64,000 nucleotides of DNA from Mycobacteriales bacterium (GTDB taxonomy: Bacteria; Actinomycetota; Actinomycetes; BP-191): the NCBI GenBank assembly GCA_035714365.1, contig DASTMB010000048.1, forward strand, positions 1 to 64,000, read 5' to 3'. Positions 1-64,000 of the stretch are shown in pieces. The position numbers and the translations under genes are program-made. The notes beneath the pieces were generated by a model. It saw only the letters and a list, made by a program, of their open reading frames with translations, ran no database searches and was not told where the DNA came from. Within the stretch, counting starts at the first letter, position 1, and the number at the start of each line of letters is the position of its first letter.

Positions 1-351
1 CGCGCTCCTTTAGTCGCGCGACCCACTCACCGCACCGCCCCCACTCTCACCGCCGTCCCCGGTTTCTCGCCCCCGCCCCTGCCCGGGCCGCCGCGTCCGC
101 CCCGCCGATCGGCCCCGGGACGTGCCGAAACCCGGGTCGCCTTTGGTTCCATCGAGGGCTTCCCCGTCCCTCGGCGTTGTCTACTCGGCCACCCGGGTCT
201 CGCGGCACACGCGCCGCGCGACACCCGGTTCGGAGAGGGATGAGGTGTCGGCCGCGACGTGGGCCGCGGGCCAAGTTAGTAGGCGGGGCCGCCCCCGTCA
301 ACGGGTCGGAGTGCCCTGCGGCGCAGGCGATCTTGGCCGGTCGGCGCGGCG
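1..351. other. Gene-free upstream stretch
   Basis: I find no convincing gene here. The first 120 bases are C-rich. The only long open frames are low-complexity Arg/Gly/Pro translations on both strands, typical of GC-rich non-coding DNA. The promoter of the decarboxylase gene lies just after this stretch. A gene reading leftward out of the window from further upstream cannot be judged. Confidence 0.5.
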
Positions 352-357
352 TAGGGT
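352..357 (+). promoter_or_regulatory. -10 box TAGGGT of a predicted leaderless transcript
   Basis: TAGGGT fits the actinobacterial TANNNT -10 consensus. Seven bases separate it from the ATG at 365, so transcription would begin at or next to the start codon. No Shine-Dalgarno sequence precedes that ATG, which fits leaderless translation. No clear -35 box is visible. Confidence 0.55.
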
Positions 358-364
358 CGGTGGC

Positions 365-1807
365 ATGAACGCGCCGCGCGAGTCGTTCCACATGACCCCC
401 GACGAGTTCCGCGCGCACGGCCGCGCGGTCGTCGACTGGATCGCCGACTACCTGGAGCACGTCGGCGACCTCCCCGTCGCGAGCACCGTCGAGCCCGGCG
501 CGATCCGGGCCGCGCTGCCGGCGCACCCGCCCGAGCACGGCGAGCCGTTCGAGGCGATGCTGCGCGACGTCTCCGACGTCGTCGTGCCCGGGCTGGTGCA
601 CTGGCAGTCGCCGCGGTTCTTCGGGTTCTTCCCCTGCAACGGCTCCGGGCCGGCGATTCTCGGCGACCTGCTGTCCACCGGGCTCGGCGTGCAGGGCATG
701 CTCTGGGCCACCAGCCCCGCCGCCACCGAGATCGAGACGCACGTCCTCGACTGGCTCGCCGAGCTGCTCGCGCTGCCGGAGCGGTTCCGCTCCACCGGCA
801 GCGGCGGCGGCGTCATCCAGGACAGCGCGTCCAGCGCGACCCTCTGCGCGCTGCTCGCCGCCCGCGAGCGGGCCGGCGCCTCGTACGGCCGCCTCACCGG
901 CTACACGTCCACCCAGGCGCACTCCTCGGTCGAGAAGGCGTGGCGCATCGCCGGCCTCGACCCGGCCACCCTGCGGCAGGTCCCGGTCGACGCGACGTAC
1001 GCGATGCGCCCCGACGCGCTGCGCGACCTCCTCGCCGCCGACGTCGCCGCCGGGCTCACCCCCGCGTTCGTCTCCGCCACCGTCGGCACCACCTCCTCGA
1101 ACGCCATGGACCCGCTCGGGCCGGTCGGCGCCGCCGCGCGGGAGCACGGCGCCTGGCTGCACGTCGACGCGGCGATGTCGGGGACGGCGGCGTTGTGCGA
1201 GGAGTTCCGCTGGATCCACGACGGCCTCGACGGCGCCGACTCGTACTGCGTCAACCCGCACAAGTGGATGTTCACCAGCTTCGACTGCGACGCGTTCTAC
1301 GTCGCCGACCGGGCCGCGCTGACCCGCGCGCTGTCGATCGTGCCGGAGTACCTCCGCAACGCCGCCTCCGAGAGCGGCGCGGTGGTCGACTACCGCGACT
1401 GGCAGGTGCCGCTGGGGCGGCGGTTCCGGGCGCTGAAGCTGTGGTTCGTGATCCGCCACTACGGCGCCGAGGGGCTGCGCCACCACGTCCGCGAGCACGT
1501 CCGGCTCGCGCACGAGCTGGCCGGCTGGGTGGGCCGCGAGCCGCGGCTGGTGCTGTCGGTCGACGCGCCGCTGAACCTCGTCTGCTTCCGGCACGCCCGC
1601 GGCGACGAGGCCACGCAGCGGCTGCTCGACGGCATCAACGCCTCCGGCCGCGCCTACGTCACCCACACCCGGCTCGGCGGCGACCTCACGATCCGCGTCT
1701 GTGTCGGCGCCACCCAGACCCGGCGCGAGCACGTGGACGACCTGCGCGCGCTCATCACCGGCCTGCTCGATAACGAACGGGTTACGCCGCGCGCCGCGGC
1801 GGGCTAG
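365..1807 (+). CDS. Pyridoxal-phosphate-dependent aromatic L-amino-acid decarboxylase family protein
   Basis: This is a 480-residue group II PLP decarboxylase of the tyrosine/tryptophan/DOPA decarboxylase family, which converts aromatic amino acids to amines in the cytoplasm. The PLP lysine lies in NPHKWMF (about K300). HVDAAMSG upstream of it carries the cofactor-binding Asp, and HWQSPRFFGFFP is the typical N-terminal substrate-side motif. The length matches the family (about 470-500). The reading frame is open further upstream, but ATG 365 matches the family N-terminus and sits 7 nt after a -10 box. Its TAG stop (1805-1807) begins a TAGGCT that could serve as -10 for the next gene. The exact substrate cannot be read from the sequence. 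Confidence 0.9.
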   Translation: MNAPRESFHMTPDEFRAHGRAVVDWIADYLEHVGDLPVASTVEPGAIRAALPAHPPEHGEPFEAMLRDVSDVVVPGLVHWQSPRFFGFFPCNGSGPAILGDLLSTGLGVQGMLWATSPAATEIETHVLDWLAELLALPERFRSTGSGGGVIQDSASSATLCALLAARERAGASYGRLTGYTSTQAHSSVEKAWRIAGLDPATLRQVPVDATYAMRPDALRDLLAADVAAGLTPAFVSATVGTTSSNAMDPLGPVGAAAREHGAWLHVDAAMSGTAALCEEFRWIHDGLDGADSYCVNPHKWMFTSFDCDAFYVADRAALTRALSIVPEYLRNAASESGAVVDYRDWQVPLGRRFRALKLWFVIRHYGAEGLRHHVREHVRLAHELAGWVGREPRLVLSVDAPLNLVCFRHARGDEATQRLLDGINASGRAYVTHTRLGGDLTIRVCVGATQTRREHVDDLRALITGLLDNERVTPRAAAG

Positions 1808-1867
1808 GCTGGCGCGAGGGCGCGGCGGGGGCGGGCCACCGCAGGAGCAGTCGCAGAGGGAGGTCCG

Positions 1868-2467
1868 TTGTCGCGTCCGGCCGTCACCGTCCGCCGCGCC
1901 ACCACGCGTGACGTCCCCGCGCTGGTGAGCCTGCTCCAGCAGCTCCAGGGGGAGGGGCCGCGCCGCCGCGGCAACGGCGCCGACTCGCCCGAGTCCGCCG
2001 CCGGCCGGGTCGAGCTCGCGCTCGCCGACGAGAGCCGCCGCGTGCTCGTCGCCGTGTTCGAGGACGAGATCATCGGCATGGCCCAGCTCTCCCGCACCCG
2101 CCCGTCGCTGCTCGCCGACGCGTCGTCGGTCGAGCTGTCCGCGATGTGCGTCGCCGACGGCCACCGCCGCCGCGGCGCCGGCAAGGCGCTGGTCACCGCC
2201 GCCGTCGCGTACGCCGAGGAGCTGGCGGTCGACAGCGTGGTCGTCAGCGTGTTCCCGCAGCACCGCGAGGCGAACCGGTTCTACGCCCGCCTCGGCTTCG
2301 CGCCGCTCGTCGTCCGCCGCGTCGCCAGCGTCAGCGCGCTGCGCCGCCGGCTCGGCTCGCCGGAGGGCCGGGCCGCGCTGCTGCGCCGCGAGCTGCACGT
2401 GCCCGGGCGCTCCTCGCTCGGCCGTCGCCTCAGCCGCCCCGCCGCGGTCCCCGTCAAGCGTCCCTGA
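1868..2467 (+). CDS. GNAT family N-acetyltransferase
   Basis: This 199-residue protein has the GNAT fold. Motif A, the acetyl-CoA pyrophosphate loop, is visible as RRRGAGKAL (about residues 98-106), and VSVFPQHREANRFYARLGF is the usual motif B with the Asn and Tyr near the active site. The start is TTG 1868, preceded by AGAGGGAGG (about 1853-1863), a good ribosome-binding site. A TAGGCT -10 candidate overlaps the stop codon of the gene upstream (1805-1810). The last 14 bp overlap the convergent thioesterase gene. An Arg-rich C-terminal tail follows the domain. The acceptor substrate is unknown. Confidence 0.85.
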   Translation: MSRPAVTVRRATTRDVPALVSLLQQLQGEGPRRRGNGADSPESAAGRVELALADESRRVLVAVFEDEIIGMAQLSRTRPSLLADASSVELSAMCVADGHRRRGAGKALVTAAVAYAEELAVDSVVVSVFPQHREANRFYARLGFAPLVVRRVASVSALRRRLGSPEGRAALLRRELHVPGRSSLGRRLSRPAAVPVKRP

Positions 2468-2834
2468 GCGCGCAGGTCAGCCGGGCCGTGCAGACCAGCC
2501 GGCCCTCGTCGTCCGTGATCGTCACCTGCCAGGTCGCCACCGTCCGCCCCTGGTGGAGCGGCGTCGCCGTCCCGGTCACCGTGCCGGAGCGCACCCCGCG
2601 GTGGTGGGTGGCGTTGATGTCGACCCCCACTGGGAACGCGCCGCCCGGCGAGCGCAGCGCCGCCCCCACCGAGCCGAGCGTCTCCGCCAGCACGCAGGAC
2701 GCGCCGCCGTGCAGCAGGCCGTACGGCTGGGTGTTCCCCTCGACCGGCATCGTCCCGACGACCCGGTCAGGCGTCGCCTCGACGATCCGGATGCCCATCC
2801 GCTCCCCGAGCGCCCCGCCCGCGTTCTCCGTCAC
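2454..2834 (-). CDS. Hotdog-fold acyl-CoA thioesterase, PaaI-like
   Basis: A 126-residue single-domain hotdog protein. The signature is YGLLHGGASCVLAETLGS (about residues 38-55), with the HGG loop and the catalytic-side Glu found in PaaI/EntH-type thioesterases. ATHHRGVRSG is the second conserved strand. It probably hydrolyses an aryl- or acyl-CoA thioester, but the substrate is not evident. Start is GTG 2834, and a TAGGGT box lies 6 nt upstream on the same strand, so the mRNA is predicted leaderless. It is divergent from polA with a 23-bp gap and overlaps the end of the GNAT gene convergently. Confidence 0.85.
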   Translation of the reverse strand: MTENAGGALGERMGIRIVEATPDRVVGTMPVEGNTQPYGLLHGGASCVLAETLGSVGAALRSPGGAFPVGVDINATHHRGVRSGTVTGTATPLHQGRTVATWQVTITDDEGRLVCTARLTCALRDA

Positions 2835-2850
2835 AGGGCCACCCTAGGAT
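2830..2850. promoter_or_regulatory. Overlapping divergent -10 boxes between the thioesterase gene and polA, with a GTCACA element
   Basis: For polA, TAGGAT (2845-2850) is 7 nt before ATG 2858. For the minus-strand thioesterase gene, TAGGGT (complement of 2841-2846) is 6 nt before GTG 2834. The two boxes share the TA step at 2845-2846, giving a symmetric bidirectional promoter. GTCACA (2830-2835), reading toward polA, stands nine bases before the polA -10, exactly as at uvrA and uvrB. Confidence 0.55.
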
Positions 2851-2857
2851 GCTGGGC

Positions 2858-5536
2858 ATGGACGAGGAACGCCGCCGACTGCTCCTGCTGGACGGCCACT
2901 CGCTGGCCTACCGGGCGTTCTTCGCGCTCCCGGTGGAGAACTTCTCCACCACGACCGGCCAGCCGACCAACGCCGTCTACGGCTTCACGTCGATGCTCAT
3001 CAACGTCATCCGCGACGAGCAGCCGACGCACATCGCGGTCTGCTTCGACCTGTCGGCGCCGACGTTCCGGCACGAGGCGTACGCGGAGTACAAGGCGACG
3101 CGCAGCGAGACGCCGACCGACTTCCGCGGCCAGGTATCGCTGATCCGCGAGGTGCTGGAGGCGCTGCGCATCCCGACCGTCGAGGCGCCCGGCTACGAGG
3201 CCGACGACGCGATCGCGACGCTCGCCTGCCAGGCGCGCGACCAGGGCTTCGACGTGCTGATCGTCACCGGCGACCGCGACGCGTACCAGCTCGTCGACGA
3301 CAGCATCACCGTGCTGATGACCCGCAAGGGGATCAGCGACATGACGCGGTTCACGCCGGCCGAGGTGATGGCCAAGTACGGCCTGACGCCGAGCCAGTAC
3401 CCCGACTTCGCGGCGCTGCGCGGCGACCCGAGCGACAACCTGCCGAACATCCCCGGCGTCGGCGAGAAGACCGCGATCAAGCTGGTCCAGCAGTTCGGCG
3501 ACCTCAACGCCCTCTGCGACCGGGTGGACGAGATCCCCGGCAAGACCGGCAACGCCGTCCGCGAGCACCTGGCCAACGTCATGCGCAACCGCGAGCTCAC
3601 CGAGCTGCGCCGCGACGTGCCGTTGCGGGTCGGGCCGGAGGACCTGCGGATGGGGCCGTGGGACCGCGACGAGGTGCACAAGCTGTTCGACACGCTCCAG
3701 TTCCGGGTGCTACGCGAACGGCTGTACGCGACGTTGCAGTCGGTGGAGCCGGAGGCGGACGAGGGGTTCGACGTCGACGTCCGCACGCTCGGCACCGGCG
3801 AGGTCGCGCGGTGGCTCGGCGAGCTGGACCCGACCGTCCGCGTCGGCCTGCACTTCCGCGGCACCTGGGGGAGGGGCACCGGCGACCTGCACGGCGTGGC
3901 GTTCGCGGGTGAGGGCGGCGCGGGCGCGTACGTCGAGGCGCGCGAGCTGGACGAGCACGACGAGACGGCGCTGGCGGCGTGGCTCGCCGACGACTCCCGC
4001 GCCAAGGCGGTACACGGCGGCAAGGGGCCGCTGCTCGCGCTCTGGGCGCGCGGCTGGGACCTCGCCGGCGCGACGAGCGACACCGCGCTGGCGGCGTACC
4101 TCGCGCTGCCGGGGCAGCAGTCGTTCGACCTCGGCGACCTGGCGCTGCGGTACCTGCGCCGCGAGCTGCGCAAGGAGGGCGACGACACCGGGCAGCTCTC
4201 CCTCGACGGCTCCGCCGAGGCCGGCGAGGCGGCCGACGCGGTGCTGCGCGCCCGCGCCGTCGCCGACCTGGCGACCGCCCTCGACGCCGACGTCGAACGC
4301 CGCGGCGGCACCACGCTGCTGCGCACCGTCGAGCTGCCGCTCGTCCGCGTGCTCGCCGACATGGAACGCGTCGGCATCGCCGTCGACACCGGCCACCTGG
4401 CGATGCTGGAGGCCCGCCTCGCCGAGCAGGTGAAGCAGGCCGCGCAGGACGCGTACCAGTGCATCGGCCGGGAGTTCAACCTCGGCTCGCCCAAGCAGCT
4501 CCAGGAGATCCTCTTCGGCGAGCTGAACCTCCCCAAGACCAAGAAGATCAAGACCGGCTACACCACCGACGCCGACGCGCTGCAGTGGCTGGCGACGCAG
4601 ACCGACCACCCGGTCCTCGAGTGCCTGCTCCGCCACCGCGACGTCACCCGGCTGTGGACCGTCGTCGCCAAGCAGCTCATGCCGGCCACCGACGACGCCG
4701 GGCGGATCCACACGACGTACGAGCAGACGATCGCCGCGACCGGCCGGCTCTCCTCGACCGACCCCAACCTGCAGAACATCCCGATCCGCACGGCGGCCGG
4801 GCGGGAGATCCGCCAGGCGTTCGTGCCGGGGGAGGGGTTCGAGGCGTTGCTCACGGCCGACTACAGCCAGATCGAGATGCGGATCATGGCGCACCTGTCG
4901 GACGACGAGGGGCTCCAGCAGGCGTTCGCGTCGGGGGAGGACCTGCACACCTACGTCGCGTCGCAGGCGTTCGGGCTGCCGATCGACCAGGTCGACCCGG
5001 AGCTGCGCCGCCGGGTGAAGGCGATGACGTACGGCCTCGTCTACGGCCTGTCCGCCTACGGCCTGGCGCAGCAGCTCCAGATCACGCCGGACGAGGCGAA
5101 GGAGCAGATGGAGGCGTACTTCGCGCGGTTCGGCGGCGTGCGCGACTACCTGCGCGAGGTGGTCGAGGTGGCCCGGATGAACGGCTACACCGAGACCATC
5201 CTCGGCCGCCGCCGGTACCTGCCCGACCTGGCCAGCGACAACAACCAGCGGCGGCAGATGGCCGAGCGGATGGCGCTCAACGCGCCGATCCAGGGCTCGG
5301 CCGCCGACATCATCAAGATCGCGATGCTGCGCGTGCACGAGCGGCTGCGGACCGACGGGTTCGGCTCGCGGCTGCTGCTCCAGGTGCACGACGAGCTGGT
5401 GCTCGAGGTCGCGCCGGGGGAGCGGGAACGCCTTGAGGCCATGGTGCGCGAGGAGATGGGCGGCGCGTACACGATGAAGGTGCCGCTGGACGTCTCCGTC
5501 GGCGTCGGCCGCTCCTGGGACGACGCCGCCCACTGA
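2858..5536 (+). CDS. polA: DNA polymerase I
   Basis: Family A polymerase for gap filling, Okazaki fragment maturation and excision repair. The 892-residue protein has an N-terminal 5'-nuclease (DGHSLAYRAFFAL, then YEADDAIATLA and VTGDRDAYQLV), a middle 3'-5' exonuclease-like domain, and a polymerase domain. The polymerase shows motif A DYSQIEMR (about residue 668), motif B RRRVKAMTYGLVYG and motif C VHDELV (about 845). The middle domain lacks the metal-binding Asp-x-Glu and the later Asp, so proofreading is probably absent, as in other actinobacterial Pol I. ATG 2858 is preferred over the in-frame ATG 2849, because 2849 lies inside the -10 box and 2858 is the expected leaderless start. Confidence 0.97.
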   Translation: MDEERRRLLLLDGHSLAYRAFFALPVENFSTTTGQPTNAVYGFTSMLINVIRDEQPTHIAVCFDLSAPTFRHEAYAEYKATRSETPTDFRGQVSLIREVLEALRIPTVEAPGYEADDAIATLACQARDQGFDVLIVTGDRDAYQLVDDSITVLMTRKGISDMTRFTPAEVMAKYGLTPSQYPDFAALRGDPSDNLPNIPGVGEKTAIKLVQQFGDLNALCDRVDEIPGKTGNAVREHLANVMRNRELTELRRDVPLRVGPEDLRMGPWDRDEVHKLFDTLQFRVLRERLYATLQSVEPEADEGFDVDVRTLGTGEVARWLGELDPTVRVGLHFRGTWGRGTGDLHGVAFAGEGGAGAYVEARELDEHDETALAAWLADDSRAKAVHGGKGPLLALWARGWDLAGATSDTALAAYLALPGQQSFDLGDLALRYLRRELRKEGDDTGQLSLDGSAEAGEAADAVLRARAVADLATALDADVERRGGTTLLRTVELPLVRVLADMERVGIAVDTGHLAMLEARLAEQVKQAAQDAYQCIGREFNLGSPKQLQEILFGELNLPKTKKIKTGYTTDADALQWLATQTDHPVLECLLRHRDVTRLWTVVAKQLMPATDDAGRIHTTYEQTIAATGRLSSTDPNLQNIPIRTAAGREIRQAFVPGEGFEALLTADYSQIEMRIMAHLSDDEGLQQAFASGEDLHTYVASQAFGLPIDQVDPELRRRVKAMTYGLVYGLSAYGLAQQLQITPDEAKEQMEAYFARFGGVRDYLREVVEVARMNGYTETILGRRRYLPDLASDNNQRRQMAERMALNAPIQGSAADIIKIAMLRVHERLRTDGFGSRLLLQVHDELVLEVAPGERERLEAMVREEMGGAYTMKVPLDVSVGVGRSWDDAAH

Positions 5537-5554
5537 CGGAGCGGCGGCGGCGTC
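5522..5554. terminator. Hairpin between convergent polA and the secreted-protein gene
   Basis: A perfect 9-bp inverted repeat (GACGCCGCC 5522-5530 with GGCGGCGTC 5546-5554) surrounds the polA stop codon and reaches the stop of the convergent gene. No T-tract follows, which is usual in this group. It could act in both directions. Confidence 0.4.
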
Positions 5555-6167
5555 AGCCGGCGCGCCAGCGCCGGGTCGTGCTCGCGCCGTCGGAGACGGC
5601 GACGCCGTTGCCGAAGTAGCCGAACACCGGCTCGCAGACCTCGGTGCGCGCCTCCACGGCCGTGAACTCCGTGCCCGCCTCGACGTCGACGAGGTCCAGC
5701 GGGACCGTCCACGTCACCGTCGCGCCGGCCACCGTCGCGCGCACCGGCGTGACGTAGACCGTCGTGCCGGCGACCGTCGGCCGCAGCACGGCGCACTCGC
5801 CGAACGCCCAGGCGTTCGACCCGGCGACCGAGTAGATGCTGCCCGGGGTGTAGACGAGGTCCAGGTCGCCGCAGTCGGGGATCGTCGCCCGCACGTGGTA
5901 CGTCACCCCGGCCGGCGCCACGACCGCGTCGGCGACGCGCAGCGTGACGACGAGGCGTTCCGGCCGGTACGCCCGGCGCACGACGCGCCCGGTCGTCCGT
6001 ACCGTCACGCCGACGATGTCCAGCGAGCCGTGCGGGACGAGTGCGTCGCCGGCCGGGTCGGTCCAGGCGAGCGGCCGCGCGGGACCGGGCGCGGCGGCGT
6101 ACGACGGTGGCGCGGCCACGGCGACGGCGGCCAGTACGGCGAGGGCGGCGGTGCGGAAGCGGCGCAT
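5553..6167 (-). CDS. Secreted protein of unknown function
   Basis: A 204-residue protein with a clear Sec signal peptide (MRRFR, a hydrophobic stretch, then cleavage near SYAAA), so it is probably exported. The mature part is rich in beta-branched residues and has three cysteines (in IPDCGDL, GECAVL and EVCEPV). The DPAGDA stretch near the mature N-terminus resembles exported proteins with DPAGDxxG-type starts. I do not recognise the family. The start is fixed by GAAGGGAA a few bases before ATG 6167. It is convergent with polA. Confidence 0.75.
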   Translation of the reverse strand: MRRFRTAALAVLAAVAVAAPPSYAAAPGPARPLAWTDPAGDALVPHGSLDIVGVTVRTTGRVVRRAYRPERLVVTLRVADAVVAPAGVTYHVRATIPDCGDLDLVYTPGSIYSVAGSNAWAFGECAVLRPTVAGTTVYVTPVRATVAGATVTWTVPLDLVDVEAGTEFTAVEARTEVCEPVFGYFGNGVAVSDGASTTRRWRAG

Positions 6168-6235
6168 GGCGGTTCCCTTCGACACCGTGCAGAGCCGCGA
6201 GCGGCGGCGCGGGTTCGGCGTGCCACCATGGCCGC

Positions 6236-6787
6236 GTGGTCGCACCCGGTCCCCGCGTCGTCGTCGGCGGCATCTCCGGCTCCGGCAAGTCGACGCTCGC
6301 CCGAGAGCTGGCCCGCCGCCTCGGCGCGCCGCACGTCGAGCTGGACGCGCACTTCCACGGCCCCGGCTGGACGGCGACGCCGGACGACGCGTTCCTGGCG
6401 TCGGTGACGGCGGCCGTCGCCGGCGACACCTGGGTGGTGGACGGCAACTACACCCGCGTCCGGGAGGCCGTGTGGTCGCGCGCGACGACGTTCGTCTGGC
6501 TCGACTACGCGCGCTGGGTCGGCACCTGGCGGGCGACCCGCCGCACCGCGCGGCGGCTGCTGGTCCGCGAGGAGCTGTGGAACGGCAACCGCGAGGTGTG
6601 GGCGAACATCCGCGACCCCGGCCACCCCATCTGGTGGTCGTGGACGCAGCACCCCGGCTGCCGCGCGAAGTACGAGGCGGCCGTGGCCGACCCGCGCTGG
6701 GCCCACGTCGACGTCGTGCGGCTGCGCTCGCCGCGCGAGACGGCGGCGTGGCTGGCCACGCTGCCTCACTATGCTGCGCGCCCATGA
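6236..6787 (+). CDS. P-loop nucleotide kinase, adenylate-kinase/FlaR-like
   Basis: A 183-residue P-loop protein. Walker A is GGISGSGKST (about residues 9-18), followed by VELDAHFHGPGW and DTWVVDGNY, the pattern of the small 'DNA topology modulation/FlaR-like' kinase group. WLDYARW and RRTARRLL give the lid region. It probably phosphorylates a small molecule or nucleotide; the substrate is unknown. GTG 6236 is chosen because it gives the normal family N-terminus; the upstream in-frame sequence is Arg-rich and non-homologous. It overlaps the following lipoprotein gene by ATGA, so the two are probably translationally coupled. Confidence 0.75.
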   Translation: MVAPGPRVVVGGISGSGKSTLARELARRLGAPHVELDAHFHGPGWTATPDDAFLASVTAAVAGDTWVVDGNYTRVREAVWSRATTFVWLDYARWVGTWRATRRTARRLLVREELWNGNREVWANIRDPGHPIWWSWTQHPGCRAKYEAAVADPRWAHVDVVRLRSPRETAAWLATLPHYAARP

Positions 6788-7341
6788 GGCCGTACGCCGC
6801 CGCCGTCCTGCTCGCGCTCACCGCCTGCACCGGCGGCAAGGCCCCGACCGCGGCCCCGTCCGGCCCCGCGTCCGCCACCGCCGCGCCCGCGACGACACCG
6901 CCGATCCCCACCAAGCGGCCCACGACGAGGCCGCCCGCGACGCCGACGGCCGCCGTCGTCCGCACCGACCTCGCGGACGGCCGGCACTACGCGTACGCGA
7001 AGGCGCTCGACACCGCGAAGCGCACCGTCGTGATCGACGTCGTGCAGTTCCTCACCGGCAAGGCCGCCCAGCAGGCGGCGGAGGAGGACGGGCAGGAGGC
7101 GTTCGAGTACTACGTCCGCAACCAGAGCACCAGGCTGCGGACGCTGTCGTTCGTCCCGGCCCTGCCCGTCGTCGTCAACACCCTGACCGCGAGCGAGACC
7201 GGCAGCTCCTCGGCGGACAAGACGATCACGGTCGCGAAGTGGGCGTCGTACTTCGCGAAGGGCGAGGCGCAGCAGCGCCTGTACATCTTCACCGTCCAGG
7301 GCGGTGTCGTCGTCAAGGTCCGCGAGCAGTACCTGGCGTAG
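6784..7341 (+). CDS. Putative lipoprotein of unknown function
   Basis: 185 residues with a short signal peptide ending in LTACTG, a lipobox with the modifiable Cys at about residue 15. A Pro/Thr/Ala-rich spacer of about 40 residues follows, then a globular part. The domain from DGRHYAYAKALD to VVKVREQYLA has alternating strands and no known active-site motif. It should sit on the outer face of the membrane. It shares an ATGA overlap with the kinase gene upstream. Its TAG stop supplies the TA of the next promoter's -10 box. Confidence 0.75.
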   Translation: MRPYAAAVLLALTACTGGKAPTAAPSGPASATAAPATTPPIPTKRPTTRPPATPTAAVVRTDLADGRHYAYAKALDTAKRTVVIDVVQFLTGKAAQQAAEEDGQEAFEYYVRNQSTRLRTLSFVPALPVVVNTLTASETGSSSADKTITVAKWASYFAKGEAQQRLYIFTVQGGVVVKVREQYLA

Positions 7342-7344
7342 CGT
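7339..7344 (+). promoter_or_regulatory. -10 box TAGCGT overlapping a stop codon
   Basis: TAGCGT begins with the TAG stop of the lipoprotein gene and lies 6 nt before ATG 7351. It predicts a leaderless mRNA for the AlaX-type gene. No Shine-Dalgarno sequence is seen between the stop and the start. Confidence 0.5.
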
Positions 7345-7350
7345 CGGCGC

Positions 7351-8079
7351 ATGGCCGACACGCACGGACGCACCCACCGCCTCGAGCTCGCCGACGCCAC
7401 GCTGCGCGAGTGGGACGCCACCGTCCTCGACGCCACCGAGGAGGGCGTCGTGCTGGACCGCAGCGCATTCTACCCGGGCGGCGGCGGGCAGCCGCCGGAC
7501 CACGGCGTGCTGCTGTGGGGCGGCGTGCAGAGCCGCGTCGTCGGCGTCCGCAAGGGCGACGACCTGCTGCTCCAGCTCGCCGAGGGCGACCCCGTGCCGC
7601 CCGCCGGCACCACCGTCCGCGGCGCGGTCGAGGACGAACGCCGCACCGCCCTCATGCGCACCCACTCGGCGCTGCACCTGCTCGGCGGCGTGGTGTTCCG
7701 CGAGTACGGCGCGCTGGTCACCGGCGGCAACATGGAGCCGCTCACCGGCCGCCTCGACTTCAACCTCCCGGAGATCCCGGAGGACTTCAAGGACCGGGTC
7801 GCCGCCGCGTGCGCGGCCGAGGTCGGCAACGACCGCCCGATCGAGGTGAAGACGCTGCCGCGCGACGAGGCGTTCGCGATCCCCGACATCATCCGCACCG
7901 CCACCAACCTGCTCCCGCCCGGCCTCACCGAGGTCCGCATCGTCGACATCGTCGGGCTGGACGCGCAGGCCGACGGCGGCACGCACGTCGCCTCCACCCG
8001 CTTCATCGGTCCCATCGAGCTGGTCAAGGTGGAGAGCAAGGGGAAGGCGAACCGCCGCCTCCGCATCGCCCTGCACTGA
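7351..8079 (+). CDS. AlaX-type alanyl-tRNA editing protein
   Basis: A free-standing editing domain related to the C-terminal part of alanyl-tRNA synthetase, which deacylates Ser- or Gly-tRNA(Ala). At 242 residues it is AlaX-M sized. FYPGGGGQPPDHG (about residues 36-48) is the conserved glycine motif. The zinc site is HSALH plus GGTHVAST. The Cys that precedes GGTH in alanyl-tRNA synthetase is Asp here, which I believe is common in AlaX-M proteins. The C-terminus (VKVESKGKANRRLRIAL) matches the family. Confidence 0.88.
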   Translation: MADTHGRTHRLELADATLREWDATVLDATEEGVVLDRSAFYPGGGGQPPDHGVLLWGGVQSRVVGVRKGDDLLLQLAEGDPVPPAGTTVRGAVEDERRTALMRTHSALHLLGGVVFREYGALVTGGNMEPLTGRLDFNLPEIPEDFKDRVAAACAAEVGNDRPIEVKTLPRDEAFAIPDIIRTATNLLPPGLTEVRIVDIVGLDAQADGGTHVASTRFIGPIELVKVESKGKANRRLRIALH

Positions 8080-8135
8080 GGCGCCACCCGATCGGGTGCG
8101 TTCAGCCGGGTGCGGGGCGTGCCGATCCCTGCCGC

Positions 8136-9410
8136 ATGCGTTGTGCGCACTGTGCCGCCGCCCTCGGCCCGAACGCCGCCTGGTGCGGCCAGTGCCTCGC
8201 GCCCGTGGCCGCCGCCCCCGTCGCCGTCGGCGTGCTGGACCGCCCGGACGAGCCGGCGCCGTACGACCGGTACGCCCCCACCGCCGCGTCGGCCCGGCTG
8301 CCCCGGCCGATGCCGGCGACCGTCCTCCCGGCGCCCGCTCCGCGCGGCCGGCCGGAGAAGGCGTTCCGCACCGTCCTGCTCGCCGTCGGCACCGGCGTCG
8401 TCGCGCAGGTCGTCGCGGGCGTGACCACCCGCGGCGTCGAGAACGAGACCGCGATCCGGTACGCCCTCGTCACCACGCTCGGCGTGTACCTCGTCGTCGC
8501 GCTGCTGCTCATCCGCCGCCGGGCCGCGGCCGCCGAGCCCATGTACTGGGGGAGGGGCCGCGCCGTCCCGAGTGCGCTGGTCGGGCTGGCCGTCGGCGGC
8601 GGGCTGGCGGCGTTCCTGCTCTCCGGCTCGCACGCGGCCGGCCAGCAGGGCGGCGACCCGCGGATCGCGCTGCTCGTCAGCGAGGGCGACCTGGGGCACG
8701 TGCTCGGCGCGGCGCTGATCACCGTCGTGGCGGCGCCGTTCCTCGAGGAGGTGCTGTTCCGCGGCATGCTGCTCGCCTCGCTGTCCGACCGCGGCAAGCG
8801 CGCGGCGGTGTGGCTGAGCGCGTTCGCGTTCGCGGCGTGGCACCTCACGCCGTCGGCGTTCGTCTACTACTCGCTGATGGGCGCGCTGCTGGGCGGGCTA
8901 TTCGTCCGCCGCGGCCTGATCGGGTCGATGGCCGCGCACGCGGCGTTCAACGGCGTGCTCACCGCGGTGGCGGTGTCGTACGCGCTGGCGCCGGGCGCGG
9001 TGGGCCACGCGGGCGCGCTCACCGTGACGGCGCCGCACGGCTGGCACGCGCACGAGTCGCCGCTCGACGTCCACCTCGTCGGGCCGTCGGCCGGCGAGAT
9101 CATCGCGCAGGACATCACGCTGCCCGGCGCCGTGCGGGACGCTGACGCCATCGCCGACCGGCTCCAGGCCGGCGCCATTCCCGGCACGGGACCGCTCGCG
9201 CCGCGGCTGGAGACGTTGCGGATCGCGCACCTGCGCGTCGGCGACGCCGCCGTCGTCGACATCACCATGGAGGGCCACCGCGGGGAGCTGGTCATGCTGC
9301 CGCGCCCCGGCGGCGTGTACCTGCTCGTGCTCGCCAGCGCGGGCAGCCCGCGCGCCCGCCACGACTTCGACCGGGTGCTGAAGGACCTGACGCTCAGCCC
9401 TTCTCCGTGA
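8136..9410 (+). CDS. CPBP-family intramembrane glutamic protease with N-terminal zinc ribbon and C-terminal soluble domain
   Basis: A 424-residue three-part protein. Residues 1-25 carry two CxxC pairs (CAHC, CGQC), a zinc ribbon. About eight membrane segments follow. They carry the CPBP/Abi motifs EEVLFRGM (catalytic Glu pair), FAAWHLTP and the late AAHAAFNG, the family of Rce1-like glutamic endopeptidases. Roughly the last 130 residues form a soluble domain (TVTAPHGWHAH onwards) that I do not recognise. Start ATG 8136 gives the complete zinc ribbon. The 3' end overlaps the convergent methyltransferase by 17 bp. The substrate is unknown. Confidence 0.8.
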   Translation: MRCAHCAAALGPNAAWCGQCLAPVAAAPVAVGVLDRPDEPAPYDRYAPTAASARLPRPMPATVLPAPAPRGRPEKAFRTVLLAVGTGVVAQVVAGVTTRGVENETAIRYALVTTLGVYLVVALLLIRRRAAAAEPMYWGRGRAVPSALVGLAVGGGLAAFLLSGSHAAGQQGGDPRIALLVSEGDLGHVLGAALITVVAAPFLEEVLFRGMLLASLSDRGKRAAVWLSAFAFAAWHLTPSAFVYYSLMGALLGGLFVRRGLIGSMAAHAAFNGVLTAVAVSYALAPGAVGHAGALTVTAPHGWHAHESPLDVHLVGPSAGEIIAQDITLPGAVRDADAIADRLQAGAIPGTGPLAPRLETLRIAHLRVGDAAVVDITMEGHRGELVMLPRPGGVYLLVLASAGSPRARHDFDRVLKDLTLSPSP

Positions 9411-10173
9411 CCCAGATCGCGGTGCCCGGGATCAGCCGGCCGCGCACCGGCCCCCACTGCTCGTAGGTCGTCGTGTGCCCCTCCGGCCACTCCGGCTCGA
9501 CCACGTCCAGCACCGCCAGCCCCGCCGCCACCACCTCGCGCACCCGGTCGCCGAACGTCCGGTGGTGCTCGACGTAGGTCGCCGTGCCGTCCGCCGCCTG
9601 CTCCACGTACGGCGTCCGGTCGAAGTACGACGTCGTCACCGTCAGCCCCGTCTCCGTGTCCGGGAAGCACCAGCGCACCGGGTGCGTCACCGAGAACACC
9701 CACCGCCCGCCCGGCCGCAGCACCCGCGCCACCTCGCGCATCACCCGCGCCGAGTCCGCCACGAACGGCAGCGCGCCGTACGCCGAGCAGGCCAGGTCGA
9801 ACGCGCCGTCCCGGAACGGCAGCGCCTCCGCGTCGGCCGCCACCGGCACCGGACCGCCGTACGCGCGGCCCAGCCGGAGCTGCTCCAGCGAGAGGTCGAA
9901 CGCCGCCACCTCCGCGCCGCGCCCCGCCAGCCAGCGGGTCGTCTGCCCGGCGCCGCAGCCCACGTCGAGCACCCGCCGGCCGCGCACGTCGCCGAGCAGC
10001 CCCAGCGCGTCCTCCGTCGCCCCCTCCGGGCACCAGACGAACGACGTCGTGCCCAGCTCCGGCGCGTGCTCGCGCTGGTAGGAGGGTGCGTAGGAGTCCC
10101 AGAACGCCGCGTTCGCCCGGCGCGTCTCCTCGCGCCCGGCCGCGCGCCGCAGCACCGCGTCGGGGTCCTCCAC
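9394..10173 (-). CDS. Class I SAM-dependent methyltransferase
   Basis: A 259-residue methyltransferase of the UbiE/type-11 group. Motif I is VLDVGCGAGQTTRWL (about residues 68-82), followed by an acidic residue at the end of strand 2 (VAAFD) and the motif II/III region FDLACSAYGALPFV, with EVARVLRPGGRW as the post-III loop. The C-terminal region contains W/H/P-rich loops that probably shape the substrate pocket. The substrate is unknown. Start GTG 10173 is preceded by GAGGAT, which could be either a Shine-Dalgarno or a -10 hexamer 6 nt away. The gene is convergent with the CPBP protease gene. Confidence 0.85.
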   Translation of the reverse strand: MEDPDAVLRRAAGREETRRANAAFWDSYAPSYQREHAPELGTTSFVWCPEGATEDALGLLGDVRGRRVLDVGCGAGQTTRWLAGRGAEVAAFDLSLEQLRLGRAYGGPVPVAADAEALPFRDGAFDLACSAYGALPFVADSARVMREVARVLRPGGRWVFSVTHPVRWCFPDTETGLTVTTSYFDRTPYVEQAADGTATYVEHHRTFGDRVREVVAAGLAVLDVVEPEWPEGHTTTYEQWGPVRGRLIPGTAIWVTEKG

Positions 10174-10220
10174 CCGCCCATCCTCGCTTCTCGCGTGTCG
10201 CGGCCACGAGCCCCGAGCCG

Positions 10221-10240
10221 ACTGGCATAATTACTGGCAT
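10221..10240 (+). promoter_or_regulatory. Promoter/operator of the HTH-ImmA module: direct repeat plus CATAAT
   Basis: ACTGGCAT occurs twice (10221-10228 and 10233-10240), separated by AATT, a 12-bp period. CATAAT (10226-10231) inside it is a good -10 box 7 nt before ATG 10239, predicting a leaderless mRNA. The repeat covers both the -10 box and the start codon, so a bound repressor would block initiation. The HTH protein encoded downstream is the obvious candidate. Confidence 0.6.
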
Positions 10241-10844
10241 GAAATCGTATCCGTCGTGGGATCAGGTCCGGGCTGATCTTGGCGACAAGGTCGTCGCGGC
10301 GTTCGTCGAGGCGGTGGCGCTGACGCGAGCGGACCTGACGCTGTACCGCGAGGCCTTCCCGGGCTGGGTGGCGCGGCACAGCGAGCGCGGCCTCGCGAAC
10401 TGGATCCACGACGCCTTCTGGGCGCACGCGGCGGCGATCCTCGACGGCGTGCCCGGCGTCACCCTCGTGGACCGGGAGCCCCGGCGCGAGATCGGGATCG
10501 GCTACTCGTACCGCATCAGGCTCAAGCGGCACCACCTGGACGGGCACGTGGCCACGTATCCGACGGAGGGCGCGCTGGAGTTCCTCGCACAGCCCGCTCA
10601 GGAGACGTTCGACGGGTTGTCGGAGACCCATCTCATCGCCGGGTACGAGTGGGACGAGGACACGCGGGCGATCGGGGACGCGCTGATCTCGTTGCGGGAC
10701 GGGTCGGTGATCATCTGGAAGGAGCCGCTCGTGGACGACGAGGAGGACGGCGGAGTGGTCGCCGTCCCCTCGGTCCGCGGTCCGGTGCCTCCCGTCATCT
10801 CGGACCCGGCCGCGGCAGAGCAGGAGCGGGCTGATCTTTCATGA
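10239..10844 (+). CDS. Unknown protein, partner of the HTH/ImmA-IrrE protein
   Basis: 201 residues, no signal peptide or membrane segment, so cytoplasmic. The first two-thirds look globular: aromatic and charged stretches such as GLANWIHDAFWAHAAAIL, then GYSYRIRLKRHH. The C-terminal part is acidic and Pro-rich and looks disordered. I do not recognise a catalytic motif, but I recall similar proteins encoded just upstream of XRE/ImmA-IrrE genes in other actinobacteria. It overlaps that gene by ATGA, so the two are made together. Codons ending in A or T (GAT, CAT, TAT, TCA) are commoner here than in neighbouring housekeeping genes, suggesting transfer. Confidence 0.75.
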   Translation: MKSYPSWDQVRADLGDKVVAAFVEAVALTRADLTLYREAFPGWVARHSERGLANWIHDAFWAHAAAILDGVPGVTLVDREPRREIGIGYSYRIRLKRHHLDGHVATYPTEGALEFLAQPAQETFDGLSETHLIAGYEWDEDTRAIGDALISLRDGSVIIWKEPLVDDEEDGGVVAVPSVRGPVPPVISDPAAAEQERADLS

Positions 10845-11881
10845 ACGGGCTGGGTGTCGTGATCGAGACGGCACGCCGGGCGCAGGGGTGGACGCAGGAG
10901 CAGCTGGCGACGCGAGCCGACGTGACCCAGGAGGCGGTCTCGCGTTACGAGCGCGACCTGCGTGACCCGGATGACGAGACGCTTCGGCGGCTCGCCGACG
11001 CGCTCAACGTGACGCCGTCGTTCCTGCGCGACGCGGGGAAGGTGCGCGGCGCTGTCGGCCTCGATGCGCACATGCGGCGACGCAAGACCGCGAAGCCGGG
11101 CGACTGGAAGCGGCTCGAAGCGCGGCTCAACATGCATCGACTGCACGCGCGACGGGTCTTCGACGAAGTCGTCGTCCGCACGGAGCAGCGCGTGCCGGCG
11201 TTCGACCTCGACGAGGTCGATCCGGCGACGGCGGCGCGGTTCGTGCGGAGTCAGTGGCGGATGCCAATCGGGCCGGTGCGGGAGCTCGTCCGATGGGTGG
11301 AGGCGGCGGGCTGCCTCGTGATCGAGGAGGACTTCGGCACCCGCGGGGTGGACGGGCTGTCCCAGTGGATCGACGAGATCCCGATCGTCATGCTCAACGC
11401 GCAGGCGCCGGCCGATCGCAGGCGATGGACGCTGGCACACGAGCTCGGCCACCTCTGCCTCCACAGCCATGAGCCGGGCGATGCCGCCGAGGACGAGGCC
11501 AATGCGTTCGCCGCCGAGCTCCTGATGCCACGCGAAGTGATCCGCGCCCAGCTCCGGAACCTCACGCTGGGGAGGCTCCTCGACCTGAAGCGCGAGTGGG
11601 CGGTGTCCATGCAGGCGCTGATCGAACGGGCCTGGGGGGAGTCGCTGATCACGGCGCAGCAACGGACGAACCTGTACAAGGCGCTCAGCGCGAAGGGATG
11701 GCGTTCCCTGGAGCCTCTCGGCGACGCCGTGGCGCGCGAACGCCCCGCGCTGGCGTATGACATCGGCGACGCGCTGACAGCGCGCGGACTGTCGCCGGAG
11801 GAGCTGGCACACGTGGTCGGGTTCGCCGACCCGGGGACGCAGCATCCGTTCGTCCGGCCCGCTCGGCTTCGCCTCCTGTGA
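10841..11881 (+). CDS. XRE-family HTH protein fused to an ImmA/IrrE metallopeptidase domain
   Basis: 346 residues. Residues 8-62 are an XRE helix-turn-helix (GWTQEQLATRADVTQEAVSR). A linker leads to a peptidase domain with zincin motif LAHELGHLCLH (HExxH, about residues 201-211) and a downstream acidic helix (EDEANAFAAELLMP) that should supply the third ligand. This is the COG2856 architecture of ImmA and IrrE/PprI, proteases that cleave or inactivate a repressor and also occur as antitoxin-like partners. It probably binds the direct repeat at 10221-10240 and autoregulates. It is coupled by ATGA to the unknown gene. Codon use is less GC-biased than in rpsA next door. Confidence 0.88.
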   Translation: MNGLGVVIETARRAQGWTQEQLATRADVTQEAVSRYERDLRDPDDETLRRLADALNVTPSFLRDAGKVRGAVGLDAHMRRRKTAKPGDWKRLEARLNMHRLHARRVFDEVVVRTEQRVPAFDLDEVDPATAARFVRSQWRMPIGPVRELVRWVEAAGCLVIEEDFGTRGVDGLSQWIDEIPIVMLNAQAPADRRRWTLAHELGHLCLHSHEPGDAAEDEANAFAAELLMPREVIRAQLRNLTLGRLLDLKREWAVSMQALIERAWGESLITAQQRTNLYKALSAKGWRSLEPLGDAVARERPALAYDIGDALTARGLSPEELAHVVGFADPGTQHPFVRPARLRLL

Positions 11882-11888
11882 CGTCCCG

Positions 11889-11918
11889 TTGACCCGGAAC
11901 GTCCCGCCCGCGTAGCCT
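11889..11918 (+). promoter_or_regulatory. Promoter of rpsA with -35 and -10
   Basis: TTGACC (11889-11894) and TAGCCT (11913-11918), separated by 18 bp, form the best housekeeping-sigma promoter in this part of the window. Transcription would start near 11925, giving a leader of about 130 nt. GCCTGC (11934-11939) can pair with GCAGGC (11956-11961) in that leader. The rest of the gap to 12053 shows no other feature. Confidence 0.6.
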
Positions 11919-12053
11919 GTCGCTGCGCTGTGGGCCTGCGCAGGATCTCGTATGGGCAGGCTCTGCACTCGTCTGTGTCCCCGACTCCCATGTCCGCTCG
12001 CCGACGAAACAGGCTCACGACGCTACCGACGACCCGTAGCCGGAGCCGACCTA

Positions 12054-13538
12054 GTGACGAGCACGATCGACAGTCCCGCCTCGACGACGCCCCAGGTGGC
12101 GTTGAACGACATCGGTGACGCCCAGGCGTTCATGGACGCCATCGACGAGACCATCAAGTACTTCAACGACGGTGACATCGTCGAGGGCGTGATCGTCAAG
12201 GTCGACCGGGACGAGGTCCTCCTGGACATCGGCTACAAGACCGAGGGCGTCATCCCCTCGCGCGAGCTGTCCATCAAGCACGACGTCGACCCCAACGAGG
12301 TCGTCAAGGTCGGCGACGAGATCGAGGCCCTTGTCCTCCAGAAGGAGGACAAGGAGGGCCGGCTCATCCTGTCCAAGAAGCGCGCCCAGTACGAGCGCGC
12401 CTGGGGCACGATCGAGAAGATCAAGGAGGAGGACGGCATCGTCACCGGCACGGTGATCGAGGTCGTCAAGGGCGGCCTCATCCTCGACATCGGCCTCCGC
12501 GGCTTCCTCCCCGCCTCGCTGGTGGAGATGCGCCGCGTCCGCGACCTCCAGCCGTACGTCGGCAAGGAGCTCGAGGCGAAGATCATCGAGCTGGACAAGA
12601 ACCGCAACAACGTCGTCCTGTCCCGCCGGTCCTGGCTGGAGCAGACGCAGAGCGAGGTCCGCCAGGGCTTCCTGACCACCCTCCAGAAGGGGCAGGTCCG
12701 CTCCGGCGTCGTCTCCTCGATCGTCAACTTCGGCGCGTTCGTCGACCTCGGCGGCGTCGACGGTCTCGTCCACGTCTCCGAGCTGTCCTGGAAGCACATC
12801 GACCACCCGTCCGAGGTCGTGGAGGTGGGCCAGGAGGTCACGGTCGAGGTCCTCGACGTCGACCTCGACCGCGAGCGGGTCTCGCTGTCGCTCAAGGCGA
12901 CGCAGGAGGACCCGTGGCGGCAGTTCGCCCGGACCCACGCGATCGGCCAGGTCGTGCCGGGCCGCGTGACCAAGCTGGTGCCGTTCGGCGCGTTCGTCCG
13001 GGTGGACGAGGGCATCGAGGGCCTGGTGCACATCTCCGAGCTGGCCGAGCGCCACGTCGAGATCCCGGAGCAGGTCGTCAACGTCGGCGACGAGATCCAG
13101 GTCAAGGTCATCGACATCGACCTGGAGCGCCGCCGCATCTCGCTGTCGCTCAAGCAGGCGACCGAGGGCACGATCGGCGAGGCCGTCGGCTTCGACCCGG
13201 CGCAGTACGGCATGGAGATGCAGTACGACGAGGCCGGCAACTACATCTACCCCGAGGGCTTCGACCCGGAGACGGGGGAGTGGAAGGAAGGCTTCGAGGC
13301 GCAGCGCGAGGAGTGGGAGCGGCAGTACGCCGAGGCCCACGCGCGCTGGGAGGCCCAGCAGGCCGCGCTCGCGGCGCAGGCGGCCGCTGCCGCCGCCGCG
13401 GACGCGGCGGCCGGCGTCGCCACGTCGTACTCCTCGGAGACCCCGGAGGAGCCGAGCGGCGTGCTGGCCGGCCACGACGACCTCGCGGCGCTGCGCGAGC
13501 AGCTCGCCGCGGGCGAGGGCGACGCCCCCACCGAGTAG
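12054..13538 (+). CDS. rpsA: 30S ribosomal protein S1
   Basis: 494 residues with four S1 RNA-binding repeats (about residues 35-105, 120-190, 205-275 and 290-360), the actinobacterial form; the enterobacterial protein has six. Repeat starts such as GDIVEGVIVKVDRDEV, GQVRSGVVSSIVNFGAF and GQVVPGRVTKLVPFGAF are obvious. The protein helps mRNA bind the 30S subunit. The C-terminal tail is acidic and Ala-rich. GTG 12054 is preferred over an upstream in-frame ATG (11952), because it gives the standard N-terminus (MTST...TPQVALNDIG) and has GGAG about 8 nt upstream. Confidence 0.98.
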   Translation: MTSTIDSPASTTPQVALNDIGDAQAFMDAIDETIKYFNDGDIVEGVIVKVDRDEVLLDIGYKTEGVIPSRELSIKHDVDPNEVVKVGDEIEALVLQKEDKEGRLILSKKRAQYERAWGTIEKIKEEDGIVTGTVIEVVKGGLILDIGLRGFLPASLVEMRRVRDLQPYVGKELEAKIIELDKNRNNVVLSRRSWLEQTQSEVRQGFLTTLQKGQVRSGVVSSIVNFGAFVDLGGVDGLVHVSELSWKHIDHPSEVVEVGQEVTVEVLDVDLDRERVSLSLKATQEDPWRQFARTHAIGQVVPGRVTKLVPFGAFVRVDEGIEGLVHISELAERHVEIPEQVVNVGDEIQVKVIDIDLERRRISLSLKQATEGTIGEAVGFDPAQYGMEMQYDEAGNYIYPEGFDPETGEWKEGFEAQREEWERQYAEAHARWEAQQAALAAQAAAAAAADAAAGVATSYSSETPEEPSGVLAGHDDLAALREQLAAGEGDAPTE

Positions 13539-13550
13539 CCCCCGAACGTC

Positions 13551-13589
13551 CCGACGGCCCCCGCGCGCTCCGGCGCCGGGGGCCGTCGG
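13551..13589. terminator. Bidirectional terminator hairpin after rpsA
   Basis: A perfect 13-bp inverted repeat (CCGACGGCCCCCG at 13551-13563 with CGGGGGCCGTCGG at 13577-13589) and a 13-nt loop lie between the convergent rpsA gene and the unknown gene at 13593. There is no T-run. Confidence 0.7.
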
Positions 13590-13592
13590 CGT

Positions 13593-14180
13593 TCACCCGC
13601 CGAGTAGCGGGCGCAGCCAGTCCAGCCGCTTCTCCCAGCGGTCGGCGATCTCGCGGCCCTCGCGGTACCCCACCCGGCCGCCGCGGGCCGCGATCTTCGC
13701 CTTCTCCTTCCAGCCGAGCTGGCGGGTGAGGTCGTTGCTCAGCGCGACGCTGAGCTCGGCGACCCGGTCCACCGCGTGCTCGGCGGCCGCCTCCCCGCTC
13801 GACGTGCTGAACAGGACCGCGACGAACCACTTGCGGTTCACGTCGTCCGGGTCGACGAGCTCGGTCAGCGCCCCGTCGCCGAACCGTTCGTCGATCGCGT
13901 TGTCGATCAAGGCGAACAGCGTCGGCCAGATCGTGCGGTAGGCGTCCATCCAGATCCGGCCGTACTTCGGGTCGTCGAACCCGGCGAACACGGGGTCGAA
14001 CCGCTGACCCCAGCACGTCACCGCGGCACCCACGCCCTCCCCGGCGTTCAGCACGTAGACCGAGCGCGTGAGCGGGCGGGGGGTCTCGCGGAGCCGGACC
14101 TCGAGGTATCCGCTGTGCTCGACCGTCTCCACGGGCGCCGTGTCCGGCCCCGCCTGGCCCGCGTCCGTGAACTCGCGCAT
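13593..14180 (-). CDS. Conserved-looking soluble protein of unknown function
   Basis: 195 residues, no signal peptide and no membrane segment. Features are [21 protein letters not shown] near the middle, [13 protein letters not shown], and a basic C-terminal half ([13 protein letters not shown]). I do not recognise the family and see no catalytic motif. Start ATG 14180 is chosen because the reading frame further upstream runs antisense through coaE. The gene is divergent from coaE with a 25-bp gap, so the two share a promoter region. CACTGT, 6 nt before the ATG on the minus strand, is a weak -10 candidate. Confidence 0.7.
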
Positions 14181-14205
14181 GGTGGAACAGTGCCAGACTC
14201 GCGCC

Positions 14206-14820
14206 GTGCTGCGCGTCGGCCTCACCGGGGGCATCGGGTCCGGCAAGAGCGAGGTGGCGCGGCTGCTCGCCGCGCACGGCGCGGTGGTGATCGACTCGGA
14301 CGCGCTGGCCCGCGAGGTGGTCGCGCCCGGCACGCCGGGGCTGCGCGCCGTGGTCGAGGCGTTCGGGCCGTCGGTCCTCGCCGCGGACGGCTCGCTCGAC
14401 CGGCCGCGCCTCGCCGCGCTCGTCTTCGACGACCCGGACGCGCGGGCCAGGCTCAACGCGATCGTGCACCCGCTCGTGGGCGCCGCCGCGGCCGAGCGGG
14501 CCGCCGCCGCGCCGCCGGACGCCGTGGTCGTCAACGACGTGCCGTTGCTCGTGGAGGCCGGCCTGGCGCCGGGCTTCGACGTGGTGGTCGTGGTGGACGC
14601 GAGCGACGAGGTGCGGCTGGCCCGGCTCACCGGCCAGCGGGGGATGGCCGAGGCGGACGCGCGGGCGCGGATGGCGGCGCAGGCGACGCGCGAGCAGCGG
14701 CTGGCCGTGGCCGCCCACGTGATCCCCAACGACGGCACCCGCGAGGAGCTGGCCGCCCGGGTCGCCGCGCTGTGGGCCGCCCTCACGGGTGAGGCTCACC
14801 CGGCCGACACACTCACCTGA
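14206..14820 (+). CDS. coaE: Dephospho-CoA kinase
   Basis: Last step of coenzyme A synthesis, phosphorylating the 3'-OH of dephospho-CoA with ATP. 204 residues with P-loop [18 protein letters not shown] at the N-terminus, the [10 protein letters not shown] substrate motif, IVHPLV and [10 protein letters not shown], all diagnostic. GTG 14206 gives the canonical start (MLRVGLTGG). ATG 14179 would add nine residues and overlap the start codon of the divergent gene. CAGACT (14194-14199) lies 6 nt upstream and may be a -10 for a leaderless mRNA. In many actinobacteria coaE follows rpsA and precedes uvrB, as here. Confidence 0.95.
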
Positions 14821-14852
14821 CACCGGGGACGGCACGCGCCAGAAACCGGCGC

Positions 14853-14953
14853 CGCATGCCGAAACGCAACGTACGGTCGAACCGCAACGTGAAGTACTGC
14901 CCAGGGGGACACCGGGCCAAACCTCGCATGGGAAAGGTCTTTCTCGGCATGCG
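14853..14953 (+). promoter_or_regulatory. Candidate structured RNA leader closing on the start codon
   Basis: A perfect 10-bp inverted repeat (CGCATGCCGA, 14853-14862, with TCGGCATGCG, 14944-14953) encloses about 81 nt and includes the ATG at 14949 in its 3' arm. Inside are CGGT/ACCG (14873-14876/14880-14883), GCCC/GGGC (14899-14902/14913-14916) and ACCT/AGGT (14921-14924/14935-14938). The last pairs the GGAAAGG ribosome-binding site. CGCAACGT is repeated at 14865 and 14883. I could not match it to a known riboswitch class. Confidence 0.4.
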
Positions 14954-16073
14954 CGTCTCGCACCGCGGCCCCGCCCGCCTGGTCGCCACGCCCGCCGCGC
15001 TGCGGGCGCAGGCGCTCGTCATCGTCGGGCTGCTCCAGGTCGGCGTCGCCGCCGCCCTGAGCGCGCCGCCGGCCCCGCCGGTGCGGCCCACGCCCGCCGA
15101 CCTCGCGATGGCGTTCGCCGAACGCCCCGTCGCCGACGTGCTGCTCGGCGCGCCCGCCGCCCCCGCGGTGACGCACCCGGCCGCCCCCACCGCCACCGTC
15201 CGCCCGCCGGCGCCGCCGCTCCTCACGCTGCGCCCCGCCGCCCCCGCGCGGCCCGCCGCCCCCGCCGCCAAGCCGGCGCCGGGCAGGCGGTACGTGCCCG
15301 AGGGCACCGGCATGTGGATCTACCAGTGGGGCGAGACCGAGGGCGGGGACGCGCGGCGGATCGTGGCGCGGTCCCGCCTGGTCGGCCTCTCCCACCTCTA
15401 CGTCCGCACCGGCACCCGGCAGGGCGGGTTCGACGGCGGGCCGATGCTCCGCGAGCTGCTCCCGGCCACCAGGGGCACGGACATCAAGGTCATCGCCTGG
15501 GACTTCCCGCAGCTCAAGAACCCGGTCGCCGACGCCAAGCGCCTCGCCGCCGCCGCGCGGTTCACCGTCCCGGGCGCCCCGCGCGTCGCCGCCGTCGCCC
15601 CGGACATCGAGACCGGCGCCGAGGGCACCAAGCTCTCCGCCCAGCGCGTCGCCGTCTACATGTCCACGCTGCGCAAGCTGCTCCCGGCCGACGTCTCGAT
15701 CATCGGCGTCATGCCGTGGCCGTCCGAGAAGCGCGCGATGAAGTACCCGTACGGCCAGGTCGCGCGGTTCTCCGACGCGCTCGCGCCGATGGCGTACTGG
15801 GTCAACCGCGACCCCGGCACCGTTGCCGAGCAGACGATGTACCGGCTGCGCCAGTTCAAGAAGCCCGTGCTCCCGATCGGCCAGGCGTACGACCCCCGGA
15901 TCGACGTGCCGACGCTCAAGTACGGCCCCCCGTCGCGGGCGCAGGTCGCGGAGTTCCTCGCCACCGCCCGGAAGCTCGGCGCGCCCTCGGCGAGCCTGTG
16001 GGTGTGGCAGTTCGCGCACCTGGAGCACTGGAAGGCGCTCCAGGCCGCCCGGCCCCTCTACGCCTCGCGCTGA
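14949..16073 (+). CDS. Exported glycoside-hydrolase-like protein
   Basis: 374 residues. The N-terminus has a basic start, then a hydrophobic segment (QALVIVGLLQVGVAAAL), so it is exported or membrane-anchored. A Pro/Ala-rich linker of about 60 residues comes next, then a TIM-barrel-like domain from GTGMWIYQWGE to the end. Motifs such as VIAWDFPQLK, APDIETGAEG, VMPWPSEKR and APMAYWV have the Asp/Glu and Trp placement of glycoside hydrolases acting on cell-surface polysaccharide, but I cannot name the family. ATG 14949 with GGAAAGG at 14931-14937 is preferred over ATG 14856, whose extension does not look like a signal. Confidence 0.7.
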   Translation: MRVSHRGPARLVATPAALRAQALVIVGLLQVGVAAALSAPPAPPVRPTPADLAMAFAERPVADVLLGAPAAPAVTHPAAPTATVRPPAPPLLTLRPAAPARPAAPAAKPAPGRRYVPEGTGMWIYQWGETEGGDARRIVARSRLVGLSHLYVRTGTRQGGFDGGPMLRELLPATRGTDIKVIAWDFPQLKNPVADAKRLAAAARFTVPGAPRVAAVAPDIETGAEGTKLSAQRVAVYMSTLRKLLPADVSIIGVMPWPSEKRAMKYPYGQVARFSDALAPMAYWVNRDPGTVAEQTMYRLRQFKKPVLPIGQAYDPRIDVPTLKYGPPSRAQVAEFLATARKLGAPSASLWVWQFAHLEHWKALQAARPLYASR

Positions 16074-16076
16074 TTC

Positions 16077-16099
16077 CTGTCACACCCGGGACGTAGGCT
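16077..16099 (+). promoter_or_regulatory. uvrB promoter: TGTCACAC element plus TAGGCT
   Basis: TAGGCT (16094-16099) lies 7 nt before GTG 16107, predicting a leaderless mRNA. CTGTCACAC (16077-16085) stands 8 nt upstream of the -10. uvrA has GTGTCACAC at the same spacing. The arrangement resembles the mycobacterial RecA-independent DNA-damage promoter (TTGTCRGTG-N8-TANNNT) recognised through PafBC. Confidence 0.55.
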
Positions 16100-16106
16100 C
16101 GTCCGT

Positions 16107-18227
16107 GTGAGACCAGTCACCGACCTCGCGCGCCGGAAGGCGCCGTTCACCGTTGTCAGCAACTTCCAGCCGTCCGGCGACCAGCCGGCCGCGATCGACG
16201 AGCTCGAACGCCGCGTCCGCGCCGGCGAGCAGCACGTCGTCCTGCTCGGCGCCACCGGCACCGGCAAGTCGGCGACGACGGCCTGGCTGATCGAGCGGCT
16301 CCAGCGTCCGACGCTCGTCCTCGCGCCGAACAAGACGCTCGCCGCCCAGCTCGCCAACGAGTTCCGCGAGCTGCTGCCGCACAACGCCGTCGAGTACTTC
16401 GTCTCGTACTACGACTACTACCAGCCCGAGGCGTACGTCCCGCAGACCGACACCTACATCGAGAAGGACTCCTCGATCAACGAGGAGGTCGAGCGGCTGC
16501 GGCACTCCGCCACGATGAGCCTGCTCACCCGCCGCGACGTCGTCGTCGTCGCGTCCGTCTCCTGCATCTACGGCCTCGGCACCCCGCAGGAGTACGTCGA
16601 CCGGATGGTCCGCCTCGAGGTCGGTCAGGAGGTCGACCGCGACACGCTGCTGCGGCGGTTCGTGGACGTCCAGTACAGCCGCAACGACCTGGCGTTCACC
16701 CGGGGCACGTTCCGCGTGCGCGGCGACACCGTCGAGGTGTTCCCGGTGTACCAGGAGCACGCGGTCCGCATCGAGCTGTTCGGCGACGAGATCGAGCGGC
16801 TCTACACGCTGCACCCGCTCACCGGCGAGGTCCTCTCCGAGGACCGCGAGGTGATGGTCTTCCCGGCCACCCACTACGTCGCCGGCCCGGAGCGGATGGA
16901 GCGGGCGATCCGCGGCATCGAGGCCGAGCTGGAGGAGCGGCTGGCCGAGCTCGAACGCCAGGGGAAGCTGCTGGAGGCGCAGCGGCTCCGGATGCGGACG
17001 TCGTACGACGTCGAGATGATGCGCCAGGTCGGCTTCTGCTCCGGCATCGAGAACTACTCCCGCCACATCGACAACCGCGCCCCCGGCACCGCGCCGCACA
17101 CGCTGCTCGACTACTTCCCCGAGGACTTCCTGCTCGTCATCGACGAGTCGCACGTCACCGTGCCGCAGGTGGGCGGCATGTACGAGGGCGACATGTCGCG
17201 CAAGCGCACGCTCGTCGACCACGGGTTCCGGCTGCCCAGCGCGATGGACAACCGGCCGTTGAAGTTCGACGAGTTCACCGAGCGGATCGGCCAGTGCGTC
17301 TACCTCTCCGCCACGCCGGGGCCGTACGAGCTGCGCATGGCCGAGGGCGCCCCTGTCGAGCAGATCATCCGGCCGACCGGCCTCATCGACCCCGAGGTCG
17401 TGGTCAAGCCGACGCAGGGCCAGATCGACGACCTGATCCACGAGATCCGGCTGCGCTCCGAGCGCGACGAGCGGGTGCTCGTCACCACGCTCACCAAGAA
17501 GATGGCGGAGGACCTCACCGACTACCTGCTCGAGCTCGGCATCCGCGTCCGCTACCTGCACTCCGAGGTCGACACGCTCCGCCGGATCGAGCTGCTGCGC
17601 GAGCTGCGGCTCGGCGAGTTCGACGTGCTCGTGGGCATCAACCTGCTGCGCGAGGGCCTCGACCTGCCCGAGGTGTCGCTGGTGGCGATCCTCGACGCCG
17701 ACAAGGAGGGGTTCCTGCGCTCCGGCACGTCGCTGATCCAGACCATCGGCCGCGCCGCCCGCAACGTCTCCGGCCAGGTCCACATGTACGCCGACCAGAT
17801 CACGGACTCGATGCGCAAGGCCATCGACGAGACCAACCGGCGCCGCGCCAAGCAGGTCGCGTACAACGAGGCGCTGGGCCTCGACCCGCAGCCGCTGCGC
17901 AAGCGGATCGCGGACATCATGGACGAGCTGCGTTCGGCCGAGGACGTCGCCGACGGCGCGCCCGCGTCCGCCGTCGGGCGCGCGCGCGGCGCCTCCCGCG
18001 GCCGCACGCCCACGCCCGGCGGTGCCCGCGGCAGCGGCGCCGGCCGGCACGCGAAGGAGCTGGCCGGCATGCCGCGCGCCGACCTGGCGCTGCTCATCCA
18101 GCAGCTCACCGACGAGATGCTCGAGGCGGCGGCGGCGTTGCAGTTCGAGGTGGCCGCGCGCCTGCGCGACGAGGTCAACGAGCTGAAGAAGGAGCTGCGC
18201 GCCATGGAAGCCGCCGGCGTCGGCTGA
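16107..18227 (+). CDS. uvrB: UvrABC excinuclease subunit B
   Basis: Damage-verifying helicase-like subunit of nucleotide excision repair; it is loaded by UvrA and then recruits UvrC. 706 residues: Walker [16 protein letters not shown] (about residues 46-60), the beta-hairpin region [17 protein letters not shown], helicase motif II VIDESH, motif [11 protein letters not shown] and a C-terminal UVR motif ([20 protein letters not shown]). A Gly/Arg/Pro-rich linker of about 40 residues separates the helicase from the UVR motif. GTG 16107 follows the -10 box directly and gives the normal N-terminus. Confidence 0.98.
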
Positions 18228-18289
18228 CGACCCTCTTCCCGCCGGTGCGTCCCGGCGCGTACCTTGGGCGGCGGAACGGGGGTCGAACG

Positions 18290-19042
18290 ATGCGTGCACG
18301 GTGGCGGTCCGCGCTGGTCATGCCGGCCGCGGTGGCGGGTGCGCTCGCCGTGGCGGTTCCGGCGTCGGCCGCGCCGCAGACCTACTACACCCGGATCTAC
18401 TCCCGCTTCCCGTACAACTCGGTCGCCGGCGTCGAGGTCACCGGGGCCGCCGCGACGCTGGAGGTGCACACGGTGGCGCACGTCGCCACCACCGGTGCCG
18501 CGAGCGACGTGTACCTGAACGGCGACCGCAACGCGTTCGTCCAGCTCGGGATCGTGCAGGGCTCGGTGGGGCTGGGGGAGTGCAACGCCCAGCGGGTGTA
18601 CTTCGCGACGCCGCACTACTTCGCCGGGGAGCGCATCGCCACCGCCACCTGCGAGACCCTCTACGACCTCGGCCCCGCCACCACCGGGGTGCGGACGACG
18701 TTCAGCCTCCGTCGCAACGAAGCGACGTGGCGCTACTACGGCTTCGTCGACGGGGTGCAGCGGTGGGTCAGCGACGGGTCGTTCCGCGCCCTCTACCCGG
18801 GCGTGACCGCCGAGGCGAACGACACCTGCACCGACACCTACCACGACGCCCAGGACCCGCGCGACGCCCTGCACCGGTCGCTGAAGGTCTACACCGCCGC
18901 GACCGGCTACCGCTTCTGGAGCGAGCAGTACGGTCCGTTCGCGGACGCGCTGTACCCGCAGTACTACGTGTGGGGCCGCCCGTACGGCGGCGCGACGTCC
19001 TACGGCAGCGGCCTGAACCCGTACCCGAGCGGGTGCCCGTGA
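18290..19042 (+). CDS. Secreted protein of unknown function
   Basis: 250 residues with a Sec signal peptide (MRARWR, hydrophobic core, cleavage near ASAAPQ). The mature part is rich in Tyr, Trp and Thr (YYTRIYSRFPYN, RYYGFVDG, QYYVWGRPYGG) and has a few Cys that could form disulfides. The family is not recognised. GGAACGGGGG lies just before ATG 18290, and TACCTT at 18260-18265 could be the -10. It overlaps the next gene by GTGA, so the two form a unit with the lipoprotein. Confidence 0.75.
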   Translation: MRARWRSALVMPAAVAGALAVAVPASAAPQTYYTRIYSRFPYNSVAGVEVTGAAATLEVHTVAHVATTGAASDVYLNGDRNAFVQLGIVQGSVGLGECNAQRVYFATPHYFAGERIATATCETLYDLGPATTGVRTTFSLRRNEATWRYYGFVDGVQRWVSDGSFRALYPGVTAEANDTCTDTYHDAQDPRDALHRSLKVYTAATGYRFWSEQYGPFADALYPQYYVWGRPYGGATSYGSGLNPYPSGCP

Positions 19043-19626
19043 CGACGCGAGGAGGAGCCACGGGCAGCACCGCGGCGGCGGTCGTGGTGGCCGCGCTCGC
19101 GCTCGCCGGCTGCGGCCGCGGCGCGGACGGCGCGGCCGGTGCCCCGTCGCCCGGCGACCGCCCCGAACGCACCATCCCCGGTGTCGCGACGCCGTCGCGC
19201 GGCGACCTGGGGATGGACCCGCTGCCGTGCGGCGAGGTGCCGCGCATCGAGTTCAGCGTGGACGGGCGCCCGCTGTCGCTCGCGGCCGACGCCGCTCCGG
19301 TGGTGCTGACGGCCACGCGCCTGTCGACGCTGACGCTGACGGAGCCGACCGGCCACCTGGTGGACGCGACGGCGTACGCGCAGTCCGCCGCGGAGGCGCG
19401 CGCCATGCTGCACGGCGCCGCGGCGGCCGGTGCCCGGATCGGCGGCGGCACCGCCGCGGCGGCGTCCCCGACCGTCTCGGGCACGCTCGACGCCCGCGCC
19501 GCCGGCGCGCACGCGGCGGAGGTCACCACGTTGCTCGTCGTCGCGCACGTCGCCCCGCGCACCTCCGACCCGGGGTGCGCGGCGGGGACGGCCGTCGCCC
19601 AGCCGTTCCCGCTGCGGGTCGTCTAG
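19039..19626 (+). CDS. Putative lipoprotein of unknown function
   Basis: 195 residues. The signal peptide ends in LALAGCGRG, a good lipobox. A Gly/Ala/Pro-rich spacer leads to a beta-rich domain with two further Cys (LPCGEV, DPGCAAG) that could pair. No catalytic motif is seen. GTG 19039 overlaps the TGA of the preceding secreted-protein gene, implying translational coupling and perhaps joint function at the cell surface. In the 69-bp gap after it I see no clear terminator. Confidence 0.75.
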   Translation: MTTRGGATGSTAAAVVVAALALAGCGRGADGAAGAPSPGDRPERTIPGVATPSRGDLGMDPLPCGEVPRIEFSVDGRPLSLAADAAPVVLTATRLSTLTLTEPTGHLVDATAYAQSAAEARAMLHGAAAAGARIGGGTAAAASPTVSGTLDARAAGAHAAEVTTLLVVAHVAPRTSDPGCAAGTAVAQPFPLRVV

Positions 19627-19695
19627 GTCCTTGGTCACTGGCGCGGCGGGCGCGACCGGAGTTGACTCGCGGGCATCCGACCGGGAGGAGCCGTC

Positions 19696-20001
19696 ATGGG
19701 CTTCGTGCAGATCATCGACTACGTCACCACCCGCTACGACGAGGTGGAGGCGCTGTCGGAGAAGTTCCGGGCCAACCGCGAGGGCAGCGGCACCGCCGGG
19801 CCCGGCCGGGTCACCGTCGGCAAGGACCGCGACCGGGAGAACCACTTCCTCGTCATTGCCGAGTTCGAGTCGTACGAGGCCGCGATGGCCAACTCGAACG
19901 ACCCGGTGACGCAGGAGTTCGCGGCGGCGATGGGCGAGCTCTGCGACGGCCCGCCGACCTTCTACAACCTGGACCTCGTGCGCACGGACTCGTTCGCGTA
20001 G
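19696..20001 (+). CDS. Small alpha/beta-barrel-like protein of unknown function
   Basis: 101 residues, cytoplasmic. The order of strands and helices (FVQIIDYVTTRYDEVEAL, VTVGKDRDRENHFLVIAEF, SYEAAMANSNDPVTQEF) resembles a ferredoxin-like dimeric alpha/beta barrel, the fold of antibiotic-biosynthesis monooxygenase-like proteins, but I see no diagnostic residue. GGGAGGAG 5-6 nt before ATG 19696 is a strong ribosome-binding site. Its TAG stop forms the first bases of TAGACT (19999-20004), the likely -10 of the riboswitch transcript downstream. Confidence 0.7.
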   Translation: MGFVQIIDYVTTRYDEVEALSEKFRANREGSGTAGPGRVTVGKDRDRENHFLVIAEFESYEAAMANSNDPVTQEFAAAMGELCDGPPTFYNLDLVRTDSFA

Positions 20002-20011
20002 ACTGGGTTCA

Positions 20012-20130
20012 CCGCGAAGGGGAGTACCTCCGACGCGGCGGCATCGTCATCACGGCGCGCGAGCGCCCGGTGCCGCCGGTCCGGCAGCAGCCGGGTGAGG
20101 AAGACCTTCGGCCGTTCGAGCCGAAGGGAT
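20012..20130 (+). promoter_or_regulatory. yybP-ykoY manganese riboswitch with translational switch
   Basis: The conserved aptamer blocks are present: GGGGAGTA (20019-20026), a central GTCATCA, and GGTGAGGAAGACC (20094-20106). P1 is CGAAGG (20015-20020) with CCTTCG (20105-20110). The same CCTTCGGC (20105-20112) can instead pair perfectly with GCCGAAGG (20120-20127), which holds the terC ribosome-binding site. Binding of Mn2+ should favour P1 and free that site, an ON switch. TAGACT (19999-20004) would start the RNA just before the aptamer. Confidence 0.88.
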
Positions 20131-20140
20131 GTACCCGATC

Positions 20141-21091
20141 GTGAGCACTCCGTTGTGGGCCTGGGTGGCGGTCACCGCCGCCATCGTCGTGATGCTGCTG
20201 GTCGACCTCCTGGTCGTGCACCGGGAGGCGCACGCCGTGAGCGTGCGCGAGGCGGCGTGGTCGAGCGCGGTCTGGATCGCGCTCGGCCTCGGCTTCGGCG
20301 TCCTGCTCTGGGTGGTGCAGGGCGGCGACCGGGCCGGGCAGTACTTCGCCGGCTACCTGGTCGAGAAGAGCCTGAGCGTCGACAACGTCTTCGTCTTCGC
20401 GCTGCTGTTCTCGTACTTCGCGGTGCCGGCCCGGCTGCAGCACCGCGTGCTGTTCTGGGGCGTGGTCGGCGCGCTGGTGTTCCGCGCGGCGTTCATCGTG
20501 GCGGGGGCGGCGCTGCTGGAACGCTTCGCCTGGATGGTGTTCGTCTTCGGCGCGTTCCTCGTCGTGACCGGCATCAAGATGGCGCGCTCCGGCGACAGCC
20601 ACGTCGACCCCGGGAAGAACCCGGTGCTGCGGCTGCTGCGCCGCGTCATCCCGGTGAGCGACACCTACGAGGGGCAGCGCTTCTTCGGCCGCGACGGCGT
20701 GCGCCGCTACGCGACGCCGTTGCTGGCCGTGCTCGTGGCGGTGGAAACGACCGACATCCTCTTCGCCGTCGACTCGATCCCGGCCGTGTTCGCGGTGACG
20801 AAGGACCCGTTCCTCGTGTTCACCTCGAACGCGTTCGCGATCCTCGGCCTGCGGGCGCTGTACTTCCTGCTCGCCGACCTGATGGGCCGGTTCACCTACC
20901 TGAAGACCGGCCTCGCGGTGGTGCTGGTGCTGGTGGGCGCGAAGATGCTGGCGAGCGAGTGGTGGCACGCGCCGACCTGGCTGTCGCTGCTCGTCATCGC
21001 GAGCGTGATCGGCGGCTCGGTGGTGCTGAGCCTGCGCGCCACCCGCGACGTCGAGCCGCTGCCGGACCGTGCGAGAGACTCGGTCGCATGA
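20141..21091 (+). CDS. TerC/Alx-family membrane protein, probable manganese exporter
   Basis: 316 residues, about nine membrane segments, TerC family. Conserved acidic residues lie in the membrane: LVDLLVV, EKSLSVDNVFVFALLF, ETTDILFAVDSIPAVFAVT and LGLRALYFLLADLM. Family members such as Alx and MeeY-type proteins export Mn2+ or help load metal into exported enzymes. The manganese riboswitch directly upstream strongly supports a manganese role here. GTG 20141 is preferred over ATG 20129 because GAAGGGA (20123-20129) sits about 11 nt from the GTG but runs into the ATG. It overlaps the next gene by ATGA. Confidence 0.88.
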   Translation: MSTPLWAWVAVTAAIVVMLLVDLLVVHREAHAVSVREAAWSSAVWIALGLGFGVLLWVVQGGDRAGQYFAGYLVEKSLSVDNVFVFALLFSYFAVPARLQHRVLFWGVVGALVFRAAFIVAGAALLERFAWMVFVFGAFLVVTGIKMARSGDSHVDPGKNPVLRLLRRVIPVSDTYEGQRFFGRDGVRRYATPLLAVLVAVETTDILFAVDSIPAVFAVTKDPFLVFTSNAFAILGLRALYFLLADLMGRFTYLKTGLAVVLVLVGAKMLASEWWHAPTWLSLLVIASVIGGSVVLSLRATRDVEPLPDRARDSVA

Positions 21092-21525
21092 CGATCCCGC
21101 CGTACGTGAGCCTGGTCACCCTGGGCGTCGCCGACGTGGAGGCGGCCGCCGCGTTCTACGAGCGGCTCGGCTGGCGACGCTCCTCCGCGTCGGTGCCCGG
21201 GGACGTCGCGTTCTTCGCGCTGAACTCGCTGGCGCTCGCCCTCTACGGCAACGCCGACCTCGCCGCCGACGCGGCGCTGCCCGCCGACGGTCCGCCCCCG
21301 GCGTTCCGCGGCTTCGCGCTGGCGATCAACGTCGCCGACGAGGCGGAGACGGACCGGGTCCTCGCCGCCGCCGTCGAGGCCGGCGCGACGCTGCTCAAGC
21401 CCGCGACCCGGGCGGAGTGGGGCGGCTACTCCGGCTACTTCGCCGACCCGGACGGCAACGCCTGGGAGGTCGCGGTGAACCCCGGCTGGCCGCTCGGCGA
21501 CGACGGGCGGGTCACGCTGCCGTAG
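21088..21525 (+). CDS. VOC superfamily (glyoxalase/bleomycin-resistance-like) protein
   Basis: 145 residues with the paired beta-alpha-beta-beta-beta modules of the vicinal oxygen chelate fold. Signs are SLVTLGVADVEAAAAFYERLGW at the start, FRGFALAINVADEAETDRVL at the second module and SGYFADPDGNAWEVAVNPGW at the end. The usual metal-ligand His at the N-terminus is not evident, but the Glu near the end (WEV) is kept. It could be a dioxygenase, lyase or binding protein. It is translationally coupled to terC by ATGA, so it should be made when manganese opens the riboswitch. Only 3 bp separate it from the convergent MBL gene. Confidence 0.8.
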   Translation: MTIPPYVSLVTLGVADVEAAAAFYERLGWRRSSASVPGDVAFFALNSLALALYGNADLAADAALPADGPPPAFRGFALAINVADEAETDRVLAAAVEAGATLLKPATRAEWGGYSGYFADPDGNAWEVAVNPGWPLGDDGRVTLP

Positions 21526-21528
21526 CGG

Positions 21529-22191
21529 CTACCAGCCGCGCTCGCGCCACTCCGGCAGCGCGGGACGCTCGGCGCCGAGCGTCGTGTCCCGGCCGTGCCC
21601 CGGGTAGACCCAGGTGCGGTCGGGGAGCCGGCCGAACAGCTTCGCCTCGACGTCGCCGAGCAGGGTCGCGAACCGCTCCGCGTCGCCCTGCGTGTTGCCG
21701 ACGCCGCCGGGGAACAGCGAGTCGCCGCTGAACACGTGCGGGCGGTCCGGGTCGCCCTCGTAGAGGAACGCCAGCCCGCCCGGCGTGTGCCCGGCCAGGT
21801 GGATCGCGGTGAGCGACGCCTCGCCGACCGGCACCGTGTCGCCGTCGGCGAGCAGCGACGGCTCCTGCCCGGGCGGCATCATCCCGGCGTCGCCCTCGTG
21901 GCACCACAACGCCGCCCCCGTCGCCGCGCGCAGCTCCGCGATCGCCTGCACGTGGTCGTGGTGGCCGTGGGTCTGCACGATCGCGACCAGCGGGTCCGTG
22001 CCGAGGGTGGCCAGGATGCGTTCGGGCTCGGCGGCGCCGTCGACCAGCACGGTGGTGCCGGTGGCGGCGCAGCGGAGCAGGTAGACGTTGTTGTCGAACG
22101 GGCCGACCGCGAGCTTGGTGACCCGCAGCCCCGGCAGCTCGCGGACGTCGGCGGGGCCGCCGACGGTCACGTCACCGGTGTACGCGGTCAC
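21529..22191 (-). CDS. MBL-fold metallo-hydrolase (glyoxalase II-like)
   Basis: 220 residues. The metal-binding signature is QTHGHHDHVQAI (HxHxDH, about residues 66-77). AGHTPGG, FSGDSLF and the C-terminal YPGHGRDTT supply the remaining His and Asp ligands of a binuclear hydrolase such as hydroxyacylglutathione or mycothiol-type thioester hydrolases. DNNVYLLR is the typical entry strand. The substrate is unknown. GTG 22191 overlaps the stop of the cupredoxin gene upstream (GTGA), so the two form an operon. Confidence 0.85.
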   Translation of the reverse strand: MTAYTGDVTVGGPADVRELPGLRVTKLAVGPFDNNVYLLRCAATGTTVLVDGAAEPERILATLGTDPLVAIVQTHGHHDHVQAIAELRAATGAALWCHEGDAGMMPPGQEPSLLADGDTVPVGEASLTAIHLAGHTPGGLAFLYEGDPDRPHVFSGDSLFPGGVGNTQGDAERFATLLGDVEAKLFGRLPDRTWVYPGHGRDTTLGAERPALPEWRERGW

Positions 22192-22916
22192 CGACCCGCG
22201 CGGCGCGGCCGGGTCGAGAACAGCACCGCGGCACCGAGGATCAGCAGGAACGCCACGGCCACCATCGTGAAGAACCGGAAGCCGCTGACCGCGCCCTCCT
22301 CGGCCGCGCGCTCCGCCTCGATCTTCGCGAGCGTCTTGTTGCCCGGGATGCCCGGGACCTCCTCGTCGTCGCCCTCGAGCGCGCCGGGCGTCGGCGCGCC
22401 GGCCCCCTCCTGCGGGGCGCCGACCGACGCGCTGGCCGAGGCGCTCGCGGGCGGGGCGGACGACGCGCCGCCCCCGCTGTTGGCCGGCGACGGCACGGGC
22501 GAGGCGCCGCCCGCGGCGGCCACGACGATCTCGCCCTTCATGCCCAGCCCGGCGTGCGGCCGGCAGAAGTACGCGTAGGTGCCCGCCTTGTCGAACGTCA
22601 CGGAGTACGTCTTGCCGGTCGCGTCGAGGACGCCGTCGCCGACGGGGGAGCTGGCGTCGGGGGTGCCGTTGTCGCCGCCGGTGACGGTGTGGAAGCCGCC
22701 GCCGGTGTTCGTCCAGGTGACCTTGCCGCCGACGGCGACCGTGATCGAGGGCGGGTCGAACTTGAACTGCTCGTTCGCGTTGACCTTCCCGGTCGACGCC
22801 TGGGCCGGCGCGCGCGTGGCGGCGGCGGCCGGGGCGGCGGCGAGCGAGGCGCTCGCGACGACGACGGGAGCGGCCAGCAGGAGCGCGGCCGCGGTGCTGC
22901 GGGAGACGAGGCCCAT
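22188..22916 (-). CDS. Membrane-anchored cupredoxin (plastocyanin-like) protein
   Basis: 242 residues. A signal peptide is followed by one blue-copper domain (about residues 45-135), with ligands His in GGFHTVTG and Cys, His and Met in [11 protein letters not shown] (C-x2-H-x4-M). An Ala/Ser/Pro-rich spacer and a C-terminal membrane segment ([19 protein letters not shown]) with a basic tail follow, so the domain faces outside. It may carry electrons at the membrane surface or bind copper. GAAAGGGACG precedes ATG 22916. A TACAGT box on the minus strand (complement of 22993-22998) is a promoter candidate, with an inverted repeat CGCGGG/CCCGCG at 22976-22990 just downstream. Confidence 0.82.
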
Positions 22917-23055
22917 CGTCGGGACGTCCCTTTCGGTGTCGGGTCAACGGCGGTCCGGCGTCGTTCGCGGGAATGCGCGGGACGCCCGCGGAACTGTATC
23001 CGAGGGAGGCGGTGGCCCGCCGCGCGGCGCGCTCGCGCGCCCGCTCGACAGGAAC

Positions 23056-23078
23056 GTGTCACACCCCCTCGTTATCCT
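23056..23078 (+). promoter_or_regulatory. uvrA promoter: TGTCACAC element plus TATCCT
   Basis: GTGTCACAC (23056-23064), eight bases, then TATCCT (23073-23078) repeats the layout found at uvrB and resembles the PafBC-type damage promoter. An ATG at 23085 is 6 nt after the -10, at the expected transcription start, but is out of frame with uvrA, whose start is 65 nt further on. Confidence 0.55.
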
Positions 23079-23149
23079 CGAACGATGCCGACGGCGGCTT
23101 CCCCGCCGGGTGCCGTCGGCCCGCCACGACGTTGGGAACGCGACTTCAC

Positions 23150-26050
<2,901 letters not shown>

Positions 26051-26083
26051 CGGCGCGGGTGAGCGCGCTCCGGCGCGCGTGGG

Positions 26084-26725
26084 TCAGCGGCGGCCGGAGC
26101 GGGCGCCGACGCCGGCGGCGTAGCCGAGCAGACCGACCAGGCCCGTCGCCGCGAGCACCGCGCCGAGCACCCGCCACTGGTCGAACGCCGTCGACACGTC
26201 GAGCGCGACCGCCGCGCCGAGGAGGAACGTCAGCGCGTGCCCCAGCCCGGCCGTGACGAACGTCGTCGTCGACACCCACGGCAGCCGGTCCGGCAGCCGC
26301 AGGTAGAGCACCCCGACCCACACCAGGCCGACCGCGACGGGCAGGCCGAACACCGCCCAGGCGACGACGAGCCCGAAGTCGCTCTCCGGCGGGTCCGGCA
26401 CCGGGACGAGCGCGTAGCCGACGCCGGCGCCGACGTAGCCGACCAGCAGCAGCCCGGTCACGTCGCTCGCCAGCGCCGCGGCGGCGAGCAGCGCGGGCAG
26501 GGGGTGCTGGTGCGGCTTCGGCGGCCGGTGCCGGGCCTGGAACGCCGCGACCCAGCGGACGACGAGGACGGCCAGCAGCGCGACGGCGAAGCCGATGACC
26601 GCGTGCTCGCGCCGCGCGTGCCGCGACGCGATCCGCCGCGCCCGCTCCGTGGGGCTGTCGCTGGCGCAGGCGGAGAGCAGCAGCACCGAGGCCGCCGCCA
26701 GCGCGTACCGCCCCCGCCGCCGCAC
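26084..26725 (-). CDS. Multi-spanning membrane protein of unknown function
   Basis: 213 residues. The N-terminus reads as a signal or lipobox (SVLLLSACASDS), followed by about five hydrophobic segments (HAVIGFAVALLAVLVVRWV, LLAAAALASDVTGLLLVGY, GLVVAWAVFGLPVAVGLVW, FVTAGLGHALTFLLGAAV, VLGAVLAATGLVGLLGYAAG). I do not recognise the family. GTG 26725 is chosen because it begins right after the stop of the SsgA-like gene; a longer version would be antisense-like sequence. It is probably co-transcribed with that gene. A weak 6-bp hairpin (26063-26078) lies between it and convergent uvrA. Confidence 0.65.
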   Translation of the reverse strand: MRRRGRYALAAASVLLLSACASDSPTERARRIASRHARREHAVIGFAVALLAVLVVRWVAAFQARHRPPKPHQHPLPALLAAAALASDVTGLLLVGYVGAGVGYALVPVPDPPESDFGLVVAWAVFGLPVAVGLVWVGVLYLRLPDRLPWVSTTTFVTAGLGHALTFLLGAAVALDVSTAFDQWRVLGAVLAATGLVGLLGYAAGVGARSGRR

Positions 26726-26730
26726 GGCGG

Positions 26731-27144
26731 TCAGGCGCGCAGCAGGCGGTCGATGAGCGCGTCGATCGCCGTGTCGTGCCGTTCCTCGCCGGACGGGCAG
26801 AGCTCCTCCGTCGCGTCGAGGAAGCGGTGCAGCATGTCGACCGGCAACGTCACCCGCGACGCGCGCTTGCCCTCCACCAGCTCCAGCAGCACGTGCGCCG
26901 GGCCGTCCGGGCGGATCCGCACCAGGCCGTCGCCGGTCGGGTGGTCGCAGCCGTAGCGGAGGAAGTCCCGCAGCACCGCCCAGTGGCCGCGCGGCAACGC
27001 CGGGTGGTCCGGCTCGCAGGTCAGCAGCAGGCGCACCGCCAGCGGGTCCCGGCGGGACCAGGCGAGGCGCAGCGTCGTCGTCCGGTTGGGGCCGCTGCAC
27101 CCACCCTCGACGATCACGCTCGCCGTGACGTCGTCCACGCCCAC
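26731..27144 (-). CDS. SsgA-like sporulation/cell-division regulator (SALP)
   Basis: 137 residues, single domain. The order of blocks matches the SsgA family: TTLRLAWSRRDPLAVRLLL, HWAVLRDFLRYGCDHPTGDG, VRIRPDGPAHVLLELV and LPVDMLHRFLDATEELCPSG. SALPs act in septum placement and peptidoglycan handling during sporulation-linked division and are largely confined to morphologically complex actinomycetes. GTG 27144 gives the longest start; GTG 27138, two codons later, has better spacing from GGGGAAGG and may be the real one. It is probably transcribed with the membrane protein downstream, whose start lies 5 bp after this gene's stop. Confidence 0.82.
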   Translation of the reverse strand: MGVDDVTASVIVEGGCSGPNRTTTLRLAWSRRDPLAVRLLLTCEPDHPALPRGHWAVLRDFLRYGCDHPTGDGLVRIRPDGPAHVLLELVEGKRASRVTLPVDMLHRFLDATEELCPSGEERHDTAIDALIDRLLRA

Positions 27145-27207
27145 CTTCCCCGTCGCCGTTCCTGGACGACGAAATGTGACAGATCGGGCGCGAGTAAGCC
27201 AATCCCC

Positions 27208-27756
27208 TCACGCCCGGACGACGACGCGCTGGATGTCCGGGAACGGCTGCACGTACCGGCCGGGCACGCCGTCGCGCCGGTAGAGCACCTCGACCCCCGC
27301 CAGCGGCTCGACCCAGCCGGGCGGCGGGTCGCAGCAGAGCTCGACGTCGACGCCGACCACGACCTGCCCGTCGCGCCGCCGGACCACGGCGCCGCGCACC
27401 GGCGAGGCGTCCTCCAGCGTGCAGCAGTGGGCGCCGATGACGGCGCCCGCCGGGCGGACCGTGCTGCCCGGCGCGGTCAGCACCCGGACGTCCACCAGCT
27501 CCACCGCGCCCACGCCGTCGGCGAGGCTGAGCACCAACGGCACCCGCAGCCGCAGGCCCGCCCGGTACGGCACCACCGTCACCCGGCCGCGCGCGAACGC
27601 GTTCTCCTCCGGCTGCGGCTGGTACACCCGACCGGTGCCCAGGTCGGTCACGCCGCCGCCGAGGGAGCTGCGCACCTCGAACGCGGCCCCGCCGGAGGCG
27701 CCGCCCGGCACGGCGAGCGCGGCCGCCACCAGCACCGCCGCCACGAGCGGCCTCAT
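27208..27756 (-). CDS. Secreted protein of unknown function
   Basis: 182 residues with a Sec signal peptide ([19 protein letters not shown]). The mature part is beta-rich and contains a CC pair in GAHCCTLED and another in ELCCDPPPGW, which could form disulfides or bind metal. No family is recognised. ATG 27756 overlaps the stop of the preceding membrane-protein gene by ATGA, so the two exported proteins are made together. A 63-bp gap containing nothing recognisable separates it from the SsgA-like gene. Confidence 0.7.
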   Translation of the reverse strand: MRPLVAAVLVAAALAVPGGASGGAAFEVRSSLGGGVTDLGTGRVYQPQPEENAFARGRVTVVPYRAGLRLRVPLVLSLADGVGAVELVDVRVLTAPGSTVRPAGAVIGAHCCTLEDASPVRGAVVRRRDGQVVVGVDVELCCDPPPGWVEPLAGVEVLYRRDGVPGRYVQPFPDIQRVVVRA

Positions 27757-28331
27757 CCGTGCGGCACCGGGGTCGGGTCCGGCGGGCGGCAGTCGTTGCG
27801 CCAGTCCAGCCCCGGCACCTGCACGCGCACCGGGAGCGGGACCGTCTCGTGGTGCGCCATGCCGGCGAAGCGGGGGCGGACCTCGACGCCGATCCCGCTG
27901 ACGACCATCCAGCTGTCGGTCGCCCGCGTGCCGGCGCAGCCGTGGTCGGCCACGGCGACGTCGAGCCAGGCCGTCCGGTGCGGCGGGATGCGCACCGTCC
28001 GCGAGGGCCACCCGTCGTAGTGCGGCGGCCCGGCGTCCTCGGGGTAGGTCACCGTCACGGTGAACCGGCTGGTGTTGCGCACCGGCAGCCGCAGCCGCAC
28101 GTGCGCGACCTCCCGCGGCGGGTACGCGACGACGACGGCGCCGTCGGAGTCGGTGGTGACCCGCCCCGGCGGGTCCAGCACGGCGCCGGTGCCGGCGAGC
28201 GCGAGCGCCGGGCGGGACAGCAGCGCCGAGCCGCCGAGCACCACGACGGCCCCGGCCGCCAGCACCGCGAGCAGCACCCGCGTCGAGCGCGGCACGTGCC
28301 AGCCGTAACCGGCCGGCGGTTCCCCCGTCAC
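27753..28331 (-). CDS. Membrane-anchored extracellular protein of unknown function
   Basis: 192 residues. A short cytoplasmic N-terminus is followed by one membrane segment ([19 protein letters not shown]), and the remainder is outside. It is a beta-sandwich-like domain with [20 protein letters not shown] and two Cys (DHGCAGT, NDCRPP) likely bonded. The [14 protein letters not shown] strand pattern is like proteins carrying DUF4352-type or other Ig-like extracellular domains, but I cannot assign one. It is translationally coupled to the secreted protein downstream and divergent from uvrC (59-bp gap). Confidence 0.7.
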
Positions 28332-28378
28332 GGCGCGGACGATGGCAGCCCGAGCCTGCCGGGCGCAAGGGGAGTTCG

Positions 28379-28384
28379 TACGAT
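28379..28384 (+). promoter_or_regulatory. -10 box TACGAT of uvrC, predicted leaderless
   Basis: TACGAT lies 6 nt before ATG 28391. AAGGGGAG (28367-28374) is further upstream, too far to be a ribosome-binding site for that ATG. Unlike uvrA, uvrB and polA, no GTCACA element is present at the corresponding position. Confidence 0.5.
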
Positions 28385-28390
28385 GCCGGT

Positions 28391-30328
28391 ATGGCCCACC
28401 CGGCGAGCTACCGACCCGCGCCGGGCACCATCCCGGACGCGCCGGGCGTCTACAAGTTCCGCGACCGCGACGGCCGCGTCATCTACGTCGGCAAGGCGAA
28501 GAGCCTGCGGTCGCGGCTGTCCAGCTACTTCCAGGACGTCCGCAACCTGCACCAGCGCACCCGCACCATGGTGGAGACCGGCGCGAGCGTCGAGTGGACC
28601 GTCGTCAGCACCGAGGTCGAGGCGCTCCAGCTCGAGTACAACTGGATCAAGGAGTTCGACCCGCGGTTCAACGTCCGCTACCGCGACGACAAGTCGTACC
28701 CGAGCCTCGCGATCACCTTCGACGACGAGTACCCGCGCGCCATGGTCATGCGCGGGCCGAAGAAGCGCGGCGTCCGCTACTTCGGCCCGTACGCCCACGC
28801 CTGGGCGATCCGCGAGACGCTCGACCTGCTGCTGCGGGTGTTCCCGGTGCGGACGTGCAGCGCGGGCGTGTTCAAGCGGGCCGGCCAGGTCGGGCGGCCG
28901 TGCCTGCTCGGCTACATCGGCAAGTGCTCCGCCCCCTGCGTCGGCCGCGTCGACGCCGACGAGCACCGCCGCCTCGCCGAGGAGCTCGCCGACTTCCTCG
29001 CCGGCCAGACCGAGCGCCACCTCAAGCGGCTGGAGCGCGAGATGGCCGCCGCCTCCGCGGCCCTGGAGTTCGAACGCGCCGCCCGCCTGCGCGACGACAT
29101 CGGCGCGCTGCGCCGCGCGATCGAGAAGCAGGCCGTCGTCCTCCCCGGCGGCGTCGACGCCGACGTCGTCGGGCTGACCGAGGACCCGCTGGAGGCGGCG
29201 TTCCAGGTGTTCCACGTCCGGGACGGCCGCGTCCGCGGCCAGCGCGGCTGGGTGGTGGACCGGGTCGAGGAGCTGGACACCCCGGACCTGGTGTCGTCGT
29301 TCGTGGAGCAGCTCTACGGCTCCGCCACCGCCGAGGACGTGCCGCGCGAGGTGCTCGTCCCGGCGCTGCCGCCGAACGCCGACGCCCTGGCCGACTGGCT
29401 CTCCGGCATCCGCGGCGCGCGCGTCTCGCTGCGGGTGCCCGAGCGCGGCGACAAGCGGGCGTTGCAGGAGACGGTCACGCGCAACGCCGCCCACGCGTTC
29501 CAGCTCCACAAGCTGCGCCGCGCCGGCGACCTGTCCGCCCGCAGCAAGGCGCTCGGCGAGATCCAGGACGCGCTCGGCCTGCCGGACGCGCCGTTGCGGA
29601 TCGAGTGCTTCGACATCTCGAACCTCCAGGGCACCAGCGTCGTCGGCTCGATGGTCGTGTTCGAGGACGGGCTGGCGCGCAAGAGCGAGTACCGGCGGTT
29701 CTCCGTCCGCCACGTCGAGGGGCAGGACGACGTCGGCGCGATGTACGAGGTCATCCACCGGCGCTTCGCGCGGTACACCGACGAGCGCGACGCGCCGCCG
29801 CCGCGCGAGGAGGAGGGGGAGCGGCGGCGGTTCGCCTACCCGCCGAACCTCGTCGTGGTCGACGGCGGCCCGCCGCAGGTCGCCGCCGCCGCCCGCGCGA
29901 TGGACGAGCTCGGCGTCGTCGACGTCTCGCTCTGCGGCCTGGCCAAGCGCCTCGAGGAGGTGTGGCTGCCGGACCGCGACGAGCCGGTGATCCTGCCGCG
30001 CACCAGCGAGGGCCTGTACCTGCTGCAGCGCGTGCGCGACGAGGCGCACCGGTTCGCGATCGCGTACCACCGGCAGAAGCGGTCCCGGTCGATGACCACC
30101 TCCGCGCTCGACACCGTCCCCGGCCTCGGCGAGACGCGGCGGAAGGCGCTGCTCAAGCACTTCGGCTCGGTCAAGCGGCTGCGCGCCGCCACCCCCGAGG
30201 AGATCGCCGAGGTGCCCGGCATCGGGCCGAAGACCGCCGTCACCGTCGCCGCCGCGCTGGCCGCCACGGCGCCCGCGCCCGCCGTCGACCCGGCCACCGG
30301 CGAGATCCTCGAACCCGCCGACACGTAA
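28391..30328 (+). CDS. uvrC: UvrABC excinuclease subunit C
   Basis: Dual-incision nuclease of nucleotide excision repair. 645 residues: GIY-YIG domain at the N-terminus ([20 protein letters not shown], about residues 18-37), four Cys around CSAPCVGR, a UVR motif ([13 protein letters not shown]), an RNase H-like second nuclease domain ([27 protein letters not shown]) and a C-terminal helix-hairpin-helix pair ([30 protein letters not shown]). Length is normal. It starts the block that in other actinobacteria continues directly to rapZ; here two surface-protein genes intervene. Confidence 0.98.
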
Positions 30329-30380
30329 CCGCACGAACCTCCCTGTTCCGGGCGGAACGCCGGGCGTACGGTCGCGCCGA

Positions 30381-30405
30381 CGGGCCGTTCACGGGGGACG
30401 GCCCG
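30381..30405 (+). terminator. Hairpin after uvrC
   Basis: CGGGCCGT (30381-30388) and ACGGCCCG (30398-30405) form a perfect 8-bp stem with a 9-nt loop, between uvrC and the next gene. It may terminate uvrC transcripts or be the 5' stem of the next mRNA, since TACGGT (30367-30372) just upstream looks like a -10 box. A GTTCC/GGAAC inverted repeat lies near 30345-30360. Confidence 0.4.
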
Positions 30406-30427
30406 CGGGGGAACAGGGGGAACCACC

Positions 30428-31612
30428 ATGTCGTACCGGCGCCTGCTCGTCAGCCTGCTGCTCGCCGTTCCGCTGCTCGCCGCGCCCACCGCTCCGGCCG
30501 TCGCCGAGGACGGCGGCGGGTGCTACCTGTACGACCCGGCGTTCCGGCCGGAGATGGGCGCCGACCCGGCGGTCTACGTCGCCGACCAGGTCGACCCGCC
30601 CGACCCGCCCGACCCGCACGGCGCGTTCGACCCGTCGAACCTGCCCTGCCCGACGGTCGGCGACCTCACCAACCCGGCCAACCTGCCGGACCCGCCGATG
30701 GTCTGCACCGACTTCGAGACCGGCTGCGACGGCCGCTACCTCGACCCGTGGGACAGCGCGATCCCGCCCGGCACGGACACCGCCTACACGACCGACTCGT
30801 TCCCGCGCGACGGGACGCGCGGGGCGTTCACCGGGGTGGGGCTGACCGTGAAGGACCACGACGGGTCGGCGATGGACGAGGACGGCATCGTCGGCTACGG
30901 CATGGCGCTGCCGACGAAGGACGCCCGCTACCGGCCGTGCGACAACGTGCAGGACCCGTACAACGGGGCCTGCCTGTTCCCGGGCAAGGGCGGCTACCTG
31001 GCCGCCAAGAACTTCTTCGCGGGCGGCGGCAGCAACTTCTCCGCCGGCCTGTTCGTCGGCAACTACAGCAGGAAGGACACCTGCCCGTCGCCGTGCAACC
31101 ACTGGTGGGGCCAGCGCACCGGCCGCGTCGACGTCGAGATCTACGCCGTGGCCGGTGGGCACACCGACATCCGGTACGTGCGCACGCGCTTCGCGCAGCG
31201 GAGCGAAGAGTTCACCGTCCACGCCAACCAGGGGACGTACGCGCAACCGGTCGGGGACGTCCGGCTGCGGCTGCTCGGCGACCCCGGCGTCGTGCGGCTC
31301 GCGGGCATCGTCGCCCGGGCCGGGGTCCGCGTCGGCACCACCGAGGCGCAGCTGCGGCTGTTCGAGGCCGGCTCCGGCTACACCTCGTCCAACGGGCACG
31401 GGCTGCAGGCGTTCGCCACGGCGGGCACGAACACCAACGGTTACTACGACACCGGCGCGCTCTACGCTGGCTACTACGACATCCGCGCGTACGACAAGAA
31501 GACGGGGGTCTGCCGGATGCGACCCGCCACCTACCTCTCGGCGACCGGCCGGATCGACCTCGACCTGGCCAACCAGGCCGACTTCGGTCACGGGTTCAAC
31601 CAGCCATGCTGA
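30428..31612 (+). CDS. Large secreted protein of unknown function
   Basis: 394 residues with a Sec signal peptide (MSYRRLLVSLLLAVPLLAAP, cleavage near AVAED). The mature protein is rich in Asp, Pro, Gly, Tyr and Cys, with paired Cys throughout (CDNVQDPYNGACLF, DTCPSPCNHWWG) and a DPPDPPDP turn. No catalytic motif is recognised; it looks like a disulfide-stabilised cell-surface or matrix protein. AGGGGGAA precedes ATG 30428. It overlaps the next surface-protein gene by 7 bp. The pair is inserted between uvrC and rapZ, which adjoin in many actinobacteria. Confidence 0.75.
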   Translation: MSYRRLLVSLLLAVPLLAAPTAPAVAEDGGGCYLYDPAFRPEMGADPAVYVADQVDPPDPPDPHGAFDPSNLPCPTVGDLTNPANLPDPPMVCTDFETGCDGRYLDPWDSAIPPGTDTAYTTDSFPRDGTRGAFTGVGLTVKDHDGSAMDEDGIVGYGMALPTKDARYRPCDNVQDPYNGACLFPGKGGYLAAKNFFAGGGSNFSAGLFVGNYSRKDTCPSPCNHWWGQRTGRVDVEIYAVAGGHTDIRYVRTRFAQRSEEFTVHANQGTYAQPVGDVRLRLLGDPGVVRLAGIVARAGVRVGTTEAQLRLFEAGSGYTSSNGHGLQAFATAGTNTNGYYDTGALYAGYYDIRAYDKKTGVCRMRPATYLSATGRIDLDLANQADFGHGFNQPC

Positions 31613-32592
31613 CGAGGAGCGCCCGGTGGGCGGTCGTGACGGCGCTGCTGCTCGCGGCGGCGCCGCCGCTGTCGCCCGCGGCACGCGCGACGACGCCGCG
31701 GCCGACCAGCATCCGGGTGACGCCCACGCACGCATCCGACGGCGAGTACTTCACCGCTGAGGGCGTCGCCGCGTGCGGGTACGACCGGCTGATGGTCGAG
31801 TACGACACCTACGCCGGCAACCACACGGCGCACGGCACCGACTGGGAGGCGCCGAAGGGTCCGCCGCCCGGCCCCGACGGCTGGCCCTACAAGATCACCG
31901 TCCGGGTGCCGCACACGAGCCGGCCCGGTTCCGCCGTGGTGTACGTCGCGCCGTACTGCGACCCCGAAGGCTTCGAAGCCAGCGACAGCGTGCCGGTGCG
32001 GATCGACCTCGCGACGGTGCGGTTCACGGTGACACCGCCGCGGCCGCGGGCCGGCGACACCGTCACGGTCACCGGCACCGGCTGCTACGGCACCACGTCG
32101 GCGACCGCGCCGGTCGAGGTGCGGTGGGCGAACGGCGCGTTCACCCGCGCCGTCCCGCTCGTCCGGCCGCGGACGGCGCAGATCGGCGACGGCCACGGCA
32201 TCACGGTCCGCACCACCGTGCCGCCGGGCGCGGCGGGGACGGCACGGGTGACGCTGCTCGCCGGCGCCGACTGCCCGGGCACCGCGCTGCCGGCGGCGGT
32301 GACGTTCCCGGTGCTGCCGCCGCGCGCCGCGCCGGGGACCGCGCGACCGGCGACGACGGCACCGGCCACGCACCCGCCGGTGCCGACGCCGCCGGCGACC
32401 GCGACACCGGCAGCCCGGCCCGCAGCCACGACGCCGGCGCCGGTCCCGACCACGGCCCCGACGGCCGTCGCGACGGCCCCGGTCGCGCACCGGCGGGTGC
32501 CGCGGGCGCCGGTGCTCGTCGTGGCGGCGGTGCTCGCGGGGGCGGGCGCGTTCGGCGTCCACCGGCTGCGCCGGCCGGCAACGCCGCGGTGA
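31606..32592 (+). CDS. Cell-surface protein with C-terminal membrane anchor
   Basis: 328 residues. Signal peptide (VVTALLLAAAPPLSPAARA), then two Ig-like or FG-GAP-free beta domains (SIRVTPTHASDGEYFTAEG; VRFTVTPPRPRAGDTVTVTG, each with a pair of Cys). A long Pro/Thr/Ala stalk (about residues 235-300), one membrane segment ([19 protein letters not shown]) and a short basic tail follow. The two T-P-x-x-x-x-G-D/E-x-x-T openings resemble the tandem Ig-like domains of actinobacterial surface proteins. ATG 31606 overlaps the end of the preceding gene, so they are probably co-translated partners. Confidence 0.72.
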   Translation: MLTRSARWAVVTALLLAAAPPLSPAARATTPRPTSIRVTPTHASDGEYFTAEGVAACGYDRLMVEYDTYAGNHTAHGTDWEAPKGPPPGPDGWPYKITVRVPHTSRPGSAVVYVAPYCDPEGFEASDSVPVRIDLATVRFTVTPPRPRAGDTVTVTGTGCYGTTSATAPVEVRWANGAFTRAVPLVRPRTAQIGDGHGITVRTTVPPGAAGTARVTLLAGADCPGTALPAAVTFPVLPPRAAPGTARPATTAPATHPPVPTPPATATPAARPAATTPAPVPTTAPTAVATAPVAHRRVPRAPVLVVAAVLAGAGAFGVHRLRRPATPR

Positions 32593-32674
32593 CGCCAGGG
32601 GCGCCGAGGTGACGGACGCCGGCAACGACGCCCCGAGAAGCGGCTGCCCGCCCACGAGCACCGGCGGCGCCTCG

Positions 32675-32680
32675 TAGAGT
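32675..32680 (+). promoter_or_regulatory. -10 box TAGAGT of the rapZ operon
   Basis: TAGAGT lies 7 nt before GTG 32688, predicting a leaderless mRNA. This decides the rapZ start: the in-frame GTG at 32679 overlaps the -10 box and would not be in such a transcript. Confidence 0.55.
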
Positions 32681-32687
32681 GCAACGC

Positions 32688-33566
32688 GTGACCGACGCGA
32701 CGACGGCGCTCGAGCTCACCGTCATCACGGGCCTGTCGGGGGCGGGGCGCAGCGAGGCGGCGAAGGCGTTCGAGGACATGGGCTGGTTCGTCGTGGACAA
32801 CCTGCCCCCGTCGCTGCTCGGCACCATGGCCGAGCTGGTCACCCGCTCGCAGGGCGCGGTGTCGCGGGTCGCGGTGGTCGTCGACGTCCGCGGCCGGGCG
32901 TTCTTCTCCGACCTCCGCGCCGGGCTGGACGAGCTGGCGGGCAAGGGCGTCGGGCGGCGGATCCTGTTCCTCGAGGCGAGCGACGAGGCGCTGGTGCGGC
33001 GGTTCGAGCACGTGCGCCGCCCGCACCCGTTGCAGGGCGACGGGCGGCTGGTCGACGGCATCGAGCGCGAACGCGAGCTGCTCGCCGAGCTGCGCGGCGA
33101 GGCCGACCTGATCGTCGACACGACCGACCTCAACGTGCACGAGCTGCGCGCCAAGATCGAGGAGGCGTTCGCGGGCGGCACCGGCGGCCCGGCGCTGCGG
33201 GCGACGGTGGTGAGCTTCGGCTTCAAGTACGGCCTGCCGGTCGACGCCGACCTGGTGGTGGACTGCCGGTTCCTGCCGAACCCGCACTGGGAGCCGGAGC
33301 TGCGGCCGTACTCGGGGAAGGACCAGGTCATCAAGGACTTCGTCCTGGGGCAGCCGGACGCGCTGCCGTTCCTGGAGCGGTACAGCGACCTGCTCGCGCT
33401 GCTGACGCACGGCTACGTGCACGAGGGGAAGCGGTACCTCACGCTCGCCGTGGGCTGCACCGGCGGCAAGCACCGCAGCGTCGTCATGGCCGAGGAGCTG
33501 GCCGGGCGGCTGGCGCAGACCGGCGCCGACGTCCGCGTCGTGCACCGCGATCTGGGTCGCGAATGA
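32688..33566 (+). CDS. rapZ: RNase adapter / nucleotide-binding protein RapZ (YvcJ family)
   Basis: 292-residue P-loop ATPase/GTPase. Walker A is [18 protein letters not shown] (about residues 12-29), followed by [13 protein letters not shown]. The C-terminal domain has the conserved [19 protein letters not shown] and [14 protein letters not shown] motifs, the last resembling a phosphosugar-binding loop. In enterobacteria RapZ controls GlmS synthesis; in actinobacteria the gene is always near yvcK and whiA and links amino-sugar or wall metabolism to regulation. It overlaps yvcK by ATGA. Confidence 0.95.
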
Positions 33567-34528
33567 CCGGCCCGAACGTCGTCGCCCTCGGTGGCGGCCA
33601 CGGCCTGGCCGCGAGCCTGCAGGCGTTGCGGCAGCTCACCGACAACCTCACCGCGGTCGTCACCGTCGCCGACGACGGCGGCTCGTCCGGCCGTCTGCGC
33701 CACGAACTGGACGCCCTCCCGCCCGGCGACCTGCGGATGGCGCTGGCCGCGCTGGCGGGCGACGGCGAGTGGGGGCGGACCTGGGAGGCACTGCTCCAGC
33801 ACCGGTTCCGCAGCGACGGGCCGCTCGACGGCCACGCGGTCGGCAACCTGCTGCTCGTCGGCCTCGCCGAGATCACGGGCGACTACGTGAAGGCCCTCGA
33901 CCTGACCGCAACGCTGCTCGGGCTGCGCGGCCGCGTGCTCCCGATGACGACCGAACGCATCGAGATCGTCGCGGAGGTCGCCGGCCTGGACGCCGGCGAC
34001 CTGCAACGCATCACCCACGTGCGCGGCCAGGTCGAGGTGGCGACGACGCCGGGCCGGGTCTGCGCCGTCTGCCTCGACCCGGCGGACCCGCCCGCGACGC
34101 CGGAGGCGGTGGCGGCGATCGACCGCGCCGACTGGGTGGTGCTGGGCCCCGGCAGCCTGTTCACGTCGATGGTGCCGCACCTGCTCGTGCCCGGCCTGCG
34201 CGAGGCGATCGCGCGCACGAGCGCCAAGCGGGTGCTGGTCCTCAACCTCGTGCCGCAGACCGGGGAGACCAGCGGCTTCACGCCGGCGGCCCACCTCAAC
34301 GCCGTCGCGGCGCACGTCCCGGACCTGCCGTTCGACTGCGTGCTGGCCGACAGCGCGACGCTCGACCAGGATGCACTCGTAGAGGCGGCGAAGGACCTGG
34401 GGGCGGAGGTTCGGTTCGCGCCGGTCGCGGCCGACGGCCACGCGGCCCGGCACGAACCGCAACGCCTGGCCCGCGCGTACGCGGACCTGATGACGACGAC
34501 GGAGGGGAGCGACCCCGGGTGGCGATGA
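33563..34528 (+). CDS. yvcK: YvcK/GlmR family protein (CofD-like)
   Basis: 321 residues. The N-terminus [20 protein letters not shown] and [14 protein letters not shown] (about residues 30-45) are the CofD/YvcK nucleotide- and sugar-nucleotide-binding loops. Later blocks are [14 protein letters not shown] and [12 protein letters not shown]. YvcK homologues bind UDP-sugars and steer carbon into peptidoglycan precursors on gluconeogenic substrates. It is sandwiched between rapZ (ATGA overlap) and whiA (GTG 34519 lies inside its last codons), a three-gene operon. Confidence 0.93.
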
Positions 34529-35487
34529 CCTCGGCGATCAAGAACGAGCTGGCGCACGTGCAGGTCACCGCGCCGCACTGCCGGCGGGCCGAGATGGCGA
34601 CGCTGCTGCGGTTCGCCAACGCGCTGCACCTCGTCGCCGGCCAGGTCGTCGTGGAGGCGGAGCTCGACACCGGAGCCGCCGCGCGGCGGCTGCGCAAGGA
34701 CATCGTCGAGATCTTCGGCAAGCAGACCGACCTCAAGGTGCTCGCCGCCGGTGGCCTCCGGCGCGGCAACCGCTACGTCGTCAGCGTCGCCAAGGACGGC
34801 GAGGGGCTGGCCCGCGCGGCGGGCCTGCTCGACCCGAAGGGCCGCCCGGTGCGCGGCCTGCCGCCGGCGATCGTCGGCGGGCGCGAGTGCGACGCGGCGG
34901 CCGCGTGGCGCGGCGCGTTCCTCGCCCACGGCAGCCTCACCGAGCCCGGCCGGTCCTGCGCCCTCGAGGTCACCTGCCCCGGCCCGGAGGCGGCGCTGGC
35001 GCTGGTCGGCGCCGCGCGGCGCATCGGTGTCAACGCCAAGGCGCGCGAGGTGCGCGGCGTCGACCGGGTCGTGGTCCGCGACGGCGACGCGATCGCGTTG
35101 CTGCTCGCGAAGCTCGGCGCGCACGAGGGCGTCCTGGCCTGGGAGGAACGCCGCATGCGCCGCGAGGTGCGCGCCACCGCCAACCGCCTCGCCAACTTCG
35201 ACGACGCCAACCTGCGCCGCTCCGCGCGCGCCGCGGTGGCCGCCTCCGAGCGGGTGCAGGAGGCGTTGAAGATCCTCGGCGAGGACGCGCCGGAGCACCT
35301 GCTCGCGGCGGGCCGGCTGCGCATCGAGCACGGCCAGGCCAGCCTCGAGGAGCTCGGCTCGCTGGCCGACCCGCCGTTGACGAAGGACGCCGTCGCCGGC
35401 CGGATCCGGCGGCTGCTGGCGCTCGCCGACAAGCACGCGGGCGGCGGCGGCGACGACGATTCCGAGGCGGACGGCACGGAGCGTTAG
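34519..35487 (+). CDS. whiA: Sporulation/cell-division transcription regulator WhiA
   Basis: 322 residues. The N-terminal domain is related to LAGLIDADG homing endonucleases but without catalysis (ILRFAN-like start [33 protein letters not shown] in the middle). The C-terminal helix-turn-helix is [16 protein letters not shown] and [19 protein letters not shown]. WhiA works with WhiB in developmental division in streptomycetes. GTG 34519 ([11 protein letters not shown]) is preferred over ATG 34525, because GGAGGGGAG lies 9 nt upstream and orthologues start MAMT. Its TAG stop forms the TAGAGT -10 box before gap. Confidence 0.95.
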
Positions 35488-35490
35488 AGT
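35485..35490 (+). promoter_or_regulatory. -10 box TAGAGT upstream of gap
   Basis: TAGAGT begins with the whiA stop codon. Transcription from it would start near 35497 and give a leader of about 33 nt containing GAGGAG before GTG 35531. It would let gap be expressed apart from the rapZ-yvcK-whiA operon. Confidence 0.45.
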
Positions 35491-35530
35491 CGGGGGCACC
35501 AAGGGACGCTCGACGAGGAGATGACCACCG

Positions 35531-36544
<1,014 letters not shown>

Positions 36545-36586
36545 GCGCGGCTGCCCCAGCGCGACGCTGGCGGCGTTGGCGTCGTC

Positions 36587-36607
36587 GCGGATAGCGCCAC
36601 TATCCGC
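36587..36607 (+). terminator. Terminator-like hairpin between gap and pgk
   Basis: GCGGATAG (36587-36594), a 5-nt loop, and CTATCCGC (36600-36607) form a perfect 8-bp stem followed by a pyrimidine-rich run. It may separate gap from pgk-tpiA transcripts or attenuate read-through. Confidence 0.6.
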
Positions 36608-36678
36608 TCCTCCTCCGCCTTGCCAGCCCCGCCCTGGAACAGCCGGTCCCGTTGCGTCTCGTCGAGAAGGGTCACCCC

Positions 36679-37821
36679 GTGCGTTCCGTTGACGACCTGG
36701 CGGTCGAGGGCCGCCGGGTCCTGATCCGCTGCGACCTCAACGTCCCCCTCGACGGCGAGCGCATCACCGACGAGGGCCGGATCGTGGCGTCGCTGCCGAC
36801 GATCCGTTCGGTGCTCGACCGCGGCGGCAGCGCCGTCGTCATGAGCCACCTCGGCCGCCCCAAGGGGCAGCCGAACGCGAAGTACAGCCTCGCGCCGGTG
36901 GCGCGGCGGCTGGGCGAGCTGCTCGGCACCGAGGTGCCGCTCGTCCCGCTGGGGGAGCCGGCGCCGGCGCCGGTGGCGTTGCTGGAGAACCTCCGGTTCG
37001 ACCCGCGGGAGGAGTCCGGCGACGAGTCGTTCGCGAAGGAGCTGGCCGCCTACGGCGACTGCTACGTCGGCGACGGCTTCGGCGCGCTGCACCGCGCGCA
37101 CGCGTCGGTCGCCGGCGTGCCGCGGCTGCTGGAGCACGCGGCCGGCTACCTGGTGACCAAGGAGCTCGGCGTCCTGCGGGCGCTCACCACCGACCCGGAC
37201 CGGCCGTACGCCGTCGTCCTCGGCGGTTCGAAGGTCAGCGACAAGCTCGCCGTGATCACGAACCTCCTGGGCGTCGTCGACCGGCTGCTCGTGGGCGGCG
37301 GCATGTGCTTCACCTTCCTCGCCGCGCAGGGTCACGGCGTGGGCGACTCGCTGCTCGAGGCCGACCAGCTCGACGCCGTGCGCGGCATGCTGGCGACCGC
37401 GGAGCAGCGCGGCGTGCAGCTCCTCCTGCCGACCGACGTCGTGGTGGCGAAGGAGATCAGCGACGACGCCGAGACCCGCGTCGTCGCAGCGGACGCGATC
37501 CCGGACGGCTGGAAGGGCCTCGACATCGGCCCTGAGACGGTCGCCGCGTTCGCGGCGGCCGTCGAGCAGTCGCACACCGTGTTCTGGAACGGCCCGATGG
37601 GCGTGTTCGAGGTGGCGCCGTTCGCCAACGGCACCAAGGGCGTCGCGGAGGCCGTGGCGGCCGCGCCGGGCATGAGCGTCGTCGGCGGCGGCGACTCCGC
37701 GGCGGCGGTCCGGCAGCTCGGCATGGCGGAGCGGTTCGGGCACATCTCGACCGGCGGGGGAGCGAGCCTCGAGTACCTGGAGGGCAAGACCCTCCCCGGC
37801 GTCGCGGCGTTGGAGGCGTAG
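36679..37821 (+). CDS. pgk: Phosphoglycerate kinase
   Basis: Transfers phosphate between 1,3-bisphosphoglycerate and ADP. 380 residues: RCDLNVPL (about residues 17-24), MSHLGRPKG, LENLRFDPREE, LGGSKVSDKL, VGGGMCFTFL, VFWNGPMGVFE and VGGGDSAAAV cover both substrate and nucleotide sites. It is slightly shorter than many homologues. GTG 36679 with GAGAAGGG about 8 nt upstream is chosen over a start at 36652. It is followed by tpiA with a 3-bp gap. Confidence 0.97.
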   Translation: MRSVDDLAVEGRRVLIRCDLNVPLDGERITDEGRIVASLPTIRSVLDRGGSAVVMSHLGRPKGQPNAKYSLAPVARRLGELLGTEVPLVPLGEPAPAPVALLENLRFDPREESGDESFAKELAAYGDCYVGDGFGALHRAHASVAGVPRLLEHAAGYLVTKELGVLRALTTDPDRPYAVVLGGSKVSDKLAVITNLLGVVDRLLVGGGMCFTFLAAQGHGVGDSLLEADQLDAVRGMLATAEQRGVQLLLPTDVVVAKEISDDAETRVVAADAIPDGWKGLDIGPETVAAFAAAVEQSHTVFWNGPMGVFEVAPFANGTKGVAEAVAAAPGMSVVGGGDSAAAVRQLGMAERFGHISTGGGASLEYLEGKTLPGVAALEA

Positions 37822-37824
37822 CAG

Positions 37825-38616
37825 GTGGCCAAGCCGACCCGCCGGCCGATGATGGCCGGCAACTGGAAGATGAACCTCAACCACCTCGAGGCGATCCAGC
37901 TCGTGCAGAAGCTGGCGTTCGCGCTCGACCCGGCCGACCACGACGCGGTCGAGGTGGTCGTGCTGCCGCCGTTCACCGACCTGCGCAGCGTGCAGACGCT
38001 CGTCGACGGCGACAAGCTGCTCCTCTCCTACGGCGCCCAGGACCTCAGCCCGCACGCCAACGGGGCGTACACCGGCGACGTCAGCGGCCCCATGCTGGCC
38101 AAGCTCGGCTGCTCCTACGTCGTCGTCGGCCACTCGGAGCGCCGCGAGTACCACCACGAGGACGACGAGGTCGTCAACGCCAAGGTGAAGGCGGCGTTCG
38201 CGCATGGCATCGTCCCGATCCTCTGCGTCGGCGAGCCGCTCGACGTGCGGCGTTCGGGCGGGCACATCGACCACGCGCTCGCGCAGCTCGTCGCGGCGGT
38301 CGACGGCGTCCCCGCCGAGCAGGCGAAGGACCTCGTGGTCGCCTACGAGCCGATCTGGGCGATCGGCACGGGCGAGGTGGCGACGCCGGACGACGCGCAG
38401 GAGGTCTGCGGCGCCCTCCGCGGCCGTCTCGCCGACCTCTACGGCCGCGAGGTCGCCGACGGCGTCCGCGTCCTCTACGGCGGCTCCATGAAGGCCGGCA
38501 ACGTCGCGTCGATCATGAACGGGCCGGACGTCGACGGCGGCCTCGTCGGCGGCGCCAGCCTCGACGCGGACGAGTTCGCGGCGATCGTCCGGTACCGCCT
38601 CCACCCCCAGCCGTAG
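37825..38616 (+). CDS. tpiA: Triosephosphate isomerase
   Basis: Interconverts dihydroxyacetone phosphate and glyceraldehyde-3-phosphate. 263-residue TIM barrel: MAGNWKMN with the catalytic Lys near the start, VVGHSERRE with the catalytic His, [15 protein letters not shown] with the catalytic Glu and loop 6, and [10 protein letters not shown] for phosphate binding. GTG 37825 follows pgk by 3 bp. In most actinobacteria secG comes next; here a peptide ABC transporter operon lies between. Confidence 0.97.
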
Positions 38617-38850
38617 TCACCACCGGTAGTCACAGAACGACAACCGGTCATCGTGGGGCATAACAGTCTCGTCACGATGGGACGGCGGTTGCCTCCGGCG
38701 CCTGGCGATCCGGCGCGCGGACCCGCTTCAATGACGGCGTTCCTCGCCCGGCCTCGGGCTGCCACACGACAGGGCTGTGTGGCAGCAGCGCGTGATGCGC
38801 GACCGGGCCGGCGTGTTCGCCGCGACAGTCGCGGCGAGGGAAGGTGGGCC
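38617..38850 (+). promoter_or_regulatory. Intergenic control region of the peptide transporter with several inverted repeats
   Basis: No gene is visible in these 234 bp. ACCGGT occurs twice (about 38622-38628 and 38643-38648). CATCGTG (38649-38655) pairs with CACGATG (38673-38679), around a CATAAC that might be a -10. GCCACAC (38761-38767) pairs with GTGTGGC (38777-38783). TCGCCGCGAC (38817-38826) and GTCGCGGCGA (38828-38837) form a near-perfect palindrome touching the GAGGGAAGG ribosome-binding site. These are candidate terminator, operator and translational-control elements. Confidence 0.5.
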
Positions 38851-40614
38851 ATGAGCCTGAGGAAGCACACGAGGGTTGGCGCCGCGCTGTTCTGCGCGCT
38901 CGCCCTCACCGCCGCGGCGTGCGGCACGAAGGACAAGACCGGCGACGGTGGCGGCGACCTGAAGCCGGGCGGCGTCCTGAAGCTCAGCGGTCTGAAGGAC
39001 GTCACGCACTACGACACGAACCAGGCGTACGAGGTTCGTGCGTGGGGCTTCCACCTGCGCGCGACCACGCGGCAGATGCTGTCGTACGCCAACACCAAGG
39101 ACGAGAAGAAGCGCGACGAGCCGGTGCCGGACCTCGCCACCGACATGCCGAAGATCAGCGACGACGGCCTGACGTACACCTACACGATCAAGGACAACGT
39201 CAAGTTCTCCACCGGCAAGGAGATCGAGGCCGCCGACTTCATCCGCGCGATCAAGCGCCTCTGCGACCCGAACGGCGTCTCCGGCGGTCTGTCGTACTAC
39301 ACCGCGACGATCACCGGCATGACCTCGTACTGCGACGGCTTCGCCGGCATCAAGAAGGACGACCCGAAGGCCGCCAAGGCCTACGTGGAGGGCCACGAGA
39401 TCAGCGGCCTCACCGCGCCGTCGCCCAAGACCTTGGTCGTGAAGCTCACGCAGAAGGCCGGCGACTTCAACAACATGATGGCCATCCCGTTCACGACCCC
39501 GGTCCCGCCGGAGGTCCTGAACTACCTCACGGACTCCGCCGAGTTCCGCAAGCACCTCGGTGAGTTCGCGAGCGGCCCGTACATGGTCGACACCTACGCG
39601 GCGAAGCAGAGCCTCACGCTCAAGCGCAACCCGCAGTGGGTCAAGGACACGGACAAGCTCCGTGCCGCCTACGTCGACCGCGTCGAGATCACGCTGAACG
39701 CCGCCTCCAAGGAAGCGATCCAGCAGCAGGTCGAGGCCGGCACCGTCGACATGTACCTGCGTGGCAACCCGCCGAACGCGGCTGCCGCCAAGGCCGAGGC
39801 CGCCAACGACCCGCGTCTGAAGGTCGACAAGGACGGCGCCTGCGTCTTCTACATCTCGTTCAACCTGAACCACAGCACCCCGGGTGGCCAGGCGCTGAAG
39901 AACAAGGTCGTGCGCCAGGCGCTGAACTACGCGATCGACAAGACCGCGATCATCCAGGTGCTCGGCGGCCCGCGTAACGGCTCGCCGGCGGGTCAGATCC
40001 TCACCCCGGTCCTGCTGGGCTACAAGCAGATCGACCCGTACGCCACCCCGAACAGCAAGGGTGACCTGGCCAAGGCGAAGAGCCTGCTCCAGTCGGCCAA
40101 CATCACCAGCCTGAAGCTGGACTTCATCTACGACAACACCGAGACGAACAAGAACATCGTCCAGGTCGTCGCGGACCAGCTGAAGAACATCGGCATCGCG
40201 ATCAACCCGATCCCGCGGGACGACGCGACGGTCGACACGACCAACCCGAAGTCCGACAACTGGGACCTGTACTACGCGGGTTGGTGCCCGGACTGGAACG
40301 GCAACGGCGCGCGCACGTTCTTCACGCCGCTGCTCTCCGACCCGGGTCTGAAGAACTACAAGGCCGGCGGCAGCTACAACTACGGCGGCTACGACAACCC
40401 GGACGTGGACAAGAAGGTCGAGGAGGCCCTGGCGGCGACGCCGGAGCAGGCCGCCGACATCTGGCCCGAGATCGACGCGAAGGTCATGGACGACGCCCCG
40501 TGGATCCCGATCTACACGAGCAACTCCGTGAACTTCATCTCGTCGCGCGTGAAGGGGTTCGTGTTCTTCCCCTTCTCGACCTCGGGTGACATCACCAACA
40601 TCGCGGTGAGCTAG
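38851..40614 (+). CDS. ABC transporter substrate-binding lipoprotein, peptide family 5
   Basis: 587-residue extracytoplasmic solute-binding protein of the OppA/DppA family. The signal peptide ends in LTAAACGTK, a lipobox that anchors it outside. Family marks are PVPDLATDMPKISDDGLTYT, VKFSTGKEIEAADFIRAIKR, FASGPYMV, LKRNPQW and KVVRQALNYAIDKTAI. It should capture oligopeptides or a related ligand for the transporter encoded downstream. ATG 38851 has GAGGGAAGG upstream. Codon use is a little less extreme than the neighbours (more GGT, CGT), as in highly expressed genes. A strong hairpin separates it from the ATPase gene. Confidence 0.93.
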   Translation: MSLRKHTRVGAALFCALALTAAACGTKDKTGDGGGDLKPGGVLKLSGLKDVTHYDTNQAYEVRAWGFHLRATTRQMLSYANTKDEKKRDEPVPDLATDMPKISDDGLTYTYTIKDNVKFSTGKEIEAADFIRAIKRLCDPNGVSGGLSYYTATITGMTSYCDGFAGIKKDDPKAAKAYVEGHEISGLTAPSPKTLVVKLTQKAGDFNNMMAIPFTTPVPPEVLNYLTDSAEFRKHLGEFASGPYMVDTYAAKQSLTLKRNPQWVKDTDKLRAAYVDRVEITLNAASKEAIQQQVEAGTVDMYLRGNPPNAAAAKAEAANDPRLKVDKDGACVFYISFNLNHSTPGGQALKNKVVRQALNYAIDKTAIIQVLGGPRNGSPAGQILTPVLLGYKQIDPYATPNSKGDLAKAKSLLQSANITSLKLDFIYDNTETNKNIVQVVADQLKNIGIAINPIPRDDATVDTTNPKSDNWDLYYAGWCPDWNGNGARTFFTPLLSDPGLKNYKAGGSYNYGGYDNPDVDKKVEEALAATPEQAADIWPEIDAKVMDDAPWIPIYTSNSVNFISSRVKGFVFFPFSTSGDITNIAVS

Positions 40615-40630
40615 TCCGGAACGGCATCAC

Positions 40631-40667
40631 CCTGGCGGGGTCCTCCTTCTCGGGGGACCCCGCCAGG
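40631..40667 (+). terminator. Strong hairpin between binding-protein and ATPase genes
   Basis: CCTGGCGGGGTCC (40631-40643) and GGACCCCGCCAGG (40655-40667) are a perfect 13-bp inverted repeat with an 11-nt loop. There is no T-run. It probably stops most transcripts after the binding-protein gene, keeping that protein in excess over the membrane components. Confidence 0.7.
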
Positions 40668-40764
40668 CCGTCCGTGCCCTACCATGGTCGCGTCCCAGCC
40701 CAGTCCCGGCCCTACGCACGTCGGAGTCCCGGCGTGGCGGAAGGCGTCCCGATAGGGGTCTTCG

Positions 40765-41894
40765 TTGGCTCTGCTCGAGGTCAATGACCTCCACGTGTCG
40801 TTCCCGACCGAGGACGGCATCGTCAAGGCGGTCCAGGGCGTCTCGTTCTCGATCGAGCCCGGGCAGACGCTCGGCATCGTCGGCGAGTCCGGCTCCGGCA
40901 AGAGCGTCTCGACGCAGACGATCCTCGGCCTGACCCGCGGCGCGCGGATCACCGGCCAGGCGCTGCTCGAGGGGCGCGACCTGCTGACGATGAAGCCCGA
41001 CGAGCTCCGGGCCGTGCGCGGGGCGAAGATCGCGATGATCTTCCAGGACCCGCTGTCGAGCCTGCACCCGCAGTACAAGGTCGGGTGGCAGATCGTAGAG
41101 ATGATCCGCGCGCACGAGCCGATGACGAAGGAGCAGGCCCGCGCCCGCGCGGTCGAGCTGCTCAAGCTGGTCGGCATCCCGCAGCCGGAGCGCCGCGTCG
41201 ACGACTACCCGCACCAGTTCTCCGGCGGCATGCGCCAGCGCGCGATGATCGCCATGGCGCTCGCGCTGAACCCCTCCGTCCTGATCGCCGACGAGCCCAC
41301 GACCGCGCTGGACGTCACCGTCCAGGCGCAGATCCTCGACCTCATCGAGAAGGTGCAGGCCGAGTTCGGCACGGCGGTGATCATGATCACGCACGACCTC
41401 GGCGTCGTCGCCGACCTGGCCGACCAGGTCCTCGTCATGTACGCCGGCAAGCCGGTCGAGGTCAGCGACCGCCGCACGATCTACTACCGGCCGCACCACC
41501 CGTACACCAAGGGCCTGCTCGAGTCGATCCCGTCGTCCGCCGCCACGATGGCGGGGGAGCGGCTCAAGCCGATCAAGGGCTCCCCGCCGAGCCTCATCAA
41601 CCTGCCGTCGGGCTGCTCGTTCCACCCGCGGTGCCCGTACGTCATGGACGTCTGCCTGACCGACGTGCCGCCGCTGTACCCGGTGGGCGGCGAGGTCCTG
41701 CACCGTTCCGCCTGCCACCTGCCGCCCGACGAGGTCGGCCTCGGTGCCGCCGTCGAGGCGGCGCGGGTCGCGACCGCCGAGGCGCACCGCGACGAGGAGA
41801 CCGTCGCGCAGAGCGCCGGCGCGCGGAAGCCGCGCAAGCGGGCCGCGAGCACGTCCACCGCCACCACGCCGAAGGCCGCCCCGAGGACGAAGCG

Positions 41895-41898
<4 letters not shown>
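40765..41898 (+). CDS. Peptide ABC transporter ATP-binding protein (OppD/DppD-like)
   Basis: 377 residues. Walker [10 protein letters not shown] (about residues 39-47), Q-loop [10 protein letters not shown], signature [12 protein letters not shown], Walker [12 protein letters not shown] and switch HDLGVV. The C-terminal oligopeptide-ABC domain follows, with the iron-sulfur-type Cys cluster region [14 protein letters not shown]. After about residue 325 there is an unusual Ala/Lys/Arg/Thr-rich tail of some 50 residues. The start is TTG 40765 with AGGGG 6 nt upstream. It overlaps the second ATPase gene by ATGA. Confidence 0.94.
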
Positions 41899-43000
<1,102 letters not shown>

Positions 43001-43004
<4 letters not shown>

Positions 43005-43960
43005 CGACGCTCGCCACCGAAGGCGCGAACGCCCCGTCGAACACCGGCGGCTCCGGCGGCTCGCCCGCCCGGATCGAGGGCCGCACCCCGACCCAGCTCG
43101 CCTGGCTGCGGCTCAAGCGCGACCGGGTCGCGATGGCCGCCGCGGTCACGATCGTGCTGCTCGTGCTCATGGCGATCTTCGCGCCGCTGCTCGCCAAGCT
43201 GGTCGGCCACGGCCCGTACTTCCAGGACCGCGTCCACGGCCTCACCGAGTCCGGCATCCCGACCGGCCCGTCGAAGCGCGCGCTGCTCGGGTTCGACGCC
43301 GTCGGCCGCGACGTGCTCGTCCGGATCTTCTACGGCTCCCGCATCTCGCTGTTCATCGGCCTGGTGTCGACGTCGATCGCGCTGTTCATCGGCGTGGTCA
43401 TCGGCCTGTTCGCCGGCTACTTCGGCGGCTGGGTCGACGCGATGCTCTCCGGCCTGATGGACGTCGTCCTCAGCTTCCCGTTCCTGCTCACCGCGCTGAC
43501 GCTCGTCGCGATCTTCAACCCGAGCGTCTACGTCAGCATCATGATCATCGCGTTCTTCGGCTGGGTGTACATCGCCCGGATCGTCCGCGGCCAGGTGCTG
43601 TCGTTGCGGGAGAAGGAGTTCATCGAGGCCGCCCGGTCGCTGGGGGCGAGCGACCTGCGGATCATGTTCAGCGACGTCCTGCCGAACCTCGTCGCCCCGA
43701 TCATCGTCTACGCGACGCTGCTCATCCCGTCGAACATCCTCGCCGAGGCGAGCCTGTCGTTCCTCGGCCTCGGCGTGAAGCCGCCGACGGCGACGTGGGG
43801 GCAGATGCTCGCCGAGTCGCAGGAGGTCTACACCGTCGCGTGGTGGTTCTTCCTGTTCCCGGGGCTGGCGCTGCTCGTCACGGTGCTCGCCTTCAACCTG
43901 CTGGGTGACGGGCTGCGGGACGCGCTCGACCCCCGCGCCACCCAGACGCTCGCGAAGTAG
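43001..43960 (+). CDS. Peptide ABC transporter permease (OppC/DppC-like)
   Basis: 319 residues with about six membrane segments and a soluble N-terminal Gly/Ser-rich stretch. The inner-membrane-component signature is EFIEAARSLGASDLRIMFSD, the EAA loop that docks on the ATPases, and LGFDAVGRDVLVRIFYGSR is the usual OppC N-terminal block. The C-terminal GDGLRDALDPR is diagnostic of this subfamily. It is coupled to the ATPase gene by ATGA and precedes the OppB-like gene by 12 bp, the reverse of the common B-C order. Confidence 0.93.
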
Positions 43961-43972
43961 CGGAGGACTCAC

Positions 43973-44986
43973 ATGGGCGCCTACGTCATCCGCCGGCTCC
44001 TCAAGATGATCTTCGTCTTGTGGCTGCTCACGGTCGTCGTGTTCATCCTGTTCAACCTGATCCCGCAGGACCCGGTGAAGTACATCGTGCCGCGCGGCTG
44101 CAACCAGGCCTGCCGCGACCTGGTCAACGCGAAGTACCACTTCAAGGACCCGATCCTCACGAAGTACTGGCACTTCCTGTTCCGCGGGCCGTCGATCGAC
44201 GGCGTGCCGACCGGCCTGTTCCACTGGCCGCCGTCCTTCGGCGCGTCGTACCAGAGCAAGCAGCCGGTCACCGCCGCGCTGGCGCAGGGCATCCCGGTCA
44301 CCGCGTCGCTGGCGATCGGCTCGGCCGTCATCTGGCTGCTCATGGGCATCCCGATCGGCATGGTCGCGGCGACCCACCCGCGCTCGCTGCGCGACCGCAT
44401 CACGACCGGCTTCGCGCTCGTCGGCCTGTCCATGCCGACGTTCTTCCTCGGCCTGCTGCTGCTGTACTTCTTCTTCTTCCTGCCGACGAAGAACCACATC
44501 ACGCTGCCGAACGGCGAGCCGTTCTTCCCGGCGAGCGGGTACACGCCGCTGCTCAGCAACCCGATCCAGTGGGCGCACCACCTGTTGTTACCGTGGTTCA
44601 CGCTGGCGTTCGTCAACGCCGCCGTCTACTCGCGCATGACCCGCGGGTCGATGCTCGAGGTGCTCGGCGAGGACTACATCCGCACCGCCCGCTCGAAGGG
44701 CCTCTCCGAGCGGCGGGTGATCTACCGGCACGGCCTGCGCAGCGCGCTCACCCCGGTGGTGACGCTGCTCGGCCTGGACCTCGGCACGCTGCTCGGCGGC
44801 GCGATCATCACCGAGAAGCTGTACTCGCTCAACGGCGTCGGCGCGCTCGCCATCGACGCCGTGCGGGACCACGACCTGCCGGTGCTGCTCGGGACGGTGG
44901 TCACGGCGGCGTTCTTCATCGTGGTCGCCAACCTGGTGATCGACATCCTGTACGGCGTGCTCGACACGCGCGTGCGGCTGACCTAG
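43973..44986 (+). CDS. Peptide ABC transporter permease (OppB/DppB-like)
   Basis: 337 residues with six membrane segments. The start MGAYVIRRLLKMIFVLWLL and the EAA loop DYIRTARSKGLSERRVIYRH (about residue 235) are typical of OppB/DppB. A long periplasmic stretch with two Cys (GCNQACRD) follows segment 1. It pairs with the preceding permease to form the channel. GGAGG lies before ATG 43973. secG follows 12 bp downstream, so read-through from this operon could include secG. Confidence 0.93.
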   Translation: MGAYVIRRLLKMIFVLWLLTVVVFILFNLIPQDPVKYIVPRGCNQACRDLVNAKYHFKDPILTKYWHFLFRGPSIDGVPTGLFHWPPSFGASYQSKQPVTAALAQGIPVTASLAIGSAVIWLLMGIPIGMVAATHPRSLRDRITTGFALVGLSMPTFFLGLLLLYFFFFLPTKNHITLPNGEPFFPASGYTPLLSNPIQWAHHLLLPWFTLAFVNAAVYSRMTRGSMLEVLGEDYIRTARSKGLSERRVIYRHGLRSALTPVVTLLGLDLGTLLGGAIITEKLYSLNGVGALAIDAVRDHDLPVLLGTVVTAAFFIVVANLVIDILYGVLDTRVRLT

Positions 44987-44998
44987 AGGGACGACCCG

Positions 44999-45229
44999 GT
45001 GATCAACGCGTTGACGATCCTGCTCGTGCTCACGAGCCTGATCCTGATCGTCCTGATCCTGCTGCACCGCGGGAAGGGCGGCGGCCTGTCGAACATGTTC
45101 GGCGGCGGCGTCAGCTCCTCGCTCGGCGGGTCGACGGTCGTGGAGAAGAACCTCGACCGGCTCACGATCGGCACCGCGATCCTCTGGATCGCGTCGGTCA
45201 TCGGCCTCGGGCTGCTGCTCAAGTCGTAG
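44999..45229 (+). CDS. secG: Preprotein translocase subunit SecG
   Basis: Small subunit of the SecYEG channel. 76 residues with two membrane segments (LTILLVLTSLILIVLILLH and LTIGTAILWIASVIGLGLLL), separated by the conserved Gly-rich loop GKGGGLSNMFGGGVSSSLGGST. GTG 44999 with AGAGGGA upstream. Its usual place after tpiA is taken by the peptide transporter. A strong cruciform terminator follows. Confidence 0.95.
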   Translation: MINALTILLVLTSLILIVLILLHRGKGGGLSNMFGGGVSSSLGGSTVVEKNLDRLTIGTAILWIASVIGLGLLLKS

Positions 45230-45253
45230 TAGTCCCGGTACGGCCGGGTTCGT

Positions 45254-45296
45254 CCCGGGCGGCGCGGCGGATCATTCCGCCGCGACCTCGCCCGGG
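45254..45296. terminator. Two-tier hairpin terminator after secG
   Basis: The outer arms CCCGGGC (45254-45260) and GCCCGGG (45290-45296) enclose a perfect 9-bp inner hairpin: CGCGGCGGA (45263-45271), loop TCAT, TCCGCCGCG (45276-45284). It ends the transporter-secG transcription unit. Confidence 0.72.
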
Positions 45297-45397
45297 CCGC
45301 TCCGGCATGCGTACACTCGACCCGGTTCCCCGCATCGCCTGCGACGTCCGCATGCGCCCGGGGCGGTCGTCCTTGAGCAGCGAGGGAGTCGGGCACA

Positions 45398-45733
45398 GTG
45401 GCAGGTGGCAACGCGATCCGCGGCAGCCGGGTCGGCGCCGGGCCGATGGGCGAGGCGGAGCGGGGCGAGGCGGCCCCGCGCAAGCGGGTGTCCTTCTGGT
45501 GCGCGAACAAGCACGAGACGCGGCCGTCGTTCGCCGACGACGCGCCGATCCCGGACCTGTGGGACTGCCCGCGCTGCGGCTACCCGGCCGGCCGCGACCG
45601 CGACAACACGCCGGCGCCGCCGAAGACGGAGCCGTACAAGACGCACCTCGCGTACGTCCGCGAGCGGCGCAACCAGGAGGACGGCGAGGCCATCCTCCAG
45701 GAGGCGTTGCAGAAGCTCCGCGGCAAGCCGTAG
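45398..45733 (+). CDS. rbpA: RNA polymerase-binding protein RbpA
   Basis: Actinobacteria-specific activator that binds RNA polymerase and group 1/2 sigma factors and stabilises open complexes. 111 residues: N-terminal tail (GGNAIRGSRVGAGPMGE), the core domain with Cys/His positions in FWCANKHETRP and WDCPRCGYPAG, and the C-terminal sigma-interaction helix (HLAYVRERRNQEDGEAILQE). GTG 45398 matches orthologues. TACACT (45312-45317) is a possible -10, leaving a leader of about 75 nt. The gene adjoins secG in many actinobacteria. Confidence 0.95.
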   Translation: MAGGNAIRGSRVGAGPMGEAERGEAAPRKRVSFWCANKHETRPSFADDAPIPDLWDCPRCGYPAGRDRDNTPAPPKTEPYKTHLAYVRERRNQEDGEAILQEALQKLRGKP

Positions 45734-45742
45734 GCCGCCGTC

Positions 45743-45762
45743 CGCCGGGCTAGCTCCCGGCG
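45743..45762. terminator. Bidirectional hairpin between rbpA and a secreted-protein gene
   Basis: CGCCGGG (45743-45749) and CCCGGCG (45756-45762) form a 7-bp stem with a 6-nt loop that includes the stop codon of the convergent gene. Confidence 0.5.
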
Positions 45763-46163
45763 AACGTGATCACGAACGTCGCGTCGACCGGCCCACCGCA
45801 GGGCGCACCGATGGGTGAGGTGACGAACACCTCGATCATCCCGATGCCGTTGACCGCGCCGTGCGTCCGGAACGGCCCGCTGTCGCCGTAGCGCTGCCAG
45901 GTGACGTCGGCGGTGATCGCGCCGGAGAGCCTCCCGGTGGCCGTCTCCTGCGCCGGGCAGAGCGCCGGACTCATGACGCTCGCGAAGGTCAGCGTGGCGT
46001 TCCCGCGGTAGGTGCCGGAGACGGTGCAGTACGCGGTGCCGGAGGTGGCGCCGACCCCGTAGGCGTTGTAATGCGCCGCGCAGGTCAGCGTGACGGAGTC
46101 TGCCCCGTGCGCGGGCACGGCGAACGCCGCGACCGCGACGGCGGCGGTGAGAACGGTGCGCAT
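45750..46163 (-). CDS. Small secreted protein, tandem paralogue 2
   Basis: 137 residues with a Sec signal peptide (MRTVLTAAVAVAAFAVPAHG). The mature part has four Cys at positions equivalent to those of the neighbouring paralogue (LTCAAHY, AYCTVSG, ALCPAQ, APCGGP), so two disulfides are likely. It ends in VFVTSPIGAPCGGPVDATF, matching the paralogue's end. No enzymatic motif; the family is not recognised. GAGGGACC precedes ATG 46163. It arose by duplication with the gene at 46199. Confidence 0.75.
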   Translation of the reverse strand: MRTVLTAAVAVAAFAVPAHGADSVTLTCAAHYNAYGVGATSGTAYCTVSGTYRGNATLTFASVMSPALCPAQETATGRLSGAITADVTWQRYGDSGPFRTHGAVNGIGMIEVFVTSPIGAPCGGPVDATFVITFAGS

Positions 46164-46198
46164 GGAGGTCCCTCGGCGGTGTAGGGGAGGGGCGACGG

Positions 46199-46651
46199 TC
46201 AGGCGCCGGCGATCGTGATGACGACCGTCTCGTCCGCCGGCGCGCCGCACGGGTTGCCGACGGGCGACGTGACGAGGAACTTCGCGTACCCCGCGCCGTT
46301 GACGTCGCCGGTGGTCGTCACGACGCCGGTGTCGGCCCGGCGGGTGATCACGAAGTTGACGTTGGTCACGCCCGTCGCGGTACCCGTGTAGAGCGCCCCG
46401 CTCGCCGGACAGATGCCGGACCAGGCGACCGTGAAGCTCAGGTGCACCGAGCCGGTGACGACCGAGCCCCCGGCCGTCACGCTCTCGGCGGAGCACTCGC
46501 CGGTGCCGCTGGCCGTGCCGACGCCCCATACCCGGTAGTGGAGCGCGCAGGTCAGGACGACGACCCCGCCGCGGGACGCCCGGGCGGGCGGCGTGAGGGC
46601 GGGGGTGGCGAGCGCGACGGCCGCCGCGGCGGCGGCCAGGGTGCGGCGCAT
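46199..46651 (-). CDS. Small secreted protein, tandem paralogue 1
   Basis: 150 residues with a Sec signal peptide (MRRTLAAAAAAVALATPALT). Shared blocks with the gene downstream are LTCALHYRVWGVGTASGTG, GECSAES, GICPAS and VTSPVGNPCGAPADE. Spacing and Cys positions are conserved while the sequence has diverged, so the duplication is not recent. It is the first gene of the pair, with a 35-bp gap to the second, and it follows pgl on the same strand with an 85-bp gap that holds nothing recognisable. Confidence 0.75.
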   Translation of the reverse strand: MRRTLAAAAAAVALATPALTPPARASRGGVVVLTCALHYRVWGVGTASGTGECSAESVTAGGSVVTGSVHLSFTVAWSGICPASGALYTGTATGVTNVNFVITRRADTGVVTTTGDVNGAGYAKFLVTSPVGNPCGAPADETVVITIAGA

Positions 46652-46736
46652 GGCGTGGCTCCGATCTCGCGGCCGTAGGGGGACCGCAGGAGGCGAGCAT
46701 GCTCACTCGGCGCGCTCACGTCCAGGGCGGTCCGCG

Positions 46737-47516
46737 TCAGGGGGAGGCGATGCGGTTCAGGCCGCTGGGCAGCCGGGAGGCGGCGGCCGCATCGAGCAGC
46801 CAGAGCGTGCGGTGCCGGCCGCGGACGCCCGCCGCCGGCACCTGCACGCGGCCGGCGCCGCCGAGCGCCATTGCGACCGCGCCCGCCTTCTCCGCGCCGG
46901 CGACGACCACCCACACCTCGCGGGCGGCGTTGATGGCGTCGAACGTCAGCGTGAGCCGGGTGGGCGGCGGCTTCGGCGAGCCGTGCACGGCGACGGCGGG
47001 CCGGTCGTCGTAGACGGCCGGCTGGCCGGGGAACAGCGACGCGGTGTGGCCGTCGGGGCCGACGCCGAGCAGCAGCACGTCGAACGCCGGCACCGGACCG
47101 TGATCCTCCGGCGTGGTCGCGTCGCGCAGCCAGGCGGCGTACCACTCCGCGGCGGCCTCGGCGTCGGAGCCGTCCGGGCCGTCGGAGGCGGGCATCGGCC
47201 GGACCCGCGCCGGGTCGACGGGGACGGCGTCGAGCAGCGCCGCGCGCGCCTGCGTCTCGTTCCGCTCCGGGTGGCCGGCGGGCAGGAACCGCTCGTCGCC
47301 CCACCAGACGTCGAGCTCGCGCCAGTCGACGGCGTCGCGCGCGGGGTTGTCGCGCAACGACGCCAGCGTCTCGACGCCGATGCCGCCGCCGGTGAGCACG
47401 ACGCTTGCGGTGCGGCGGGCCGACTGCACGTCGACCAGCCGGGTCACCAGCCGCGCGGCGACGGCGCGGGCGAGCAGCGTCGCGTCGCGGTGGACGAGCA
47501 CGGTCGGCGCGGTCAT
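46737..47516 (-). CDS. pgl: 6-phosphogluconolactonase
   Basis: Hydrolyses 6-phosphogluconolactone in the oxidative pentose phosphate branch. 259 residues of the DevB/Pgl type. Motifs are VVLTGGGIGVETLASL (sugar-phosphate loop), WWGDERFLPAGHPERN (about residues 74-89) and LLLGVGPDGHTASLFPG with the catalytic His. It is the last gene of the tkt-tal-pgi-zwf-opcA-pgl operon and overlaps opcA by ATGA. Confidence 0.95.
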   Translation of the reverse strand: MTAPTVLVHRDATLLARAVAARLVTRLVDVQSARRTASVVLTGGGIGVETLASLRDNPARDAVDWRELDVWWGDERFLPAGHPERNETQARAALLDAVPVDPARVRPMPASDGPDGSDAEAAAEWYAAWLRDATTPEDHGPVPAFDVLLLGVGPDGHTASLFPGQPAVYDDRPAVAVHGSPKPPPTRLTLTFDAINAAREVWVVVAGAEKAGAVAMALGGAGRVQVPAAGVRGRHRTLWLLDAAAASRLPSGLNRIASP

Positions 47517-48427
47517 CCGCCCTCCTTCGACGGGAACGCCGCGGCGAGCGCCTCGGCGTACACCTCGTCCGGGTCGAGCCGGCGCAGCTCCTCGGCGAGC
47601 AGGTCGACGGTCGGGCGGCGGGGGAGCGCGACCCGGCGGTCCGGCTGGCCCGGGCGGGACAGGGTGGCGCGCTCGCCGTCGGGGCGGGTGAGCGCGAGCT
47701 CGCCGCGCGCGGAGCCCAGCCGGACCTCGGTGATGCCGGGGCCGCGCGACGCCTTGACCTCGACCGGCACGTCGAGCCGGCAACGCAACCACGCGGCCAG
47801 CAGCAGCGCGCTCGGGTTGTTGCGGGCGGCGGCGACGGTGACGGCGGTGACCGGGTCGAACGGCTCGTCCAGCGCGGCGGCGAGCAGCGTCCGCCACGGC
47901 GTGAGCCGGGTCCAGGCGAGGTCGGTGTCGCCGGGGGCGTGGCAGGTGAGCCGGGCGCGCAGCGCGGCGGCCGACTTGCTCGCGGCGGCCGCGTCGGTCA
48001 CCCGGCGCTTCGCGAGGCGGCCGAGCGGCGAGTCGGCCGGCACCTCGGGCGCCGCGCCCGGCCACCAGACGACGACCGGCGCGTCGGGCAGCAGCAGCGG
48101 CAGCACGACCGAGTCCGCGTGGTCGCGCAGCGAGCCGTAGAGGCGCAGCACGGCCGTCTCGCCGGGGTTGGCGCGGGTGCCGCCGCCGACCTCGGCGTCG
48201 AGCCGGGCCTTCTCCTTCGCGGCGCGCGGGATGACGGCCAGGACGCGGCACGGGTGCTCCATGGCGGCGTCGTTGGCGGCGCGGACGGCGTCGTAGTGGC
48301 CGCGTTCGTCGGTGGCGACGACGAGCGTCAGCACCATGCCGATCATGCCGTTGCCGGAACGCCGCCGCTGCCGCGCGATCTCGGCCGCGACGGCGGCGGC
48401 GGTGGTGTCCGTCAGGTCGGTCGTCAC
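47513..48427 (-). CDS. opcA: Glucose-6-phosphate dehydrogenase assembly protein OpcA
   Basis: 304 residues. OpcA binds and activates glucose-6-phosphate dehydrogenase; it is found in actinobacteria and cyanobacteria beside zwf. The conserved blocks RVLAVIPRAAKEKARLDAEV, LPLLLPDAPVVVWWPG (about residues 113-128), SPLGRLAKRRVTDA and LTPWRTLLAAALDEP are present. GTG 48427 overlaps the zwf stop (GTGA) and its own stop overlaps the pgl start, so three proteins are translationally linked. Confidence 0.94.
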   Translation of the reverse strand: MTTDLTDTTAAAVAAEIARQRRRSGNGMIGMVLTLVVATDERGHYDAVRAANDAAMEHPCRVLAVIPRAAKEKARLDAEVGGGTRANPGETAVLRLYGSLRDHADSVVLPLLLPDAPVVVWWPGAAPEVPADSPLGRLAKRRVTDAAAASKSAAALRARLTCHAPGDTDLAWTRLTPWRTLLAAALDEPFDPVTAVTVAAARNNPSALLLAAWLRCRLDVPVEVKASRGPGITEVRLGSARGELALTRPDGERATLSRPGQPDRRVALPRRPTVDLLAEELRRLDPDEVYAEALAAAFPSKEGG

Positions 48428-49947
48428 GGTCGGCGCCAGGTGCGACCGTCGCGGGCGAGCAGCTCGGCGGCCGACTCCGGCCCCCAGGTGCCGGCCGGGT
48501 ACGGCTCCGGCTTGCCGGTCGACCACGCCTCCTCGATCGGGTCGACGACCTGCCAGGACAGCTCGACCTCCTCGTGCCGCGGGAACAGCGGCGGGTCGCC
48601 GAGCAGCACGTCGAGGATCAGCCGTTCGTACGCCTCGGGGCTGGACTCGGTGAACGACTCGCCGTACGCGAAGTCCATGTTGACGTCGCGGACCTCCATC
48701 TGGGTGCCGGGCACCTTCGACCCGAACCGCATCGTCACGCCCTCGTCGGGCTGCACCCGGATGACGAGCGCGTTCTGGCCCAGCTCCTCGGTGGCGGTCG
48801 AGGAGAACGGCAGGTGCGGCGCGCGCTGGAACACCACGGCGATCTCGGTGACCCGCCGGCCGAGCCGTTTGCCGGTCCGCAGGTAGAACGGCACGCCGGC
48901 CCAGCGGCGCGTGTCGACCTCGAGGCGGACGGCGGCGTACGTCTCGGTGCGCGACGACTTCGGGATGCCGTCCTCCTCGAGGTACCCGGGCACCTCGACG
49001 CCGCCCTGCCAGCCGCGCGCGTAGACGCCGCACGCGGTGCCCGTGCGCAGGTCGCGCGGCAGCCGGATCGCGGAGAGCACCTTGAGCTTCTCGGTCCGCA
49101 GCGAGTCGGCCGCGAACGACACCGGCTCCTCCATCGCGGTCAGCGCGAGGAGCTGGAGCAGATGGTTCTGGAGGACGTCGCGGGCCGCGCCGATGCCGTC
49201 GTAGTAGCCGGCCCGGCCGCCGATGCCGATGTCCTCGGCCATGGTGATCTGCACGTGGTCGACGTAGGAGCGGTTCCAGATCGGCTCGTACAGCGTGTTC
49301 GCGAACCGCAGCGCGAGGAGGTTCTGGACCGTCTCCTTGCCGAGGTAGTGGTCGATCCGGAACACCGAGCCGGACGGGAACACGTCGTCCACGACGCGTT
49401 GCAGCTCCCGCGCCGAGGCGAGGTCGTGGCCGAACGGCTTCTCCACGACGACGCGGCGCCACGCGTCGCCGTTGGCGGCGGAGAGGCCGGAGCGCTTGAG
49501 CTGCTCGACCACCACGGGGAACGCCCACGGCGGCACCGACAGGTAGAACGCGTGGTTGCCGCCGGTGCCGCGCACCCGGTCCAGGTCGCCGATGACGCGG
49601 GCCAGGTTGTCGAACGCCTCGTCGTCGTTGAAGTCGCCGGGCACGAACCGGCACCCCTCGGCGAGCTGCGCCCAGACGTCCTCGCGGAACGGCGTCCGCG
49701 CGTGCTCCTTCACCGCGTCGTGGACGACCTGCGCGAAGTCCTGGTCGGCCCAGTCGCGCCGGGCGAAGCCGGTGAGCGCGAAGCCGGGCGGGAGCAGGCC
49801 GCGGTTGGCCAGGTCGTAGACGGCCGGCATCAGCTTCTTGCGGGCGAGGTCGCCGGTGACGCCGAAGATGACCAGCCCGCACGGCCCCGCGATCCGCGGC
49901 AGCCGCCGGTCGCGGACGTCGCGGAGGGGGTTGGCGGCCACCGTCAC
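48424..49947 (-). CDS. zwf: Glucose-6-phosphate 1-dehydrogenase
   Basis: First step of the pentose phosphate pathway, making NADPH. 507 residues: nucleotide-binding GVTGDLARKKLMPAVYDL near residues 29-46, the catalytic RIDHYLGKE, and VVVEKPFGHDL before it. The length is standard. GTG start at 49947 overlaps the pgi stop by 4 bp. opcA follows with another 4-bp overlap. Confidence 0.97.
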   Translation of the reverse strand: MTVAANPLRDVRDRRLPRIAGPCGLVIFGVTGDLARKKLMPAVYDLANRGLLPPGFALTGFARRDWADQDFAQVVHDAVKEHARTPFREDVWAQLAEGCRFVPGDFNDDEAFDNLARVIGDLDRVRGTGGNHAFYLSVPPWAFPVVVEQLKRSGLSAANGDAWRRVVVEKPFGHDLASARELQRVVDDVFPSGSVFRIDHYLGKETVQNLLALRFANTLYEPIWNRSYVDHVQITMAEDIGIGGRAGYYDGIGAARDVLQNHLLQLLALTAMEEPVSFAADSLRTEKLKVLSAIRLPRDLRTGTACGVYARGWQGGVEVPGYLEEDGIPKSSRTETYAAVRLEVDTRRWAGVPFYLRTGKRLGRRVTEIAVVFQRAPHLPFSSTATEELGQNALVIRVQPDEGVTMRFGSKVPGTQMEVRDVNMDFAYGESFTESSPEAYERLILDVLLGDPPLFPRHEEVELSWQVVDPIEEAWSTGKPEPYPAGTWGPESAAELLARDGRTWRRP

Positions 49948-51611
49948 GCCGGGGGCTCCGGGACTGCCGCGCGCAACGCCGCCAGGCCGGCCGCGCGTTC
50001 GGTGAGGTGCAGCCGGGTGACCGGGCGGCCCTTGCCGGCGAGCACGCGCCCGTCGCCGAGCGCCTGCGCGAGCTGGAGCCGGCCGAGCGTGAAGTCGCGG
50101 CCCGGCACGTCGACGTCCTCCGCGACGGCGCCGGTGAGCTGGAGGAAGACCCCGCTGGCCGGGCCGCCCTTGTGGTACTGCCCGGTCGAGTGCAGGAACC
50201 GCGGCCCCCAGCCGAACGTGACAGGCCGCCCGGTGAGCGCCGCCAGCGCCGGCCGCAACGCCGCCGCGTCGGCGTCGGCGAACCGGTCGAGGTACGCGTG
50301 GACGGCGACGTACCCGGTCGGCGGCACGGCGGCGAGCAACCCGCGCACGACGCCCGCGAGGTCGGTGGCGCCGAACGTCTCGCCGTGCACCTCGACCGGC
50401 CCCTCGACGAACGCCGGCGTTCCCGCGTCGAGCGAGCCGGAGCCGGAGAGCAGCTCGCGGGTCGACGCCTTCGCCGACTCGACGTCCGGCTGGTCGAACG
50501 GGTCGATGCGCAACGTGCGCCCGGCCACGGCGGTCGCGTACTCCCAGACGAGGAACTGCGCGCCGAGCGGCCCCTCGACGGCGGTGGCGTTGGCGGCGGG
50601 CGTGCCGAGGCGGACGACGTGCACGTCGCCGGTCGCGGTGAACTTGGTGCCCGCCGCGCCGGCCGCCTCCACGACGACGGGCAGCAGGCCGCGGCCGAGC
50701 TTGCCGGTGGACTCTGCGATGAGCTGCTCCGCCCAGTCGCCGAAGCCGGCCAGGCCGGAGCCCGCGTCCACGATCACGACCTTGTCGCGGCCGGCGGCAC
50801 CGCAGCCGCCGAGCGCGGCGCCGAGGTCGAGACCGGGGTTCGCGTCCTCGCGGGCCAGATCCGCCAGCGCCGCCTCGGCGTCGTCCAGCAGCGCGGCCAC
50901 ATCGACGCCGGCCAGCGCCGACGGCACCAGGCCGAACGCCGACAGCGCGCTGTAGCGGCCGCCGACGTTCCGGTCGGCGAGGAACACCGCGCGGGCGCCG
51001 TTCGCCTCGGCCGCCTCGGCCAGCGCGGAGCCGGGGTCGGTGACGACGACGACCCGGTCCCAGCCGGTGGCCTGCACGGCGAGCCGCAGGTGCGAGTCGG
51101 TCTCGACGGTGCTGCCGCTCTTGCTGGACACGACGAAGACGGTGCGGTCGAGGTCCGTGAGGGCCGCGCGGACCTGGCCGGGGTCGGTGGTGTCCAGCGT
51201 GACGAGCGGCGCGCCGTACGTCGCGCAGATCACCTCGGGCGCGAGCGACGAGCCGCCCATGCCGCAGAGCACGACCCGGTCCAGACCGGCCGCGGCCAGC
51301 TCCTCGCGCAGCGCGGCGAGCCGGGGCAGCAGCTCGCGCGAGGTGCGCGGCAGGTCGACCCAGCCGAGCCGGATCGCCGCCTCCGCCTCGGCGTCCGGCC
51401 CCCAGAGCGTGTGGTCCTTGGCGAGCAGCCGGGCCGGCACGTGGTCCTGCACCAGCGCGCGGCGGGCGGCGTCGCGCGGCCCGAGCAGCGCGGAGCCGGT
51501 GGTCGTGACGGTGACCGGGCCGAGCACCCGGCCCGGCTCCGGCGAGGTGTAGAGGACGGGGGCGGGGTCGGCCTTCGGCGGGCGCTCGCGGTGCGTCGGC
51601 GTCTCGGTCAT
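49944..51611 (-). CDS. pgi: Glucose-6-phosphate isomerase
   Basis: Interconverts glucose-6-phosphate and fructose-6-phosphate, joining glycolysis and the pentose phosphate pathway. 555 residues: VVLCGMGGSSLAPEV (about residues 120-134) and SSKSGSTVETDSH are the two SIS-type phosphosugar loops, and LIAESTGKLGRGLLP carries the active-site Glu region. It is of the actinobacterial type found in this operon position. ATG 51611 is preferred over an extension to 51692, which would run into tal. The gap to tal is 52 bp. Confidence 0.94.
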   Translation of the reverse strand: MTETPTHRERPPKADPAPVLYTSPEPGRVLGPVTVTTTGSALLGPRDAARRALVQDHVPARLLAKDHTLWGPDAEAEAAIRLGWVDLPRTSRELLPRLAALREELAAAGLDRVVLCGMGGSSLAPEVICATYGAPLVTLDTTDPGQVRAALTDLDRTVFVVSSKSGSTVETDSHLRLAVQATGWDRVVVVTDPGSALAEAAEANGARAVFLADRNVGGRYSALSAFGLVPSALAGVDVAALLDDAEAALADLAREDANPGLDLGAALGGCGAAGRDKVVIVDAGSGLAGFGDWAEQLIAESTGKLGRGLLPVVVEAAGAAGTKFTATGDVHVVRLGTPAANATAVEGPLGAQFLVWEYATAVAGRTLRIDPFDQPDVESAKASTRELLSGSGSLDAGTPAFVEGPVEVHGETFGATDLAGVVRGLLAAVPPTGYVAVHAYLDRFADADAAALRPALAALTGRPVTFGWGPRFLHSTGQYHKGGPASGVFLQLTGAVAEDVDVPGRDFTLGRLQLAQALGDGRVLAGKGRPVTRLHLTERAAGLAALRAAVPEPPA

Positions 51612-51663
51612 GTCCGGGGCCCCCGCGGCGGCGCGAGCGGAGCGAGTGGCGTCGTGGGGTGGC

Positions 51664-52797
51664 TCACGAACGCTTCTTCTCCAGCTCCGCACTCACCTGG
51701 TCGACCAGCGACGCGACGGCCGCCTCGAACTTCTCCACGCCCTCGCGTTCCAGCGTCGCGATGACGTCGTCGTACTCGATGCCGAGCCCCGCGAGGTCGG
51801 CGAGCACCTGGCGCGCGGCGTCGTACCCCTGGGTGGCGGTGGCGCCGCGGATGCGGCCGTGGTCGGCGACGGCGTCCAGCGTCGGCTCCGGCATGGTGTT
51901 GACGGTGCCGGGGGCGACCAGCTCCACGACATACCGGGTGTCGTCGTACGCCGGGTCCTTGACGCCGGTGGACGCCCACAGCGGGCGCTGCGGCTTGGCG
52001 CCCTGCGCGGCGAGCGTCCGCCACCGCTCGGAGGAGAAGACCTTCTCGTACGCCTCGTACGCCAGCCGCGCGTTGGCGATCGCCGCCTCGCCGCGCAGCC
52101 GCTTCGCCGCGTCCACCCGCGCGGGGTCGCCGGACTCCTTGGCGATGACGTCGAGCCGGTGGTCGATCTCGGTGTCGACGCGGGAGACGAAGAACGACGC
52201 GACCGACTCGAGCCCCTCCAGCGAGCCGCCCGCGGCGAGCCGCGCCTCGAGCCCGGCGAGGAACGCCTCCATGACCTGCTCGTACGAGGAGAGCGAGAAG
52301 ATCAGCGTGACGTTGACGCTGATGCCCTCGGCGAGGCAGGTGGAGATCGCCGGGATGCTCTCGGCGATGGCCGGGATCTTGATGAACAGGTTCGGCCGGT
52401 CAACCAGCCACCACAGCGCGCGCGCCTCGGCGACGGTGCGTTCGCCGTCGTGCGCGAGCCGCGGGTCGACCTCGATGGAGACGCGGCCGTCGGCGCCGCC
52501 GGAGCGTTCGTAGACCGGCCGCAGCAGGTCGCACGCCTCACGGACGTCGGCGCACTGGATCATCCGCAACGCCTCCCAGACGTCGACCCCGCGCAGCGCG
52601 AGGTCGGCGACCTGCTCGTCGTACGCGTCGCCCTGCTCCAGCGCCTTCTGGAAGATCGACGGGTTGGTCGTCACGCCGACGACGTGCTTGTCCGCGACGA
52701 GGCGCGCGAGGTTGCCGGAGCGCAGGCGCTCGCGGGACAGGTCGTCGAGCCAGATGGCGACGCCGGCCGCGGTGAGGTCGGCGAGCACGTCGGACAT
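51664..52797 (-). CDS. tal: Transaldolase
   Basis: Transfers a dihydroxyacetone unit between sugar phosphates in the non-oxidative pentose phosphate branch. 377-residue actinobacterial-type transaldolase: [10 protein letters not shown] and [15 protein letters not shown] near the N-terminus, LFIKIPAI with the Schiff-base Lys (about residue 138), [16 protein letters not shown] and [14 protein letters not shown] 52797 follows tkt by 11 bp. Confidence 0.96.
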
Positions 52798-52808
52798 GGT
52801 GGGGCCTC

Positions 52809-54836
52809 TCAGTTGCCGGTCGGTGCTCCCTGCGTGGTGCCGAGCAGGGAGAGGCTGCGCTGCGCGGCGGCGGCTACCCGCTCCGCGGTGATGCCGAACT
52901 GCTCGTAGAGGACCTCGTACGGCGCGGAGGCCCCGAAGTGGTCGAGGCCGACGGCCTCGCCGGCCTCGCCGACCCAGCGCTCCCAGCCCATCGTCACGGC
53001 CGCCTCGACGGAGACGCGGGCGCGGACGGCGGGGAGCAGCACGCTGTCGCGGTAGGCGCGGTCCTGCTCGGCGAACCACTCGACGCACGGCATCGACACG
53101 ACCCGCGTCGGCACGCCCGCCTCCTCCAGCCGCTCACGCGCGGCGAGCGCGACGTGCACCTCGCTGCCGGTGCCGATGAGGATGACGTGCGGCGCGGAGC
53201 CGTCCGGGTCGGCCACGACGTAGCCGCCGCGCGCGGCGCCGGCGGCGTCGCCGGGGAGCGTGGGGAGCTTCTGCCGGGTGAGGGCGAGCGCGGCCGGGCG
53301 GTCGGTGCGTTCGAGGATGGTCCGCCAGGCGACGGCGGTCTCGGTGGCGTCGGCCGGGCGGACGACGTCGAGGTCCGGGATCGCGCGGAGCGCGGCGAGG
53401 TGCTCGATCGGCTGGTGCGTCGGGCCGTCCTCACCGAGGCCGATGGAGTCGTGCGTCCACACGTACGTCACCGGCAGGCCCATGAGCGCCGCCAGCCGCA
53501 CCGCCGGGCGCATGTAGTCGCTGAACACGAGGAACGTCCCGCCGAACGGCCGCACGCCGCCGACGAGCGCCATGCCGTTCATGGCGGAGCCCATCGCGTG
53601 CTCGCGGATGCCGAAGTGCAGCACCCGGCCCGCGGGCGTCTCCGGCAGGTACGACTCGGCGCCCTCGATGGTGGTGTTGTTGCTGCCGGCCAGGTCGGCC
53701 GAGCCGCCCCAGAGCTCGGGCAGCACCTCGGCGACGGCGTTGATGACCTTGCCGGAGGCCTCGCGGGTGGCGAGCTTCGACCCCTCCTCGAACGTCGGCA
53801 GCTTCGCGGCCCAGCCCTCCGGCAGCCGGAGCGCCAGCACCCGCTCGCGCTCGGCCGCGCGGTCGGGGTGCGCGGCGGCCCAGGCGGCGAACCGCTCGTC
53901 CCACTCGGCGTGCAGTGCCTTGCCGCGCTCGACGGCCCGGCGGCAGTGGTCGAGCACGTCCCGCGGCACCGCGAAGTGCTGGTCGGGGTCGAGCCCGAGG
54001 ATCTCCTTGGTGCGGCGGACCTCGTCCTCGCCGAGGGGGGAGCCGTGCGCGGCGCCGGTGTCGGTCTTGTTCGGCGACGGGAAGCCGATGTGCGAGCGCA
54101 GCGCGATGAACGACGGGCGGTCCCGCTCGTCGCGGGCGCGTTCCAGCGCGGCCCGGATCGCGGCGCGGTCCTCGCTGTCGTCGACGCGCTGCGTGGCGAA
54201 GCCGTAGGCGGCGAACCGCGCCTCCACGTCCTCGCTGAACGCCACCTTGGTGTCGCCCTCGATGGAGATGTGGTTGTCGTCCCACACGACGACGAGGTTG
54301 CCGAGGCGCTGGTGCCCGGCGAGGCTGCCGGCCTCGGCGGTGACCCCCTCCTCGAGGTCGCCGTCGGAGCAGACGACGTAGACGGTCGGGTTGAAGACGC
54401 CCTCGCCCTCCGGGTCCCACACGGCCGCCGTGTGCCGCAGCGCCATGGCCATGCCGACGGCGTTGGCGAACCCCTGGCCGAGCGGGCCGGTCGTCGTCTC
54501 GACGCCGAGCGTGTGCCCGTGCTCCGGGTGGCCGGGCGTGCGGGATCCCCACTGGCGGAACGCCGTGAGGTCGTCCAGCGTGAGCCCGTAGCCGGTGAGG
54601 TAGAGCTGCGCGTAGAGCAGCATCGACGCGTGCCCCGCGGAGAGCACGAACCGGTCGCGCCCCGCCCACGCCGGGTCGGTCGGGTCGTGCCGCAGCACCT
54701 CCTGGAACAGCGTGTGCGCGAGCGGCGCGAGCGCCATCGGCGTGCCCGGGTGCCCGGAGTTGGCCTTCTGCACGGCGTCCATCGCGAGCGCCCGCGCGAT
54801 GTCCACGGCCCGGTCGTCGAGGTCCTTCTCGGTCAT
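52809..54836 (-). CDS. tkt: Transketolase
   Basis: Thiamine-diphosphate enzyme of the non-oxidative pentose phosphate branch. 675 residues: [18 protein letters not shown] and [20 protein letters not shown] at the N-terminus, ThDP/Mg motif [20 protein letters not shown] to DDNHISIEG, and in the pyrimidine domain [14 protein letters not shown] and [19 protein letters not shown] 54836 has GGAGGAG upstream. First gene of the six-gene operon, with a minus-strand TAGGGT (complement of 54876-54881) as probable -10. Confidence 0.97.
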
Positions 54837-54875
54837 GCCTGGCGCTCCTCCGGACGTCGCTGCGGGGCGTTCGCC

Positions 54876-54916
54876 ACCCTATCTCCGGCGACGTGGCGGC
54901 CTTCCGGCCGTAGCGT
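54876..54916. promoter_or_regulatory. Divergent promoters of tkt and a methyltransferase gene
   Basis: On the minus strand TAGGGT (complement of 54876-54881) would start the tkt operon with a leader of about 32 nt. On the plus strand TAGCGT (54911-54916) is 6 nt before ATG 54923, predicting a leaderless mRNA. The boxes are 29 bp apart. Confidence 0.5.
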
Positions 54917-54922
54917 GCCCGC

Positions 54923-55633
54923 ATGATCTGGCTGCCCGGTCTCGTGGAGCGCAACCACGACCTCCAGAACCCCACCTCCCGCGCGAAGCTCCGCCTCCTC
55001 GCCGAACGCCTCCGGCTCGGCCCGGGCGACCACCTGCTCGACGTCGGCGCGGGGCGGTGCGGCCCGGCCGTGCTGTTCGCGAGCGAGACCGGCTGCCGGG
55101 TGACGGCGGTCGAGCAGTTCGGCGGCTTCGTCGCGGCGGCGCGGGAGCGGGCGGCCGCCGCCGGCGTCGCCCACCTGGTCACGGTGGTCGAGGGCGACGG
55201 CGCGGCGTACCCGCTGCCCGGCGAGGTCTACGACGTGGCCGCCTGCCTCGGCGCGTCGTTCGTCTACGGCGGCTTCGCGGCGACGCTGGCTCGGCTGCGC
55301 TCCGGCGTGCGGCCGGGCGGGCACGTCGTCGTGGGGGAGCCGTACGCGCGGGTGCCCGGCCAGGAGCTCGGCGGCGAGGTGCTGCCCGACCTCGGCGGGC
55401 TGCTCGCCATCGTCGCCGCGCACGACCTGCGCCCGGTGTCGGTCATCACCGCCTCGGACGACGACTGGGACACCTACCACTCGCTGCACCTGCTCGCGCT
55501 GGAGGACTGGCTGGACGAGCACCCGGACGACCCGGACGCGGCCGAGGTGGTGGCGTTCCGGCCGGACGCGGTCGACCACTACCTCGCCGAACGCGCCCTC
55601 GGCTGGGCGGTGATCGCCGCTCGGGTGCCGTAG
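54923..55633 (+). CDS. SAM-dependent methyltransferase
   Basis: 236 residues. Motif I is [16 protein letters not shown] (about residues 39-54), followed by VTAVEQF at the end of strand 2 and [12 protein letters not shown] for the post-III region. [16 protein letters not shown] is the strand-4 block. A Cys follows the Gly-rich loop in place of the usual second Gly. The substrate is unknown. It lies between the pentose phosphate operon and ctaA, transcribed toward ctaA. Its TAG stop (55631-55633) is the first part of a TAGAGT -10 for ctaA. Confidence 0.85.
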
Positions 55634-55679
55634 AGTGTGCGGCGCACACGTCCATGTCGGGCGCCCGTAGGCGGCGCCC
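55631..55679 (+). promoter_or_regulatory. ctaA promoter and leader with two inverted repeats
   Basis: TAGAGT (55631-55636) overlaps the preceding stop codon and is the likely -10. It runs into the palindrome GTGTGC (55635-55640), GGC, GCACAC (55644-55649), a plausible operator at the start point. Further on, GGGCGCC (55659-55665) and GGCGCCC (55673-55679) would form a 7-bp hairpin in the leader, about 24 bases before ATG 55703. Confidence 0.45.
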
Positions 55680-55702
55680 CTTCGTCGCGGCCCAAGGTGC
55701 GG

Positions 55703-56634
55703 ATGTCCCGGTTCGGCAGGCTCGCCGTCACGACGGTCGCGGCCACCCTCGTGCTCGTCGCGGCGGGCGGTTTCGTGCGCGCGATGGAGGCCGGGCTCGG
55801 CTGCCCCGACTGGCCCACCTGCCACGGCGCGCTGAACCCGCCCTCGACCCTCGGCTACGGCGCGCTCAAGCTCGCCTGGATCGAGCACAGCCACCGCCTC
55901 TGGGCGGCGTTGCTCATCGGTCTCATCGGCGTCCAGGCCGTCGCCGTCCGCCGCACCGCGCTGCCGCGCCGGGTGCGCGTCGCCTGCTACTGGCTGGTCC
56001 CGGCCGTGCTGTCGCAGGCGGTCATCGGGGCGTTCGTCGTCTGGCTCAAGCTCGACGCGCAGTCGGTGCTGCTGCACCTGGCCGGCGCCATGACCATCCT
56101 CGGCCTCGCCGTCTACGTCGCCCTGCACGCGCTCGGCCGCGGCCGGGAGGCGCGCGGCGATGCGGCCGCCGTGCGGGTGCTCGCGCCGGCGGCGCTGGTC
56201 GTCACGCTCGCGCAGATGATCCTCGGCTCGGCCGTCACCGGGTACGGCGCCGGGCTCGCGTACGGCACGTTCCCGTCGTTCAACGGCCGCGTGCTCCCGC
56301 CGGCGCTCGCCAACGAGCAGCAGGTGCTGCACGTCGCGCACCGGCTCACCGCGTACCTCGTCGCCGTGCTCGTCGTCTGGCTGGCCGTGCGGGCGCGCCG
56401 GGCAGAGCCGCTCGTGCGGCGGACGGCGTGGCTCGCGGTGGCGCTCGTCGGCGTACAGGTCGCGCTCGGCGCGCTGAACGTGTGGTTCCGGCTCAAGGCG
56501 TGGTCGGTCGCGCCGCACCTCGCGGTCGGGTCGTGGATCGTCACGGCGCTGTTCGTCGTCGCCTACCGCGCCCGCTGGTCGGCCCCCGCGGCCGCGCCGG
56601 AGCCGGTCGCCGTGCTGGACGAGGCGGTGCCGGC

Positions 56635-56638
<4 letters not shown>
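55703..56638 (+). CDS. ctaA: Heme A synthase
   Basis: Oxidises heme O to heme A for cytochrome oxidase. 311 residues with eight membrane segments in two four-helix halves. Heme-ligand His residues lie in [33 protein letters not shown] and [10 protein letters not shown] Cys pair in [10 protein letters not shown] on the first outer loop is the redox pair of CtaA. ATG 55703 is preferred over an upstream start, whose extension is Arg/Pro-rich and unlike the family. It overlaps ctaB by GTGA. Confidence 0.94.
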
Positions 56639-57552
<914 letters not shown>

Positions 57553-57566
57553 CCCGCTGTCGGCAC

Positions 57567-57628
57567 GGGGGCGCCCCGTACCGGCTAGGGCGCCTGCGGC
57601 GCTTCAGTCGCCGGTACGAAGCGCCCCC
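57567..57628. terminator. Compound bidirectional terminator between ctaB and ctaG
   Basis: GGGGGCGC (57567-57574) pairs with GCGCCCCC (57621-57628). After a 3-nt internal loop on each side, GTACCGGC (57578-57585) pairs with GCCGGTAC (57610-57617). A smaller GGCGCC/GGCGC hairpin can form inside. The stem sits between the convergent ctaB and ctaG genes. Confidence 0.72.
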
Positions 57629-57643
57629 GCGCGTCCTCCGCTG

Positions 57644-58456
57644 CTACCGCCCGGCGCGCAACGCGTCGAGGTGGGCGTCCAGCCGCACCGTGGCGCGGGC
57701 GTCCGCGCGGAACCACGCCGCCACCGCGCAGGCCAGCGCCGAGAGCATCAGCACGTCGCCCCCCGCCCACATGATCGCCCCGGCCAGGTGCTGGTCGGCG
57801 AGCGCCCCCGCCCGGGTCGCGTAGTGCGCGTAGAGCACCCGGTCGGCGCCGAGGATCGCCACGCCGAGGAACGACTGCATCGGCATCGCCAGGAACAGGT
57901 AGCCGCACCGCGCCGGCCACGGGAACGACCCCGGCACCGGGTCGCGCCGCACCACCGGCCACCAGAACAGCGCCGCCGCCCCCAGGTAGAGCAGGTGCTC
58001 GACGCCGTGCAGGACCGGGTTGCGCAGGCTGGCGTCGTAGAGCGGGCTGAAGTGGGTCACGTACATGACGCCCGCGAACAGCAGCCAGGTCACCGCCGGG
58101 TGCGACACGAAGCGCACGACCCGGCTGTGCAACGCCGCCAGCAGCCGCCGGCGCCCCGCGCCCGGGCCGAGCGCCTGCAACGCCAGCGTCACCGGGGCGG
58201 CGAACGCCAGCAGGGGAGCGGCGCCGTAGGTGAGCAGCAGGTGCTGCGCCATGTGCACGCTGAACCGTTCCTCGGAGACGGTCGCGAGCGGCGAGCAGAG
58301 CGCGACGACGAGCACCGCCAGCGCGGCGCAGAACCACCGGGTGCGGGCCGCCGCGACGCCCGCCGGCACCCGTTGGACGCCCCACAGCCAGGCCAGCGCG
58401 AGGCCGGTGAGGCCGAGCACGACGACCGGGTCGGCGTGCCAGCGCAGGAGCACCAC
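57644..58456 (-). CDS. ctaG: Cytochrome c oxidase assembly factor CtaG (caa3 type)
   Basis: 270 residues, about seven membrane segments, caa3_CtaG family, needed for copper insertion or assembly of caa3-type oxidases. Marks are LRWHADPVVVLGL at the N-terminus, FSVHMAQHLLLTYGAAPLL (about residues 65-83), VMYVTHFSPLYDASL, HGVEHLLYLGAALF-like GVEHLLYLGAAALFWW and DQHLAGAIMWAGGD, with the conserved His residues in the membrane. GTG 58456 lies 6 nt from TACCCT on the minus strand. Its presence beside ctaCDEF fits an A2/caa3-like oxidase. Confidence 0.9.
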   Translation of the reverse strand: MVLLRWHADPVVVLGLTGLALAWLWGVQRVPAGVAAARTRWFCAALAVLVVALCSPLATVSEERFSVHMAQHLLLTYGAAPLLAFAAPVTLALQALGPGAGRRRLLAALHSRVVRFVSHPAVTWLLFAGVMYVTHFSPLYDASLRNPVLHGVEHLLYLGAAALFWWPVVRRDPVPGSFPWPARCGYLFLAMPMQSFLGVAILGADRVLYAHYATRAGALADQHLAGAIMWAGGDVLMLSALACAVAAWFRADARATVRLDAHLDALRAGR

Positions 58457-58462
58457 GCGTCC

Positions 58463-58468
58463 AGGGTA
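58463..58468 (-). promoter_or_regulatory. -10 box TACCCT of ctaG, predicted leaderless
   Basis: On the minus strand TACCCT (complement of AGGGTA, 58463-58468) is 6 nt before GTG 58456. No ribosome-binding site is apparent in those 6 nt. Confidence 0.5.
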
Positions 58469-58498
58469 CGGGCCGGTCCGACACGCGGGCCGCCGAAG

Positions 58499-58527
58499 TT
58501 GTACGCGGGTCGTACGCTGGCTAGGTT
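58499..58527 (+). promoter_or_regulatory. Promoter of the ctaCDEF operon
   Basis: TTGTAC (58499-58504), 17 bp, TAGGTT (58522-58527). Transcription would begin near 58534, leaving a leader of about 98 nt in which GCCCGCGC (58581-58588) and GCGCGGGC (58595-58602) form an 8-bp hairpin. Confidence 0.55.
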
Positions 58528-58631
58528 TGGTGCCGTACGGCGTCCGTGCGCCCGTCGCCCCGGATGCCCTCGAAACCCTCGCCCGCGCCCTGCCGCGCGG
58601 GCGCGACGCGGAAGCGAGGCGACCACCTCCC

Positions 58632-59687
58632 GTGCGACACGTCGGGCGACGGCCCCGGCTGCGGCTCGCCGCCGCGGCCCTCCTGCCCTTCCTGCTGAGC
58701 TCCTGCGCGCAGCACCCGGCCAGCGAGCAGGGCGCGAAGGTCTACACGCTCTACAACATCGTCCTCGCGATCGCGCTGCTCATCGGCGTCGGCGTCGTCG
58801 GGATGATCCTGCTGAGCTGCGTCCGCTACCGGAAGCGCCCCGGCGACGACGAGCTGCCGCCGCAGACGCACGGCAACACGACGTTCGAGATCATCTGGAC
58901 CGCGCTGCCGACGCTGGTCGTGCTGAGCCTGTTCGCGATGTCGTTCGTGACGATCCGCGCGATCGACAAGCCGAACGTCAAGCGCGCGGCGGTCGTCGAG
59001 GTCCGCGGCTACCAGTGGACCTGGACGTTCGACTACGGCACCAACGCCGCCGGCACCCGCGTGGTGGTCCGCCAGGAGGGCCCGGACAAGCCGCCGGAGA
59101 TGGTGGTGCCGGTCGGGGAGACCGTGCACATCGAGGAGCGGTCCGACAACGTCATCCACTCGTTCTTCGTGCCGCGCTTCCTGTTCAAGCGCGACGTCGT
59201 CCCGGGCAAGGCCAACGGGTTCGACCTGACGGTGTCCTCGCCGGGCGTCTACGGCGGCCAGTGCGCCGAGCTCTGCGGCACCGACCACGCGCTGATGACG
59301 TTCACGGTGCGCGCGGTGGGGCGCACCGAGTTCGACAAGTGGTTCGCCGAGTTCAAGCCGTTCCGCCCGAAGTGCGAGGAGACCGGCAAGGCGACGAGCG
59401 ACGTCACGATCACCTCGCCGGAGAACCTCGCCGAGTTCACCGAGAAGTGCGCCTACGTCAAGGCGGGCGCGCCGACCAAGCTCACGTTCAAGAACGGCGG
59501 CGGTCTCCAGCACAACGTCGCCGTCTACGACGGGTCGATCACCTCCGGCGGCAAGCTCATCGCCAAGACCGAGATCATCCAGGGCGGCACCGTGACGGCC
59601 GAGGTGCCCGCGCTGAAGACCGGCGGTGACTACAACTACTTCTGCCAGGTCCATCCGCAGATGGAGGGCAGGTGGGTCGTCCAGTGA
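58632..59687 (+). CDS. ctaC: Cytochrome c oxidase subunit II with extra C-terminal cupredoxin domain
   Basis: 351 residues. A lipobox (LLSSCAQ) and two membrane helices are followed by the CuA domain with the upstream ligand in VIHSFFVPR and GQCAELCGTDHALM (C-x3-C-x3-H-x2-M). Standard subunit II ends soon after. Here about 105 residues more form a second cupredoxin, with His in GGLQHNVAVY (H294) and CQVHPQM (C338, H341, M344), an amicyanin-like type 1 copper site. In caa3 oxidases the fused domain is cytochrome c; here a blue-copper domain takes that place. GTG 58632 is the start that retains the signal/lipobox. Confidence 0.93.
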   Translation: MRHVGRRPRLRLAAAALLPFLLSSCAQHPASEQGAKVYTLYNIVLAIALLIGVGVVGMILLSCVRYRKRPGDDELPPQTHGNTTFEIIWTALPTLVVLSLFAMSFVTIRAIDKPNVKRAAVVEVRGYQWTWTFDYGTNAAGTRVVVRQEGPDKPPEMVVPVGETVHIEERSDNVIHSFFVPRFLFKRDVVPGKANGFDLTVSSPGVYGGQCAELCGTDHALMTFTVRAVGRTEFDKWFAEFKPFRPKCEETGKATSDVTITSPENLAEFTEKCAYVKAGAPTKLTFKNGGGLQHNVAVYDGSITSGGKLIAKTEIIQGGTVTAEVPALKTGGDYNYFCQVHPQMEGRWVVQ

Positions 59688-59748
59688 CCGGCGCCCCCAC
59701 GACGACGCGCGACACCGCGGGCCGGCCCCGGCCCGTCGAGGAGGCACA

Positions 59749-61410
59749 GTGACCACCGTTGCCGCCAGGCCGTCCCACTCGGCCCCGGCGCCGAAGCCCC
59801 GGTCGAAGGTCGTCGACTACCTGACGACCACCGACCACAAGAAGATCGGGGTGATGTACCTCTTCTTCGCGTTCACCGCGTTCCTCGTCGGCGGCGTGCT
59901 CGCCCTCGGCATCCGGACGCAGCTCGCGAGCCCGGGCGGCACGTTCATCAAGGACCCGGACACCTACAACCAGCTCTTCACCATGCACGCCACGGCGATG
60001 CTGTTCTTCTTCATCATCCCGATCTGGGCGGGCTGGGGTAACTACATCGTGCCGCTGCAGATCGGCGCGCTGGACATGGCGTTCCCGCGGATCAACGCGC
60101 TGTCGTTCTGGCTGCTGCCGGCCGGCTTCGTGACGATGTTCGGCGGCTACCTGGCCAAGGGCGGCCCGGCCGCCGCGGGCTGGACGGAGTACCCGCCGCT
60201 CACCGACCAGCGGTTCATGCCCGGCCACGGCACCGACCTGTGGATCGTCGGCCTGATCCTCGTCGGCGTCTCGTCGACGCTCGGCGCGATCAACTTCATG
60301 GTCACGATCTTCAAGATGCGCGCGCCCGGCATGACGATGTTCCGGATGCCGGTCTTCACCTGGAACGTCCTGGTGACCAGCATCCTCACGCTGCTCGCGC
60401 TGCCGGTCCTCACCAGCGCGCTGATCATGCTGTTCATCGACCGCAACTACGGCGGCTCGTTCTTCGACCCCGGCGTCGGCGGCAACGCGATCATGTGGCA
60501 GAACCTGTTCTGGTTCTACAGCCACCCGGCCGTCTACATCATGATCCTGCCGGCGTTCGGCCTGATCTCCGAGGTCATCCCGGTGTTCAGCCGCAAGCCG
60601 CTGTTCGGCTACAAGGCGTTCGTGCTCGCGACGATCGCGATCGGCGCGCTCGGCTTCTCCGTGTGGGCGCACCACATGTTCGCCACCGGCCAGGTGCTGC
60701 TGCCGTTCTTCGCGCTGATGACGTCGTTCATCGCGGTGCCGACGGGCGTGAAGTTCTTCAACTGGATCGCCACGCTCTGGCAGGGGAAGATCACGTTCGA
60801 GTCGCCGATGCTGTTCGCGATCGGCTTCCTCACGATGTTCCTCATCGGCGGCCTCAACGGCATGTTCGCGGCGCAGCCGCCGATCGACTACGCGATCCAC
60901 GACACGTACTGGATCGTCGCGCACATCCACGACGTGCTCTTCGGCGGGTCGGTGTTCGCGGTCTACGCGTCGTTCTACTTCTGGTACCCGAAGGTCACCG
61001 GCCGGATGATGGACGACAAGCTCGGCAAGGTGCACTTCTGGATCACGTTCGTCGGGTTCAACCTGGCGTTCTTCCCGATGCACATGCTCGGCCTCGACGG
61101 CATGCCGCGGCGCATCGCGTCGTACTCGGCCAACCCGGAGTGGGCGCTGCTGAACAAGATCTCGACGCTCGGCGCGTTCATCATCGGCGTCTCGATCTTC
61201 CCGTTCCTGTACAACCTCTGGAAGTCGCGCCGTGGCCCCGTCGCCGGCAACGACCCGTGGCAGGCGAACTCCCTCGAGTGGTGGACGTCGTCACCGCCGC
61301 CGGTCCACAACTTCGACTCGCTGCCGCCGATCCGCTCCGAGCGCCCCGTGCTCGACATGCGGCTCGAGCGTGAGGCCGAGGCCCGTCTCGCCGCGGGGGG
61401 TGCCGCGTGA
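59749..61410 (+). CDS. ctaD: Cytochrome c oxidase subunit I, A2-type
   Basis: 553 residues, at least twelve membrane helices, the catalytic heme a/heme a3-CuB subunit. Ligands: MHATAMLFFF (heme a), FWFYSHPAVYIMILP (CuB His with cross-linked Tyr), WAHHMFATG (CuB His pair) and VAHIHDVLFGG (heme a3 and heme a). The motif YSHPAVY lacks the Glu of the A1 motif GHPEVY and defines the A2 subfamily, where Tyr-Ser replace that Glu in the D-channel. GTG 59749 has GAGGAGG upstream. It overlaps ctaE by GTGA. Confidence 0.96.
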   Translation: MTTVAARPSHSAPAPKPRSKVVDYLTTTDHKKIGVMYLFFAFTAFLVGGVLALGIRTQLASPGGTFIKDPDTYNQLFTMHATAMLFFFIIPIWAGWGNYIVPLQIGALDMAFPRINALSFWLLPAGFVTMFGGYLAKGGPAAAGWTEYPPLTDQRFMPGHGTDLWIVGLILVGVSSTLGAINFMVTIFKMRAPGMTMFRMPVFTWNVLVTSILTLLALPVLTSALIMLFIDRNYGGSFFDPGVGGNAIMWQNLFWFYSHPAVYIMILPAFGLISEVIPVFSRKPLFGYKAFVLATIAIGALGFSVWAHHMFATGQVLLPFFALMTSFIAVPTGVKFFNWIATLWQGKITFESPMLFAIGFLTMFLIGGLNGMFAAQPPIDYAIHDTYWIVAHIHDVLFGGSVFAVYASFYFWYPKVTGRMMDDKLGKVHFWITFVGFNLAFFPMHMLGLDGMPRRIASYSANPEWALLNKISTLGAFIIGVSIFPFLYNLWKSRRGPVAGNDPWQANSLEWWTSSPPPVHNFDSLPPIRSERPVLDMRLEREAEARLAAGGAA

Positions 61411-62003
61411 CCGCGGTGACGACGACCGAGGCCATGGACACCGCCGAGGGGCGCCCCGAGGGCATGTCCATGCCGCTGCTCGGCATGGTGCTGTTCATCG
61501 CCTCCGAGGTGATGTTCTTCGGCGGCCTGTTCGCCATGTACTTCAACGTCCGCGCGGACGCGAAGGTCTGGCCGCCGGCGGGCCTGGAGGAGCTGCGCGC
61601 GACGCTGCCGGCGATCTTCACCTGCATCCTGGTGCTGTCGTCGGTGACGATGCACCTGGGCGTGCTGGCGATCCGCCGCGGCAACACGAAGGCGCTGGCG
61701 CGCTGGGTCGGGATCACGCTGCTGCTCGGCGTGATCTTCCTCTGCGGGCAGATCTACGACTACGCGCACCTGGAGTTCACGATCCGGGACGGTGTGTACG
61801 GCTCGTCGTTCTACACGCTCACCGGCTTCCACGGCGCGCACGTCTTCGGCGGCGCGATCTACCTGTTCATCGTGCTCATCCGGACGATGACCGGGCAGTT
61901 CAGCAAGGCCCACCACGCGGCCGTCGAGGGCGCGTCGATGTACTGGCACTTCGTCGACGTGGTCTGGATCGCGCTGTTCTTCACGCTCTACGTGCTGAAG
62001 TAG
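61407..62003 (+). CDS. ctaE: Cytochrome c oxidase subunit III
   Basis: 198 residues with five membrane segments. Family marks are MVLFIASEVMFFGGLFAMYF near residues 25-44, ITLLLGVIFL, GFHGAHVFGGAIYLF and YWHFVDVVWIALFFTLYVL at the end. Subunit III stabilises proton uptake into subunit I. Translationally coupled to ctaD. In many actinobacteria ctaE instead heads a qcrCAB operon; here no bc1-complex genes follow. Confidence 0.95.
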   Translation: MTAVTTTEAMDTAEGRPEGMSMPLLGMVLFIASEVMFFGGLFAMYFNVRADAKVWPPAGLEELRATLPAIFTCILVLSSVTMHLGVLAIRRGNTKALARWVGITLLLGVIFLCGQIYDYAHLEFTIRDGVYGSSFYTLTGFHGAHVFGGAIYLFIVLIRTMTGQFSKAHHAAVEGASMYWHFVDVVWIALFFTLYVLK

Positions 62004-62010
62004 GCCGCCC

Positions 62011-63252
62011 GTGCGCACCGCGTCCCGCGTCTTCCTCTGGCTCGGCGTCTTCGGCCTGATCGCCACGCTGATCTTCGCCGCCGGCAGCCGGTTCCGGTAC
62101 GACAACCTCCAGGGCGTCGTCGTCCTCGGCGCGTTCTTCCTGGCCTGCGTCTACCTGTCCCGGCTGATGCGCGGCCCCGGCTCGCTGGAGATCGACGGGC
62201 TGAAGCTGCCCGGCGCCGGCGAGCACGAGGACGAGGAGATCCACCTGCCGGGACCGAGCTGGTGGCCGGCCGCCTACGGTGTGGCCGGCTTCGTGCTCGT
62301 GCTCGGCCTGGTGATGAACCGCACCATGCTCCTCGTCGGCATCGCGCTGATCGTGCTCACGACGATCGGCTGGGCGCTGGAGAGCGTCAAGGAGTACCGC
62401 CGCGAGATCGCCCACCACAAGCCGGTGGCGCTGCCGCACCCGGACGCGATCGAGCTGGCGCAGCACGTCCTCGCGTTCCGCCGCGACCACGGCGGCGCCG
62501 ACGCGGTCGTGCAGCACGTCGGCCGCGGCGCCGGCGAGGTCGTGCTCGTCGGCCGCGACGGCGCGTGGGGCAACCTGCTCGCCCGCGACGTCGCCATGGC
62601 CCGCGAGGCGTGCGCGCTCGCCGACACCGAGCTGCACACCGCCTGGCCGAGCGGGCTCGGCGCGCGCGTCGTCACCGGCCCGGACCAGTGGCAGGCGATG
62701 GGCGGGGACCGCACGTTCTCCGGCGGCGACGGCCACGAGGCGCCGCGCGACGGCACCACGCAGGTCGCGGGCCGGGTGTTCCTCTGGCTGGCGTTCTTCG
62801 CGATCCTCGCCGACGTCCTGTTCGCCGTCGCGAGCAAGTTCCGCTTCGACAACCTCCAGGGCGTCGTGATCCTCACGGCGTTCGCCGTCGCCTGCTACTA
62901 CCTGCACCTCGGGCTGAAGAACGCGAAGGCCCGGCCCGAGGACGCCGCGTACGTCGGCGACGACCACGTGACCATCGAGCCGGCCGAGCCGGACCCGCCG
63001 GTCGACCTGGAGACCCTCCACCTGCCCGGCCCGAGCTGGTGGCCGGCGTTCTTCTCGGTCGCGGGCCTCGTGCTCGTGCTCGGCCTGGTGTTCCACAGCG
63101 GGGTGACGATCGCGTCGGGCATCGTCCTGCTCGTCGTCTGCTGCGTCGGCTGGGGCATCCAGAGCGTGCACGAGTACCGCCAGGCGATCTCCGGGCAGCA
63201 CCACGGCACGCAGGACGCCCTGCACCCCGCGCCGTCGCCGCTGTCGCACTGA
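62011..63252 (+). CDS. ctaF: Fusion protein: two cytochrome oxidase subunit IV (CtaF-like) domains around a soluble domain
   Basis: 413 residues, about three times the usual CtaF size. Domain 1 (about residues 1-140) and domain 2 (about 250-400) are clear repeats: RVFLWLGVFGLIATLIFAAG / RVFLWLAFFAILADVLFAVA, FRYDNLQGVVVLGAF / FRFDNLQGVVILTAF, and HLPGPSWWPAAYGVAG / HLPGPSWWPAFFSVAG. Each has four membrane helices, as in actinobacterial CtaF. Between them about 90 residues (HPDAIELAQHVLAFRRDHGG to GPDQWQAMGG) form a soluble domain that I do not recognise. No stop or frameshift separates the parts. It follows ctaE by 7 bp. Confidence 0.82.
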   Translation: MRTASRVFLWLGVFGLIATLIFAAGSRFRYDNLQGVVVLGAFFLACVYLSRLMRGPGSLEIDGLKLPGAGEHEDEEIHLPGPSWWPAAYGVAGFVLVLGLVMNRTMLLVGIALIVLTTIGWALESVKEYRREIAHHKPVALPHPDAIELAQHVLAFRRDHGGADAVVQHVGRGAGEVVLVGRDGAWGNLLARDVAMAREACALADTELHTAWPSGLGARVVTGPDQWQAMGGDRTFSGGDGHEAPRDGTTQVAGRVFLWLAFFAILADVLFAVASKFRFDNLQGVVILTAFAVACYYLHLGLKNAKARPEDAAYVGDDHVTIEPAEPDPPVDLETLHLPGPSWWPAFFSVAGLVLVLGLVFHSGVTIASGIVLLVVCCVGWGIQSVHEYRQAISGQHHGTQDALHPAPSPLSH

Positions 63253-63257
63253 GCACC

Positions 63258-64000
63258 GTGACGGGGCCGGGGGGCCGCGGCCGCGTCGCCGCCGCCGTCG
63301 CCACGGTCGCAGCCGTGCTGGCGCTGGCGCTGCGGTTCGCCGCCACCGGGCCGCTCTGGCTGGACGAGGCGCTGAGCGTCAACATCGCCCGGCTGCCGCT
63401 GCGCGACCTGCCCGGGGCGCTGCGCCACGACGGCTCGCCGCCGCTGTACTACCTGCTGCTGCACGGCTGGCTGCGGGCGTTCGGCACCGGACCGGTCGCC
63501 GTCCGCGCGCTCTCCGCGGTGGTCGCGGTGGCCACCGTGCCGGCCGCGTGGTGGTTCGCGCGCGAGGTGTCCCGGTCCCGCCGCGTCGCCTGGGTGGCGG
63601 CGCTGCTCGTGGCGACCTCGCCGTTCGCCGCCCGGTACGGGTCCGAGGCCCGGATGTACGCGCTCGTCCAGCTCCTCGTCGCCCTCGGCGGCACCGCGCT
63701 GGTCCGGCTCTACCGCCGCCCGTCGGCACTCTCGTTCGCCGCCGTCGCGGCCTGCTCCGGGCTGCTCGCGCTGACGCACTACTGGGCGCTGTTCCTGCTC
63801 GCCGCCGTCGCCGGGCTGCTCGCGCTGCTGCGCGCCTGGCGCGGCGTGCTCGCCGTCGCCGCGGGTGCGGTGCTGTTCGCGCCGTGGCTGCCGGCGTTCG
63901 CGTTCCAGCTCCGGCACACCGGCACGCCGTGGGCGCCGCGGCCGCAGCTCGCCTCGATCGTGGAGGCGCTGCTCGAATGGTCCGGCCCGGGCACCGGCGG
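63258..64000 (+). CDS. GT39/PMT-like membrane glycosyltransferase, 3' end beyond the window
   Basis: At least 247 codons remain open to the window edge from GTG 63258, 5 bp after the ctaF stop. The first outer loop has WLDEALSVNIARL with the catalytic-type Asp-Glu, then DGSPPLYYLLLHGWLRAFG, and later ARYGSEARMYALVQLL, all typical of GT-C glycosyltransferases of the ArnT/PMT/GT39 group that use polyprenyl-phosphate sugars. Several membrane segments follow. The substrate is unknown, and its closeness to ctaF may be incidental. Confidence 0.82.
   Translation, partial: MTGPGGRGRVAAAVATVAAVLALALRFAATGPLWLDEALSVNIARLPLRDLPGALRHDGSPPLYYLLLHGWLRAFGTGPVAVRALSAVVAVATVPAAWWFAREVSRSRRVAWVAALLVATSPFAARYGSEARMYALVQLLVALGGTALVRLYRRPSALSFAAVAACSGLLALTHYWALFLLAAVAGLLALLRAWRGVLAVAAGAVLFAPWLPAFAFQLRHTGTPWAPRPQLASIVEALLEWSGPGTG

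Follow-up and report, generated by a model that had tools for sequence, protein, structure and literature searches.

Actinobacterial CtaF (PF12270), as found in M. tuberculosis (8hcr_H), C. glutamicum (7q21_F) and M. smegmatis (6hwh_S), is a four-helix protein of about 140 aa, with a long loop connecting helices 2 and 3, a P-x-S-W-W-P-like motif before helix 3, and a gene located beside ctaC-D-E. CtaE and CtaF together are the equivalent of subunit III, with CtaF supplying its first two helices, and both carry the contact between subunits III and IV (PMC8361435). Covalent attachment of CtaF-like helices to another oxidase part is also known. COX1-COX4 (ctaF) fusions occur in proteobacteria (PMC4013037), and subunit I of aa3-600 has extra C-terminal helices of this kind. 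Furthermore, CtaA has been proposed to result from the tandem duplication and fusion of a four-helix ancestor (PMC8239418).

Here, we analysed a window of 64,000 nucleotides, the whole stretch of DNA under study, from a Mycobacteriales bacterium. It encodes a protein in which two CtaF-like halves (F1 and F2) enclose a further domain (X). Each half shares with actinobacterial CtaF the four helices, the long loop, the motif and the gene neighborhood. In contrast to CtaF, the fused protein has two copies per chain with X between them, is very divergent, and reaches 413 aa. Judged by sequence, the homology of each half to CtaF is not in doubt, and the fused protein represents an architecture variant. 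The COX1-COX4 fusions and aa3-600 subunit I resemble it in the covalent joining of CtaF-like helices to an oxidase part; however, there the partner is subunit I, the copy is single and X is missing. The doubling of a four-helix unit to an eight-helix protein, within the same pathway, is shared with CtaA, which, unlike the fused CtaF, is an enzyme, ancient, widespread, and free of an inserted soluble domain.

As a separate observation, many CtaD proteins of other classes (L128-L148; frames of 620-800 aa) seem to end in an extension matching CtaF helices 3-4 (HLPxPSxWP), which would amount to a fusion of CtaF-like helices to subunit I; the sequence was read in L198.

Anatomy of the fused protein

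The frame opens with a GTG start, 8 bases past the ctaE stop, and continues for 413 codons without a stop (Table 1). The initial annotation had proposed two subunit-IV-like halves in one frame, and this is borne out. Besides the repeated HLPGPSWWPA block, DNLQGVV occurs at residues 31-37 (F1) and 280-286 (F2), and the halves share 42-43% identity (tblastn E about 1e-33), far above chance. The whole protein scores 38.3 bits against PF12270 (Cyt_c_ox_IV), above the cut-off of 26.9, with single stretches scoring weaker. Each half has four long transmembrane helices in the AlphaFold2 secondary structure, as in CtaF, and the loop lengths of F1 and F2 differ. The full-length model runs from four helices through X to four more helices; with its low pTM of 0.42 it informs on the order of the elements only, and docking cannot be read from it. 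About 90 residues had been assigned to the middle part. The stretch between the halves is longer, about 112 residues (138-249), and about 95 of these (140-234) make up the folded domain.

Table 1. Features of the fused gene and of the oxidase gene cluster in the window.
Feature	Position	Strand	Basis
Fused gene ctaF(1)-X-ctaF(2), 413 aa	62011..63252	+	open frame; full-length orthologues in G002 (68% identity) and G001 (62%)
F1, first CtaF-like four-helix half, residues 1-137	62011..62421	+	PF12270 at residues 3-125; AF2 helices 2-25, 30-53, 85-101, 104-135
HLPGPSWWPA block of F1, residues 78-87; opens subunit-III-TM1-2-like module	62242..62271	+	sequence; PDB profile match
X domain, residues 140-234	62428..62712	+	homologues; AF2 pLDDT 91
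Low-confidence linker from X to F2, residues 235-249	62713..62757	+	pLDDT <50 at 232-248
F2, second CtaF-like four-helix half, residues 250-400	62758..63210	+	42-43% identity to F1; AF2 helices 248-274, 279-305, 344-361, 364-394
HLPGPSWWPA block of F2, residues 337-346	63019..63048	+	sequence; PDB profile match
ctaA (heme A synthase)	55637..56638	+	PF02628 E 8e-46
ctaB (heme O synthase)	56632..57552	+	PF01040 E 7e-67; 47-62% to ctaB at other genera's loci
Caa3_CtaG copper assembly factor	57644..58456	-	PF09678 E 4e-67
ctaC (COX2), including a C-terminal cupredoxin domain; start position approximate	58665..59687	+	PF00116, PF02790, PF13473
ctaD (COX1)	59749..61410	+	PF00115 E 1e-164
ctaE (COX3, short type)	61407..62003	+	PF00510 E 1.4e-42

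Searched against the PDB, the F profile matched CtaF (8hcr_H) at E 0.0044 and the pair of C-terminal helices in aa3-600 subunit I at E 0.0088; a weak match (E 0.2) covered residues 5-65 of subunit III from Rhodobacter. These matches agree with the assignment of CtaE plus CtaF to subunit III (PMC8361435). Foldseek with the whole model placed 8hcr_H first and both 7q21_F and 6hwh_S, likewise CtaF, among the top four, at E-values (0.3-0.8) that allow a ranking only.

Distribution and conservation

The two congeners G002 and G001 encode full-length orthologues without stops or frameshifts; the fused gene directly follows ctaC-D-E in the window and in G002, and ctaD-ctaE in G001. One of these two genomes corresponds to the MAG 'Frankiaceae bacterium BP_191' (L032). 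The window genome is a draft assembly (98 contigs), in which an assembly or sequencing artefact could in principle join separate genes. Because three species with separate assemblies share this arrangement (62-68% identity), the fusion is not a sequencing error, and the chance of an artefact is practically negligible. Thus, the fusion is shared by all three genus genomes examined, and the missed stop or frameshift that the initial annotation had considered occurs in none of them.

Outside the genus the picture is different. PF12270 matched 140 of the 148 relatives, and beyond the genus these matches were single domains, none with another copy in its frame; ordinary CtaF of the class relatives is one domain of about 130 positions. 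The best E-values in the genus range from 1e-4 to 1e-7, versus 1e-30 to 1e-54 in the other relatives, which indicates that the genus copies are divergent. In a scan of 396 genomes of the phylum with the half profile, adjacent copies sharing a frame came up in the window genome only, which was the sole member of its genus among the matches. No other CtaF locus was detected in the window genome, and no description of a doubled CtaF with an inserted domain was found in the literature searched. The possibility of a common, already described architecture therefore found no example in these genomes and publications; as far as searched, the architecture is confined to one genus.

Across the genus, amino acid identity is 63-66% and 65-74% for the two halves and 61-71% for X. 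The HLPGPSWWPA block is kept in both halves throughout, save one W-to-Y change in F1 of G001. With a third-position G+C near 100%, dN/dS is uninformative here. F1 and F2 form sister clades (support 97/90), each with all three genomes, in a tree built from 48 CtaF domains, so that one ctaF duplication preceded the species split. Gene conversion between F1 and F2, considered for SFDN-GG in both G002 halves versus RYDNLQG-like sequences elsewhere, was not significant (two fully parallel sites, p 0.26).

A different soluble domain is present in CtaF of family f60, where a SnoaL_2/NTF2-like domain (PF12680, E 2e-18) follows helix 4 (L186:1975-2829, L191:6010-6864; also in L187). The two types share the position of the soluble domain after CtaF helix 4; however, the f60 protein has a single CtaF copy, and the SnoaL_2-like domain stands where the genus has X. 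Soluble domains were therefore appended to CtaF at least twice.

The X domain and its relatives

The middle part had been reported as being without recognised homology. This no longer holds, as a search with X retrieves stand-alone homologues of ~105 aa and 34-40% identity in Streptomyces-like and other actinomycete genomes. The similarity is reciprocal, from the window protein to stand-alone X (E 1.7e-17) and from the Streptomyces-type profile to the window X (E 6e-24). The stand-alone proteins have no Pfam or NCBIfam model and belong to no named family, no described function was found for them, and the available part of a review of bacterial oxidase assembly factors contains no X-like protein (PMC9145763). 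Both forms are the same domain, with conserved HGGA, LVGxDG and WxxM motifs; the stand-alone form is a free, unfused soluble protein, whereas in the window X forms part of the CtaF chain.

X was found in 56 of 395 class genomes (10 genera), and it stands alone in all those read outside the genus. Among 20 stand-alone loci of the same class with flanks, ctaA and/or ctaB lie within 6 kb in 19, and both in 17, usually in the order ctaB-X-ctaA. In the window, ctaCDE separate the fused X from ctaB, at a distance of about 5 kb. Other classes contain more distant relatives (E 1e-6 to 1e-10 per genome), which have no oxidase genes nearby. Three of these relatives, in families f55/f90, are located between proS and rimP-nusA-infB (genes named by eye from sequence), and two of the three genomes of the genus encode a distant stand-alone X-like protein of ~120 aa close to lpdA and pepA (L236:4760-5029, L237 about 5956-6195). 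These neighborhoods indicate a family without a single context, and with X relatives beside proS-rimP-nusA-infB in other classes, the gene context is suggestive, not proof. Profile-profile comparison joins all X groups at E-values of 1e-10 to 1e-26, and of these groups the ctaB-linked Streptomyces type is nearest to the window X. In the X tree, the place of the fused X within the family is not settled (p-AU 0.218). From its sequence relationships, X is a member of a wide actinobacterial small-protein family, closest to the type encoded beside ctaB/ctaA.

The X-family proteins between proS and rimP-nusA-infB in other actinobacterial classes are ~93 aa long and form an undescribed member of this translation operon (L206:5942-6220, L209:5919-6200, L210:2805-3083).

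The AlphaFold2 model of X, built with 69 sequences, has an alpha-beta-beta-beta-alpha-beta fold (pLDDT 91) without a significant match in the PDB. The best Foldseek hits, a ribosomal eL38-like chain (8eug_k; prob 0.90, TM 0.48) and dsRNA-binding-like chains, were not significant. The ligand-sensing module suggested by the initial annotation finds no backing in any family or fold match of X.

The X family also bears on whether the gene makes one working chain. An internal start at ATG 62698, in frame and with an AGG just upstream, or proteolysis, could yield separate CtaF units and X. However, this AGG is closer to the ATG than a usual ribosome site would be, and none of the three genomes shows a break in the frame. 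Moreover, the methionine in question is conserved because it is part of the W-x-x-M motif common to the stand-alone X proteins. The internal start, raised earlier as an origin of domain 2 alone, is thus a weak candidate, and separate products are very unlikely.

Proposed working of the fused subunit

We tentatively favour the reading that the fused protein is a real structural oxidase subunit, a tandem-duplicated CtaF fused through X, with X anchored at the oxidase and the chain probably bridging two CtaCDE units. The chain would belong to the only aa3-type oxidase found in the window genome. A tandem duplication would have given two CtaF units, joined in frame via X. X would lie on the cytoplasmic face, where helix 2 of subunit III ends, because CtaF starts and finishes on that side. 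Each half contains the part that replaces helices 1 and 2 of subunit III and retains the conserved block ahead of it, and the halves would tether X permanently beside the cytoplasmic surface of CtaD/CtaE. There, X would act as the free protein of the heme A loci does elsewhere, in oxidase maturation or regulation, a role suggested by the linkage to heme A genes together with the fusion.

The least certain step is the docking of the second half. With one docking site expected per CtaD-CtaE pair, it would probably bind another oxidase, so that one chain bridges two CtaCDE. Bridging is suggested because both halves keep the same conserved block, and it is possible on this basis. Since PF12270 scores are weak in the genus, docking details of the canonical CtaF may not carry over. 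The earlier proposal that a doubled CtaF could alter the stoichiometry of the oxidase is plausible.

It is also possible that one chain serves one oxidase, with one half in the normal CtaF place, the other at a new peripheral place, and X as a built-in cytoplasmic maturation or regulatory factor. The anatomy and the context of X are as compatible with this arrangement as with bridging, and the divergence of the halves to about 43% identity, with loops of different length, would fit two different places. However, the retention of HLPGPSWWPA and the similar conservation of both halves suggest a single kind of partner surface.

Alternatively, the fusion could be near-neutral. A tandem ctaF and a neighboring small gene would have been joined by stop loss, leaving X as a mere spacer whose old function was kept or lost independently. 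Such events are conceivable, as oxidase subunits often fuse, for example COX1-COX4 (PMC4013037), and the X family occurs in unrelated contexts. A spacer, however, would be expected to drift, whereas X is conserved like the membrane halves (61-71%) and folds confidently, and we regard this explanation as unlikely.

Returning to the bridging subunit, a more far-reaching version would have X act in the maturation or regulation of actinobacterial heme A oxidases, as a so far unrecognised factor that is mostly a free protein with its gene next to ctaB and ctaA; in this genus it would be part of a doubled CtaF linking two oxidases as an obligate dimer. In this full form the proposal is speculative and rather improbable. 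The fusion is a pointer that connects the oxidase with an undescribed small-protein family, whose genes stand next to those for heme A in Streptomyces-like and other actinomycetes, and the kinship to the heme-A-locus proteins gives X a first testable role. A naturally doubled part of subunit III also bears on oxidase dimers and supercomplexes in a lineage without detected SURF1. Of the two, the undescribed X domain family is a more interesting lead than the CtaF variant.

Origin of the oxidase operon

The oxidase itself differs from those of related genomes. In the ctaD tree, the genus joins family f60 of another class as its sister (support 97), and 36 CtaD of the same class form a separate clade (99). 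An actinomycete oxidase of the bcc-aa3 supercomplex type would be expected among those of its class, and the window CtaD does not group there. The gene order ctaA-ctaB-ctaG(rev)-ctaC-ctaD-ctaE-F is common to the genus and f60 (L201/L191). SURF1 (PF02104) was undetected in the window genome and its two congeners (G000, G001, G002) and in three f60 genomes, and present in all six other same-class genomes checked. The ctaD tree, the f60 gene order and the undetected SURF1 together indicate that the whole oxidase system represents a type known from beyond the class. A transfer of the oxidase operon between classes is likely, not proven.

Two further observations concern electron transfer. In CtaC, the CuA domain is followed by another cupredoxin domain at the C-terminus (PF13473), a possible built-in electron donor. 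The window genome has one strong COX1. A single cytochrome b (PF00033) was detected there, a short form of the b6-type, and no second, standard actinomycete cytochrome b was found. Near the b6-type gene are those of a small c-type cytochrome and of a further, distant COX1-like protein (L149:220-1017 on the reverse strand and 6507-7952 on the forward strand).
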